Shown here: positions 1 to 38,966 of the stretch, in pieces
Position numbering within the stretch: position 1 is the first letter of the stretch
Layout of the letters: every line of letters begins with the position of its first letter
NCBI GenBank assembly: GCA_021821365.1
Contig: JAKACN010000015.1
Location: forward strand, 1-38,966
Source: Pseudomonadota bacterium
GTDB taxonomy: Bacteria > Pseudomonadota > Gammaproteobacteria > Burkholderiales > Burkholderiaceae_D
Length of the DNA: 38,966 nucleotides
Direction of reading: 5' to 3'
Notes under the pieces: generated by a model
Seen by the model: only the letters and a program-made list of their open reading frames with translations
Database searches by the model: none
Told to the model about the DNA's origin: nothing
Program-made: the position numbers and the translations under genes

Positions 1-2169
1 GAGCGACGAATAACCGGTGCCGAAATCGTCCACAGCGAGGCGCAATCCCATCGCCTTCAACTCCGCCAGCAATCCGGCCGCCTGCGCCGGATCATCCATC
101 AGCGCAGTTTCGGTCAGTTCCAGTTCGAGGCAATCCGCCGGCAGGCCGCTGTCGCGCAGCGCGTCGCCGACCGTATCCAGCAGCTTGTTGCCGCGCAGCT
201 GGCGCGTCGACAGATTGACGGACACGCGTACCGGCCGCCCGCAGAGCCGACTCCACTGCTGCGCCTGCATGGTCGCACTGCGCAGCACCCAGGCGCCGAT
301 GTCGTCGATCAGCCCGCTTTCTTCCGCCAGCGGGATGAACTCGCTCGGCGGGATCTGCCCTGTCTCGGGATGGTGCCAGCGCAGCAAGGCTTCGAATGCA
401 AGGATTTCGCCGGTCGCCAGCCGCACGCGCGGCTGGTAGTAGACCTCGAACTCGTTGCGCTCCAGTGCGTGGCGCAAGGCGGCCTGCATCCTCAGGCGCG
501 AACGCGAGGCCGCGCCCATTTCCGGCGCGTACAGGCACCATGTGTTGCCGCCCGACGCCTTGGCGCGGTAGAGCGCGGTATCGGCGTTCTGCAGCAGAAT
601 GTCGCTGTTGTCGCCGTCGCGCGGATACAGCGCCACGCCGACCGATGCGCCGGCCCGCACTTCATGCCCGGCGATCGTCATCGGGCGGTCGACTTCCGCG
701 CACAGCTTTTCCGCCAGACGCACGGCGGAGCGTTCTCCGTACTTGCATTCGGCCAGCACCACGAACTCGTCGCCGCCGAGACGCGCCACGGTATCGCCCG
801 GGCGCACCAGTTGCCGCAGGCGGGTGGCGATTTCCTTCAGCAGCAGGTCGCCGGCCGCATGACCGAGCGAGTCGTTGACTTCCTTGAAGTCGTCGAGATC
901 GATGAACAGCACCGCCTGGCAGATGGTCGATTGCGGATCGTCCAGGCGCTCCTTCAGGCGCTCCTGCAAGCGGGCGCGGTTGGGCAGCCCGGTCAGCACG
1001 TCGCAGGTCGCGAGCCGCTCCAGCGCCTGCGCCGTGCGCACTTCGCGCGTGACGTCGCGGCTCACGCCGCGATAGCCGATGAATTCGCCGTTCTCGTAGA
1101 TCGGCTCGCCCGACACCCGCAGGTAGCGCACCGTGCCCGGATCGGCCTCCATCTCCACGGGATAGAGCACGTCGAAAAAAGGTTTGCGCGCCGCGATGCA
1201 TTCCAGCAGCGTCACCAGGCCCGGCTCGTTCGGATTCCTGACATGCGATTCGATCCGGGTGCCGATCAGCTGCCCGGGCGGCACACCCGTCCGGTTCAGC
1301 ACGCCGTCGGAAAAGACGGTGAAGCGGCGCTGCGCATCGATCTCCCAGTACCAGTCCGAAGACAGGTTGGTCAGGCTGCGGAAGCGCTCTTCCCTGCGAC
1401 GCAGTTCGCGCTCGGCCTCCAGTTGCGTGGTGATGTCGCGCGCGACGGAGACAATGCCCAGCTTGGCGCCGGTTTCCGGATCGCGGATCGTACGGGTAGT
1501 CGCGCCCAGCCAGACCCAGGTGCCGTTCTTGTGACGGAAACGGATGTTGACCAGCCCGCGCCGCTGTTCGGGCGTGCGCCTCGCATCTTCGGCCAGGTCG
1601 TCGGGATGGATGTAGTCATACAGCGGCGTGCCGACCAGCTCGTGCGGCTCATAACCGAGCGTGTCCTTGTGGGAGGGCGAAACATACACATAGATGTTGT
1701 TCGCATCGCTGTGCGAGATGAGATCGCGCGCGTGCTCCGTCATCAAGCGGTGTTCCAGTTCCCTGCGCGTGAGCCGGTCGCTGGCGTCATGACTGTCCGA
1801 GACATCGACCAGCGTGCCGACGTAGCCGGCGACGCTGCCATCCTCTGCAAGACGCGGCGCCGCGGTTTCCTTGATCCAGCGCGGCGAGCCGTCACTGCGC
1901 AGCACGCGGTATCTGACCTGGTACTCGCGCCCGTTGCGTCGCGCCTCGCGGATCGCCTGGAGTGCCGGTGCGGCGTCGTCGGGATGCATGAAGCTCGCCC
2001 AGTCGTTCAGGTTGATCCGTCCGGGGCTGTCCAGGCCTCGCATGGCTTCCGGACTCAACCAGGTACAACGGCCGTCAGGGCCGGCCTCCCACACGATCAT
2101 CGGTGCCGCATCGACGAGACGACGCACCGGATCCTGCATGTGGCAGGTACTGGACGGACTGGCACTCAT
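1..2169 (-). CDS. PAS-PAS-PAS-GGDEF-EAL cyclic-di-GMP signalling protein (3' end outside window)
   Basis: Sensor that probably makes and/or breaks down cyclic-di-GMP. The frame is open from ATG at 2169 to the window edge (723 residues), so the end of the EAL domain is missing. Three PAS-type segments lie at about residues 15-140, 150-265 and 270-390; the recurrent HPDD, RDIT and RDVT junctions are typical of PAS/PAC. The GGDEF domain follows: an intact GGDEF motif at 465-469 and an RPGD inhibitory I-site exactly five residues before it. The EAL domain has FEALLRW (EAL at 593-595), NLS, ELTE and DDFGTGYSSL at the window edge. Both active sites look intact, so the net activity cannot be called from sequence. 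No membrane segment is seen, which suggests a cytosolic sensor. It is divergent from the chemotaxis receptor gene on its right. Confidence 0.93.
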   Translation of the reverse strand, partial: MSASPSSTCHMQDPVRRLVDAAPMIVWEAGPDGRCTWLSPEAMRGLDSPGRINLNDWASFMHPDDAAPALQAIREARRNGREYQVRYRVLRSDGSPRWIKETAAPRLAEDGSVAGYVGTLVDVSDSHDASDRLTRRELEHRLMTEHARDLISHSDANNIYVYVSPSHKDTLGYEPHELVGTPLYDYIHPDDLAEDARRTPEQRRGLVNIRFRHKNGTWVWLGATTRTIRDPETGAKLGIVSVARDITTQLEAERELRRREERFRSLTNLSSDWYWEIDAQRRFTVFSDGVLNRTGVPPGQLIGTRIESHVRNPNEPGLVTLLECIAARKPFFDVLYPVEMEADPGTVRYLRVSGEPIYENGEFIGYRGVSRDVTREVRTAQALERLATCDVLTGLPNRARLQERLKERLDDPQSTICQAVLFIDLDDFKEVNDSLGHAAGDLLLKEIATRLRQLVRPGDTVARLGGDEFVVLAECKYGERSAVRLAEKLCAEVDRPMTIAGHEVRAGASVGVALYPRDGDNSDILLQNADTALYRAKASGGNTWCLYAPEMGAASRSRLRMQAALRHALERNEFEVYYQPRVRLATGEILAFEALLRWHHPETGQIPPSEFIPLAEESGLIDDIGAWVLRSATMQAQQWSRLCGRPVRVSVNLSTRQLRGNKLLDTVGDALRDSGLPADCLELELTETALMDDPAQAAGLLAELKAMGLRLAVDDFGTGYSSL

Positions 2170-2337
2170 GACAATCTTCAAGGCTTCTTGCGGCCGCGCG
2201 GCTGCAGTTGAGGGGAAATGAATTTCTAGTATGCAACAAGTCGGACGATACGTTTTCGCGTTCGCATGGGTGTTCAGTATGACATTGGCGCGCCCAGCTT
2301 TGCTTTCTAACGCATCACTATTTAGTTATACTCTAAG

Positions 2338-2357
2338 ATATTACCTTAAGGAAATAT
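2338..2357. promoter_or_regulatory. 20-bp near-perfect palindrome in the receptor gene leader
   Basis: ATATTACCTTAAGGAAATAT reads the same on both strands except for one symmetric pair (18/20). It sits about 70 bp before the chemoreceptor start, just after a possible -10 (TATACT, 2327-2332). The position fits an operator or a short leader hairpin. No binding protein can be assigned. Confidence 0.4.
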
Positions 2358-2428
2358 TTAACCCACGACCGATCTTGCCTGCAAACCAGGATCGCCACCG
2401 ATTATCGCCTCTTCCAAGGAACCTGCAC

Positions 2429-4087
2429 ATGAAGTTTTCCGACCTGAAGATCAGTACACGCCTGGCATTCGGCTTCGGCCTGGTGATCCTGCTGATGCTC
2501 ACGATCACGGCGGTCGGCATTATCCGCCTGGACAGCAACAACGACATCACCGACAAGATCGTCAACGACCGTTACGCCAAGGCCGCCCTGAGCGTCAATC
2601 TGCGCACCTCGGTCGATGCCGGGGCGCGCCACCTGCGCAACGCCCTGCTGGTGTCGGACCCGGAGGATAGCAGGAAGTATCTCGCGACGCTGACCGCCTC
2701 GATGCAGGCCAGCCGCAATACCATCGCCGCACTCGAAAAGGTGATCGTCACCGAAAGAGGCAAGGCAATCCTCAAGGACCTCGCCGCCGCGCGCAGTGCC
2801 TATGCGCCGGCCCGCGACCGCGCCGTCGCCCTGCTCAAGGAAGGCAGCCGGGAAGCGGCCGTCGCCCACCTCATGACGCAGGTCATCCCGTTGCAGGAGA
2901 CCTACTCGGAAGCCATCGCAAAGATGATTCGCTTCCAGGAAGAACAAATGACGAATGACGGCAAACAGGCCGCAAGCGAAGGCAGGATGGCCATCATCAT
3001 CATGGCTGCGCTGTTGGCGGCGGCCGGCCTGCTTGCCGTCATCGCCGGCCTGCTCGTCGCGCGCTCCATCACCGTGCCCGTTGCACAGGCCGTCACACTG
3101 GCCGAAGCCGTCGCCGAGGGCGACCTCACGCGCGACATCAACGTGACCAGCAAGGACGAAATCGGCAAGCTGCTGGCCGCCCTCAAGCACATGAACGATA
3201 ACCTGGCGCGCATCGTGTCGCAGGTGCGTTCGGGAACGGAAACCATCGCGGCGGCTTCCGGCCAGATCGCCACCGGCAATCAGGACCTGTCCTCGCGCAC
3301 CGAGGAACAAGCGAGTTCGCTGGAAGAAACCGCCTCGTCGATGGAAGAGCTCACCTCCACCGTCCGCCAGAACGCCGAGAACGCGCTGCAGGCCAACCAG
3401 CTGTCGATCTCGGCGTCCGGAATCGCCGGCAAGGGCGGCGCCGTGGTCAGCCGGGTGGTCGATACCATGGCATCGATCAATACCTCCTCCAGGAAGATCG
3501 TCGACATTATCGGCGTGATCGACGGCATTGCCTTCCAGACCAACATCCTCGCGCTCAATGCGGCCGTCGAAGCGGCGCGCGCGGGTGAGCAGGGGCGCGG
3601 ATTCGCGGTGGTCGCGGCCGAAGTGCGCAGCCTTGCGCAGCGTTCGGCGGCGGCCGCGAAGGAAATCAAGGAGCTGATCAACGACTCGGTGGAAAAGGTG
3701 GACGACGGCACCCGGCTGGTGGGCGAAGCCGGCGCGACGATGGAAGAAATCGTGACCAGCGTGAAACGGGTGACCGACATCATGGGCGAAATCACCGCCG
3801 CCACCCGGGAACAGACGGCGGGTATCGAGCAGATCAACCAGGCCATCAGCCAGATGGACCAGGCGACGCAGCAGAATGCATCGCTGGTGGAAGAAGCGGC
3901 GGCGGCCTCCGAAGCGCTGCAGGAGCAGGCTGCCGCGCTCGCGGAAGCGGTCAACGTGTTTCGCCTCGACCATGCGCGGCACGCGGCGCTTGCCGGCAGT
4001 TCGCGGGCAATCGGGCACGCCGGCGCGCAACGCATGGCGATCGCGGCAGAGCCGCGCGGCATGCTTCAACTGGTACGCGCCGAGTGA
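2429..4087 (+). CDS. Methyl-accepting chemotaxis protein (transmembrane receptor)
   Basis: Chemoreceptor that signals through CheA/CheW. I place the start at ATG 2429 (552 aa): AAGGAA lies just upstream and translation begins [11 protein letters not shown] directly before the first membrane helix, although the frame is open further up. Layout: TM1 about 12-33, a four-helix-bundle type periplasmic sensor domain about 35-185, TM2 about 188-211, HAMP about 213-265, then the cytoplasmic signalling coiled coil. The conserved hairpin tip ([20 protein letters not shown] and following) is at about 366-395. There is no C-terminal NWETF-like pentapeptide for CheR/CheB docking. It stands alone, divergent from the cyclic-di-GMP protein, so its ligand is unknown. 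Confidence 0.93.
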
Positions 4088-4121
4088 GTGCGGCGGCGGG
4101 CGCTTACTGCACTTATTGACC

Positions 4122-4691
4122 TTATTGCGACAGGTCGGGCAGGCGCGCCGCCGTGGAGGGCGGCACTTCCGTGCGCGCCCCATTCATCACCATCGACAAC
4201 AGCGTGTAGTAGCCGTTGATGCCGAGCAGGTCCACCGCACCTTGCTCGCCGAAGCGCGCCACCGCCGCGTCCCACGTTGCATCCGACACCCCGCGGTTGC
4301 GGTGCAGCTCGATGCAGAAATCATGCACCAGCGACTCCTCGTCGCTCATCGACGCCGGACGCCGTCCCTCGGCGATCGCCTGGATCGTGTCGGGCGCAAT
4401 GCCTTCACGCCCGGCGATCGGCGCATGGATCGCCCATTCGACCTGTTGCGACCACTGGCGCGCGGTGACGAGGATCGCCAGCTCCGACAGGCGCAGGCCG
4501 ATCGCACTGCGGTAACGCAGGTATTCGCCCATGCGCCCCGCGTGCGTCATCAGCTCGGGGCTGCGCAGCAGCGGCACGAAGGGCGAGATCAATCCGCCGC
4601 GCGGGCCGTCGATGATCTCGCGCGCATGTTCGCGTTGCGCATCGGTCCATTCGCTCTCGGGAACGGGCGGCAAACGATCGCGACGCATCAT
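4122..4691 (-). CDS. Carboxymuconolactone decarboxylase-family (AhpD-like fold) protein
   Basis: Predicted 189-aa soluble protein. The central part (about residues 35-110: a PELMTHAGRMGEYLRYRSAI stretch, then LRLSELAILVTARQW) is typical of the CMD fold, where ExxIL and a following histidine region line the active site. It has no CxxC pair in the usual AhpD position, which argues against a peroxidase-reductase role and for a decarboxylase-like or unknown role. The start overlaps the aminotransferase stop by 4 nt (ATGA), so the two are translationally coupled. It is the last gene of a TRAP-transport and transamination operon and probably acts on the keto-acid product or a related intermediate. 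That is inference; the substrate is not visible. Confidence 0.8.
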   Translation of the reverse strand: MMRRDRLPPVPESEWTDAQREHAREIIDGPRGGLISPFVPLLRSPELMTHAGRMGEYLRYRSAIGLRLSELAILVTARQWSQQVEWAIHAPIAGREGIAPDTIQAIAEGRRPASMSDEESLVHDFCIELHRNRGVSDATWDAAVARFGEQGAVDLLGINGYYTLLSMVMNGARTEVPPSTAARLPDLSQ

Positions 4692-6028
4692 GCGGCCTGC
4701 GCGACTTCGGCGACGGCGGCGTCGATGGCCAGCCCGAGGCGTTCCACGACCTGATCCAGCTCCGCTTCGCCGATGATGAAGGGCGGCGCCAGCAGCACGT
4801 GGTCGCCGAGGCGGCCGTCAATGGTGCCGCCCATCGGATAGACCATCAGGCCGTTCTGCATCGCCTTCGCCTTGATGCGCGCATGCAGCTTCAGGTCCGG
4901 ATCGAAGGCCGTCTTGCTGTCGCGGTCGCTCACCAGCTCGATGCCCATGAACAGGCCGCGCCCGCGGATGTCGCCGACATGCGGGTGTCCATCGAAGCGC
5001 GCATGCAGCGCCTTGCGCAGATAGTCGCCGCGCGCGCGCACCTGCGGCAGCAACCGGTCGCGCTGGATCACCTGCTGCACTGCAAGTGCCGCGGCCGCCG
5101 CGGTCGAATGGCCGATGTAGGTGTGGCCGTGCTGGAACAATCCGCTGCCGCTGCGCAGCGGATCGATCAATGTGCCACGCGCCAGCACCGCGCCGATCGG
5201 CTGGTAGCCGCCGCCCAGCCCCTTGGCGACGGTGACGATGTCCGGTACCACGCCTTCCTGTTCCACGGCGTACAGCGTGCCGGTGCGGCCCATGCCGCAC
5301 ATCACCTCGTCGGCGATGTAAAGAATGCCGTAGCGGTCACACAGGGCGCGCACGCCCTTGATGTAGCCCGGCGTCGGCGGTACCGCGCCGGCGGTGGCGC
5401 CGACCACGGTCTCCGCGACAAAGGCGATCACGCGATCCGGCCCGATGCGCTGGAACTCGGCGTCGAGTTCGGCCAGCAGGCGGCGGGTGTAGGCATCCTG
5501 GCTTTCGTCGCTGCCGCGGTCGCGGTATTCATAGCAGGGCGACACGCGGCCCACGTCGATCAGCAGCGGCGCGAACTGGCGGCGGCGCCATTCGTTGCCG
5601 CCGACCGCGAGCGCGCCGAGCGTGTTGCCGTGATAGCTCTGGCGGCGCGCGACGAACATGGTGCGCTGCGGCTGTCCGATCTCGACGAAATACTGGCGCG
5701 CGAGTTTCAATGCGGTTTCGATCGCTTCCGATCCGCCCGACACGAAATACACTTGGTCGAGCCCTTCGGGCGAGTGCTGCACGAGATGGTCGGCCAGCGC
5801 CTCGGATACCTCGCTGGTGAAGAAGCTGGTATGCGCATAGGCGAGCGTGTCGATCTGCTTGTGCATGGCGGCCAGCACGTCAGGATGCGCATGCCCGAGG
5901 CAGGAGACGGCTGCGCCGCCGCAGGCATCGATGTAGCGTTTGCCTTGCCGGTCGATGATGTGGATGCCGCTGGCGCTGGCGGCGACCGGGGGCACCACGC
6001 GCAGTGAACGGTGAATGATATGGCTCAT
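4688..6028 (-). CDS. Class III (omega-) aminotransferase, PLP-dependent
   Basis: Cytosolic 446-aa enzyme that moves an amino group from an amine or omega-amino acid to a keto acid through pyridoxal phosphate. Visible features: an N-terminal substrate-side segment with GGAAVSCLGHAHP, the PLP-phosphate loop SGGSEAIETALKLAR (about 120), YHGNTLGALAVGG, the cofactor-binding aspartate in ILYIADEVMCGMGRTG, and the Schiff-base lysine K269 in VTVAKGLGGGYQPIGAV. The C-terminal domain is complete. Length and motifs fit the large aspartate-aminotransferase-fold class III group; substrate is not predictable. It lies 33 bp after the TRAP permease and overlaps the next gene by 4 nt, so it belongs to the uptake operon and probably starts breakdown of the imported compound. 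Confidence 0.92.
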   Translation of the reverse strand: MSHIIHRSLRVVPPVAASASGIHIIDRQGKRYIDACGGAAVSCLGHAHPDVLAAMHKQIDTLAYAHTSFFTSEVSEALADHLVQHSPEGLDQVYFVSGGSEAIETALKLARQYFVEIGQPQRTMFVARRQSYHGNTLGALAVGGNEWRRRQFAPLLIDVGRVSPCYEYRDRGSDESQDAYTRRLLAELDAEFQRIGPDRVIAFVAETVVGATAGAVPPTPGYIKGVRALCDRYGILYIADEVMCGMGRTGTLYAVEQEGVVPDIVTVAKGLGGGYQPIGAVLARGTLIDPLRSGSGLFQHGHTYIGHSTAAAAALAVQQVIQRDRLLPQVRARGDYLRKALHARFDGHPHVGDIRGRGLFMGIELVSDRDSKTAFDPDLKLHARIKAKAMQNGLMVYPMGGTIDGRLGDHVLLAPPFIIGEAELDQVVERLGLAIDAAVAEVAQAA

Positions 6029-6061
6029 GAATTAACTCAAGTTGAAGTCGTTGAAAGATCC

Positions 6062-8659
6062 TCAAGCCGATGCGGCGCGCGGAGCGGATGGCGCGCTGTC
6101 GGGCCGGGCACGCTGCAGCAGGTAGATCGCCAACAGCAGGAGCAGCGCAGGGATGTACAGCCACTCCTTGGCCGGACGTTCCGCTGCCGTTTCGATACCC
6201 GTGATCTTGAAGCCCTGTTCGAAGCCGGCCTTGTCCGCGCGGCTCTTCAGTCCGACGGCCATCACTTCGACATCTCCTCCGAGATTGGAAACCATCAAGC
6301 CCGATGCCGCGATGCGCTTGCGTGCATCGCCGTCATTGCCCAGCGGCAGCAGCACGGTCTTGTGCACCTCCTTGCCCTCGAGCGAGGTGCCCTCGATGCG
6401 CACGCGCAGGCTGCTGTCCGCAGGTGCCGTCTTCGCGAGCTCGAACAGTTTCGCCGGCGGCTGCACCTGGTACTTCTCGTAGAACTGGTCGAGCCAGAAA
6501 CCGGGGCGCAGCAATGTGAAGGTGACCAGCAGCAGCAGCGCCGATTCATACCAGCGGTTGCGGCGCACGAACCAGCCTTGCGTTGCAGCGGCGAACACGA
6601 GCATCGCGATGATGGCGCTCGCCACCACGATGACGAGATGCCACCACGACTCGATGCCGATCAGCAGCAGGTCGGTGTTGAAGATGAAGATGAAGGGCAG
6701 AATGCCGGTGCGGATGCTGTAGAAGAAGGCGGTCGCACCGGTCTTCAGGAAGTCCGCCTTGGCGACAGCGGAAGCGGCAAAGGCCGCCAGTCCCACCGGC
6801 GGTGTCACATCCGCCATCAGGCCGAAATAGAAGACGAACATGTGCGCGGCGACCAGCGGCACGACCAGGCCGGATTGCGAGCCAAGGTCGACGATCACCG
6901 GCGCCATCAGGGTCGAAACGATGATGTAGCTTGCGGTGGTCGGCATGCCCATGCCAAGGATCAGGCACACCGCTGCCACCAGCAGCAGCATCACGACCAG
7001 ATTGCCGGCGGAAATCAGCTCGACCAGCTCCGACATCACGAGGCCCAGACCGGTGACCGACACGGTGCCGACGATGATGCCGGCACTGGCCGTAGCGATA
7101 CCGATTGCGATCATGTTGCGCGCGCCGAGTTCGAGGCCGTGCACCAGGTCATGCCAGCCTTCGCGCATGCGCGAGAGCGGATTTTCCTGATGCCGGAACA
7201 ATGCCAGCAAGGGCTTCTGCGTCAGCAGGATCACGATCAGCGACACCGTGGCATAGAAGGCCGACAGACCCGGCGACAGTTCCTCGACCAGCAGCGACCA
7301 GACCAGCAGCACCACCGGCAACAGGTAATGCAGGCCGGCGAGCACCGTCTCCTTCACTGGCGGCAGCGTGAGCATCGGCGCATTCGGATCGTCGATTTCC
7401 AGGTCCGGCTGCTTCGACACGCCCCACAGGATGCCAAGATAGGCGGCCACGATCGCCGGCACGATCACCCAGATCGCACCAGCGCCAAGCAGGCCCTTGA
7501 TCCAGCCCAGGCCGTAGTACACGGCATTGGCCAGCAGGATGGTGCCCGCAATCGTCATGCCAAAACCGGCCAGGCGGCCGAGCGTGGTCGCGCCGGGCGC
7601 GCGCGGCAAACCCTGGATGCCGAGCTTGAGCGCTTCGAGGTGGCTGATGTAGAACAGCGCGATGTAGGAAATCGCTGCCGGCAGCGCCGCGTTGCGGCAG
7701 ATTTCAGCGTAAGGAACGCCGACATACTCCGCCATCAGGAAGGCGGCCGCGCCCATCACCGGCGGCATGATCTGGCCGTCGACGCCGGCGGCGGTTTCGA
7801 TGGCGCCGGCCTTGTGCGCCGGATAGCCGACGCGCTTCATCAGCGGAATGGTGAAGGTGCCGCAGGTCACGACGTTGGCCACGGATGAGCCGGAGATCAT
7901 CCCCATCATGCCCGAGGAAACCACCGCCGCCTTGGCGGGGCCGCCACGCAGGTGGCCGAGCAGCGAGTAGGCCACCTTGATGAAATAGCTTCCGGCGCCC
8001 GCCTTCTCCAGCAAACCGCCGAACAGCACGAACAGGAAGATGTAGCTGGACGACACGCCCAGCGCGACGCCGAACACGCCCTCGCTCGACAGCCAGTAAT
8101 GCGATACCGCCTTGCTCAGCGACACGCCCTTGTGCGCGAGGACATCCGGCATGTAGGGGCCGGCAAATGCGAACGCCAGCATCAGGCTGGCAATGATGGC
8201 CATCGGCGGCCCGACCACGCGGCGCGTGGCTTCCAGCAGCAGCAGCATGCCGAGGACGGCAACGATCATGTCCTGCATGATCGGCTGGCCGGGACGGTCT
8301 GCCAGGTCGCGATAGAACAGGAACAGGTAGGCAGCGCAGAATGCGGCGACGGCGGCGAGGATCCAGTCCAGCGCGGGAATCCTGCTGCGCGGCGATGCCC
8401 TGCGAAACGGATAGGCGGTATAAGCCAGGAACAGCGCGAATGCCAGATGCAGCGCGCGCATTTCGGTGTCGTTCAGCACGAAGATACGCAACGCGAAGGG
8501 CAAGGGCGAGGCGTACCAGAGTTGCAGCAGCGACCAGGCGATGCAGGCGACGAACAGGACCGTCTTGGCGATACCGGTAGGTTTGCGCCCACCCATGTCA
8601 GCTTCTTGTACAAGCTGCTGGAGATCGACGTTGGCGGGGGAAGATGGAGTGGTGGTCAT
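6062..8659 (-). CDS. TRAP transporter fused permease (DctQM-type, DUF3394 C-terminus)
   Basis: Inner-membrane 865-aa permease of the TAXI-type TRAP family, driven by an ion gradient. The N-terminal region (about 30-200) has the small-subunit helices. The large-subunit block (about 130-660) has many hydrophobic helices and the typical GMMGMISGSSVANVVTCGTF and GMGMPTTASYIIVSTLMAP stretches. The last 180 residues form a DUF3394-type soluble region followed by a final membrane helix. It lies 134 bp after the binding-protein gene and 33 bp before the aminotransferase. TAXI permeases often take up C4-dicarboxylates, glutamate/glutamine or organic amines; the aminotransferase next door favours a nitrogen-containing substrate, which is inference. 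Confidence 0.94.
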   Translation of the reverse strand: MTTTPSSPANVDLQQLVQEADMGGRKPTGIAKTVLFVACIAWSLLQLWYASPLPFALRIFVLNDTEMRALHLAFALFLAYTAYPFRRASPRSRIPALDWILAAVAAFCAAYLFLFYRDLADRPGQPIMQDMIVAVLGMLLLLEATRRVVGPPMAIIASLMLAFAFAGPYMPDVLAHKGVSLSKAVSHYWLSSEGVFGVALGVSSSYIFLFVLFGGLLEKAGAGSYFIKVAYSLLGHLRGGPAKAAVVSSGMMGMISGSSVANVVTCGTFTIPLMKRVGYPAHKAGAIETAAGVDGQIMPPVMGAAAFLMAEYVGVPYAEICRNAALPAAISYIALFYISHLEALKLGIQGLPRAPGATTLGRLAGFGMTIAGTILLANAVYYGLGWIKGLLGAGAIWVIVPAIVAAYLGILWGVSKQPDLEIDDPNAPMLTLPPVKETVLAGLHYLLPVVLLVWSLLVEELSPGLSAFYATVSLIVILLTQKPLLALFRHQENPLSRMREGWHDLVHGLELGARNMIAIGIATASAGIIVGTVSVTGLGLVMSELVELISAGNLVVMLLLVAAVCLILGMGMPTTASYIIVSTLMAPVIVDLGSQSGLVVPLVAAHMFVFYFGLMADVTPPVGLAAFAASAVAKADFLKTGATAFFYSIRTGILPFIFIFNTDLLLIGIESWWHLVIVVASAIIAMLVFAAATQGWFVRRNRWYESALLLLVTFTLLRPGFWLDQFYEKYQVQPPAKLFELAKTAPADSSLRVRIEGTSLEGKEVHKTVLLPLGNDGDARKRIAASGLMVSNLGGDVEVMAVGLKSRADKAGFEQGFKITGIETAAERPAKEWLYIPALLLLLAIYLLQRARPDSAPSAPRAASA

Positions 8660-8793
8660 CTGAACCTCAATGAAGCGGCATGGAAATCGAACGCACGAAG
8701 CCTGCCGGTGCGCGCGCGGAAGCGCGCCCGGAAAGACGCGCCAGGGCAGGTGTCAGCACACGTGCCCCGGCATGCGAAACAAATTGCGTTCTC

Positions 8794-9762
8794 TTACTTG
8801 ATCCAGCCCTTTTCGCGATAGTAGCGGGCGGCGCCTTCATGCAGCGGCGCGCTCAGGCCATCCGTCACCATGTGCTTGGGGTCAAGGTTGGCGAAGGCGG
8901 GATGCAGCTTCTTGAATTCGTCGAAGTTCTCGAAGACGGCCTTGGTGATGTTATAGACGACGTCGGCCGGAACCTTGCTGGAGGTGATCATCGTTGCCAG
9001 CACGCCGTAGGTCTTGGTCGGCTGCGGATTGTTCGCATACATGCCGCCGGGAATGGTGGCATAGGCGTAATACGGATACTTCTTCACGAGCGCGTCCACG
9101 CCCGGGCCGGTAATGGAAACCAGCTTGGCACCGCAGGCCGTGGTCGGGTCCTGGATGTTGGCGGACGGATGGCCGACGCTGTAGAAGAAGCCATCGATCT
9201 TGTTGTCGCACAGCGCTGCGCCATGTTCGTCGGCCTTCAGTTCCGAAGCGAGCGACAGGTCGGAGAGCTTCATGCCTACCGCGGAGAGCAATTCCTCAAT
9301 CGCCGCGCGTTGGCCCGAACCCGGGTTGCCGACGTTCAGGCGCTTGCCCTTGAAGTCGGTGATGTTCTTCACGTTGGCGTCAGGACGCGCCACCAGGGTG
9401 AACGGCTCGGGATGAAGCGAGAACACCGTGCGCATCTCGGGAAAGGCATCCTTGAACGGAGCTTCGCCCTTGTAGCCCTTGTATTGCACGTCGGATTGCG
9501 ATACGCCAAAGTCCAACTCGCCCGCCTTCACGGCGTTGACGTTGTAGGCCGAACCGCCGGTCGATTCCACCGAGCAGCGCAGGCCGGTCTTCGCGCGATC
9601 CTTGTTCACCAGGCGACAGATCGCCCCGCCGGCGGCGTAATAGACGCCGGTGACGCCGCCGGTGCCGATGGTAATGAATTTCTGCTGTGCCAGGGCAGCG
9701 GGGCTGGGAATGAGGATTGCGGCAGCAAGGGCGGCTGCGATGGGAGCGATTGCGATGCGCAT
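8794..9762 (-). CDS. TAXI-family TRAP transporter solute-binding protein
   Basis: Periplasmic receptor for the TRAP permease downstream. The start at 9762 (322 aa) is preceded by GGAGAC at good spacing; an in-frame ATG four codons upstream has no such site. A Sec signal peptide is evident (MRIAIAPI, an alanine-rich core, ALA-QQ cleavage near residue 24). Family marks: [20 protein letters not shown] directly after the signal, then [20 protein letters not shown], and a central [18 protein letters not shown]. It is the first gene of the operon and sits directly behind a good sigma-70 promoter flanked by palindromic sites. Substrate unknown. Confidence 0.95.
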
Positions 9763-9826
9763 GCTTGTCTCCAATGGGATTGATGAATGAACCGAAGGTC
9801 CGTCGTGCGTAACCGGTCATGAAAAC

Positions 9827-9847
9827 TTCGACCTCTTTCAGGTCGAA
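9827..9847 (-). other. Perfect 8-bp stem hairpin in the operon leader
   Basis: TTCGACCT, a 5-nt loop and AGGTCGAA form a perfect hairpin. It lies downstream of the predicted promoter and before the binding-protein start, inside the untranslated leader. On the minus strand it is followed only by GTTTTC, so it could be a weak terminator, an attenuator or a stabilising leader hairpin. Confidence 0.45.
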
Positions 9848-9854
9848 TGTTTCC

Positions 9855-9868
9855 GCAACAACTGTTGC
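9855..9868. promoter_or_regulatory. Downstream operator-like palindrome of the TRAP operon
   Basis: GCAACAACTGTTGC has 6-bp inverted arms around a 2-bp centre. It lies just downstream of the predicted -10, around the expected transcription start, where bound protein would block RNA polymerase. It shares its core with the site at 9914-9927 (centres 59 bp apart) and with one in front of the regulator gene. The RpiR-type regulator is the likely ligand (inference). Confidence 0.6.
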
Positions 9869-9877
9869 AGATCTCCG

Positions 9878-9906
9878 ACTTTAAGTAACAAATGCGCCTA
9901 TGTCAA
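9878..9906 (-). promoter_or_regulatory. Sigma-70 promoter of the TRAP/aminotransferase operon
   Basis: On the minus strand a perfect TTGACA (-35, 9901-9906), a 17-bp spacer and TAAAGT (-10, 9878-9883, 4/6 match) lie between the regulator and the binding-protein gene, pointing at the operon. Palindromic sites lie on both sides. Confidence 0.65.
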
Positions 9907-9913
9907 GATATCT

Positions 9914-9927
9914 GCAACAATTGTTCC
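9914..9927. promoter_or_regulatory. Upstream operator-like palindrome of the TRAP operon
   Basis: GCAACAATTGTTCC contains the perfect 10-bp palindrome AACAATTGTT. It lies just upstream of the -35 box. With the site at 9855-9868 it brackets the promoter, an arrangement suited to repression or looping by a dimeric or tetrameric regulator. Confidence 0.58.
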
Positions 9928-9977
9928 ATTGACGATACTCCCCGGATGCGACGCGCATACCGATCAGCGCGGCCGGG

Positions 9978-10856
9978 TCAGGGGAATTTGCCGCCGAGGC
10001 GGCTGGCGGGAGCCTGCAGGTACGCCCCCGAATGAAAAAGCTCCTGCTCCGCGCGCTCGATCTTTTGCGCCACCGATTTCCCGGCATCGGCCACTAGCAG
10101 TTCGAGCAACGCCTCGGTCAGCGCCACGCCGGCCACGACGGAAGGAAAGAAAGACGGACTGGCGATCGAAAACAGAACCGTCACATCCGCATCGAAAGCC
10201 AGCGGCGAAGCCTGGCTGTCGGTCAGCGCAATGATCTGCAACCCCGCCGCCTTGGCCGCTTCGGCGACCAGCAGCGATTCGCGCGAATAGGGAGCGAAGC
10301 TGGTGACCACGAGGACGTCCTTGGACTCGAACAGACGCACCTGCATTTCCAGGCCACCGCTCTGGCCGTCGATCAACTGGACGGTGTTGCGGAACAGCCG
10401 GTAGCCATAGAACAAGGCATAGGCGATCGGATAGCTGGCGCGGAAACCGGCGATATGCACCGTTTCCGCGCGACGCAGCAGACTGGCGGCTTGATGCAGT
10501 GAATCGGCGCATTGCATTTCGGTCGTCTTCAGATTCTGGTGCTGCGCCACGAACAATTCGCCCGGCAGCTCCGCGCTTCGCCCGCGCGCGGCGAGACTTT
10601 TCGCGCGCTGGCCATAGCTGTCATGGTGCAAGCCAAGGTCATGCGCCAGTGCCGATTTCAGGTCGGGCCAACCGGAATAGCCGAGCTGCTGCGCCAGGCG
10701 CACCAGCGTCGCCGGCTGCTCGCCCGCGCGCTCGGCCACGCTGCGCATGGATGCGATGACGACTTCGCTTGGATGATCCACCACAAAACGCGCCGCAGCC
10801 TGCAGCTTCGGACTGAGCGAGGAAAAACTATCAAGGATCTGGTTGATCACGCCCAT
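9978..10856 (-). CDS. RpiR/MurR-family transcriptional regulator (HTH-SIS)
   Basis: 292-aa DNA-binding regulator. I chose ATG 10856 because CAGGAGA stands 7 nt before it and translation begins MGVINQILDSFSSLSPKLQ, the normal start of an HTH_6 domain; the frame stays open upstream but without a site. Residues about 1-77 form the helix-turn-helix (SVAERAGEQPATLVRLAQQL). Residues about 120-260 form a SIS domain (ETVHIAGFRASYPIAYALFY, DVLVVTSFAPYSRES), which in this family senses phosphosugars or other small metabolites. It is transcribed in the same direction as the TRAP operon and sits directly upstream, so it is the likely local regulator. The repeated AACAACTGT motif before its own start suggests self-control. 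Confidence 0.92.
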   Translation of the reverse strand: MGVINQILDSFSSLSPKLQAAARFVVDHPSEVVIASMRSVAERAGEQPATLVRLAQQLGYSGWPDLKSALAHDLGLHHDSYGQRAKSLAARGRSAELPGELFVAQHQNLKTTEMQCADSLHQAASLLRRAETVHIAGFRASYPIAYALFYGYRLFRNTVQLIDGQSGGLEMQVRLFESKDVLVVTSFAPYSRESLLVAEAAKAAGLQIIALTDSQASPLAFDADVTVLFSIASPSFFPSVVAGVALTEALLELLVADAGKSVAQKIERAEQELFHSGAYLQAPASRLGGKFP

Positions 10857-10869
10857 GAACGTCTCCTGA

Positions 10870-10878
10870 AACAACTGT
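10870..10878. promoter_or_regulatory. Partial operator copy in front of the RpiR gene
   Basis: AACAACTGT matches the core of the TRAP-operon palindrome at 9857-9865 exactly over 9 bp. It lies 14 bp before the regulator start, next to its ribosome-binding site, and would allow autorepression. It lacks the right arm of the palindrome. Confidence 0.4.
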
Positions 10879-11054
10879 GTATTAATGAATCGAATGTTAC
10901 ACGATATGGGCTTTTTCCACGCAGACGACTGTGGACGTGAGGCGAACGACAAAGGATTTTTCAGGCGGTTGCGAGCCGGCGCCCATGCGGATGGCCTCAC
11001 GGGGAAAATTCCGGACGGATCGGTGCTAATGGAAAAGCAGGTGTTGCAGGCAGA

Positions 11055-11100
11055 TGGCGCGGCTGGCGGGGATCGAACCCACGACCCTTGGCTTCGGAGG
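11055..11100 (-). pseudogene. 3' fragment of the host tRNA-Arg(CCG) gene, cut by the element
   Basis: The minus strand carries the anticodon loop CTCCGAA, the 3' anticodon strand GCCAA, a complete T arm (GTGGG, loop TTCGATC, CCCGC), the 3' acceptor strand CAGCCGC, discriminator G and an encoded CCA. The 5' half is absent; the adjoining element sequence cannot form the acceptor stem. The missing part is at 21,511-21,550, and joining the two gives a canonical 76-nt cloverleaf with all stems paired. Confidence 0.9.
11091..11100. repeat. attL core (left direct repeat)
   Basis: GCTTCGGAGG occurs here and at 21,511-21,520 in the same orientation. It spans the tRNA anticodon loop on the opposite strand. 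To its left is host tRNA and to its right element sequence, so this is the left recombination junction. Confidence 0.88.
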
Positions 11101-11163
11101 TCAGTTCTACATAACCGGCTAACCCTTGCTGTTACTGGCTTCCGACAATTTCTACACATCATT

Positions 11164-11183
11164 TCCCACACTATTCCCACAAC
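11164..11183 (+). repeat. Left arm-type repeat (probable integrase or directionality-factor site)
   Basis: TCCCACACTATTCCCACAAC matches the sequence at 21,398-21,417 in 19 of 20 positions, in the same orientation. Each copy contains the heptamer TCCCACA twice, about one helical turn apart. It starts 64 bp inside the left core and overlaps the region upstream of the integrase gene, so binding could also regulate integrase expression. Confidence 0.65.
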
Positions 11184-11227
11184 GCGGGATAGAATCGTGG
11201 GAAACGATCAGGCACGGAGGTTCGGAA

Positions 11228-12358
11228 ATGGCGACAGTCAGGAAAAACAAGGTCGGCAATTGGGAAGCGATGATTCGGCGGAAGGGAATCCCTACCGTCA
11301 CGAGGACTTTCCCGACGAAGCGGGAAGCCGATGCATTCGCGGCAGACATGGAATCGAGGATTGCGAAAGGGAAATCCGTCGCGTCTCCCGATTCATACAC
11401 AGTCGGGCAGGCGCTCGAAGAGTACGCCGCATCCATCGCGGTTCCCGTGGAGGTCGACGGCGAAATCACGATGAAGGTCGACGGAAGGAAAGCCGCCTAC
11501 CTGAACGGCTTGCTTCCCCACTTCGGGGAATTCTCGATAGGATTCCTTCGTGCGAAGCACATCAAGAAATTCGTCGACCTGATGAAGACGACACCCATTC
11601 CTAGACCGCGTCATGCAAAGAAAGCGCACCCTCTCTATGCAGGAGGGCAGGAAAAGTTCTACGCCGTTTCTACCGTCAGAAAATTCGTCTATGCCCTGAA
11701 ATCCGCGCTCGACCATCACGCGCGGCAGCACGGGTATACATACGACCCCCACCTCTTCGCAGACGAGAAGCCGGCTGCGTGGGACAACATACGGGAGCGA
11801 CGACTTGAAGACGGCGAACAGGAAAGAATCATCGATGCCTGCCGCAACATCATCACTCGGGACGAGTCAGGCAATGTCGTCGGAAAACGAAACCGGAAGA
11901 ACGGCGACCTCTATGCGGAACTGGTCATATTCTTGCTGGAAACCGGCGCGCGACTTCAAGAGGCATTGCTTGCCGAATGGAACGAATTCGATATCGGAAA
12001 TCGGACATGGACGATTCCTAAACCTCATGTCAAAACAAAACAAGGACGAGAAGTTCCACTGTCGAAAATCGCTTTGGGCATATTGGAAACCCTGTCGGAA
12101 AAGACGGGCGGCAAGGTGCGACCTTTCGGTCATATTCCGAAGGGCAAGGCGATCTTCGTTACATGGAAACGAATCTGCAAGGACGCTCAAATCGACGACT
12201 TCGGTTTCCACGACTTGCGGCATGAATGCATCTGCCGTTGGGTTCTTCGCGGCGGTTCAGACCTTCAAATTTCGAAGGCGGCAGGACACGACATCTCCGT
12301 CATGCAGAAATACGCATCGCTTCGCGGGCGTGAACTTCTGACGTTCGTCGATGCTTGA
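11228..12358 (+). CDS. int: Tyrosine recombinase (site-specific integrase)
   Basis: 376-aa integrase that would insert and excise the element at the tRNA anticodon loop. The start is ATG 11228, with GGAGG nine bases upstream; translation begins MATVRKNKVGNWEAMIRRKG, an AP2-like arm-binding segment. A SAM-like core-binding domain follows (about 57-185). In the catalytic domain the conserved residues are present: R242 (ETGARLQEAL), lysine in the beta-hairpin (HVKTKQGREVPL), H328 and R331 (HDLRH), H354 (AAGHD) and nucleophile Y362. It is next to the left junction and reads inward. The 5' region overlaps the left arm-type repeat. It looks functional. Confidence 0.95.
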   Translation: MATVRKNKVGNWEAMIRRKGIPTVTRTFPTKREADAFAADMESRIAKGKSVASPDSYTVGQALEEYAASIAVPVEVDGEITMKVDGRKAAYLNGLLPHFGEFSIGFLRAKHIKKFVDLMKTTPIPRPRHAKKAHPLYAGGQEKFYAVSTVRKFVYALKSALDHHARQHGYTYDPHLFADEKPAAWDNIRERRLEDGEQERIIDACRNIITRDESGNVVGKRNRKNGDLYAELVIFLLETGARLQEALLAEWNEFDIGNRTWTIPKPHVKTKQGREVPLSKIALGILETLSEKTGGKVRPFGHIPKGKAIFVTWKRICKDAQIDDFGFHDLRHECICRWVLRGGSDLQISKAAGHDISVMQKYASLRGRELLTFVDA

Positions 12359-12592
12359 ACCAATGGCGGCAGGGATGTAACACGCCAGTTTCATTCGCTT
12401 CGCTCCCCCGTGTAATCGTCCATCTTGACGCGGATGGTGGACTCTGAAAAACAGCACCCATTCGTTTCACAGGTCGAGGACGGCGAGACCTGCACAACAC
12501 GACGAAAAGCGTTTTACAGAATCGATACCAATCGAGCAGCAGGACACACGGACGAAAGCGCAGCCTCGCTCACTCCCGTTCACTTCGGCTTT

Positions 12593-12650
12593 GCGAAACG
12601 CTTTCCCTTTTTCGGTGGCAAAACCAACGACATTAGGTAGAGCGTTTCGC
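12593..12650. repeat. 10-bp perfect inverted repeat, 38-nt spacer
   Basis: GCGAAACGCT at 12,593-12,602 and AGCGTTTCGC at 12,641-12,650 are exact reverse complements. A third related half-site, AAAGCGTTT, lies at 12,506-12,514. They may bind the RHH proteins encoded just downstream or form an oriT cruciform. Confidence 0.5.
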
Positions 12651-12705
12651 AGTCGGCTACGGCACCAAAGAAAAGACCTTTGGAAAACCGAACCCAGCGA
12701 AAAGC

Positions 12706-12721
12706 GGTCAGTTCTACATAA
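12706..12721 (+). repeat. Second copy of a 16-bp sequence from the element's left end
   Basis: GGTCAGTTCTACATAA is identical to 11,099-11,114, which begins in the last two bases of the attL core and runs into the element. The copies lie either side of the integrase gene, in the same orientation, 1,607 bp apart. Confidence 0.6.
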
Positions 12722-12956
12722 AAATCAGGACACCTCATGCGCTATCGCGCGACCGGCTCCGCCGAAGCCTTGTCCTGCCTAGATGTCGTGTAGTCAGAAA
12801 TCGAAAGTGTCTGCCACACAAACCCAGTAACCATGGGGCTTGCAGGAAGAAGTTCGTGTATTTGAATTCGGTTTTCAGAATCAGCCGTAGAACACTTGAT
12901 TTCCGTGCCTCGGTCCGATAGACGTATGTCATGAACATTTTTCATAGGAGAGGTTC

Positions 12957-13493
12957 GTGAGCAAATCGGCGAATGAAAAACTGACTATCGGAATCCGTGT
13001 CAGCAAAGAAGAGAAGGACTGCTTCGAGGGCTTGGCGAAAGCACGAGGATGCACGATTACCGACATCATGCGTTCGGCGGTGAAGCGGACTTACGATGAA
13101 ATTCAGAAGCCTGCTTCCGCCCCTGTCGTTCTGCAAAACGACGGACGCATTCTGTCGATGCTGGACGAAATTCTTGCGGCAGTGAAGGGCAAGGATGAGC
13201 AACCTAAAGCCGGAGCCACGGCTGACATTCTGGACATTGCAAGCAAGGCGCCGACATTTGCGGAAGAACCCGTTTCCGCGCAAGACGAAATGCCCGTTGT
13301 CGCCCTCGCGGAAGCGACAAGAGTTCCCGTTCTCGACAAGAACGGGCGCGTCAAACTCAAGCATTCCTCCATTCTCGACATTGGTGATTCGAACAGGCTG
13401 AGGGAAATGGGAGCGAAGAAAGACATGCTGGACGGGTTCTTCTATGTCCCTGCGGGACAGGACTCCGAACCGTTCAGGGAGTTCTTCGCATGA
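12957..13493 (+). CDS. Ribbon-helix-helix relaxosome accessory protein (TrwA/MobC-like position)
   Basis: 178-aa protein with a GTG start at 12,957, preceded by AGGAGAG. The N-terminus (about 8-50: KLTIGIRVSKEEKDCFEGLA, then TITDIMRSAVKRTYDEI) is a ribbon-helix-helix DNA-binding domain. The rest (about 60-178) is charged and unrecognised, with a conserved-looking end around SILDIGDSNRLREMGAKKDM. Its stop overlaps the next start by 4 nt (ATGA), placing it at the head of a tightly coupled operon with the relaxase. By analogy with TrwA of R388 it probably binds oriT, helps the relaxase and represses the operon. That role is inferred from position and fold. Confidence 0.75.
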   Translation: MSKSANEKLTIGIRVSKEEKDCFEGLAKARGCTITDIMRSAVKRTYDEIQKPASAPVVLQNDGRILSMLDEILAAVKGKDEQPKAGATADILDIASKAPTFAEEPVSAQDEMPVVALAEATRVPVLDKNGRVKLKHSSILDIGDSNRLREMGAKKDMLDGFFYVPAGQDSEPFREFFA

Positions 13494-13705
13494 CACCGCG
13501 CTCGGTCAGAATCCCTGAATTTCTCGACGCCCAAGTCATCGCCTTGGCTAAAAGACGGGGGCAGACGATTTCGGGTTTCCTGCTCACGGCGATCGAGAAC
13601 GCGGTCGTAGAAGAGGTCTCGATGGCGCGGATGGACCGTCAGATTCGCGAAGCGATTCGAGCGGAATTCGCTGCCGAGAAAGGCAGGTCCGCAGGAGTCC
13701 GCTGA
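13490..13705 (+). CDS. Small ribbon-helix-helix protein
   Basis: 71-aa protein of Arc/CopG type: PRSVRIPEFLDAQVIALAKR forms the beta strand and first helix, and QTISGFLLTAIENAVVEE the second helix. The C-terminal 20 residues are charged. Its start overlaps the preceding stop (ATGA) and its own stop overlaps the relaxase start by one base (TGATG), so all three genes are translationally coupled. A second relaxosome DNA-binding protein or operon repressor is the likely role (inference). Confidence 0.75.
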   Translation: MTPRSVRIPEFLDAQVIALAKRRGQTISGFLLTAIENAVVEEVSMARMDRQIREAIRAEFAAEKGRSAGVR

Positions 13706-16700
13706 TGCTGTCAGTCAAGCGAATCATGGACGGCGGATACATCGAAGACTCCGTCAAGCGGACAGAGGAATACGTCTCGGAAGGAAAGGAACCGCCGGGA
13801 GAATTCTTCGGAAAAGGCGCAGCCGCCCTTGGTCTTTCCGGCAAACTCCAGAAAGGAGAATTGTCCGACCTCCTGAAGGGACTCCACCCGAAGACGGGGG
13901 AGCAGATATTCGAGGTCGACGACTCTTCAGTCATTGGTTTCGACAAGACCTTCAGCGCAAGCAAGTCAGTATCAATTCTCGCAGCCGTCGCGGACAAGAA
14001 AACCAGAGACGAAATCCATCTGGCGTTCCGCCAGTCCGTCGACGCCGCCATGGCGAAGTTCGAAGATGAGACGAGAGTCAGACTCGGGCGGGGCGATTGG
14101 CAGCCCTGCCAAGGCATCATCGCCGTCGGCTATGAGCATATGGACTCGCGTGAACTCGACCCCCAACTGCACGAACATTACTACCTCGTAGCGCGCGGGA
14201 TGAACGCCGACGGCAAGTTCGTCGGCATGGATACTCGCGACCCCTACGTCATGCAGAAGAACCTAGGAGCGATGTTCCGTGCCGAGTTCTCGGGGCGATT
14301 GCGGGAGATGGGATTCGTCATCGAGCCGGGAGTCTCGGACACCTTCGAGATTGCGGGCGTGCCCGAAGGACTGAAGGAACTCTTCTCGCAACGTTCGACG
14401 CAAATCGCGGACTTCATCGAAAGGCGTGTCGACGGCTTCAAGGGCAAGGAAGTCGGCAAATTGATGGCGCAGGGCATGGAACGTGATGCGGCGGAAGCGC
14501 AGACCGCCGCCGACGTGGAAGCGTTCAGGAAAGGTCTATTGAAGTCGCCGAAGGCGCGTCAGGCAGCAGCCTACGCCACGAGGAAGGCGAAAGACGTTTC
14601 GGAGCATGGAGAGAGCCGCGAAGCCCAGATGAAGCGCTGGCAGGACACGGCGAAGGAGGAGTTCGGATTCGGGGCAGCCGCCGTCAGGGACTTGAAGAAG
14701 ATGACGCCGCCCGAAACCGAGCCGTTCGACATGCAAGCCGTTCTCGAAAGGGCGCTGGCAGGAAATTCGGTCTTTAAGATGCGAGACCTCGAGACCGCTC
14801 TTCTCGTCGAAAAGCAGTTCCACCCCGAAATCGATGTCAAAGAGACGATGCGGGAGATGATGGACAGGAATGCGAAGACGCCTCTTCTTTTCCTCAAAGA
14901 CAAGCACGGAGAGCATTGGCTTACTTCCGCCGACCTGCGAAGGAAAGAGGAGGTTCTCGTCGCAAGGGCAGAGAATTCCGTGCGTCAGGGCACTTCCCAT
15001 GCCGTCCCGAAGGAAATCGCCGACAGGGTCATCGCCGAGGAAGAGGCAAGGATGCGCGCCGAATACGGCAGCAAATTCAAGGACGCGGCGTGGCAAGACC
15101 AGCAGGCGGCGATCCGGAAGGTTCTCGAAAGCGGGAACATTGCCCTTACCGTCGGACGTGCAGGCACAGGCAAGACGACGACCTTTTCTGTCGCCCGTAA
15201 AGTCTACGAGGCGGCGGGCTACAACCTCAAGGGGACGAGCCAAGGAACCATCGCAGCCGAAGGTCTGGGCAGGGAAGCGGGCATCGAGTCCATGAACGTC
15301 GCGCAATGGAAAGCCCAATGGGCGAAAGGGAAGAGCGGAGGCATCGACGACAGGACGATTTTCGTCGTCGACGAAGCGGCGCTGGTCGGCACGGACGACA
15401 TGCGTGAAATCATCACCACAGTCGGCATGTATGGCGGCAAGGTGGTTCTTCTGGGAGATCATGGGCAACTCCAGAACATCTCGTCAGGGCAGATCTTCGA
15501 ACGTATCGCCGACAAACTGGGCGACACCGTGGCGACCCTGAACAACGTAACGAGACAGAAGGACGCCGATTTTCGTGATGCCGTATCGGGACTGCGGGAG
15601 GGCGATGCCGAAGCCGCCGTCGAATACCTCGACGCAAAGGGATGGATTACGGCAACGAAGGACAGGGAAGCCGCAATGGCGGCGATGGTCAAGGATTGGA
15701 CTGAAGACCCTGCCGACATCACGAAGAAACTGATGATGGCGGGCAAGAACGAAGACGCACATGCAATAAATCAGGCTGCTCACGACGCATTGAGGGAAGC
15801 AGGGAAAATCGGAGAGGAACATTTCGTCTCGACGAAAATCGGCGAGAACGAATCCCGCATCACGACACTTTCCGTCGGCGACCGCATCCTGTTCCGCAAG
15901 AACGACAAGGAAATCGGCGTCAAGAACGGCAACTTCGGACGCGTTACGGGCATCGACATGAAGCGCGACGGCAGCCATTCTCTGACCGTCATGCTCGCCG
16001 ACGACAAGGGCAAGGACACGAAGGAAGTCCGATTCAGCACCGAGGACTATCGTGCTTTCCAGCATGGATACTGCGTAACGACGTTCAGTAGCCAAGGGAA
16101 GACGGTTGAAGCGGCATATTCCTTCGTCGACAGGACGATGACCAGTCGGGAATCCGCTTACGTCCAAGTCTCGCGCGCGACCGACCGAGGAAGACTCTAC
16201 ATGACGGAGGACGAGCGTAAGGACATCGTCAATCTCCTTTCCCGCTCGAACCGCAAGGAAACGACCTTGGCGTATGACCTGCTCGACGGCGGGGAACTGT
16301 ATCGTGATGAAGCCGTCGCCCACTACGGCGAACCAAAGACCGTTCGGGAAGCCGTATCGCGGAAGGACGCGAACGCTATCCGCAGACTCGCGGAAGAAGG
16401 CGCAGACCTCGAAGGACGCGAAGGTCGGGCGCAGAATACGGCGCTGCACCTTGCAGTCAGGGACGGCAACACCGAAGCCGTGAAGGCTCTTCTCGAATGC
16501 GGGGCGTCGTGCGACCCGAGGAACGCGATGGGCATCACTCCCTTGCACGACGCCGCCAAGGCAGGGAATCGCGACATAGCCGAATTGCTGCTTGCGGCAG
16601 GGGCAGACCCCTTGGCAGTCGCTAGGAACGGCGATACGCCCTTCCTGCTTGCCCGTAGGGGTGCCTCTCCTGTTTCCGAACTACTTTCCGCTGCAATCAC

Positions 16701-17847
16701 CGACAGTCATGAACGAGTCCACCCACTGCCGTTGAATGAACCTCTGGACTCGCCCCGCGATGTCCCGAAGGCGTCGCACGACGCCGACAACGTACACACG
16801 GAACCTGACCCCGGCTCTAGAGCCGGTATCCGACCTGTCCACGATGTTGCAGGAACCTCCGAAACCGACCTGACCGGCGCACCGACGCCCGAAGCCGAGC
16901 CGCAGGCGACGGCGACAACGATTCGCACAGAACCTGTCATTTCTTCCGGTAGCGAACTTGCCTCCGTTCCGGTAGCGCCCACGGAACCGAAGAAGGTGGA
17001 CATCGAGACACAGATTCAGAGGACGCTCGCCAGATGCAAGACGAAAGGTATTGATGAGATAGCGTTCAAGATGCTGAAGGGTCTCGCCGTCGACTCCAAG
17101 GGCAAGGAACGGAAGAACGGCGCGATTGAGAAGGTATTCCTCGAAGCAAGGAGGGACGGGAATCATCTTCTCGCCAATGCCGTGCGCGGCTTCTGTCATG
17201 GAAGCGTCAAGCCCTACGGATACCAAAGGACGTTGCAGGAAGAAATCGATGCCGACAGGAAGAAACAACACGAGCAGGAACGCATTGAAGCCGTCAGAGC
17301 GACGGGAAAGAGCCTTGTAGGTCATCTGATGTCGGCAGGCGGGGCGCTCTTCGACATTACGAAAAGCGGCATCGCCTCCGCCAAGGAAGCATGGAACGAG
17401 GCTCATGCTCCCGCACCCGTCATCGACGACGTGGACAAGTTCGTGAAGGATTTCGCCGTCTACTGCAACGACCCCATGACAAGCGACGAGGACTACATCG
17501 GCTGCATCGAGAAGGCAAAGAACCACAATGAGCGGAGTCCCGACGACAAGGTCTTGGACAGGATGCTCGTCGCAAGCGAGAAGATCAGGGATGAAGAAAA
17601 CTCGATAAGACTACGAGAAGCAGGAGCAGACCCCGACAACAGGAATACCCCCGAGGGGAATGGGCAATCGGCTAACGACATCGCCGAGGCTGCAAGACTC
17701 GAAGAGGCACGGCGCCAGCAGGAAGCACGGGCGATGAAGGAAGAACAGGAACGGCACAACAAGGAACGCGAAGCCGCAATGACCGCAAGAAAGGAACGTC
17801 AGCGCGGCATGTCTCCGAGTCCCAAGGGCAAGGACATGGAGCGGTGA
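13705..17847 (+). CDS. MobF-family relaxase-helicase with ankyrin repeats
   Basis: 1,380-aa TrwC/TraI-like conjugative relaxase: nicks oriT, stays bound to the strand and unwinds it. The relaxase domain (about 1-300) has GKGAAALGLSGK, FDKTFSASKSVS, and metal-binding histidines H145, H156 and H158 (DPQLHEH) spaced as in TrwC. Candidate nucleophile tyrosines are Y12 and Y23; the usual paired YY is not seen. The RecD-like helicase part has Walker A GRAGTGKTT (484-492), Walker B VVDEAA (554-559) and a late TTFSSQGKTVEAAYSFVDR with VSRATDRGRLYM. After the helicase, residues about 881-995 form three to four ankyrin repeats (ALHLAVRDGNTEAVKALL; PLHDAAKAGNRDIAELLLAA), unlike TrwC or TraI. A Pro/Ala-rich linker, an unrecognised helical domain and a charged coiled-coil tail follow. 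Confidence 0.92.
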   Translation: MLSVKRIMDGGYIEDSVKRTEEYVSEGKEPPGEFFGKGAAALGLSGKLQKGELSDLLKGLHPKTGEQIFEVDDSSVIGFDKTFSASKSVSILAAVADKKTRDEIHLAFRQSVDAAMAKFEDETRVRLGRGDWQPCQGIIAVGYEHMDSRELDPQLHEHYYLVARGMNADGKFVGMDTRDPYVMQKNLGAMFRAEFSGRLREMGFVIEPGVSDTFEIAGVPEGLKELFSQRSTQIADFIERRVDGFKGKEVGKLMAQGMERDAAEAQTAADVEAFRKGLLKSPKARQAAAYATRKAKDVSEHGESREAQMKRWQDTAKEEFGFGAAAVRDLKKMTPPETEPFDMQAVLERALAGNSVFKMRDLETALLVEKQFHPEIDVKETMREMMDRNAKTPLLFLKDKHGEHWLTSADLRRKEEVLVARAENSVRQGTSHAVPKEIADRVIAEEEARMRAEYGSKFKDAAWQDQQAAIRKVLESGNIALTVGRAGTGKTTTFSVARKVYEAAGYNLKGTSQGTIAAEGLGREAGIESMNVAQWKAQWAKGKSGGIDDRTIFVVDEAALVGTDDMREIITTVGMYGGKVVLLGDHGQLQNISSGQIFERIADKLGDTVATLNNVTRQKDADFRDAVSGLREGDAEAAVEYLDAKGWITATKDREAAMAAMVKDWTEDPADITKKLMMAGKNEDAHAINQAAHDALREAGKIGEEHFVSTKIGENESRITTLSVGDRILFRKNDKEIGVKNGNFGRVTGIDMKRDGSHSLTVMLADDKGKDTKEVRFSTEDYRAFQHGYCVTTFSSQGKTVEAAYSFVDRTMTSRESAYVQVSRATDRGRLYMTEDERKDIVNLLSRSNRKETTLAYDLLDGGELYRDEAVAHYGEPKTVREAVSRKDANAIRRLAEEGADLEGREGRAQNTALHLAVRDGNTEAVKALLECGASCDPRNAMGITPLHDAAKAGNRDIAELLLAAGADPLAVARNGDTPFLLARRGASPVSELLSAAITDSHERVHPLPLNEPLDSPRDVPKASHDADNVHTEPDPGSRAGIRPVHDVAGTSETDLTGAPTPEAEPQATATTIRTEPVISSGSELASVPVAPTEPKKVDIETQIQRTLARCKTKGIDEIAFKMLKGLAVDSKGKERKNGAIEKVFLEARRDGNHLLANAVRGFCHGSVKPYGYQRTLQEEIDADRKKQHEQERIEAVRATGKSLVGHLMSAGGALFDITKSGIASAKEAWNEAHAPAPVIDDVDKFVKDFAVYCNDPMTSDEDYIGCIEKAKNHNERSPDDKVLDRMLVASEKIRDEENSIRLREAGADPDNRNTPEGNGQSANDIAEAARLEEARRQQEARAMKEEQERHNKEREAAMTARKERQRGMSPSPKGKDMER

Positions 17848-17993
17848 TTGTTGCGTTTACCACCGACAGAACGGCTCCATTTCGCAGGATTCCGCCTCCA
17901 CTCGGTGAAGCCATGATTCACCTCGCCCGCACGGGCTGTCCGTGGAAAACAAATATTCCGATTGGTCGTTGACTTAAGAAGGAGGTCCGATAG

Positions 17994-18009
17994 GTTGGGT
18001 ATACGCAAC
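17994..18009. promoter_or_regulatory. 16-bp palindrome before the third RHH gene
   Basis: GTTGGGTATACGCAAC is palindromic except for one symmetric pair (14/16). It ends 17 bp before the start codon and overlaps a possible -10 (TATACG). This position suits an autoregulatory operator for the RHH protein downstream. Confidence 0.5.
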
Positions 18010-18026
18010 CATCAAGGAGAACTGCC

Positions 18027-18434
18027 ATGGCAATGCCGAGCCACATGACTTTCAGAATCGACCGAGAAATACAGAAGTCATTCGTTCATCTCTGCGAGCA
18101 GAGAGGCACGACCGCTTCTATTGTTATCAGAGAATTCATTGACCAGCAGTTGAATTCGACGGATGCGTTCTCCCGTTGGTTAGATGCAGGAAACGCGATG
18201 AAGCAACGTCATTCGGACGAGAAACAAAGGCTCATCGCCGAAGGGGAAGCTCTAGACGTGAGGCACAAAACAGAAAAAAGAAAAGCAGAAGCATTGGACA
18301 CCGTTCAGCAGATAGAAGTCGACATGCGGCACAGCAAGGAACGGCGTGAACTGGATACGAAAATCGAAGCAGTTCTGGAACGGCAGGACGGCGAAAAATT
18401 CGCCCACAAGCACCAGAAGGCTTTGGCAGCATAA
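18027..18434 (+). CDS. RHH-type DNA-binding protein with charged coiled-coil tail
   Basis: 135-aa protein. The start at 18,027 has AAGGAG ten bases upstream. Residues about 5-45 (HMTFRIDREIQKSFVHLCEQ, then TASIVIREFIDQQL) fit a ribbon-helix-helix domain. Residues about 55-130 are almost entirely Glu/Lys/Arg/Gln-rich and should form a long helix or coiled coil. It is separated from the relaxase gene by 179 bp with its own palindrome, so it is likely a separate unit. It could be a copy-number or transfer regulator or a partition-type accessory protein; nothing visible decides between these. Confidence 0.7.
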   Translation: MAMPSHMTFRIDREIQKSFVHLCEQRGTTASIVIREFIDQQLNSTDAFSRWLDAGNAMKQRHSDEKQRLIAEGEALDVRHKTEKRKAEALDTVQQIEVDMRHSKERRELDTKIEAVLERQDGEKFAHKHQKALAA

Positions 18435-18440
18435 AGATTT

Positions 18441-18469
18441 GCCCCCAACTGCTTGCAACAGTTGAGGGC
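18441..18469 (+). terminator. Hairpin after the RHH gene (no U tract)
   Basis: GCCCCCAACTG, a 7-nt loop and CAGTTGAGGGC form an 11-bp stem with one mismatch, starting 7 bp after the stop codon. There is no T run after it, so it may be a weak terminator or mRNA 3' protection. Confidence 0.45.
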
Positions 18470-18580
18470 GGATATGGCGAGACGAGCCACGAACGAACTA
18501 TCTACCTTCATCATATCGCGACCCGTCTCCAAATCAATCGTTGCCGTGAATCATTCTGATGAACGGCGAAGGAGATGGGC

Positions 18581-19579
18581 ATGAAGGAAAGGTTTTTCCG
18601 CTATACGCAGAGGGAACAGGACTTGATTGATGAGGTAAGGCACCTCATCGATAGCCGGGTGTACTCTCACTTGAAGAAAAAGGCGGATTTCGAAAGCGGT
18701 TGTCTGGAGCATCCTTCGGCACTCCGTCTGACCACAGGCACGATAGCCAGCGCGATTTCGCTACCTGCGAAGGAACGGATTGCGGCTCTTACTTTCACTC
18801 ACAACGACGTAAGGCACTCCCTGAAACGGCTGGAAGCGCTCGGTCTTGTTGATCAACTCGAACAAAACGGACGTTATCTGCGGCTGCGGTTGCCGATGGC
18901 TGCGATGTCTACAAGCGAAAGAAGCCAAGGTCAAAACCAGATTGTGCGAAGCGATGCGAAAAACAGGGGGCAGATTGTGCGGCAGATTGTGCGAAGTGAA
19001 TCCTCGGAAACCGTTGCGACACAAGGGTTAGCAGAGGACGGGGCGGGGCAGACTGTGCGGCAGATTGTCCGAAGCGATGCTGAAAATGGGGGGCAGATTG
19101 TGCGAAGTGAAAACGGCGAATCCTCGGAAACCATTGCAGCGCAAGGGTTTGCAGGCAGCAACGTCGTCCCGCTCAAGATTGAAAAACAATCAATAATAAA
19201 CTCACCCCCCTACCCCCCAGAGGGGGGAGAGGAAAACCTTTTGCCTTCGGCATCTGAAAAACCAACCCCACTCGCCGCCGATGGCGGCTCACAGGAAGAA
19301 TCGGAAAAGACCAAGCCCGAAATCAGGCGCCTGCGAAAACTTGTCGCCGATGCCGCGAAGAAAAGCGGTGGTTTCATCCAGTGCCTGAACTCGGAGCGCT
19401 CGACGGCAATCTTGGCGGGATGGGCAACGACGAAGTTCAAGGATATGGATATCGAAGACGCTTGCGGACGAGTCATCGCGAACCCTGACATGAAGCCCTT
19501 CGTCGATAGCATCGACACCTTGATGAGGCAGCAGGCAGAAAAACTCGCCAAATTCAGGCGCGCTTATTGTGCGGGATGA
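18581..19579 (+). CDS. Winged-helix replication-initiator-like protein (lambda-O-like architecture)
   Basis: 332-aa protein. The start is ATG 18,581: GGAG at 18,571 is correctly spaced for it, whereas the in-frame ATG at 18,575 abuts that site. The N-terminal 115 residues (KERFFRYTQREQDLIDEVRH, then TGTIASAISLP, FTHNDVRHSLKRLEALGLVD) look like a winged helix. The middle (about 120-215) is low-complexity because the DNA carries six iteron-like repeats there, encoding QIVRS again and again. An A+T-rich stretch follows. The C-terminal 90 residues (from KPEIRRLRKLVADAAKK) are helical and could contact a helicase or loader. Initiators whose gene contains the origin are known from lambda O. The function is inferred from this layout, not from a recognised family. 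Confidence 0.6.
   Translation: MKERFFRYTQREQDLIDEVRHLIDSRVYSHLKKKADFESGCLEHPSALRLTTGTIASAISLPAKERIAALTFTHNDVRHSLKRLEALGLVDQLEQNGRYLRLRLPMAAMSTSERSQGQNQIVRSDAKNRGQIVRQIVRSESSETVATQGLAEDGAGQTVRQIVRSDAENGGQIVRSENGESSETIAAQGFAGSNVVPLKIEKQSIINSPPYPPEGGEENLLPSASEKPTPLAADGGSQEESEKTKPEIRRLRKLVADAAKKSGGFIQCLNSERSTAILAGWATTKFKDMDIEDACGRVIANPDMKPFVDSIDTLMRQQAEKLAKFRRAYCAG
18938..19107 (+). repeat. Six iteron-like direct repeats inside the initiator-like gene (candidate origin)
   Basis: CAGATTGTGCG occurs, with at most one mismatch, at 18,938, 18,971, 18,983, 19,049, 19,061 and 19,094. Four copies extend to CAGATTGTGCGAAG or a one-base variant. The start-to-start spacings are 33, 12, 66, 12 and 33 bp, a mirror-symmetric pattern. 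The whole array is coding. It is followed about 70 bp later by an A+T-rich segment, as in the lambda origin. Confidence 0.7.
19177..19227. other. A+T-rich segment with two hairpins next to the iterons
   Basis: GATTG-AAAAA-CAATC (19,177-19,191) is a perfect hairpin at the start of the only strongly A+T-rich stretch in the area (to about 19,202). Directly after it, CCCCCC-AGA-GGGGGG (19,213-19,227) forms a very stable G/C hairpin. Both lie inside the coding sequence. A duplex-unwinding region plus a priming hairpin is one reading. Confidence 0.45.
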
Positions 19580-19663
19580 GGCGTCAGCGTCCTTGCGGAA
19601 TTTTCGGGTTTTCACTGCCGACAAGACGCAACGGCGGAAGCCGTGTCGTCGCCGTCGCTCCTG

Positions 19664-19927
19664 TCAGAGCAGGTGATGCCCGAGGTCTGCGATCTCTTCT
19701 CGGTAAGAACCAATGAATGTTTCCGTATCAATTCCGAGTGCGTCAGCAAGCCGGATGAATTCGGGAAAATCCAGTCTGCGTTCCCCTCGCTCAATCTTCG
19801 ATACGAAACTCTGCGGTTTTTCCAGCCTTTCCGCCACTTCGACTTGCGTCAGCCCAGATTCCTGCCGTGCTTTGACCAGCAGGCGGCGGAACACTTCATA
19901 CTGCGGACTGTGAAGGGGATTCGGCAT
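19664..19927 (-). CDS. Xre/Cro-type HTH repressor
   Basis: 87-aa DNA-binding protein. I place the start at ATG 19,927 because the operator-like palindrome lies immediately upstream; an in-frame ATG further up would put the palindrome inside the gene, and neither start has a strong ribosome site. Residues about 9-65 are a clear HTH_3 domain: VFRRLLVKARQESGLTQVEV, then EKPQSFVSKIERGERRLD and ALGIDTETFIG. It is divergent from the hemerythrin-like gene. It is a likely master repressor of the element or of the cargo, and probably regulates itself. Confidence 0.88.
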   Translation of the reverse strand: MPNPLHSPQYEVFRRLLVKARQESGLTQVEVAERLEKPQSFVSKIERGERRLDFPEFIRLADALGIDTETFIGSYREEIADLGHHLL

Positions 19928-19940
19928 CCCCAAGAGGCTA

Positions 19941-19974
19941 ATAACCCGACTTGGAATATCCCAGACCGGGTTAT
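19941..19974. promoter_or_regulatory. 34-bp extended palindrome upstream of the Xre-type gene
   Basis: Outer arms ATAACCCG and CGGGTTAT are perfect inverted repeats 18 bp apart. The inner segment TGGAATATCCCA is also nearly symmetric; overall 26 of 34 positions are symmetric. It starts 14 bp before the HTH start, in the divergent region shared with the hemerythrin-like gene. A repressor operator is the natural reading. Confidence 0.6.
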
Positions 19975-20036
19975 CAGGTATCATTAGTCCGAAAACACCG
20001 GCAATCGTTCTTTCCCAAGGGTCTCTCCTAGGGGGA

Positions 20037-20063
20037 TTGAGTCTGATAGCCTTACCGTATACA
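20037..20063 (+). promoter_or_regulatory. Possible sigma-70 promoter of the hemerythrin-like gene
   Basis: TTGAGT (20,037-20,042), a short 15-bp spacer and TATACA (20,058-20,063) lie about 30 bp before the hemerythrin start. The boxes are good but the spacing is below optimum, which may imply weak or activated expression. Confidence 0.35.
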
Positions 20064-20094
20064 AGAGCGATATCGACCACGAAAGACAAGAAAA

Positions 20095-20502
20095 ATGCCT
20101 GCCCCACAGGAATGGAGTCCGGCTTGCAGTGTCGGACATCCGATTTTGGATGAACAACACAGGAGACTGCTCGCCGTCTGCAAGGGGCTTTCCTTGTGCG
20201 GAGAACTGCGAGGTTCGGAGCGTATTTCGCGATTTCATGAACTGCTGGATGAAGTCGCAAAATTCGCCCGTGAACACTTCGATACCGAGGAAGGCATTCT
20301 TGCCGAAGCCCGCTATCCCGACTTGGATGCACAGAAAAGGGAGCATTTGGAATTTCAGGAACGGTTCACTGAAATCCTGTGCGATGCCAGCAATGGAACC
20401 ATAGACATCCCCGAGACCTGCAAATTCGTTTCGGATTGGTGGCAGAGCCATATCCTGACCTCAGACATGCAATACAAGGAAGTCTTGACCCGACGTTCCT
20501 AG
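20095..20502 (+). CDS. Bacteriohemerythrin-like metal-binding protein (element cargo)
   Basis: 135-aa protein with the four-helix hemerythrin pattern: H22 (LDEQHRRLL), H61 and E65 (HFDTEE), H84 (KREHLEF), H119 and D124 (HILTSDMQYKEV). These correspond to the di-iron ligands of bacteriohemerythrins, which bind O2. One expected ligand, the first histidine of the HxxxH pair, is replaced by Q80 (DAQKREH), so the iron site may be altered. The ribosome site is weak. It is not attached to a receptor or regulator, so oxygen buffering, NO handling or sensing are all possible. It is the only cargo-type gene of the element, with the small gene just downstream. Confidence 0.85.
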   Translation: MPAPQEWSPACSVGHPILDEQHRRLLAVCKGLSLCGELRGSERISRFHELLDEVAKFAREHFDTEEGILAEARYPDLDAQKREHLEFQERFTEILCDASNGTIDIPETCKFVSDWWQSHILTSDMQYKEVLTRRS

Positions 20503-20529
20503 CGATGTCCGACAAGAAGAACAGAAGAC

Positions 20530-20766
20530 ATGATTCACGAACTTCACGAAATCACGACCGAGAACGACGGCATCAGGGCTTGGGCATTCTTCGTCGTGCT
20601 CAAAGGCACTGACCCATTGCCGAACCACAAGCCATTTACCTCGGGGTCTTGGACTCCGGGAGTCGACGATGCAGAAGGTCAAGTCCTGTATGAAGAGGGG
20701 CGAAGGGAAGCCATGTTCGAAGTCGAAAGGCTCAACCGCAACGGCAGGATATTTCCGAGACGATAG
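20530..20766 (+). CDS. Small hypothetical protein after the hemerythrin-like gene
   Basis: 78-aa predicted protein, 27 bp after the hemerythrin-like stop and in the same direction, with AGAAG upstream of ATG 20,530. No signal peptide or membrane segment. The sequence (WAFFVVLKGTDPLPNHKPFT, later EGRREAMFEVERLNRNGRIF) has the balanced composition of a real small soluble domain, but I do not recognise a family. Probably cotranscribed with the hemerythrin-like gene. Confidence 0.6.
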   Translation: MIHELHEITTENDGIRAWAFFVVLKGTDPLPNHKPFTSGSWTPGVDDAEGQVLYEEGRREAMFEVERLNRNGRIFPRR

Positions 20767-20767
20767 C

Positions 20768-20790
20768 GACAGGGCAATTGCTGCCCTGTC
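20768..20790. terminator. Convergent-gene hairpin
   Basis: GACAGGGCA, a 5-nt loop and TGCCCTGTC form a perfect 9-bp stem between two converging genes, touching the stop of the minus-strand gene. There is no clear T run on either side. Confidence 0.45.
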
Positions 20791-21199
20791 AGAGCGATTT
20801 TTCGTCCTTGGGTAAGGGGTCTGCCCTTCCCCGAAGGGAAATCGTCTCCAAAGCGTCCGCAAGGGCGCTGGCGAACTCCGCTTGAATTCTGGCTTGGGCT
20901 ATCACCGATGCGAAGGACTCCCGACCCATTCTAGGCTTCAAAATGAAACCGGAAGGTTTCGGCGTCGGCTTCCCTCGTCCGTGGGACTGACCCGCATTCA
21001 TCAGGTATTCAGCCATTTCCCCGACGGTGCAGCCGAGGCGACCGCCCCGCTTGCGGGCTGGCGGAAAATTCCCTCGCTCGATGATGGAGCGGACTGCTTT
21101 GGGAGACTTCGAGAGAATTACCGCGATATCATCGACGAGCAGAAAATCCCGATTCGGGAAGCGACTGCGGATATCGGCGACGTATGCGGAGAAGTCCAT
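20789..21199 (-). CDS. AlpA/excisionase-like HTH protein (candidate directionality factor)
   Basis: 136-aa protein. Residues about 18-65 (FLLVDDIAVILSKSPKAVRS, then IIERGNFPPARKRGGRLGCT and VGEMAEYLM) fit a small winged MerR/AlpA-like fold used by excisionases. The C-terminal half is unrecognised, with a helical end. It lies at the right end of the element, near the junction and arm repeat, where recombination directionality factors are common. The predicted start is only 18 bp after the encoded CCA of the element's tRNA-Arg on the same strand and has no Shine-Dalgarno; the upstream bases are instead CCTCCT. It may be cotranscribed with, and processed from, the tRNA. Confidence 0.7.
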   Translation of the reverse strand: MDFSAYVADIRSRFPNRDFLLVDDIAVILSKSPKAVRSIIERGNFPPARKRGGRLGCTVGEMAEYLMNAGQSHGRGKPTPKPSGFILKPRMGRESFASVIAQARIQAEFASALADALETISLRGRADPLPKDEKSL

Positions 21200-21217
21200 T
21201 CAGGAGGGGGAAATCGG

Positions 21218-21292
21218 TGGCGCGCCCGCCTGGAATCGAACCAGGAATCCGACCTTCGGAGAGTCGTGTGATATCCATTTCACTACGGACGC
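21218..21292 (-). tRNA. tRNA-Arg(CCG) encoded by the element
   Basis: A complete 75-nt cloverleaf on the minus strand: acceptor GCGTCCG/CGGGCGC (one G-T pair), D stem GTGA/TCAC with loop AATGGATA, anticodon stem CGACT/GGTCG (one wobble), loop CTCCGAA giving anticodon CCG (reads CGG), 4-nt variable loop, T arm CCTGG/CCAGG with TTCGATT, discriminator G and encoded CCA. The known ArgRS determinants A20, C35 and G73 are present. It is the same isoacceptor as the host gene split by the element but differs in the acceptor, D, anticodon and T stems, so it is not a fragment of the host copy. Its own promoter lies upstream. Confidence 0.93.
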
Positions 21293-21306
21293 ATTTCGAA
21301 CCTGCA

Positions 21307-21336
21307 AGGATACCGCGAAACTCCTTGTATCGGCAA
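21307..21336 (-). promoter_or_regulatory. Promoter of the element's tRNA-Arg
   Basis: On the minus strand TTGCCG (21,331-21,336), an 18-bp spacer and TATCCT (21,307-21,312) would start transcription about 8 bp before the mature tRNA 5' end, a normal distance for tRNA genes. Each box matches the consensus in four of six positions. Confidence 0.5.
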
Positions 21337-21397
21337 ATCAACCTTGAAAGATGCCGCTCGGAAGCCCGTCGCTCATGACGTCGGAATCCTTGAACGG

Positions 21398-21417
21398 TCC
21401 CACACTTTTCCCACAAC
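21398..21417 (+). repeat. Right arm-type repeat
   Basis: TCCCACACTTTTCCCACAAC, 19/20 identical and in the same orientation as 11,164-11,183. It ends 93 bp inside the right core. In the excised circle the two copies would flank the core as P and P' arms. Confidence 0.65.
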
Positions 21418-21510
21418 CGGATGGGGAATTGCAGGAAATCGCGAGGTATGGCCAGCAGTTAAGTCGTTGATTTTGCTTGAAGTTTCAGCGCGAAAATATA
21501 TGATGCACTC

Positions 21511-21520
21511 GCTTCGGAGG
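21511..21520. repeat. attR core (right direct repeat)
   Basis: GCTTCGGAGG, identical to 11,091-11,100. To the right the host tRNA 5' half continues; to the left is element sequence with no T arm or acceptor strand. Confidence 0.88.
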
Positions 21521-21550
21521 CCAATACTCTATCCACTGAGCTACAGCCGC
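21511..21550 (-). pseudogene. 5' fragment of the host tRNA-Arg(CCG) gene
   Basis: The minus strand reads 5' acceptor GCGGCTG (21,544-21,550), TA, D stem GCTC/GAGT with loop AGTGGATA, anticodon strand TTGGC and loop CTCCGAA, and then changes to element sequence. The acceptor and anticodon strands pair perfectly with the 3' fragment at 11,055-11,100. Confidence 0.9.
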
Positions 21551-21625
21551 GTAGTGGAAATGCTGGAGAGGCATGAAGGATACCGGTTTTCTGCCCGGGC
21601 GTCCATGCAGGCCGGCCATATTCCG

Positions 21626-21654
21626 TTCCAAACCAATCATATTGCGTCTATAAT
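21626..21654 (+). promoter_or_regulatory. Probable promoter of the cytochrome gene
   Basis: A perfect TATAAT (21,649-21,654) with a poor -35 (TTCCAA, 17-bp spacing) lies about 107 bp before the cytochrome start. The rest of 21,551-21,760 shows nothing recognisable apart from the expected upstream region of the host tRNA gene. Confidence 0.45.
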
Positions 21655-21760
21655 CAAGGGTTTTGCGAGGTATTGCACTGCAGCATCCGCAGGTTTCTCA
21701 TGCGCCGTGCCCTGACCCGCAAGCTTGCCCACCGGTTTCGAAAATTGCATTGAGGGAATA

Positions 21761-22618
21761 ATGAGCGACGCACACAACGAACACCAATCCGCCATCAGGA
21801 CACCCAAGCAGCTCATCGCTGCCGTGATCGCAGGTTTCCTGGTACCCATCATCTGCATCGTGCTGCTGGTGCAGTACGTGACCAACAGCAACAAGGTCGG
21901 CGCCGGTTCGGGCGGCCAGTCGCCGGAAGCGATTGCGGAGCGCCTGCGCCCGGTCGCGGATGAGGGCTTCGTCCTGAAGGACACCAGCGCCCCGAAACAG
22001 CTGCAAAGCGGTGAAATGGTATTCAAGGCAGTGTGCTCGGCCTGCCACGCCACCGGCGCTGCCGGCGCGCCGAAGGCCGGCGATGCCGGCGCATGGTCGG
22101 CCCGCCTCGCACAAGGCGAGGCAACGCTGTTCGACCACGCACTCAAGGGAATCCGCGCGATGCCGGCCAAGGGCGGCAACCCTGACCTGGATGATGTGGA
22201 AGTCGAGCGCGCCGTGGTCTACATGGCCAACCAGTCCGGCGGCAAGCTGAAGGAACCGGAAGTGAAGGCTGCCGCTCCCGCTGCGGCACCGGCAGCCTCT
22301 GCAGCGGCGCCTGCCGCAGCACCCGCGGCAGCGGCCCCGGCCGAACAGCCGAAGGCGGCAGCAGCCGGCGATGCGGGCAAGAAGCTGTATGAAGCGACCT
22401 GCCAGGCTTGCCACGGCACGGGCGTCGCAGGCGCGCCGAAGTTCGGCGACAAGGCCGCATGGGCGCCGCGCATCAAGCAAGGCTCGGCCACGCTGCACGA
22501 CCACGCGTTGAAGGGCTTCCAGGGCAAGTCCGGCATGATGCCTCCGAAGGGCGGCTCGACCGCGCCGGACGACGACGTCAAGGCAGCCGTCGATTACATG
22601 GTTTCCGCTGCCAAGTAA
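21761..22618 (+). CDS. Membrane-anchored di-haem c5-type cytochrome
   Basis: 285-aa electron carrier, anchored in the inner membrane and facing the periplasm. The start is ATG 21,761 with GAGGGA upstream. An uncleaved membrane helix spans about 18-40 (LIAAVIAGFLVPIICIVLLV). Two cytochrome c domains follow with haem sites CSACH (92-96) and CQACH (214-218). Each has the likely axial methionine in AMPAKGG or MMPPKGG. The two domains are clearly duplicates, joined by an Ala/Pro-rich linker at about 165-205. It stands alone, followed by a strong terminator. It probably passes electrons to a terminal oxidase or from the bc1 complex. Confidence 0.93.
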   Translation: MSDAHNEHQSAIRTPKQLIAAVIAGFLVPIICIVLLVQYVTNSNKVGAGSGGQSPEAIAERLRPVADEGFVLKDTSAPKQLQSGEMVFKAVCSACHATGAAGAPKAGDAGAWSARLAQGEATLFDHALKGIRAMPAKGGNPDLDDVEVERAVVYMANQSGGKLKEPEVKAAAPAAAPAASAAAPAAAPAAAAPAEQPKAAAAGDAGKKLYEATCQACHGTGVAGAPKFGDKAAWAPRIKQGSATLHDHALKGFQGKSGMMPPKGGSTAPDDDVKAAVDYMVSAAK

Positions 22619-22638
22619 GTTGCAGCAGCACAAGGAAA

Positions 22639-22663
22639 AGCCGACCCGCGGGTCGGCTTTTTT
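22639..22663. terminator. Bidirectional rho-independent terminator
   Basis: AGCCGACC-CGCG-GGTCGGCT followed by TTTTT, with AAAA on the other side. It lies between the convergent cytochrome and OmpA-type lipoprotein genes and can serve both. Confidence 0.9.
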
Positions 22664-22677
22664 ATTGTCCCGAACGC

Positions 22678-23361
22678 TTATCGCTGCTGCGGCGCCTGCG
22701 CGGTGGACTCCGGCTCGGCAACGAAGATTTCGACGCGGCGGTTGCGTGCACGATTGGCTTCACTGTCGTTCGGCACGAGCGGTTCATGCGAGCCGCGACC
22801 CTGGACCTGGATGCGGTTCGCCGCCACGCCGCGCGCGGTCAGGTAATCGCGCGTATGCGCGGCGCGGTTGAGCGACAGCGGATCATTGATCGCATCTCCG
22901 CCGGTGCTGTCGGTGTGCCCGACGATGGTCACGTTAGTATTCGGGTTTTCCTTCAGCGTGGTGGCGAACTTGTCGAGGACGGGCCGGAAGTTGGGCTTGA
23001 TGTCGGCCCGGTTGGTGTCGAAGGAAATGTCGGACGGGATGTCGAGTTTCAGGCGGTTATCGGGCGTTTGCGACACTTGTACGCCGGTACCCTGCGTCGC
23101 CTGCTCCATGGCCTGCTTCTGCTGTTCCATGCGCTTGGACCAGATGTTGCCCGCCACCGCGCCGGCCGCGCCGCCCAGCACCGCACCGGTCGCGGCACGC
23201 TCGCCGCCGCCGCCTCCTGTAGCAGCCCCGATCACGGCGCCAATGCCTGCGCCGATGCCCGCGCCTGTCGCGGTGCGGCGTTGCTCTTCATTCATGTTCG
23301 CACAGCCGGCAAGCGTAACGATGACGGCAAGCGCGGCAGCAATAGGTCGATTACGCATCAT
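22678..23361 (-). CDS. OmpA-family outer-membrane lipoprotein with glycine zipper (YiaD-like)
   Basis: 227-aa lipoprotein. The start is ATG 23,361, with GAGG six bases before it. Signal sequence with lipobox LAGC (mature Cys near residue 20). A glycine zipper (TGAGIGAGIGAVIGAATGG, then AVLGGAAGAVAG) fills about 30-75. The C-terminal OmpA-like domain (about 115-220) has DTNRADIKP, VTIVGHTDSTGG and NRAAHTRDYLTARGV, with the peptidoglycan-binding Asp/Arg pattern NRARNRRVEI. It probably links the outer membrane to peptidoglycan. Single gene, convergent with the cytochrome. Confidence 0.93.
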   Translation of the reverse strand: MMRNRPIAAALAVIVTLAGCANMNEEQRRTATGAGIGAGIGAVIGAATGGGGGERAATGAVLGGAAGAVAGNIWSKRMEQQKQAMEQATQGTGVQVSQTPDNRLKLDIPSDISFDTNRADIKPNFRPVLDKFATTLKENPNTNVTIVGHTDSTGGDAINDPLSLNRAAHTRDYLTARGVAANRIQVQGRGSHEPLVPNDSEANRARNRRVEIFVAEPESTAQAPQQR

Positions 23362-23452
23362 GCATATCCTCATGTGTATGAACAACAATCTTTGGACATG
23401 CCGTGGTAATGCAAGTTCGACAAGTTACGCGCGGACAAGCGGCGGGGCTGGA

Positions 23453-23821
23453 TCACTCCGGCCCGACGAAATCCGCGTCGGCGGCGGCATGTTCCCCTTT
23501 TTTCTTCCTGGCGAAGAGCGCGGCCACACCGGCGGCAACACTGGCCAGCAGCGCGTATCTCCGTAACCCCTTGCGCTTGGACAAGGCGGAGAAGCCCGTC
23601 ATGAGAAGGGGCAGTACCGTCTGCAGATTCACGCCCGGGAGGCCGGACAGGTTGCGCCTGCTGACCATGGCCGCTGCAGTCAGCACGATCTGGTGAATGG
23701 CGCTTCTTGCCAGCGATTCCGGCCGCAGGCTGTCCTGAGTCACTTGCCTGGCGAGCAGGAATTCGGCCCGGTGGACGGCGCCTTGCGCGATGAGCTGTTT
23801 CTTGCGATCGGCTTGGTTCAT
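23453..23821 (-). CDS. YqjK-like small protein
   Basis: 122-aa protein, last of three close-packed genes (9-bp gap to the holin-like gene). The N-terminal half is basic and polar (MNQADRKKQLIAQGAVHRAE). The C-terminal half has one or two hydrophobic segments (LQTVLPLLMTGFSALS and YALLASVAAGVAALFA) followed by ARKKKGE. In enterobacteria yqjD-yqjE-yqjK occur in this order, so YqjK-like is a contextual name. The function is unknown, with a link to membrane or ribosome association in stationary phase known only for YqjD. Confidence 0.7.
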   Translation of the reverse strand: MNQADRKKQLIAQGAVHRAEFLLARQVTQDSLRPESLARSAIHQIVLTAAAMVSRRNLSGLPGVNLQTVLPLLMTGFSALSKRKGLRRYALLASVAAGVAALFARKKKGEHAAADADFVGPE

Positions 23822-23830
23822 GCGGGCCTC

Positions 23831-24223
23831 TTACAGCAATGCGTCGCGGTCTTTGCGCAACTCGGTCATGGTGGCCGGCATTGACAGCTGATCGCTGTCA
23901 AGCATCGCGCGCGCATAGAGCAGGATACCAAGCGCCAGCAGCGAATACGCGGCAGCCACGATGAGCAGGATCTTCCAACCCAGCGCATCCCACGCCAGCA
24001 CAATGATCAGCGCGGTCCAGCAGCCAAGCGCGAACCACAGCGCGACAATACCGAGCGCGCCGACCAGCAGCAGCCTGGCGATGTTGTTGCGGACCTCTCC
24101 CATCTCCAGCGCAGCGAGTTCGACCCTGCTCATCAGCAGGGCGAACGCACTTTTCGCGAGCCCGCCGAAGCCGGCAATGAGACCGGGAGCGGCTTCCTCG
24201 GAACGCGTTTGTTGACGCTCCAT
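23831..24223 (-). CDS. Phage-holin-superfamily membrane protein (YqjE-like)
   Basis: 130-aa inner-membrane protein. An N-terminal amphipathic region (GLIAGFGGLAKSAFALLMSR, VELAALEMGEVRNNIARLL) precedes two strong transmembrane helices (about 52-75 and 82-105), and the tail is charged. This matches the holin-superfamily III / YqjE group. It is a chromosomal stress-associated protein, not a phage gene, because it lies between YqjD-like and YqjK-like genes (10-bp and 9-bp gaps). Confidence 0.88.
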   Translation of the reverse strand: MERQQTRSEEAAPGLIAGFGGLAKSAFALLMSRVELAALEMGEVRNNIARLLLVGALGIVALWFALGCWTALIIVLAWDALGWKILLIVAAAYSLLALGILLYARAMLDSDQLSMPATMTELRKDRDALL

Positions 24224-24233
24224 GATGCGCTTG

Positions 24234-24536
24234 CTAGCGGCGCGAAATCAGCATGCCGACGATGAGACCGACGCCCGCCGCAATGCCGACCGCTTTCCAC
24301 GGATGGTCGTGCACGAACTCGTCCGTCGTATGTGCTGCCGCCTTGCCTTTTTCAATGGCAACCGCCTGTACTTCCTGCGCCTTTTCCATGGCGGCGTCGA
24401 GCATGGTCAGCCCCTTGGCGCGCAATTCTTCGGCCTTCTCGCCGGTCGCGTGGCTTGCTTCGCGAAACAGTTCTTGTGCATCCTTGACGAGGGTTTTCAT
24501 ATCGTTCCTTACGGTTTTGATGTTTGAATTCAACAT
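24234..24536 (-). CDS. DUF883 family protein (YqjD/ElaB-like)
   Basis: 100-aa protein, close to the usual 101 aa of YqjD. Starts at 24,536 (GGAG upstream) or 24,500 (AAGGAA upstream) are both possible; I prefer the first on length. A long charged helix (LVKDAQELFREASHATGEKA and on) is followed by a C-terminal HDHPWKAVGIAAGVGLIVGM membrane anchor and the basic end LISRR. In E. coli such proteins are stationary-phase, C-tail-anchored and bind ribosomes. First gene of the three-gene operon; a hairpin with T run lies just upstream. Confidence 0.9.
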   Translation of the reverse strand: MLNSNIKTVRNDMKTLVKDAQELFREASHATGEKAEELRAKGLTMLDAAMEKAQEVQAVAIEKGKAAAHTTDEFVHDHPWKAVGIAAGVGLIVGMLISRR

Positions 24537-24557
24537 GGCGTTGCTCCGGTAATGGCT

Positions 24558-24591
24558 CAAAAAATAAAGTCGCCGGCGAGTTGCCGGCGAC
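24558..24591 (-). terminator. Strong terminator-like hairpin before the YqjD-like gene
   Basis: GTCGCCGGC, a 5-nt loop and GCCGGCGAC (24,569-24,591) form a perfect 9-bp stem, followed on the minus strand by TTTATTTTTT. It would stop transcription arriving from the right, protecting or attenuating the YqjDEK-like operon, which starts 22 bp further on. Confidence 0.75.
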
Positions 24592-24925
24592 CGTCAAAGG
24601 GGCTTGCCTTCCTGAAATGACGACAGCGGCTCCGATGATCCGCATTCGGTCATTCCTCTCGCATTCAGCAACAGGCTACAGTCTATTTATGTCAGGTAAT
24701 TTACGAAATGTAAAGCTCGGAGACTTGCGGAATGGCGAACTTTCCAGCTCGCACGCCGCTTTGTTGATGCGGATCAGATGAAGAAAGATCGATGCGGGCA
24801 GCCTCCTCCTGGATGTGAGGACGGGCGCGACATGACGCGAGCACGGATGCCTGGTCGCCCTGCGGCCCAGCGGTACGCCGAGACCGCGCGCGGCACGGCA
24901 TGGCCTGCATACTGCGAGGCAAAAA
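24592..24925. other. Intergenic stretch with no gene seen
   Basis: 334 bp between the terminator-like hairpin and the next minus-strand gene. Frames here have shadow-like composition and no ribosome sites. I see no repeat or RNA gene. Confidence 0.5.
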
Positions 24926-25507
24926 CTAACGGCTGTCCTTGTCGCGCAATTCGGCGATGCCCTCGATGCTGCCGATCGTCAGGGTGACCGGGTTGCAGGA
25001 GAGCGCGCGCTGCATCGGACGCCAGGCGAACAGCCACTCCTTCTCCCGAGCGTATTGCCTTGCTTTCGAAAACGCCTCGCCGAGCGGACTCGGCATGCCA
25101 TAGGAAATCGCGGCGTCGATGCCGGCCCAGCTCGGCAGGATGCGTTGCGCCGCGCGGTGGATGCGTTCGCCGAATTCCTCGGCATCGTGGATCACCAGGC
25201 AGCAGTCGGCAGCGCCGAATGCGTCGAACAGCTTTTCATCCCACGCATTGGCCAGGCTGAGCGTCAGGTAACGCGTGGACGGGTTGCCGCCGGCGCCGGG
25301 ACCGAAGGGCAGGATCTGCTCGCCGGCAGATACGGGCGCGGGTTCCGGTGCGGGCGGACGCAGGCGGAACTCGCCGAGTTGCAGCGATCGCTCCAGCCAG
25401 GTTCGCTGCGAATAGCGATAGAGTTTTTGGGGGCGTTGGTATGCGGCGGCGGCGAGCAAGGGAGAGGAGGCTGTCTTCATGATGAGTGCAATGGGTTGTC
25501 CAGCCAT
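24926..25507 (-). CDS. Hypothetical soluble protein
   Basis: 193 aa if ATG 25,507 is used; ATG 25,480 is an alternative, and neither has a Shine-Dalgarno. The body has normal protein composition (PSTRYLTLSLANAWDEKLFD, CCLVIHDAEEFGERIH, then LPSWAGIDAAISYGMPSPLG). No signal peptide, membrane segment or known motif is visible. The coding bias matches its neighbours, so it is probably real. It ends before a 334-bp gap and the terminator. Function unknown. Confidence 0.65.
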   Translation of the reverse strand: MAGQPIALIMKTASSPLLAAAAYQRPQKLYRYSQRTWLERSLQLGEFRLRPPAPEPAPVSAGEQILPFGPGAGGNPSTRYLTLSLANAWDEKLFDAFGAADCCLVIHDAEEFGERIHRAAQRILPSWAGIDAAISYGMPSPLGEAFSKARQYAREKEWLFAWRPMQRALSCNPVTLTIGSIEGIAELRDKDSR

Positions 25508-25652
25508 TTAAACAGAATCGGCCAGCGGCGACAAACGCGATATACAGGAATCGTTGCACGTGCAACATGCTGCTTGCCTGCGACGTGCGTCCCGATTAGG
25601 ATTGTTGCATGACAACCGCCCGATGCGGCCAACTACAACATCCTGGAGAATC

Positions 25653-26051
25653 ATGCGCAACGCCGTTCTTGCCGTCGCCGCCCTGTCCCTGCTGCAGGGC
25701 GCTGCAGCCTATGCATCCGATGTCAGCGTCGGGGTTACCGTCGCCGGCCAGATTTCGCCCGGCGTCTACGGCCGGATCGATATCGGCAATAACCCGCCGC
25801 CACCGGTCGTCTTTACCCAGCCCGTGATCATCTCGCGCCCGGCGCGGCCGGTCACGATGGCCCCGATCTACCTCAACGTCCCGCCCGGCCACGCGATGAA
25901 GTGGGAGAAGCACTGCCATAAGTACAACGCCTGCGGCGTGCCGGTTTACTTCGTCAGGACCAGCGAGTACGACGATGGCGGCAAGGGCGGAAAACCCGGC
26001 AAGGGTAATCCGGGCCGCGGGCACGGACGCGGGCACGGCCACGACGACTGA
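25653..26051 (+). CDS. Small secreted protein with His/Gly-rich tail
   Basis: 132-aa exported protein. The start is ATG 25,653 with TGGAGAA just upstream; it begins with a clear signal peptide (MRNAVLAVAALSLLQGAAAYA-S). The mature part has a short beta-like region (VSVGVTVAGQISPGVYGRID), a proline-rich stretch and HAMKWEKHCHKYNACGVPVY with two cysteines. The tail is rich in Gly, Lys, His and Arg (GKGNPGRGHGRGHGHDD). Proteins of this kind are common single genes in Burkholderiales with unknown role; the His-rich end could bind metal. A strong terminator follows. Confidence 0.8.
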   Translation: MRNAVLAVAALSLLQGAAAYASDVSVGVTVAGQISPGVYGRIDIGNNPPPPVVFTQPVIISRPARPVTMAPIYLNVPPGHAMKWEKHCHKYNACGVPVYFVRTSEYDDGGKGGKPGKGNPGRGHGRGHGHDD

Positions 26052-26076
26052 AGCGAGTCTGCCCAAGCATGGAAAA

Positions 26077-26099
26077 AGCGGCCCGAGGGCCGCTTTTTT
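26077..26099. terminator. Bidirectional rho-independent terminator
   Basis: AGCGGCC-CGAG-GGCCGCT followed by a T run, with an A run on the other side. It lies between two convergent genes. Confidence 0.9.
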
Positions 26100-26127
26100 A
26101 TGGGCAGCGCCGTTTGCACGTTCTCGC

Positions 26128-26793
26128 TTACTTGCCAGGGGTGGACGAAGTATCGGAACTTGTGCCGGTATCGGAGCTTGAGGACGACGAGGAGGGACCC
26201 GAGGACTTGGCCTTGCTGTGCCTCTTGGCCTTGTGCTTCTTCTTCGCCTTCTTCGGCGGAGTGGTGGTGTCGGTCGTCGTATCGCTCGCGCCGCTCGAGC
26301 TGGCGGATGGCTTCTCGCTGGTCGTACCGGTGGCGCCGGTCGAACCGGTGCCTGACGTGCCGGAACTGGCGCCGCCCATGCTGCCGCTTCCACCCATGCT
26401 GCCGGCGCCCGACGATCCGGTGCCGGAAGTACCCGAGCTGCCGGACGACATGCCGCTGCTGCCCGAGCTGCCGGATGTGCCCGACGCACCCGTGCCGCTG
26501 GTGCCCGAGCTGCTGGATGTATCGCTCGATCCGGACGACGAGCTTCCGCTCATGCCGCTACTGCCGGACGAACCGCCATAGGTACTGCTGCCGCCCGTCG
26601 ACGGGGTTGCGGCGGACGAACCGCTGCTGGATTTGGAGGGATCAGTGCTCGACGGGGACGACGACATGCCGGACGACGTGGATGACGGCGAGGTTGCGCT
26701 GCTGCCGCTTCCCGTTGATTGCGCCAATGCAATTGACGACACCGACGCGATCATGATGAACGACAGTGATCGAAGTGTTGGTTTTAGCCTCAT
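26128..26793 (-). CDS. Ser/Gly/Thr-rich low-complexity exported protein
   Basis: 221-aa protein with GAGGAG before ATG 26,793 and a signal peptide (LSFIMIASVSSIALA-QS). The mature part is almost entirely Ser, Gly and Thr (repeats such as SGSSGMSGSSSSGSSDTSSS). A short basic block (PPKKAKKKHKAKRHSKAK) lies near residue 185. It should be disordered. Such proteins may sit in the cell envelope or matrix, but no function can be read from this. The composition is extreme enough that the opposite strand is open over its whole length. Confidence 0.75.
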   Translation of the reverse strand: MRLKPTLRSLSFIMIASVSSIALAQSTGSGSSATSPSSTSSGMSSSPSSTDPSKSSSGSSAATPSTGGSSTYGGSSGSSGMSGSSSSGSSDTSSSSGTSGTGASGTSGSSGSSGMSSGSSGTSGTGSSGAGSMGGSGSMGGASSGTSGTGSTGATGTTSEKPSASSSGASDTTTDTTTPPKKAKKKHKAKRHSKAKSSGPSSSSSSSDTGTSSDTSSTPGK

Positions 26794-26932
26794 AGGGAAC
26801 TCCTCTAGTTAAAAGAAAGGCATCATCGATGCAGCAGCTTGGATGCAGGGTCAGTTCGCGCGTTCAGCCTGAGGGGCGCGCGTACCGGAAGAGGAGCAGG
26901 CGGCTGTTTTTCAAATAACTGAATTTAAACGG

Positions 26933-26951
26933 ATTTTTACAATGTAAAAAT
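26933..26951. repeat. A+T-rich perfect hairpin in an intergenic gap
   Basis: ATTTTTAC-AAT-GTAAAAAT is a perfect 8-bp inverted repeat in the 278-bp gap between the Ser-rich gene start and the next stop. It may be an operator or the end of the transcript coming from the right. Nothing else is seen in this gap. Confidence 0.4.
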
Positions 26952-27071
26952 GTGTAACGCGCGGGCTGGCAAGGGACGAATTTACAATGCGGCCGGCACG
27001 ACGACATGCGCTCTGATGAACAAGGCAGGGTTGCCCTGTTCATCGAAGAAATGCCGGGACGCTTGCCTCGA

Positions 27072-27566
27072 TTACTGGTCCATCTGCGGCTGCGCGATGG
27101 TACGCAGCTGGAAGCGGCCATCGTTGTTGAACAGCCAGGTCTCGGAGAGTTCGAGCTTGCCATGTCGCATGAGGTGCGATGCGGGCCTGGGGAACGGCGC
27201 GGCGTTGCGCAGCGAGGCCAGCGCGGTCGATTCGGTTTCGCGGTCGCGGTTCGATCGCATGATCTCGCTGCGCAGCAGATTGCCCTGCGCATCGACCGAG
27301 TAGCGCAGCACCACCACCGAGCGCAGCAGCGCCTGCGGGCGGCCGGGATAGATCTTGCCGGAATTGACTTCGGCAATGCGTAATGCGAGGTCGCGCTTGT
27401 AGCCGTCGACCGTGCCGGCGCTGGACGCGGATTCGTAGCGCGTTTCCGCTCGTCGCTCGGCACGCGAGCCTTTCGCGGAGGTCCGCTCGACAGACGTGTC
27501 GGGCGTGCTGGTCGCGCAACCGGCGAGCACGCCGGCAGTGAGGAACAGTGCGGAGCGAATTTTCAT
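27072..27566 (-). CDS. Small lipoprotein with TonB-C-terminus-like domain
   Basis: 164-aa lipoprotein. The start is ATG 27,566, with GAAGG upstream; signal MKIRSALFLTAGVLAGC with lipobox cysteine at 17. After a polar linker, residues about 53-150 (YKRDLALRIAEVNSGKIYPG, LRSVVVLRYSVDAQGNLLRS, STALASLRNAAPFPRP) follow the pattern of TonB/TolA C-terminal domains, including the PFPRP turn. It lacks the TonB membrane anchor and proline-rich rod, so it is unlikely to transduce energy. It is divergent from the START-like gene. Role unknown. Confidence 0.78.
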   Translation of the reverse strand: MKIRSALFLTAGVLAGCATSTPDTSVERTSAKGSRAERRAETRYESASSAGTVDGYKRDLALRIAEVNSGKIYPGRPQALLRSVVVLRYSVDAQGNLLRSEIMRSNRDRETESTALASLRNAAPFPRPASHLMRHGKLELSETWLFNNDGRFQLRTIAQPQMDQ

Positions 27567-27757
27567 GGCCGTACCTTCGCGATGCGTGTGGAAATGCGGA
27601 TCGATGCGCCGGCATCGCGCGATGCGGCCGGCGATGCCGAAGTGAAATCTTCCAGTGAAAGTAATGTAGGGAGATTCGCGCGCGAAAGCAATCTTACCGG
27701 GTGTTACAAATCGCACGCGCGACTTGCATCCGCCTCGCCTTCTTCTACTCTGAAACA

Positions 27758-28330
27758 ATGATCCGCATTGTCGCATTGCTCATTGTCTTGTGGAGCCCGT
27801 TCATGCAGGCACAGGAGCGTCCGGCGCACGGCGAGGTGCAGGCCGATGCGCATCGCATTCAGCAGAATGGCGAAAACATGTTCGAAGTCGAGGCAAGCGC
27901 CTTCGTGCGCGCGTCGCCGCAGCAGGCGTGGCGCGTGCTGACCGATTACGAACGCCTGCCATTATTCGTGCCCGATCTGGACTCATCGAAACTGATTTCG
28001 CGCACCCGGGACGAAGCAATCATCGAGCAGCGCAGCCGCGCCGGTTTTGTATTCTTCACACTGCCGGTGCACATGACCCTGCGTATCGTGGAGCAGCCCG
28101 TCTCGCGCATCGACGTCACGCAGACATCCGGCGACCTGAAGCACTATGTGGCGCACTGGGTGCTGGAACCGGCCGCGCAAGATGGAATGAATGGCACGCT
28201 GATCCATTTCTCCAGTACGCTTGAGCCGAATTTCTTTTTGCCGCCGCTGCTGGGCACGGCGGCGGTGCGGTCCAATGTGAGGAAGATGGTCGAAGCGGTG
28301 TCGACGGAAATCGAGCGCGGCGCGCATTAA
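27758..28330 (+). CDS. Exported SRPBCC/START-like (COQ10-type cyclase/dehydrase) protein
   Basis: 190-aa protein beginning at ATG 27,758 with a signal peptide (MIRIVALLIVLWSPFMQAQ). Residues about 45-185 match the polyketide-cyclase/COQ10 fold: FEVEASAFVRASPQQAWRVL, TDYERLPLFVPDL, then RIVEQPVSRIDVTQTSGDLK and GTLIHFSSTLEP. This fold binds hydrophobic ligands. Being exported, it probably works in the periplasm, unlike cytosolic RatA. Divergent from the small lipoprotein gene, with about 190 bp of shared upstream region. A 10-bp stem hairpin lies just after the stop. Confidence 0.85.
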   Translation: MIRIVALLIVLWSPFMQAQERPAHGEVQADAHRIQQNGENMFEVEASAFVRASPQQAWRVLTDYERLPLFVPDLDSSKLISRTRDEAIIEQRSRAGFVFFTLPVHMTLRIVEQPVSRIDVTQTSGDLKHYVAHWVLEPAAQDGMNGTLIHFSSTLEPNFFLPPLLGTAAVRSNVRKMVEAVSTEIERGAH

Positions 28331-28338
28331 GGGCCTGC

Positions 28339-28366
28339 CAAGGAATAACGTGCACATTATTCCTTG
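28339..28366. terminator. Convergent hairpin without T run
   Basis: CAAGGAATAA, an 8-nt loop and TTATTCCTTG make a perfect 10-bp stem between two convergent genes, 9 bp after one stop and 16 bp from the other. It has no adjacent T tract. Confidence 0.5.
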
Positions 28367-28381
28367 ACAGACCCTGACCGT

Positions 28382-29353
28382 TCAGTCGAAGCCGCCTTTC
28401 GCCTTGAACTGCTCGGTGGCGGCAACCAGCAGTTTCATGATCCCGGGCTCGTAGCCCGAGTGCCCCGCATCGTCGACCACGTGGAACTTCGCCTCGGGCC
28501 ACGCCGCGTGCAGACGGAATGCGGAGAGCGGCGGGCACACCGTGTCGTAGCGCCCCTGCACGATGACGGCGGGCAGATGGCGGATGCGGCTCACCTCGCG
28601 CACCAGCTGGTCTTCGGTAAAAAAGCCGTCATGCAGGAAGTAGTGCGCTTCGAGACGACCGATGCCGAGGCTGACCACGTCCGAGCTGAAGTCCGCGATC
28701 GCGGCCGGGTCGGGGCGCAGGAACAGGCAGCTTCCTTCGTAGCGGCTCCAGGTGCGAGCGGCCGGCAGGTACACCGCCGGGTCGTCGCTGAACAGGCGCT
28801 TCGCGTAGGCCTGCAGCAGGTTGCCGCGCTCTTCGACGGGAATCGGCGCGACGAATTGCGCATGCACGTCCGGGAAAAACCAGCGGATGCCATTGAGAAA
28901 CCAGTCGATCTCCTCGCGCGTGCACAGGAACATGCCGCGCAACACGAAGCCGAGGCAACGCTCCGGATGCGCTTCGCCATAGGCGAGCGCGAGCGTCGAG
29001 CCCCATGAGCCGCCGAACACCAGCCATTGGTCGATGCCGAGCATGATGCGCAGGCGCTCGATATCGTCGATCAGCAGCTGCGTGGTGTTGTTGCGGTATT
29101 CGCCGAGCGGCGTCGACTTGCCCGCGCCGCGCTGGTCGAACAGCACGATGCGGTAATGGTCCGGATCGAAGAAACTGCGATGCCGCGGAGACAGGCCGCC
29201 GCCCGGCCCGCCGTGCAGGAACAGGACCGGCTGGCCGGCGGGATTGCCGCATTCCTCCCAGTACAGGGTATGGATGTCATCCACCGGCAGCATGCCGTGG
29301 CGGTAGGGCTCGATGGGCGGGAACAGCGTCGGTTCGGGAAGGGAGAAGTTCAT
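28382..29353 (-). CDS. pip: Proline iminopeptidase (alpha/beta hydrolase)
   Basis: 323-aa cytosolic peptidase that removes N-terminal proline. I start at ATG 29,353 (MNFSLPEPTLFPPIEPYRHG), the family's usual beginning, although the frame is open further upstream. Catalytic features: oxyanion-hole loop HGGPGGG (48-54 region), nucleophile S116 in GGSWGSTLALAY, D270 in GRYDTVCPP and H298 in DAGHSGYEP. DQRGAGKSTP is the typical family signature and the cap domain is complete. Single gene, convergent with the START-like gene. Confidence 0.95.
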   Translation of the reverse strand: MNFSLPEPTLFPPIEPYRHGMLPVDDIHTLYWEECGNPAGQPVLFLHGGPGGGLSPRHRSFFDPDHYRIVLFDQRGAGKSTPLGEYRNNTTQLLIDDIERLRIMLGIDQWLVFGGSWGSTLALAYGEAHPERCLGFVLRGMFLCTREEIDWFLNGIRWFFPDVHAQFVAPIPVEERGNLLQAYAKRLFSDDPAVYLPAARTWSRYEGSCLFLRPDPAAIADFSSDVVSLGIGRLEAHYFLHDGFFTEDQLVREVSRIRHLPAVIVQGRYDTVCPPLSAFRLHAAWPEAKFHVVDDAGHSGYEPGIMKLLVAATEQFKAKGGFD

Positions 29354-29557
29354 GGCGCGTCGATACGGATGGGATCGCCTGATTGTAGCGAAGCGGGCGG
29401 CCACCGCAAATCGGCAATTCCGTTGCCGTCTTTGTCGCTTTCCCAACAGGTTGCGCAGGGAGTAGCCAGAAGCGAAAAATTGCTGTAGACTTCAGCCCCT
29501 TCAGACGTGGTGACAAACGTCGCATGTCTCCGGCTTTGCCGGCGCATGAGCTTTTCA

Positions 29558-29634
29558 GGAGTGGTAGTTCAGTCGGTTAGAATACCGGCCTGTCACGCCG
29601 GGGGTCGCGGGTTCGAGTCCCGTCCACTCCGCCA
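29558..29634 (+). tRNA. tRNA-Asp(GTC)
   Basis: 77-nt cloverleaf including CCA: acceptor GGAGTGG/CCACTCC, a D arm with AGTCGGTTAGAAT, anticodon loop CTGTCAC (GTC at 29,592-29,594), T arm GCGGG/CCCGT with TTCGAGT, discriminator G. A terminator hairpin follows directly. The 204 bp upstream (29,354-29,557) contain no gene. Confidence 0.96.
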
Positions 29635-29641
29635 GTTTTAC

Positions 29642-29671
29642 AAATGCCCGCGCAAGCGGGCATTTTCTTTT
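29642..29671 (+). terminator. tRNA-Asp terminator
   Basis: AAATGCCCGC-GCAA-GCGGGCATTT followed by TCTTTTT, eight bases after the tRNA CCA. Confidence 0.9.
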
Positions 29672-29747
29672 TCCGGCCTTGTGATGTCGTCCGCGCGAAG
29701 TCCTCGGCGGACCGGCGTTGTCCCAGTGTCTTTCGCCGAAAACAAAA

Positions 29748-29776
29748 AAGACGAACCCTTTGGTTCGTCTTATTTT
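29748..29776. terminator. Terminator downstream of rdgC (bidirectional)
   Basis: AAGACGAACC-CTTT-GGTTCGTCTT with T runs on both strands. On the minus strand it ends the rdgC transcript, whose stop is at 29,791. Confidence 0.88.
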
Positions 29777-29790
29777 TCATCCGGAGCCTG

Positions 29791-30702
29791 TCACGCAGCT
29801 TTCTTCTGCTGCTCCTCGCCGCCCAGCGCTTCCACCAGTTCAGCAATCAGCTTTGCCAGCTCGCCGGTCATCAGCGCGAAGTCGGTATCGAAGCGTTCAT
29901 CCTCGTTCTGCACGCCGGCATCGGCATTTTCCTTCAGCACGTCGAGCGGCGCGACGCGCTTGATTGCGAGCGACTCCGTCAGCACGAAGGAGACGCGGTC
30001 GGCCCAGGTCATCGCGAGGCGCGTGCACTGCTTGCCGGCGGCGATATGGCGGCGCACGTCTTCCGCTTCCAGCGTATGACGCACATAGCGCACCGTGGCC
30101 TTGCCTTCGCCGGTGGCGCGCAGTTCGGTGTCCTGGTCGACGGTGAAGCCGGCCGGCGCTTCATCGGCCGCGAGCCAGTCGGTCATGGCCGACAGCGGCG
30201 AGCGCTCGGTGCGCAGCGATGCGAAAGGCAGACTCTCGAGCGACTTGAGCAGCAGCTTGAACACTTCGTCGGCCTTCACGGGACTGGCGGCATCGACTGC
30301 CAGCCAACCGTTCACCGGATCGATCCACACGCGCGTGCTGCGCTGGATACTGAACGCGCGCGGCAGCAGTTCGTCGGTCACCTGCTCCTTCAGTTCCTTC
30401 ATCTGCTTGCGGCCGGGCTTGAAGCCCTGCTGCTCTTCAAGTTCGACGGCGCGCGCCTTCGTCACCTGATTGATCACCGTCGAGGGCAGCAGCTTCTTTT
30501 CCGTGCACAGTTGCAGCAGCATCTGGCGGTTGACGGTATGCACCAGCATGCCACTGCCACGTGGCGAAACCCAACCCTGGGTCTGCAGGTCGACGCTGGT
30601 GCACGGCGCGAAGGCTTGTGGCGCAAGCGCTGCTTCAAGTTGATCGGCGGTGAGTGTCCACGGCGCGGTGAGACGATAGATCTGGAGATTCTTGAACCAC
30701 AT
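29791..30702 (-). CDS. rdgC: Recombination-associated protein RdgC
   Basis: 303 aa, the same length as E. coli RdgC. The start at 30,702 gives [11 protein letters not shown], the family's standard N-terminus; an ATG three codons earlier is possible but unusual. Typical segments: [19 protein letters not shown], the central [20 protein letters not shown], and the acidic end followed by a helix. RdgC forms a ring-shaped dimer around double-stranded DNA and counteracts RecA-driven recombination. It lies between tRNA-Asp and dinB, whose end is 43 bp upstream of its start, so the two DNA-maintenance genes could be cotranscribed. Confidence 0.97.
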
Positions 30703-30745
30703 GATGCGCATCCGGAAAAAAGGAGGCGCTCATTCTACACGCCGG

Positions 30746-31861
30746 CTACTGCGCCGTCAGTCGCACCTGCGCATCATCGGCGGTTGACAAGGTCTCGTCT
30801 TCGGCGAACAGGCCGAGTTGCGTGTCGTCGTCGTCTTCGTTCAGCCGTACGCCCACGCCGAGCAGGCGCACCGGCCTGCGGCTGCGCTGGTGTGCGGTCT
30901 CCAGCAGCTTGCGGCAGGTCGCTTCATCGATGGCATTGCTCACGCATTCCGCCGTGGTGCGGCGAAAATCATCGAAACGAATCTTTACAAAAAGCTTGTG
31001 GATATAACGTTCGGCCTGCGCGCGTTTCACGCGCTGGTGCAGCAACGCAATCAGCGCCGACAGCGCGCGCATGCAACTCTCCAGATCGGGCAGGTCGATC
31101 ACGTAAGTCTCTTCCACGCTCACCGACTTGCGCTCCTGGCTTGAACTCACCTGCCGGCGGTCGATGCCGCGGCACAGGTTGTACAGGCTGCCGCCGAATT
31201 TGCCGAAGCGATGCTGCAGTTCGGGAATCGACCACTTGCGCAAGTCCGCGCAAGTGAATGCGCCCAGCCGCTTGAGCTTCATCGCGGTCACCTTGCCGAC
31301 GCCGAACAGTTTGTCGACCGGCAGCGCGGCGACGAAAGCATCGATGTCCTGCGGGCGGACCACGAATTGTCCGTTCGGCTTGTTCCAGTCGCTGGCGATC
31401 TTGGCGAGGAATTTGTTGGGCGCGATGCCGGCCGATGCGGTGATGCCGACTGTCTCTGCGATGCGCGCGCGGATGTCCTGCGCGATCAGCGTGGCGCTGC
31501 CCTTGAAGTGCGGCGAGTCGGTGACGTCGAGATAGGCTTCATCCAGCGAGAGCGGTTCGACCAGGTCCGTGTAATCGCGATAGATGGCGAGAATCTGCTT
31601 CGAGGCGACGCGATATTTGTCCATGGCCGGTGGCATCACGATCAGGTCGGGGCAGCGCTGCAGCGCCTGCGACGTCGGCATCGCGGAGCGCACGCCGAAG
31701 CGGCGTGCTTCGTAATTGCAGGTCGCGACCACGCCGCGCTGGTCGGGACGTCCGCCGACAGCGAGCGGCTTGCCGCGCAGGGACGGATCGTCGCGCATCT
31801 CCACCGATGCGTAAAAGCAGTCGCAATCGCAGTGGATGATCTTTCGCAGCGGAGCGCTCAC
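30746..31861 (-). CDS. dinB: DNA polymerase IV (Y-family translesion polymerase)
   Basis: 371-aa error-prone polymerase. Palm catalytic acids: D12 in HCDCDCFYASVE and D107-E108 in SLDEAYLD. The steric region after the first motif, the helix-hairpin-helix LFGVGKVTAMKLKRLG and the little-finger domain (VSVEETYVIDL to RPVRLLGVGVRL) are all present. A beta-clamp-binding motif QLGLF is near the C-terminus. The length is slightly above E. coli DinB (351) because of the tail after the clamp motif. In many bacteria it is under LexA control; I could not identify a convincing SOS box upstream. Confidence 0.97.
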   Translation of the reverse strand: MSAPLRKIIHCDCDCFYASVEMRDDPSLRGKPLAVGGRPDQRGVVATCNYEARRFGVRSAMPTSQALQRCPDLIVMPPAMDKYRVASKQILAIYRDYTDLVEPLSLDEAYLDVTDSPHFKGSATLIAQDIRARIAETVGITASAGIAPNKFLAKIASDWNKPNGQFVVRPQDIDAFVAALPVDKLFGVGKVTAMKLKRLGAFTCADLRKWSIPELQHRFGKFGGSLYNLCRGIDRRQVSSSQERKSVSVEETYVIDLPDLESCMRALSALIALLHQRVKRAQAERYIHKLFVKIRFDDFRRTTAECVSNAIDEATCRKLLETAHQRSRRPVRLLGVGVRLNEDDDDTQLGLFAEDETLSTADDAQVRLTAQ

Positions 31862-31971
31862 GATGGCAGGGACAACGGGCAGACAGAAGATGGCAGTGCT
31901 TCATTGTACCGGGCTGCGAGGCATGCGGTGGAAAGACCTCGCGGGACCGTGGGCTTTGGCGCGCGCCAATG

Positions 31972-31997
31972 AAAAACGCCACCGCATGGGTGGCGTT
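31972..31997 (-). terminator. Terminator of the small secreted-protein gene
   Basis: AACGCCACC, a 5-nt loop and GGTGGCGTT with TTTTT on the minus strand, about 20 bp after the stop at 32,018. Confidence 0.88.
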
Positions 31998-32017
31998 GCG
32001 CAATCGGATCCGACGCC

Positions 32018-32362
32018 TTATTTGCCTGACGACGGCGCCTCGATGTTGCCCTGGGCCGCCGGCTTTGCGCCGGATGCCTTCAGATCGGCATCGGCGGATT
32101 TCTTTCCTTTCTTGTACGCCTGTTTCGCCACTTTCTTCTTCGCCTTGTATTCCTCCTTCGCCTGCCTGCGCTCCTCACGGCGCTTCACGTAAGGATCGAC
32201 GGATCCGCTGGCGGCCGGGTTGGTCGTAGCGCTCGACGTGCCGGCAGGGGCGGCACCGCTGCTGCCGGAACTGTCCGCCGGCATCGTCGAGGATTGCGCG
32301 GATGCGAAGCCGGCCAGGGCCATCAACGCGGCGGCAAAAAGCATTTTGTACGGTTGTGTCAT
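32018..32362 (-). CDS. Small secreted protein with Lys/Ala-rich domain
   Basis: 114-aa protein. AGGAG precedes ATG 32,362. Signal peptide MLFAAALMALAGFASA-QS. A Ser/Ala/Thr-rich segment (about 25-55) is followed by a highly basic helical stretch (VKRREERRQAKEEYKAKKKV, AKQAYKKGKKSADADLKA). This composition is found in small exported proteins of Oxalobacteraceae without known role. It shares the disordered-Ser plus basic-block design with the protein at 26,128-26,793 but not its sequence. Confidence 0.75.
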   Translation of the reverse strand: MTQPYKMLFAAALMALAGFASAQSSTMPADSSGSSGAAPAGTSSATTNPAASGSVDPYVKRREERRQAKEEYKAKKKVAKQAYKKGKKSADADLKASGAKPAAQGNIEAPSSGK

Positions 32363-32674
32363 ATGTTCTCCTGAGCAAAGGTTATGGATGGACTGGCATG
32401 CGATCGCAACCATGCCCGCACGTTGATAACTCGTGCATGCCGGAATCGTGCTGGCTGCATTAGCGAAATGACAATTGAACCGATTGAAAAGTTCCTCGGA
32501 CGCGCATGGCGCGATTTCCCGGATGCAGGTTTTCACCTTAATGCACGGCGATTTGCGAAATTACACACCGGGTGGCGATGTTCCGGCCGAAGATGGAGGA
32601 TGCGGCGCGCGGCATGCTAATTGCACGCCCGACGTGCCGGCATGGCATGACAGATTTCGAGCAAGGAGTACACC
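32363..32674. other. Divergent intergenic region
   Basis: 312 bp between the starts of two divergent small genes. It must hold both promoters, but I cannot identify clear -35/-10 pairs. No repeat or RNA gene is seen. Confidence 0.45.
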
Positions 32675-33112
32675 ATGGCAACCAGCACATTGGACCCGGA
32701 AAACCTCCCCGAACCGGACCGCCGCGTCAGGCGAGGACATGGCACGAGCGCGCTCGGACCGAGCAATACGTCCGACAGCGGCAGCGACGTGCAATCCGGC
32801 CTGCGCTGGGCCGACGAGGACGGCATCGGCCTGGACAAGGGGACCTATGAAGACCCCGACAGCGCGAAGCACGACCGGAGCGCCGGCCCGGATATCGGCG
32901 ACGCGGAACTTGACAGCGACACCGATGCGGAAGGTACCGGAGAACATGCGTCCGCGGGCCGCGACCTGGATATCGAAGCAGGCGCGGATATCGATGTCGA
33001 CCGCATCGATGACGCCGCTCCGGGCGAAGATCCGGATTTCGAAGGCCCCGAGGACCTTGACGCCATGCCGCCGCGCACGCGTCATCCGAATCGCCAGGCG
33101 TACCGACGCTGA
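32675..33112 (+). CDS. Highly acidic hypothetical protein
   Basis: 145-aa predicted protein with AAGGAG at good spacing before ATG 32,675. It is very rich in Asp, Glu and Gly (LDSDTDAEGTGEHASAG, IEAGADIDVDRIDDAAPGED, FEGPEDLDAM), with few hydrophobic residues, so it is probably disordered. The N- and C-termini are more basic (DRRVRRGHGT; RTRHPNRQAYRR). No signal peptide. I do not recognise a family. A strong ribosome site supports a real gene, but the function is unknown. Confidence 0.65.
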   Translation: MATSTLDPENLPEPDRRVRRGHGTSALGPSNTSDSGSDVQSGLRWADEDGIGLDKGTYEDPDSAKHDRSAGPDIGDAELDSDTDAEGTGEHASAGRDLDIEAGADIDVDRIDDAAPGEDPDFEGPEDLDAMPPRTRHPNRQAYRR

Positions 33113-33174
33113 CGCACGGCACCTTCATCGCGGGGTTTGGCAAAACGCGCCGGCCACACCGGCACGTCTTGCCC

Positions 33175-33600
33175 CTACAGGTCGCCCTCCGAGACAAGGA
33201 AGTCGGTGATCAGCACTTCCTGCAGCCTGTCGGTCTGCAGCGCAGCGCGGCTCTCGGCGAGCAGGGTTTTTTCCAGGCTGGCCAGGCCGCCCGGCGCCAG
33301 CGCGCGCTGTGGATCGGCGTCCATCAGTCCCTTCATCATCACCTGTTCCAGCGCCGGTTTGCTGGCCGCGGCCCATTCGGCGTCGGTAGCGCTGGTGCGC
33401 ACGGCGAAGGAGGCGCGGATGGAATGTCCGCCGTGACTGATCGCGACTTGCGGGATGGTCAGGTAGGCGATTTCCCCGTCGAGGCGCTGCCGGTGCTGCA
33501 GATAGAACCAGGCTGCGGTAAAGCCGACGGCGAGGATGGCGAGGACGATGCCGATCACGTACATCAGCAGTTGGTCGCGTGCGGAGCGTTTCGACGGCAT
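33175..33600 (-). CDS. FliL-like flagellar basal-body-associated protein
   Basis: 141-aa single-pass inner-membrane protein. The start is ATG 33,600 (MPSKRSARDQLLMYV). The membrane helix is at about 12-33 (LMYVIGIVLAILAVGFTAAW). The periplasmic part has the FliL pattern: YLTIPQVAISHGGHSIRASF, and the family-typical end LQEVLITDFLVSEGDL. FliL supports stator function around the motor. There are no flagellar genes nearby, so this is an orphan copy that may serve another complex. Confidence 0.72.
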   Translation of the reverse strand: MPSKRSARDQLLMYVIGIVLAILAVGFTAAWFYLQHRQRLDGEIAYLTIPQVAISHGGHSIRASFAVRTSATDAEWAAASKPALEQVMMKGLMDADPQRALAPGGLASLEKTLLAESRAALQTDRLQEVLITDFLVSEGDL

Positions 33601-33797
33601 GGAAGGATTTCGATGCGGCGCGGTGCGCAAGGGGCAGGAAGCGCCATTCTACATGGAGGCATTGGGCGGTCCGGGCAGACCGTTACGAAAAACCAACAAA
33701 ACGTCAGTGCCTTGTAAGCTTCGGCCAACAGAATCGATTCGACCGGCCAAGCTGCGCCGGCCGCAGCCGTTCCGTTCATCCGCTTCAAAGGCATGCC

Positions 33798-34016
33798 ATG
33801 TTACCCGAAGAGATCGTTGATCATATCGATGCGCAAAATCGTGCGAGCCTGCATGCGCGCGATTACACGCAAGCGCTCACTTATGACGAGGTGTTGGGCC
33901 TGATGAACGCGGCATCGATGCGCGGTTTCCGCTACGGCAGCGAGAGTGCGTTGTCGCTCCTGAAGAGCAAGCTGCTGGTGAAGTACCTGAACGAAGCAAC
34001 GTCGAGCGAAGCCTAG
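33798..34016 (+). CDS. Small hypothetical protein
   Basis: 72-aa protein. The start is ATG 33,798 (MLPEEIVDHIDAQNRASLHA), with AAGG upstream. It is predicted to be mostly helical (YTQALTYDEVLGLMNAASMR, then LSLLKSKLLVKYLNE). Its end overlaps the convergent DUF2288 gene by 4 nt. I do not recognise a family; the composition is that of a real small cytosolic protein. Confidence 0.65.
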   Translation: MLPEEIVDHIDAQNRASLHARDYTQALTYDEVLGLMNAASMRGFRYGSESALSLLKSKLLVKYLNEATSSEA

Positions 34017-34309
34017 TCTTTTTCCTGCACGAGAATCCACGGTTTCACCACGACCGCCCACAGGGTGGCGTCGGCTTCCAGCCATGCGCTGGCCTGCGCA
34101 TCGCTTACCTTCCCGACCTGGTTCCCCGCCATCCACTGCGCAATCGTCTGTGCATCGTCATTGGCGATACGCAGCGCGACATCGACCAGGTCGAGTTCGG
34201 GGCTGACTGCAATCACCGTGCCGCCAGCGAAAAAGCGCAGCAGTTCCTTCCAGGGCATGCGCGAAGTTTCGCCGTTCAATTTCGCGCGCAGCAGATCTTC
34301 CTGTTCCAT
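34013..34309 (-). CDS. DUF2288 family protein
   Basis: 98-aa protein. The start is ATG 34,309 (MEQEDLLRAKLNGETSRMPW). KELLRFFAGGTVIAVSPELD, LVDVALRIANDDAQ and WLEADATLWAVVVKPWILVQ match the DUF2288 pattern of proteobacteria. No catalytic motif is known. It begins 2 bp after the slyX stop and is probably cotranscribed with it. Confidence 0.88.
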   Translation of the reverse strand: MEQEDLLRAKLNGETSRMPWKELLRFFAGGTVIAVSPELDLVDVALRIANDDAQTIAQWMAGNQVGKVSDAQASAWLEADATLWAVVVKPWILVQEKD

Positions 34310-34311
34310 AG

Positions 34312-34521
34312 TCAATAGTGTGGCGGTTTTTCGTTGGCGGGTCCGCGCTCGTTTGCGGCGTCGCGGATTTCCCTGATGTGGCGGGCGAGTGCCGTGCACA
34401 GCGCCTCCAGCTCATCGATTTTCTTCCGTTGTTCGTACACGGTCTTGTTGAGCGTGTCGATCATGTCTTCCTGGCGCGCGATGCGGATCTCGATATCGAC
34501 CAGGCGATCTTCATTTGTCAT
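34312..34521 (-). CDS. slyX: SlyX-family protein
   Basis: 69-aa coiled-coil protein. The start is ATG 34,521 (MTNEDRLVDIEIRIARQEDM), which has AAGG nine bases before it; the in-frame ATG at 34,530 abuts that site. The heptad pattern continues through IDTLNKTVYEQRKKIDELEA, and the end ...KPPHY is the typical SlyX terminus. The molecular role is unknown. Cotranscribed with DUF2288. Confidence 0.92.
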   Translation of the reverse strand: MTNEDRLVDIEIRIARQEDMIDTLNKTVYEQRKKIDELEALCTALARHIREIRDAANERGPANEKPPHY

Positions 34522-34711
34522 TGCATGCATCCTTGTTGCCGGCGTGCCGGCGCGAGGCCGCTATTGTACGCCGCGCCGGAATGCCCGGAAAAACCTGATG
34601 TCAGGAAAACTCCGGTGCGGCCCCCTGCAACCCGGCGCGTCTCCGCCGGCTGCATTATGATGATCCTTTCCGCCTCGTCAGGCACCAGTCGGATCTTCAC
34701 GAAGGTTTGCA

Positions 34712-34975
34712 ATGAGATCAACCAAAGCCAGCGCTGCGATCGCGCGCCTGAACGCGCGCGACAGCGCTTTCCGCTACTCGCTGGGCATCAACGCCGCCGG
34801 CCTGTTCTACCTGCTGCGCGCCGAACCCGGCGCCAGACCGGAGCGGGCCAGCCCCGACCTCGCCCTCGACGAATTCGTGGAACTCGTCAACAAGACCGGG
34901 CCGCAGAAAAAGGCCAAGGTCAGCAAACTGGATGTCGCGTTCGAAAAGCAGCTCGGGGACAGGAAGCCGAAGTAG
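34712..34975 (+). CDS. Small basic hypothetical protein
   Basis: 87-aa protein (MRSTKASAAIARLNARDSAF to KQLGDRKPK). The ribosome site before ATG 34,712 is weak. The composition is plausible: helical segments RYSLGINAAGLFYLLRA and ALDEFVELVNK, with a basic end. No signal, membrane segment or recognised motif. It stands between slyX and the malonyl-CoA decarboxylase gene. Function unknown. Confidence 0.55.
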   Translation: MRSTKASAAIARLNARDSAFRYSLGINAAGLFYLLRAEPGARPERASPDLALDEFVELVNKTGPQKKAKVSKLDVAFEKQLGDRKPK

Positions 34976-35093
34976 GAAAAAATCCAAGGCCGTGAGGGGC
35001 GAGCACGCGGCGGGCGCCCAAAAGACCTCCCCGGTCTTTTCGTGCATTTCGTGTTTTCCGTGGACAGGCGCCACTGCCGTGCCAGCAAGCGCT

Positions 35094-36500
35094 TCAGGCA
35101 GACTGCAGCAAATTCCGCACCGCGCGCGAGCTCGACACCGCGCCCCTGAGCATCAGTTTCTCGTGGTTCGATTCCAGCTCCCCCTTGCGGTACAGGTAAT
35201 TGACCATCATCCCCGCCGATTGCCGGAATCCCTTGTCCGAGCAATCCGCCAGCCAGTTGACGCGCTCGATGCGCGCGCCATTGACCAGGTGGAAGCGCGC
35301 CACCGGGTCCTGCGGCAGGTCCTGGGATTTCTCCTTCATCAGGTAGTGAGCGCATGCTTCCAGCAGCAACGGCTGCATGGCGGGCGCGATGGCGCTGTGC
35401 GCCTGCCATTTGCCGGCTGCGACGAAGTCGGCGACGCCCGGATGGCCGTCGAACGTCTGCGGATCATGCTGCACGCAGGTTTGCCGGATGCGGTCGAGAT
35501 ACGCTTCCTGACGCTTGAGCCAGGGCATGAAACCCGGGATCGGCGACAGCGTCGAGAAGGTTCGCAGCTCCGGGAAGTCGCGCGACAGATCGTCGACCAC
35601 GCGCTTGATCAGGAAATTGCCGAAGTTCAGGCCACGCAGTCCCGGCTGCGTGTTCGAGATCGAATAGAAGATCGCGGTGTTGGCGCGCGCCGATTCGAGC
35701 GGCGGCAGCGATTCGTCGAGCAGCACCTGGATGTTGTCGGACAGGCGGTCGGTGAGCGCGACCTCGACGAAGATCAGCGGCTCGTCCGGCATGCGAGGAT
35801 GGAACAGGCCGTAGCAGCGGCGGTCGGAATCGAGGCGTTTGCGCAGGTCCGACCAGGAACGGATCTGGTGCACGGCTTCGTACTTGATCAATTTCTCCAG
35901 CAGCGCCGCCGGCGAATTCCAGCTGATGCGCTGCAGTTGCAGGAAGTCGACGTCGAACCAGGTGCCGAGCAGCGCAAACAGTTCGCTCTCGACCACACCG
36001 AGTTCGGGCGATCCTTTCACGAAGCGCAGCAGATCATCGCGCATCTCGACCAGGAATTTGACGCCGTGCGGGATCGCGCTGAACTGCGTCAGGATGCGCT
36101 GCCGCTGCGAGCGCAGGGCATCGCGCAATGCCATTTCCGCGCCGGGCCGGTGCTGCGCCTCTGCGGCATTCTTCCATGCGGTCATGGCCGCCTCGACCGC
36201 CTCGGGCTTCGGACCGAATTCCAGTGCAAGGAGCCGCAGATAGTCGCGCCGGCCCTGCTCATCCAGGCCGGAATAGATCTGGCCGATCTCCACGGCGCGC
36301 TGGCGCGCGGACACCACGCCGCCGCGCTCGGCGGCGCAGGCCGCAAAGCGCTGGCGCAGTGTTTTCAGTTCGCCGGGCGAGAGGCGGCGGTTGTCGCCGT
36401 TGTTCTTGCCGAACAGGCGACCGAAGAAGCTGCGCGCGCCTGAAAGGAGCGTCGATTCATTGTCTTTCGAGTCCGTGGTGAAGGCGGTGTCGGTCAACAT
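35094..36500 (-). CDS. Malonyl-CoA decarboxylase
   Basis: 468-aa enzyme that converts malonyl-CoA to acetyl-CoA and CO2. AAGGA precedes ATG 36,500; the frame is open upstream without a site. Residues about 40-160 form the helical N-terminal domain. The catalytic acetyltransferase-like part carries CYGLFHPRMPDEPLIFVEVA, FYSISNTQPGLRGLNFGNFL, S319 in FSTLSPIPGF and H404 in RFHLVNGARIERVNW, which correspond to the Ser-His pair of the human enzyme. It is complete. No malonate transport or CoA ligase genes are adjacent, so a role in removing excess malonyl-CoA is as likely as malonate catabolism. Confidence 0.95.
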   Translation of the reverse strand: MLTDTAFTTDSKDNESTLLSGARSFFGRLFGKNNGDNRRLSPGELKTLRQRFAACAAERGGVVSARQRAVEIGQIYSGLDEQGRRDYLRLLALEFGPKPEAVEAAMTAWKNAAEAQHRPGAEMALRDALRSQRQRILTQFSAIPHGVKFLVEMRDDLLRFVKGSPELGVVESELFALLGTWFDVDFLQLQRISWNSPAALLEKLIKYEAVHQIRSWSDLRKRLDSDRRCYGLFHPRMPDEPLIFVEVALTDRLSDNIQVLLDESLPPLESARANTAIFYSISNTQPGLRGLNFGNFLIKRVVDDLSRDFPELRTFSTLSPIPGFMPWLKRQEAYLDRIRQTCVQHDPQTFDGHPGVADFVAAGKWQAHSAIAPAMQPLLLEACAHYLMKEKSQDLPQDPVARFHLVNGARIERVNWLADCSDKGFRQSAGMMVNYLYRKGELESNHEKLMLRGAVSSSRAVRNLLQSA

Positions 36501-36649
36501 GCGAGTCCTTTCCGGCGATGCGGGTAATACCGGAAATTGTAGGACGGCCTCGGAGCGAAGCAAGCAATTGCTTGCACAAGGCTTGATGCGCAGCAGATTG
36601 ACAACGCCGAACGCACGACGGCCCGGCAGCGAACGCCTTGAAACGTGCC

Positions 36650-37249
36650 CTACTGCGTGCGTGATGGGCTCTTCGCGATGACTTCCGCGAAGCGCTCGAA
36701 CACCTTCGGATCGAACTTCGTATTGACTTCCGCCCGAATCATGGCGACGACTTCCTCATGCCCGCGCGGCCGGTGATAGGCGCGCACCGTCGCCATCGCG
36801 TCGTAGCTGTCGGCGATCGACAGGATGCGCGACAGCAGCGGAATGCCGTCGCCGGAAAGCCCGTCGGGATAGCCGCTGCCGTCGACGTGCTCGTGATGAT
36901 GGCGAATGATGCTCGCGACCGCCGGCGCATCGGCCAGCATGGTGGCGCGCACGATGCGTTCGCCGCGCTCGGAATGGGTCTTCATGATCTCCCATTCGTC
37001 GGCGTCGAGCTTGCCGGGCTTGAGCAGCACGCTGTCGGGAATGCCGATCTTGCCGACGTCGTGGAATGATGCGCCGACACCCAGCAGGACCAGCTCCCGA
37101 TCCGACAGCTCGCAGGCGATGCCGATTTCGGTCGCCAGATTGATCACGCGCTCGCAGTGGAACCGGGTATAGGGATCGCGCTCGTGCAGCGCGACGGACA
37201 GCGCCTTGGTATAGCGGCGCAAGGCACTGAATTTCAATAACTCCTGCAT
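36650..37249 (-). CDS. HD-GYP domain cyclic-di-GMP phosphodiesterase (stand-alone)
   Basis: 199-aa enzyme that would hydrolyse cyclic-di-GMP. GAGGAG lies before ATG 37,249. Nearly the whole protein is one HD-GYP domain: H31 (RFHCERV), H63-D64 (SFHDVGKIGIPD), H93 (THSERGERI), the triple histidine at 117-119, HVDGSGYP (GYP at 126-128), and the following SRILSIADSYDAM. All metal and signature residues are present. It has no receiver or sensor domain, which is unusual for the family, so control must be through expression or a partner. Confidence 0.93.
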   Translation of the reverse strand: MQELLKFSALRRYTKALSVALHERDPYTRFHCERVINLATEIGIACELSDRELVLLGVGASFHDVGKIGIPDSVLLKPGKLDADEWEIMKTHSERGERIVRATMLADAPAVASIIRHHHEHVDGSGYPDGLSGDGIPLLSRILSIADSYDAMATVRAYHRPRGHEEVVAMIRAEVNTKFDPKVFERFAEVIAKSPSRTQ

Positions 37250-37397
37250 GGCGCACTCCTCGGGATCACTCTCTGTGTTTCGATTTGTCTTGTTGGCGCA
37301 CGCTGAAAATTGTACTCGTCCTGGAGAAAACAGGAGAGCGGATGGCGAAGATGCCTGATAGTCGGTTATCCTTGTGCGCAGCATTCCCGGAGCCCGC

Positions 37398-38312
37398 ATG
37401 AACCACGCGCAAACCGCCAAAGAACACCTGCTCGCCCGAGCCCGCCTCGATTACCAGCCTGCGCTCGTCGCGATTGACGAAGAGGCAATCTCGCGCCTGC
37501 CGGCGCGCGGCGATCGCTTCAGCCACCTCGCCGTCGGCCTCGCCGCCAAGCCTGCGGGACGAACGTCCGAAGGCGCGGCCGCCTACAGCATTGCATTGAA
37601 CAGCGTGAATTTCATGTTCTGGACGCCGACGCCGGAGGGAATGGCGCGCTACCACTGGCGCGGCGAAGGCGGCGCGCATGGATTGCAGGCGGCGTTCGAT
37701 CATCTCTGGGGCGAGGAAGCGACACCGTCCCGGCTGCGCGCATGCCTCGGGTCGGGCGAGGAGCAGGTTGTCGTTCGCGAACTCGGCGATATTTCCATGC
37801 CGCGCCGTCGCGCGCAGTTCCTGCGCGAGATCCTGTTCGACGAACGGCTGGAGCAGGCGGCATCCGAACTCGTCGCCGCCAGCCGGTCGGGCAGGCTGAC
37901 TTCCGACGATGCGCAGCGACTGGCCGTGCATTTTCCGATGTCCTATGGCCAGGACGCCTACCTGATGCGCGCGCAGCTTGCGATCATGTGGTTTGCCGGC
38001 TACCTGTTTGAGAAAGGCGAGGAGATCGAATGCGACATCACCGTCGCCGCCAGCTACCAGATGCCGCGCGTGATGCGTTCCATCAAGGCGCTACGCTTCG
38101 CGCCGGAACTGGCGGAGAAAATCGACAGGCACACCTTGATCCTGCGTCAGAGCGACGAGGAGCGCGCGATTCGCTCGGCGACCGTGCTCGGCGCGCAGGC
38201 CATGGCGCAGCATCTGGGCGTGTCGGAGCATGCGATGGTCAATGTGCTGTGGCAGAACCGGCACGCTTGCGGAGCGATGCCGTATCACCTGACGATCACG
38301 ACCGACTATTGA
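37398..38312 (+). CDS. Queuosine-salvage (DUF2419/Qng1)-like protein
   Basis: 304-aa soluble protein. The start is ATG 37,398, with CGGAG upstream. I recognise the general Qng1 pattern: LNSVNFMFW (68-75), an AHGLQAAF segment, ISMPRRRAQFLREILFDERL (132-151), FPMSYGQDAYLMRAQLAIMW (179-198) and, late, QMPRVMRSIKALRF, EERAIRSATVLGAQAMA and VNVLWQNRH. Qng1 enzymes release queuine from queuosine 5'-phosphate. The expected FADYRVPQ-like motif reads AASYQMPR here, without the aspartate, as far as I recall the family, so activity may differ. No other queuosine genes are adjacent. Confidence 0.55.
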   Translation: MNHAQTAKEHLLARARLDYQPALVAIDEEAISRLPARGDRFSHLAVGLAAKPAGRTSEGAAAYSIALNSVNFMFWTPTPEGMARYHWRGEGGAHGLQAAFDHLWGEEATPSRLRACLGSGEEQVVVRELGDISMPRRRAQFLREILFDERLEQAASELVAASRSGRLTSDDAQRLAVHFPMSYGQDAYLMRAQLAIMWFAGYLFEKGEEIECDITVAASYQMPRVMRSIKALRFAPELAEKIDRHTLILRQSDEERAIRSATVLGAQAMAQHLGVSEHAMVNVLWQNRHACGAMPYHLTITTDY

Positions 38313-38321
38313 ACTGGAGCG

Positions 38322-38879
38322 CTAGTTGAATTCCCGGTCGTCGCGCGCGTAGGCGGGACAGCCGTCCTGCCCCCATTTCCCGCCACAGACGCGCCACTTG
38401 CACTGCTCGCGCTGGAAGAAGCTGCTTTGCTGCTCGCACTGCGCGTATTCATCCTGTATCGCGCTCGCCTTGGCGGGCACGCCTGCGCTGTTCTGCGCAA
38501 GCAGCATGCGGGATTGATCTTCATGCGTTTTTCTTGGCGCCTTGGCGAGAACCGCAGTCGTCTTCTTCCCTGGTCTGTCCGCTGCCGCATGGGGCGCACG
38601 TGCGGCATGTGCGCGAACAAGCTTCATGCCGGCCGGCGCGTGCGTCGCTGCGGCCGCGTGCGGCTTCGCGCGAGCGCCGCGCGCCTTTGCTGGGGGCGTT
38701 TCCGGCGCTGCATTGCCGCTCGCAGCCGGCGAGGCGGGAACGACAAGCCGCGTGTCGGCATCGGCGCGCGCCACCTGTGTCTCGACCCGGTTGCTCCTGA
38801 ACATGCCGATCCCGAAGATCAGCGCGACCGTCAGGCATCCGCTGATCAGCGCCGCCTGCACGATGAGGTCGGTGCCCAT
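38322..38879 (-). CDS. Membrane-anchored protein with Cys-rich C-terminus
   Basis: 185 aa if ATG 38,879 is the start, but the frame is open to the window edge (29 more codons reading ...LQREVLRAAGGERRFGGLAG...), so this may be the end of a longer protein. One membrane helix (TDLIVQAALISGCLTVALIF). Next comes an Ala/Lys/His-rich low-complexity stretch, then a conserved-looking end with four cysteines (YAQCEQQSSFFQREQCKWRV, CGGKWGQDGCPAYARDD). A periplasmic disulfide-bonded mini-domain is likely. Function unknown; convergent with the queuosine-salvage-like gene, 9 bp apart. Confidence 0.7.
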   Translation of the reverse strand: MGTDLIVQAALISGCLTVALIFGIGMFRSNRVETQVARADADTRLVVPASPAASGNAAPETPPAKARGARAKPHAAAATHAPAGMKLVRAHAARAPHAAADRPGKKTTAVLAKAPRKTHEDQSRMLLAQNSAGVPAKASAIQDEYAQCEQQSSFFQREQCKWRVCGGKWGQDGCPAYARDDREFN

Positions 38880-38966
38880 CTGGCCGGCACCGGCGAGGCC
38901 GCCGAAGCGACGCTCGCCGCCGGCTGCCCGCAGGACCTCTCGCTGGAGCGTTTTCCCGAGGGTGCC

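Follow-up and report, generated by a model that had tools for sequence, protein, structure and literature searches.

A predicted mobilizable island splits a host tRNA-Arg(CCG) gene and carries a complete tRNA-Arg(CCG), a probable island counterpart of tRNA-dependent lysogeny

Introduction

Integration of a mobile element into a tRNA gene that is not rebuilt, with the loss made good by a tRNA carried on the element, has been described as tRNA-dependent lysogeny in actinobacteriophages (Fionnbharth, Gaia, and others) by Guerrero-Bustamante and Hatfull in 2024, with the need for the carried tRNA proven genetically (PMC10865867); the accessible text of that report also proposes a wider occurrence and cites the Lactobacillus prophage Lj965. 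In Sinorhizobium meliloti, the prophages of two strains split tRNA-Leu(UAG) and carry a similar tRNA, as reported in the accessible part of PMC11476347, and a search for tRNA-dependent lysogeny in other prophages found none, according to the available portion of PMC12429752. A case involving a mobilizable island was not found in the literature searched, which lies mostly outside subscription journals. Here we analyze a candidate in a stretch of 38,966 nucleotides of bacterial DNA (contig JAKACN010000015.1), hereafter the window.

Results

A host tRNA-Arg(CCG) gene split in the anticodon loop

A 10,420-bp island occupies about 11,092-21,511 of the window and interrupts, within the anticodon loop, the host tRNA-Arg(CCG) gene, whose 3' half stands at the left junction (attL; 11055-11100, minus strand) and whose 5' half stands at the right junction (attR; 21511-21550, minus strand), the two sharing a 10-bp core, GCTTCGGAGG (11091-11100 and 21511-21520). 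The original prediction, that the gene is cut in its anticodon loop and that the halves fit together, was confirmed when they were joined in silico, yielding a single perfect 76-nt tRNA-Arg(CCG). Its further statement that neither junction rebuilds a tRNA also held, the shared core being only 10 bp and ARAGORN finding no tRNA at the left or the right junction; nor did it find one at the circular junction of the island. Over the whole window, the same program reports the 75-nt tRNA-Arg(CCG) of the island and one distant tRNA-Asp, and nothing else. The locus thus has a tyrosine integrase with its attB inside a host tRNA gene, and a short (10-bp) core with the tRNA rebuilt at neither junction, and the classical tDNA-island layout, with an intact tDNA at one end and a fragment at the other, is absent from the window.

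The comparison with element-free relatives that had been proposed for this locus revealed the intact gene in all 14 same-genus relatives, the rejoined host gene matching over 76-77 nt with 100% identity in 12 of them, 99% in one, and 96% in one. Since, in addition, the DNA running rightward from the 5' half aligns continuously into the intact tRNA genes of the relatives, the split target is not a chance resemblance. On the right side, a host cytochrome c gene (21725-22618, plus strand) marks the native site: it lies beside tRNA-Arg(CCG) in 29 of 30 relatives' loci, with a weak or partial match in some (the exception is L055, and two loci from other families are weak), so that by this comparison the right flank is the native site of tRNA-Arg(CCG). 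About 19 kb of left flank, compared with eight relatives, shows no synteny beyond one short patch shared with three relatives and a weak match of one protein in two, and we therefore regard the 3' side as a variable region. The GC content of the island, about 0.51-0.61 per kb, is below that of its surroundings (0.59-0.68).

A non-syntenic left flank in a genome assembled as 419 contigs could also be taken as a sign that two contigs were misjoined at the short common core. However, the two ends of the island are flanked by complementary halves of a single gene, integrase and tRNA follow in the expected order, and the same architecture is found in a genome consisting of a single contig (G539, below), and an assembly artefact is accordingly considered highly improbable.

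A displaced 3' half of this tRNA-Arg(CCG) gene lies about 8-45 kb from an intact copy in G002, G013, and G003 (L171, L172, and L173), in G005 (L174), and in G028 (L175/L176), which suggests a hot spot that may also serve ordinary rebuilding islands. An island of that kind, with a functional tRNA regenerated at one junction and the additional tRNA of no consequence, might be supposed in the window as well, given the intact gene kept together with a displaced 3' half in G002, G013, and G003 and the typical restoration of the target by tDNA islands described in the accessible text of PMC4383910. The window sequence itself contradicts this explanation, with only 10 bp shared and no tRNA at either junction, and leaves it with hardly any probability.

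The carried tRNA and the tRNA set of the host genome

The island carries a complete 75-nt tRNA-Arg(CCG) with encoded CCA (21218-21292, minus strand). Both ARAGORN and Rfam find it, the latter at 21221-21292 on the minus strand with 57.1 bits against a gathering score of 29, in agreement with the earlier claim of a whole tRNA-Arg with the same CCG anticodon and a different sequence; its identity to the host tRNA-Arg(CCG) is 65%. It had been placed about 220 bp from the right end, and the gap between it and the right core with the host 5' half indeed measures 219 bp. The promoter of its own that had been ascribed to it was not borne out: no sigma-70 site matching 9 of 12 positions lies directly upstream, and the sole minus-strand match in the scan (21524-21495) straddles the right junction. 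Carried tRNA and host gene have the same orientation, so that transcription from the promoter of the host tRNA could extend into the carried tRNA.

In the host genome (G000), a 5.27-Mb draft with 40 Rfam tRNA matches, the arginine tRNAs among these matches are TCT, ACG (two copies), CCT, and the CCG of the island. The search for a second intact tRNA-Arg(CCG), which had been named as a refuting condition, found none among the 40 matches, in a draft from which some tRNA genes are absent, as tRNA-Ile and tRNA-Cys were not found either; tRNA-Arg(TCG) is likewise missing from the 40 matches. Decoding of CGG requires tRNA-Arg(CCG) where the other arginine tRNAs are only ACG, TCT, and CCT. A loose pattern search for CCG tRNAs, run on 36 relatives, gave mostly chance matches and is excluded from the evidence.

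The lack of a convincing promoter would fit a carried tRNA that is silent or non-functional, with another tRNA reading CGG. Against this stand the perfect cloverleaf with its encoded CCA, the failure to find a tRNA-Arg(TCG) among the 40 matches, and the near identity of a carried tRNA-Arg(CCT) in three hosts of related islands, suggesting constraint or recent spread; we consider a silent tRNA very unlikely.

Gene content and type of the island

From the left, the 3' half with the core is followed by the integrase, a relaxase, ORFs without a Pfam name, and ORFs with HTH and hemerythrin matches; the right part consists of a gene for a small protein of HTH type, the carried tRNA, the 219-bp gap, and the core with the host 5' half. 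The tyrosine integrase (410 aa; 11126-12358, plus strand; PF00589) contains R276, K303, H362, R365, H388, and Y396, which are invariant across seven aligned integrases and which we take to be its catalytic residues; no solved structure matches it at E 0.001. The predicted mobilization gene (13705-17847, plus strand) encodes a 1380-aa MobF/TrwC-type relaxase-helicase with C-terminal ankyrin repeats, matching PF08751 at 8e-58 and the NCBIfam MobF model with 179 bits against a cut-off of 100. The ankyrin repeats lie at about aa 883-980, a fusion that seems unusual, and are matched by ankyrin 'T4SS effector' models far below the cut-offs of these models.

Further to the right, an ORF with an HTH_3 domain in its C-terminal third (19664-20332, minus strand; real start unsure) encodes a probable regulator, and a hemerythrin-like ORF (20095-20502, plus strand) overlaps it on the opposite strand. 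The small protein (20789-21199, minus strand), a probable excisionase or regulator by a sub-cut-off HTH_17 match, adjoins the carried tRNA, as do its relatives in the islands L086 and L087. In a PHROGs scan of ten ORFs of the island, no virion gene was found, the matches being to integrase, a repressor-like protein, and helicase-type proteins, with the rest unnamed; no secretion-apparatus family that would indicate a mating-pair apparatus was found among the island ORFs scanned. With an integrase and a relaxase, and without its own mating-pair apparatus among these ORFs, the island is classified from its gene content as an integrative mobilizable element.

Recurrence in related islands

Relatives of the integrase are few: within the family, 3 of 294 genomes gave a match at E 1e-30, and at E 1e-25 there were matches in 5 of 399 genomes of the order and in 2 of 369 of the class, the host genome being included in each count. 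In viral contigs, six stretches matched a pattern and none was confirmed as a relative, and searches of plasmids and of phages gave no relative at E 1e-20. A scan of genome contigs with an alignment of seven integrases, of which the best 80 of 542 matches were taken, led to a tree of 83 of 85 integrases (L146 and L154 left out; midpoint root for drawing only). The window integrase falls within a group of 14 with SH-aLRT 100, the inner order of which is poorly resolved, with long branches flagged.

The full pattern of split target and carried tRNA is found in five of the 14: the window, L086 (Hydrogenophilaceae), L087 (Gallionella), L091, and L085 (in G539). In the latter four, a tRNA-Arg is split in the anticodon loop, its 3' half lies beside the integrase, a complete tRNA-Arg(CCT) lies at the far end, and neither junction yields a tRNA with ARAGORN. 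The combination of a split tRNA-Arg and a carried tRNA-Arg(CCT) in four related islands argues for design rather than coincidence. The five split cases correspond to about four lineages, as L085, L091, and a further island, L186, are close kin. On the island side of the right junction, AAGCGA is present in the window, L087, L085, and L091, and AAGGGA in L086; this motif is likely a site of the integrase. Relative to the integrase, the carried tRNA of L085, L091, and L186 is oriented oppositely to that of the window, L086, and L087.

The rejoined target and the carried tRNA have the same anticodon in four of the five split cases. In the fifth, L086, the halves read CAT, and yet the gene is 84% like the carried tRNA-Arg(CCT). 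The L086 halves (about 1940-1990 and 8730-8775) thus rejoin to a gene that reads as Met, a drift that may have occurred before or after insertion. The carried tRNAs of L085, L091, and L186 are identical at 74-75 of 75 positions, whereas L085 and L091 have broken targets that agree at only 55 of 76, which shows that the carried tRNA belongs to the island rather than to the host and travels with it.

Mobile elements frequently carry tRNAs, and the carried gene could be translational cargo suited to the codon usage of the island, with the split target a separate accident. The matches to it in phage records (15, the best at 81.5%) and in plasmid records (one, at 79.7%) are only distant tRNAs; CGG makes up 9 of the 32 arginine codons in the integrase gene and 16 of the 105 in the relaxase gene. 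What renders this explanation improbable is the agreement of carried and broken anticodons in four of five cases, extending over two isoacceptors, with the L086 target Arg(CCT)-like outside its anticodon; in addition, the hosts would, as far as seen, be left without the isoacceptor.

In the single contig of G539, with 96 Rfam tRNAs, 87 of them typed, the only tRNA-Arg(CCT) is that of the island, and the nine untyped ones are of Leu/Ser gene size (82-90 nt). In G1045, G1046, and G1047, an anticodon-pattern search with ARAGORN run on the matches found no second intact CCT gene. As tRNA-Arg(CCT) is often dispensable, tRNA-Arg(TCT) being able to read AGG, a need for the carried tRNA is clear only for CCG. 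The island L186 (G265:C56:74500-94330) carries a tRNA-Arg(CCT) with its ends outside any recognizable tRNA, and G265 retains a second intact tRNA-Arg(CCT); it was left out of the split-case counts. By eye, L186 appears to have inserted at a secondary site outside tRNA genes, where the core is nearly matched, one end lying near a transposase-like sequence.

Cargo varies among these islands: a MobA/MobL relaxase and a type III restriction-modification system in L087, NikA/MobC-like matches below cut-offs and a cytosine methylase in L091, a plasmid-type replicase match in L186, a DNA methylase in L085/L188, and in L086 three of four scanned ORFs without a name. No relaxase was found among the scanned ORFs of L086, L186, and L188, and predicted mobilization genes are thus present in the window and L087 and weakly indicated in L091. 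Pfam detected no virion family among 20 ORFs of the sister islands; the PHROGs scan covered the window island only.

Elsewhere in the group of 14, the integrase end of L094 (Aromatoleum) contains an intact tRNA-Ser(GCT), and L083 shows the 3' half of a tRNA that looks Ser-like by eye, no whole tRNA having been found in its 20 kb or in the 40 kb beyond. No tRNA half was found at the integrase end of L090, L149, and L078; L088 and L089 run into contig ends, and L096 lies on a 3-kb contig. Target-keeping and target-replacing members thus seem to coexist among related integrases.

Discussion

The split gene, the 10-bp core, the carried tRNA with the same anticodon, and the recurrence of this arrangement can be read directly from the sequences, in which no second copy of the isoacceptor was found, and they support the reading that the island destroys a host tRNA gene and supplies one of the same anticodon. 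It is very probable that we are dealing with an integrative mobilizable island that integrates in a tRNA-dependent manner, splitting tRNA-Arg(CCG) and supplying a whole replacement. In the proposed mechanism, recombination by the integrase would join the island, at its 10-bp core, to the anticodon loop of the host gene and thereby split that gene; instead of a tRNA fragment for rebuilding, the island would bring a whole tRNA-Arg(CCG) near its far end, beside the gene for the small HTH-type protein. Once the island is integrated, the carried tRNA, if expressed and charged, would take over CGG decoding. Its loss without precise excision would then harm or kill the cell, insofar as CGG decoding is needed for viability, and this dependence may tie the cell to the island and stabilize the latter. 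If the island model is true, the arrangement would resemble an addiction system without a toxin, in which a cell depends on an island to read a codon, and extends the phage trick to an island with a mobilization gene. Islands of this layout would evade finders that seek an intact tDNA plus one fragment.

The same model would offer a route for the horizontal replacement of tRNA genes. We put forward, tentatively and with rather more doubt than confidence, that a dispersed group of mobilizable islands may remove and supply an arginine tRNA, so becoming difficult to lose, and then decay, leaving their tRNA as a resident gene, so that the tRNAs of a locus are swapped over time. Relatives within the family have dissimilar tRNA-Arg(CCG) genes at the locus beside cytochrome c. 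In G031 (L183:7028-7275), the 5' half of the usual gene, matching at 93% over 41 nt, lies 170 bp from cytochrome c and is followed by a dissimilar whole tRNA-Arg(CCG); in G016 (L184:15660-15921, and L185), a dissimilar whole tRNA-Arg(CCG) is followed by the usual 3' half. No island was seen at either locus, and the ORFs scanned around them are ordinary chromosomal genes. G022 has a gene 96% identical to that of G031 at the same locus, and G024 has another type; short blastn found no native remnants in their 3.9-kb loci. Given these types without remnants, and given that G016 has a further 3' half of the native gene on a different contig (C152), we do not regard G016 and G031 as proven island scars; their arrangement may also have arisen by ordinary divergence or by an older or other gene replacement.

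The features of the window island are worth comparing with those of the described systems, as given in the accessible texts of the sources cited. Classical tDNA islands, as collected in Islander (PMC4383910), likewise use a tyrosine integrase and have a tRNA fragment at one end, and in about half of those listed the crossover is centered on the anticodon; however, they restore the target by means of the fragment, whereas the window island leaves two fragments and a foreign whole gene. The Sinorhizobium prophages (PMC11476347) split their target centrally, do not rebuild it, and carry a cognate tRNA, as the island does, but they are prophages rather than mobilizable islands, and their target is tRNA-Leu. 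Lj965 (via PMC10865867) also leaves its target without rebuilding and carries a cognate tRNA, and is again a prophage and not a mobilizable island. Closest is the actinophage system (PMC10865867), which shares with the island a tyrosine integrase, an attB overlapping a tRNA gene, the absence of a rebuilt tRNA, and carriage of a tRNA of the same isotype, with cores of 8, 10, and 14 bp against 10 bp in the island, and in which, as in the island group, related integrases occur with and without tRNA carriage. It differs in that its carriers are temperate actinobacterial phages, the tRNAs concerned are those for Lys, Leu, and Ile2, and the need is proven by genetics, whereas the islands described here, at least one of them with a relaxase and none with a virion gene found, occur in Betaproteobacteria and their kin and involve Arg tRNAs that are presumably needed. 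Because its carrier shows no phage genes, the present system would work like tRNA-dependent lysogeny without being a member of it. The principle has already been published for phages, and what appears to be new here is the carrier, an island in which no virion gene was found and which is equipped with a relaxase.
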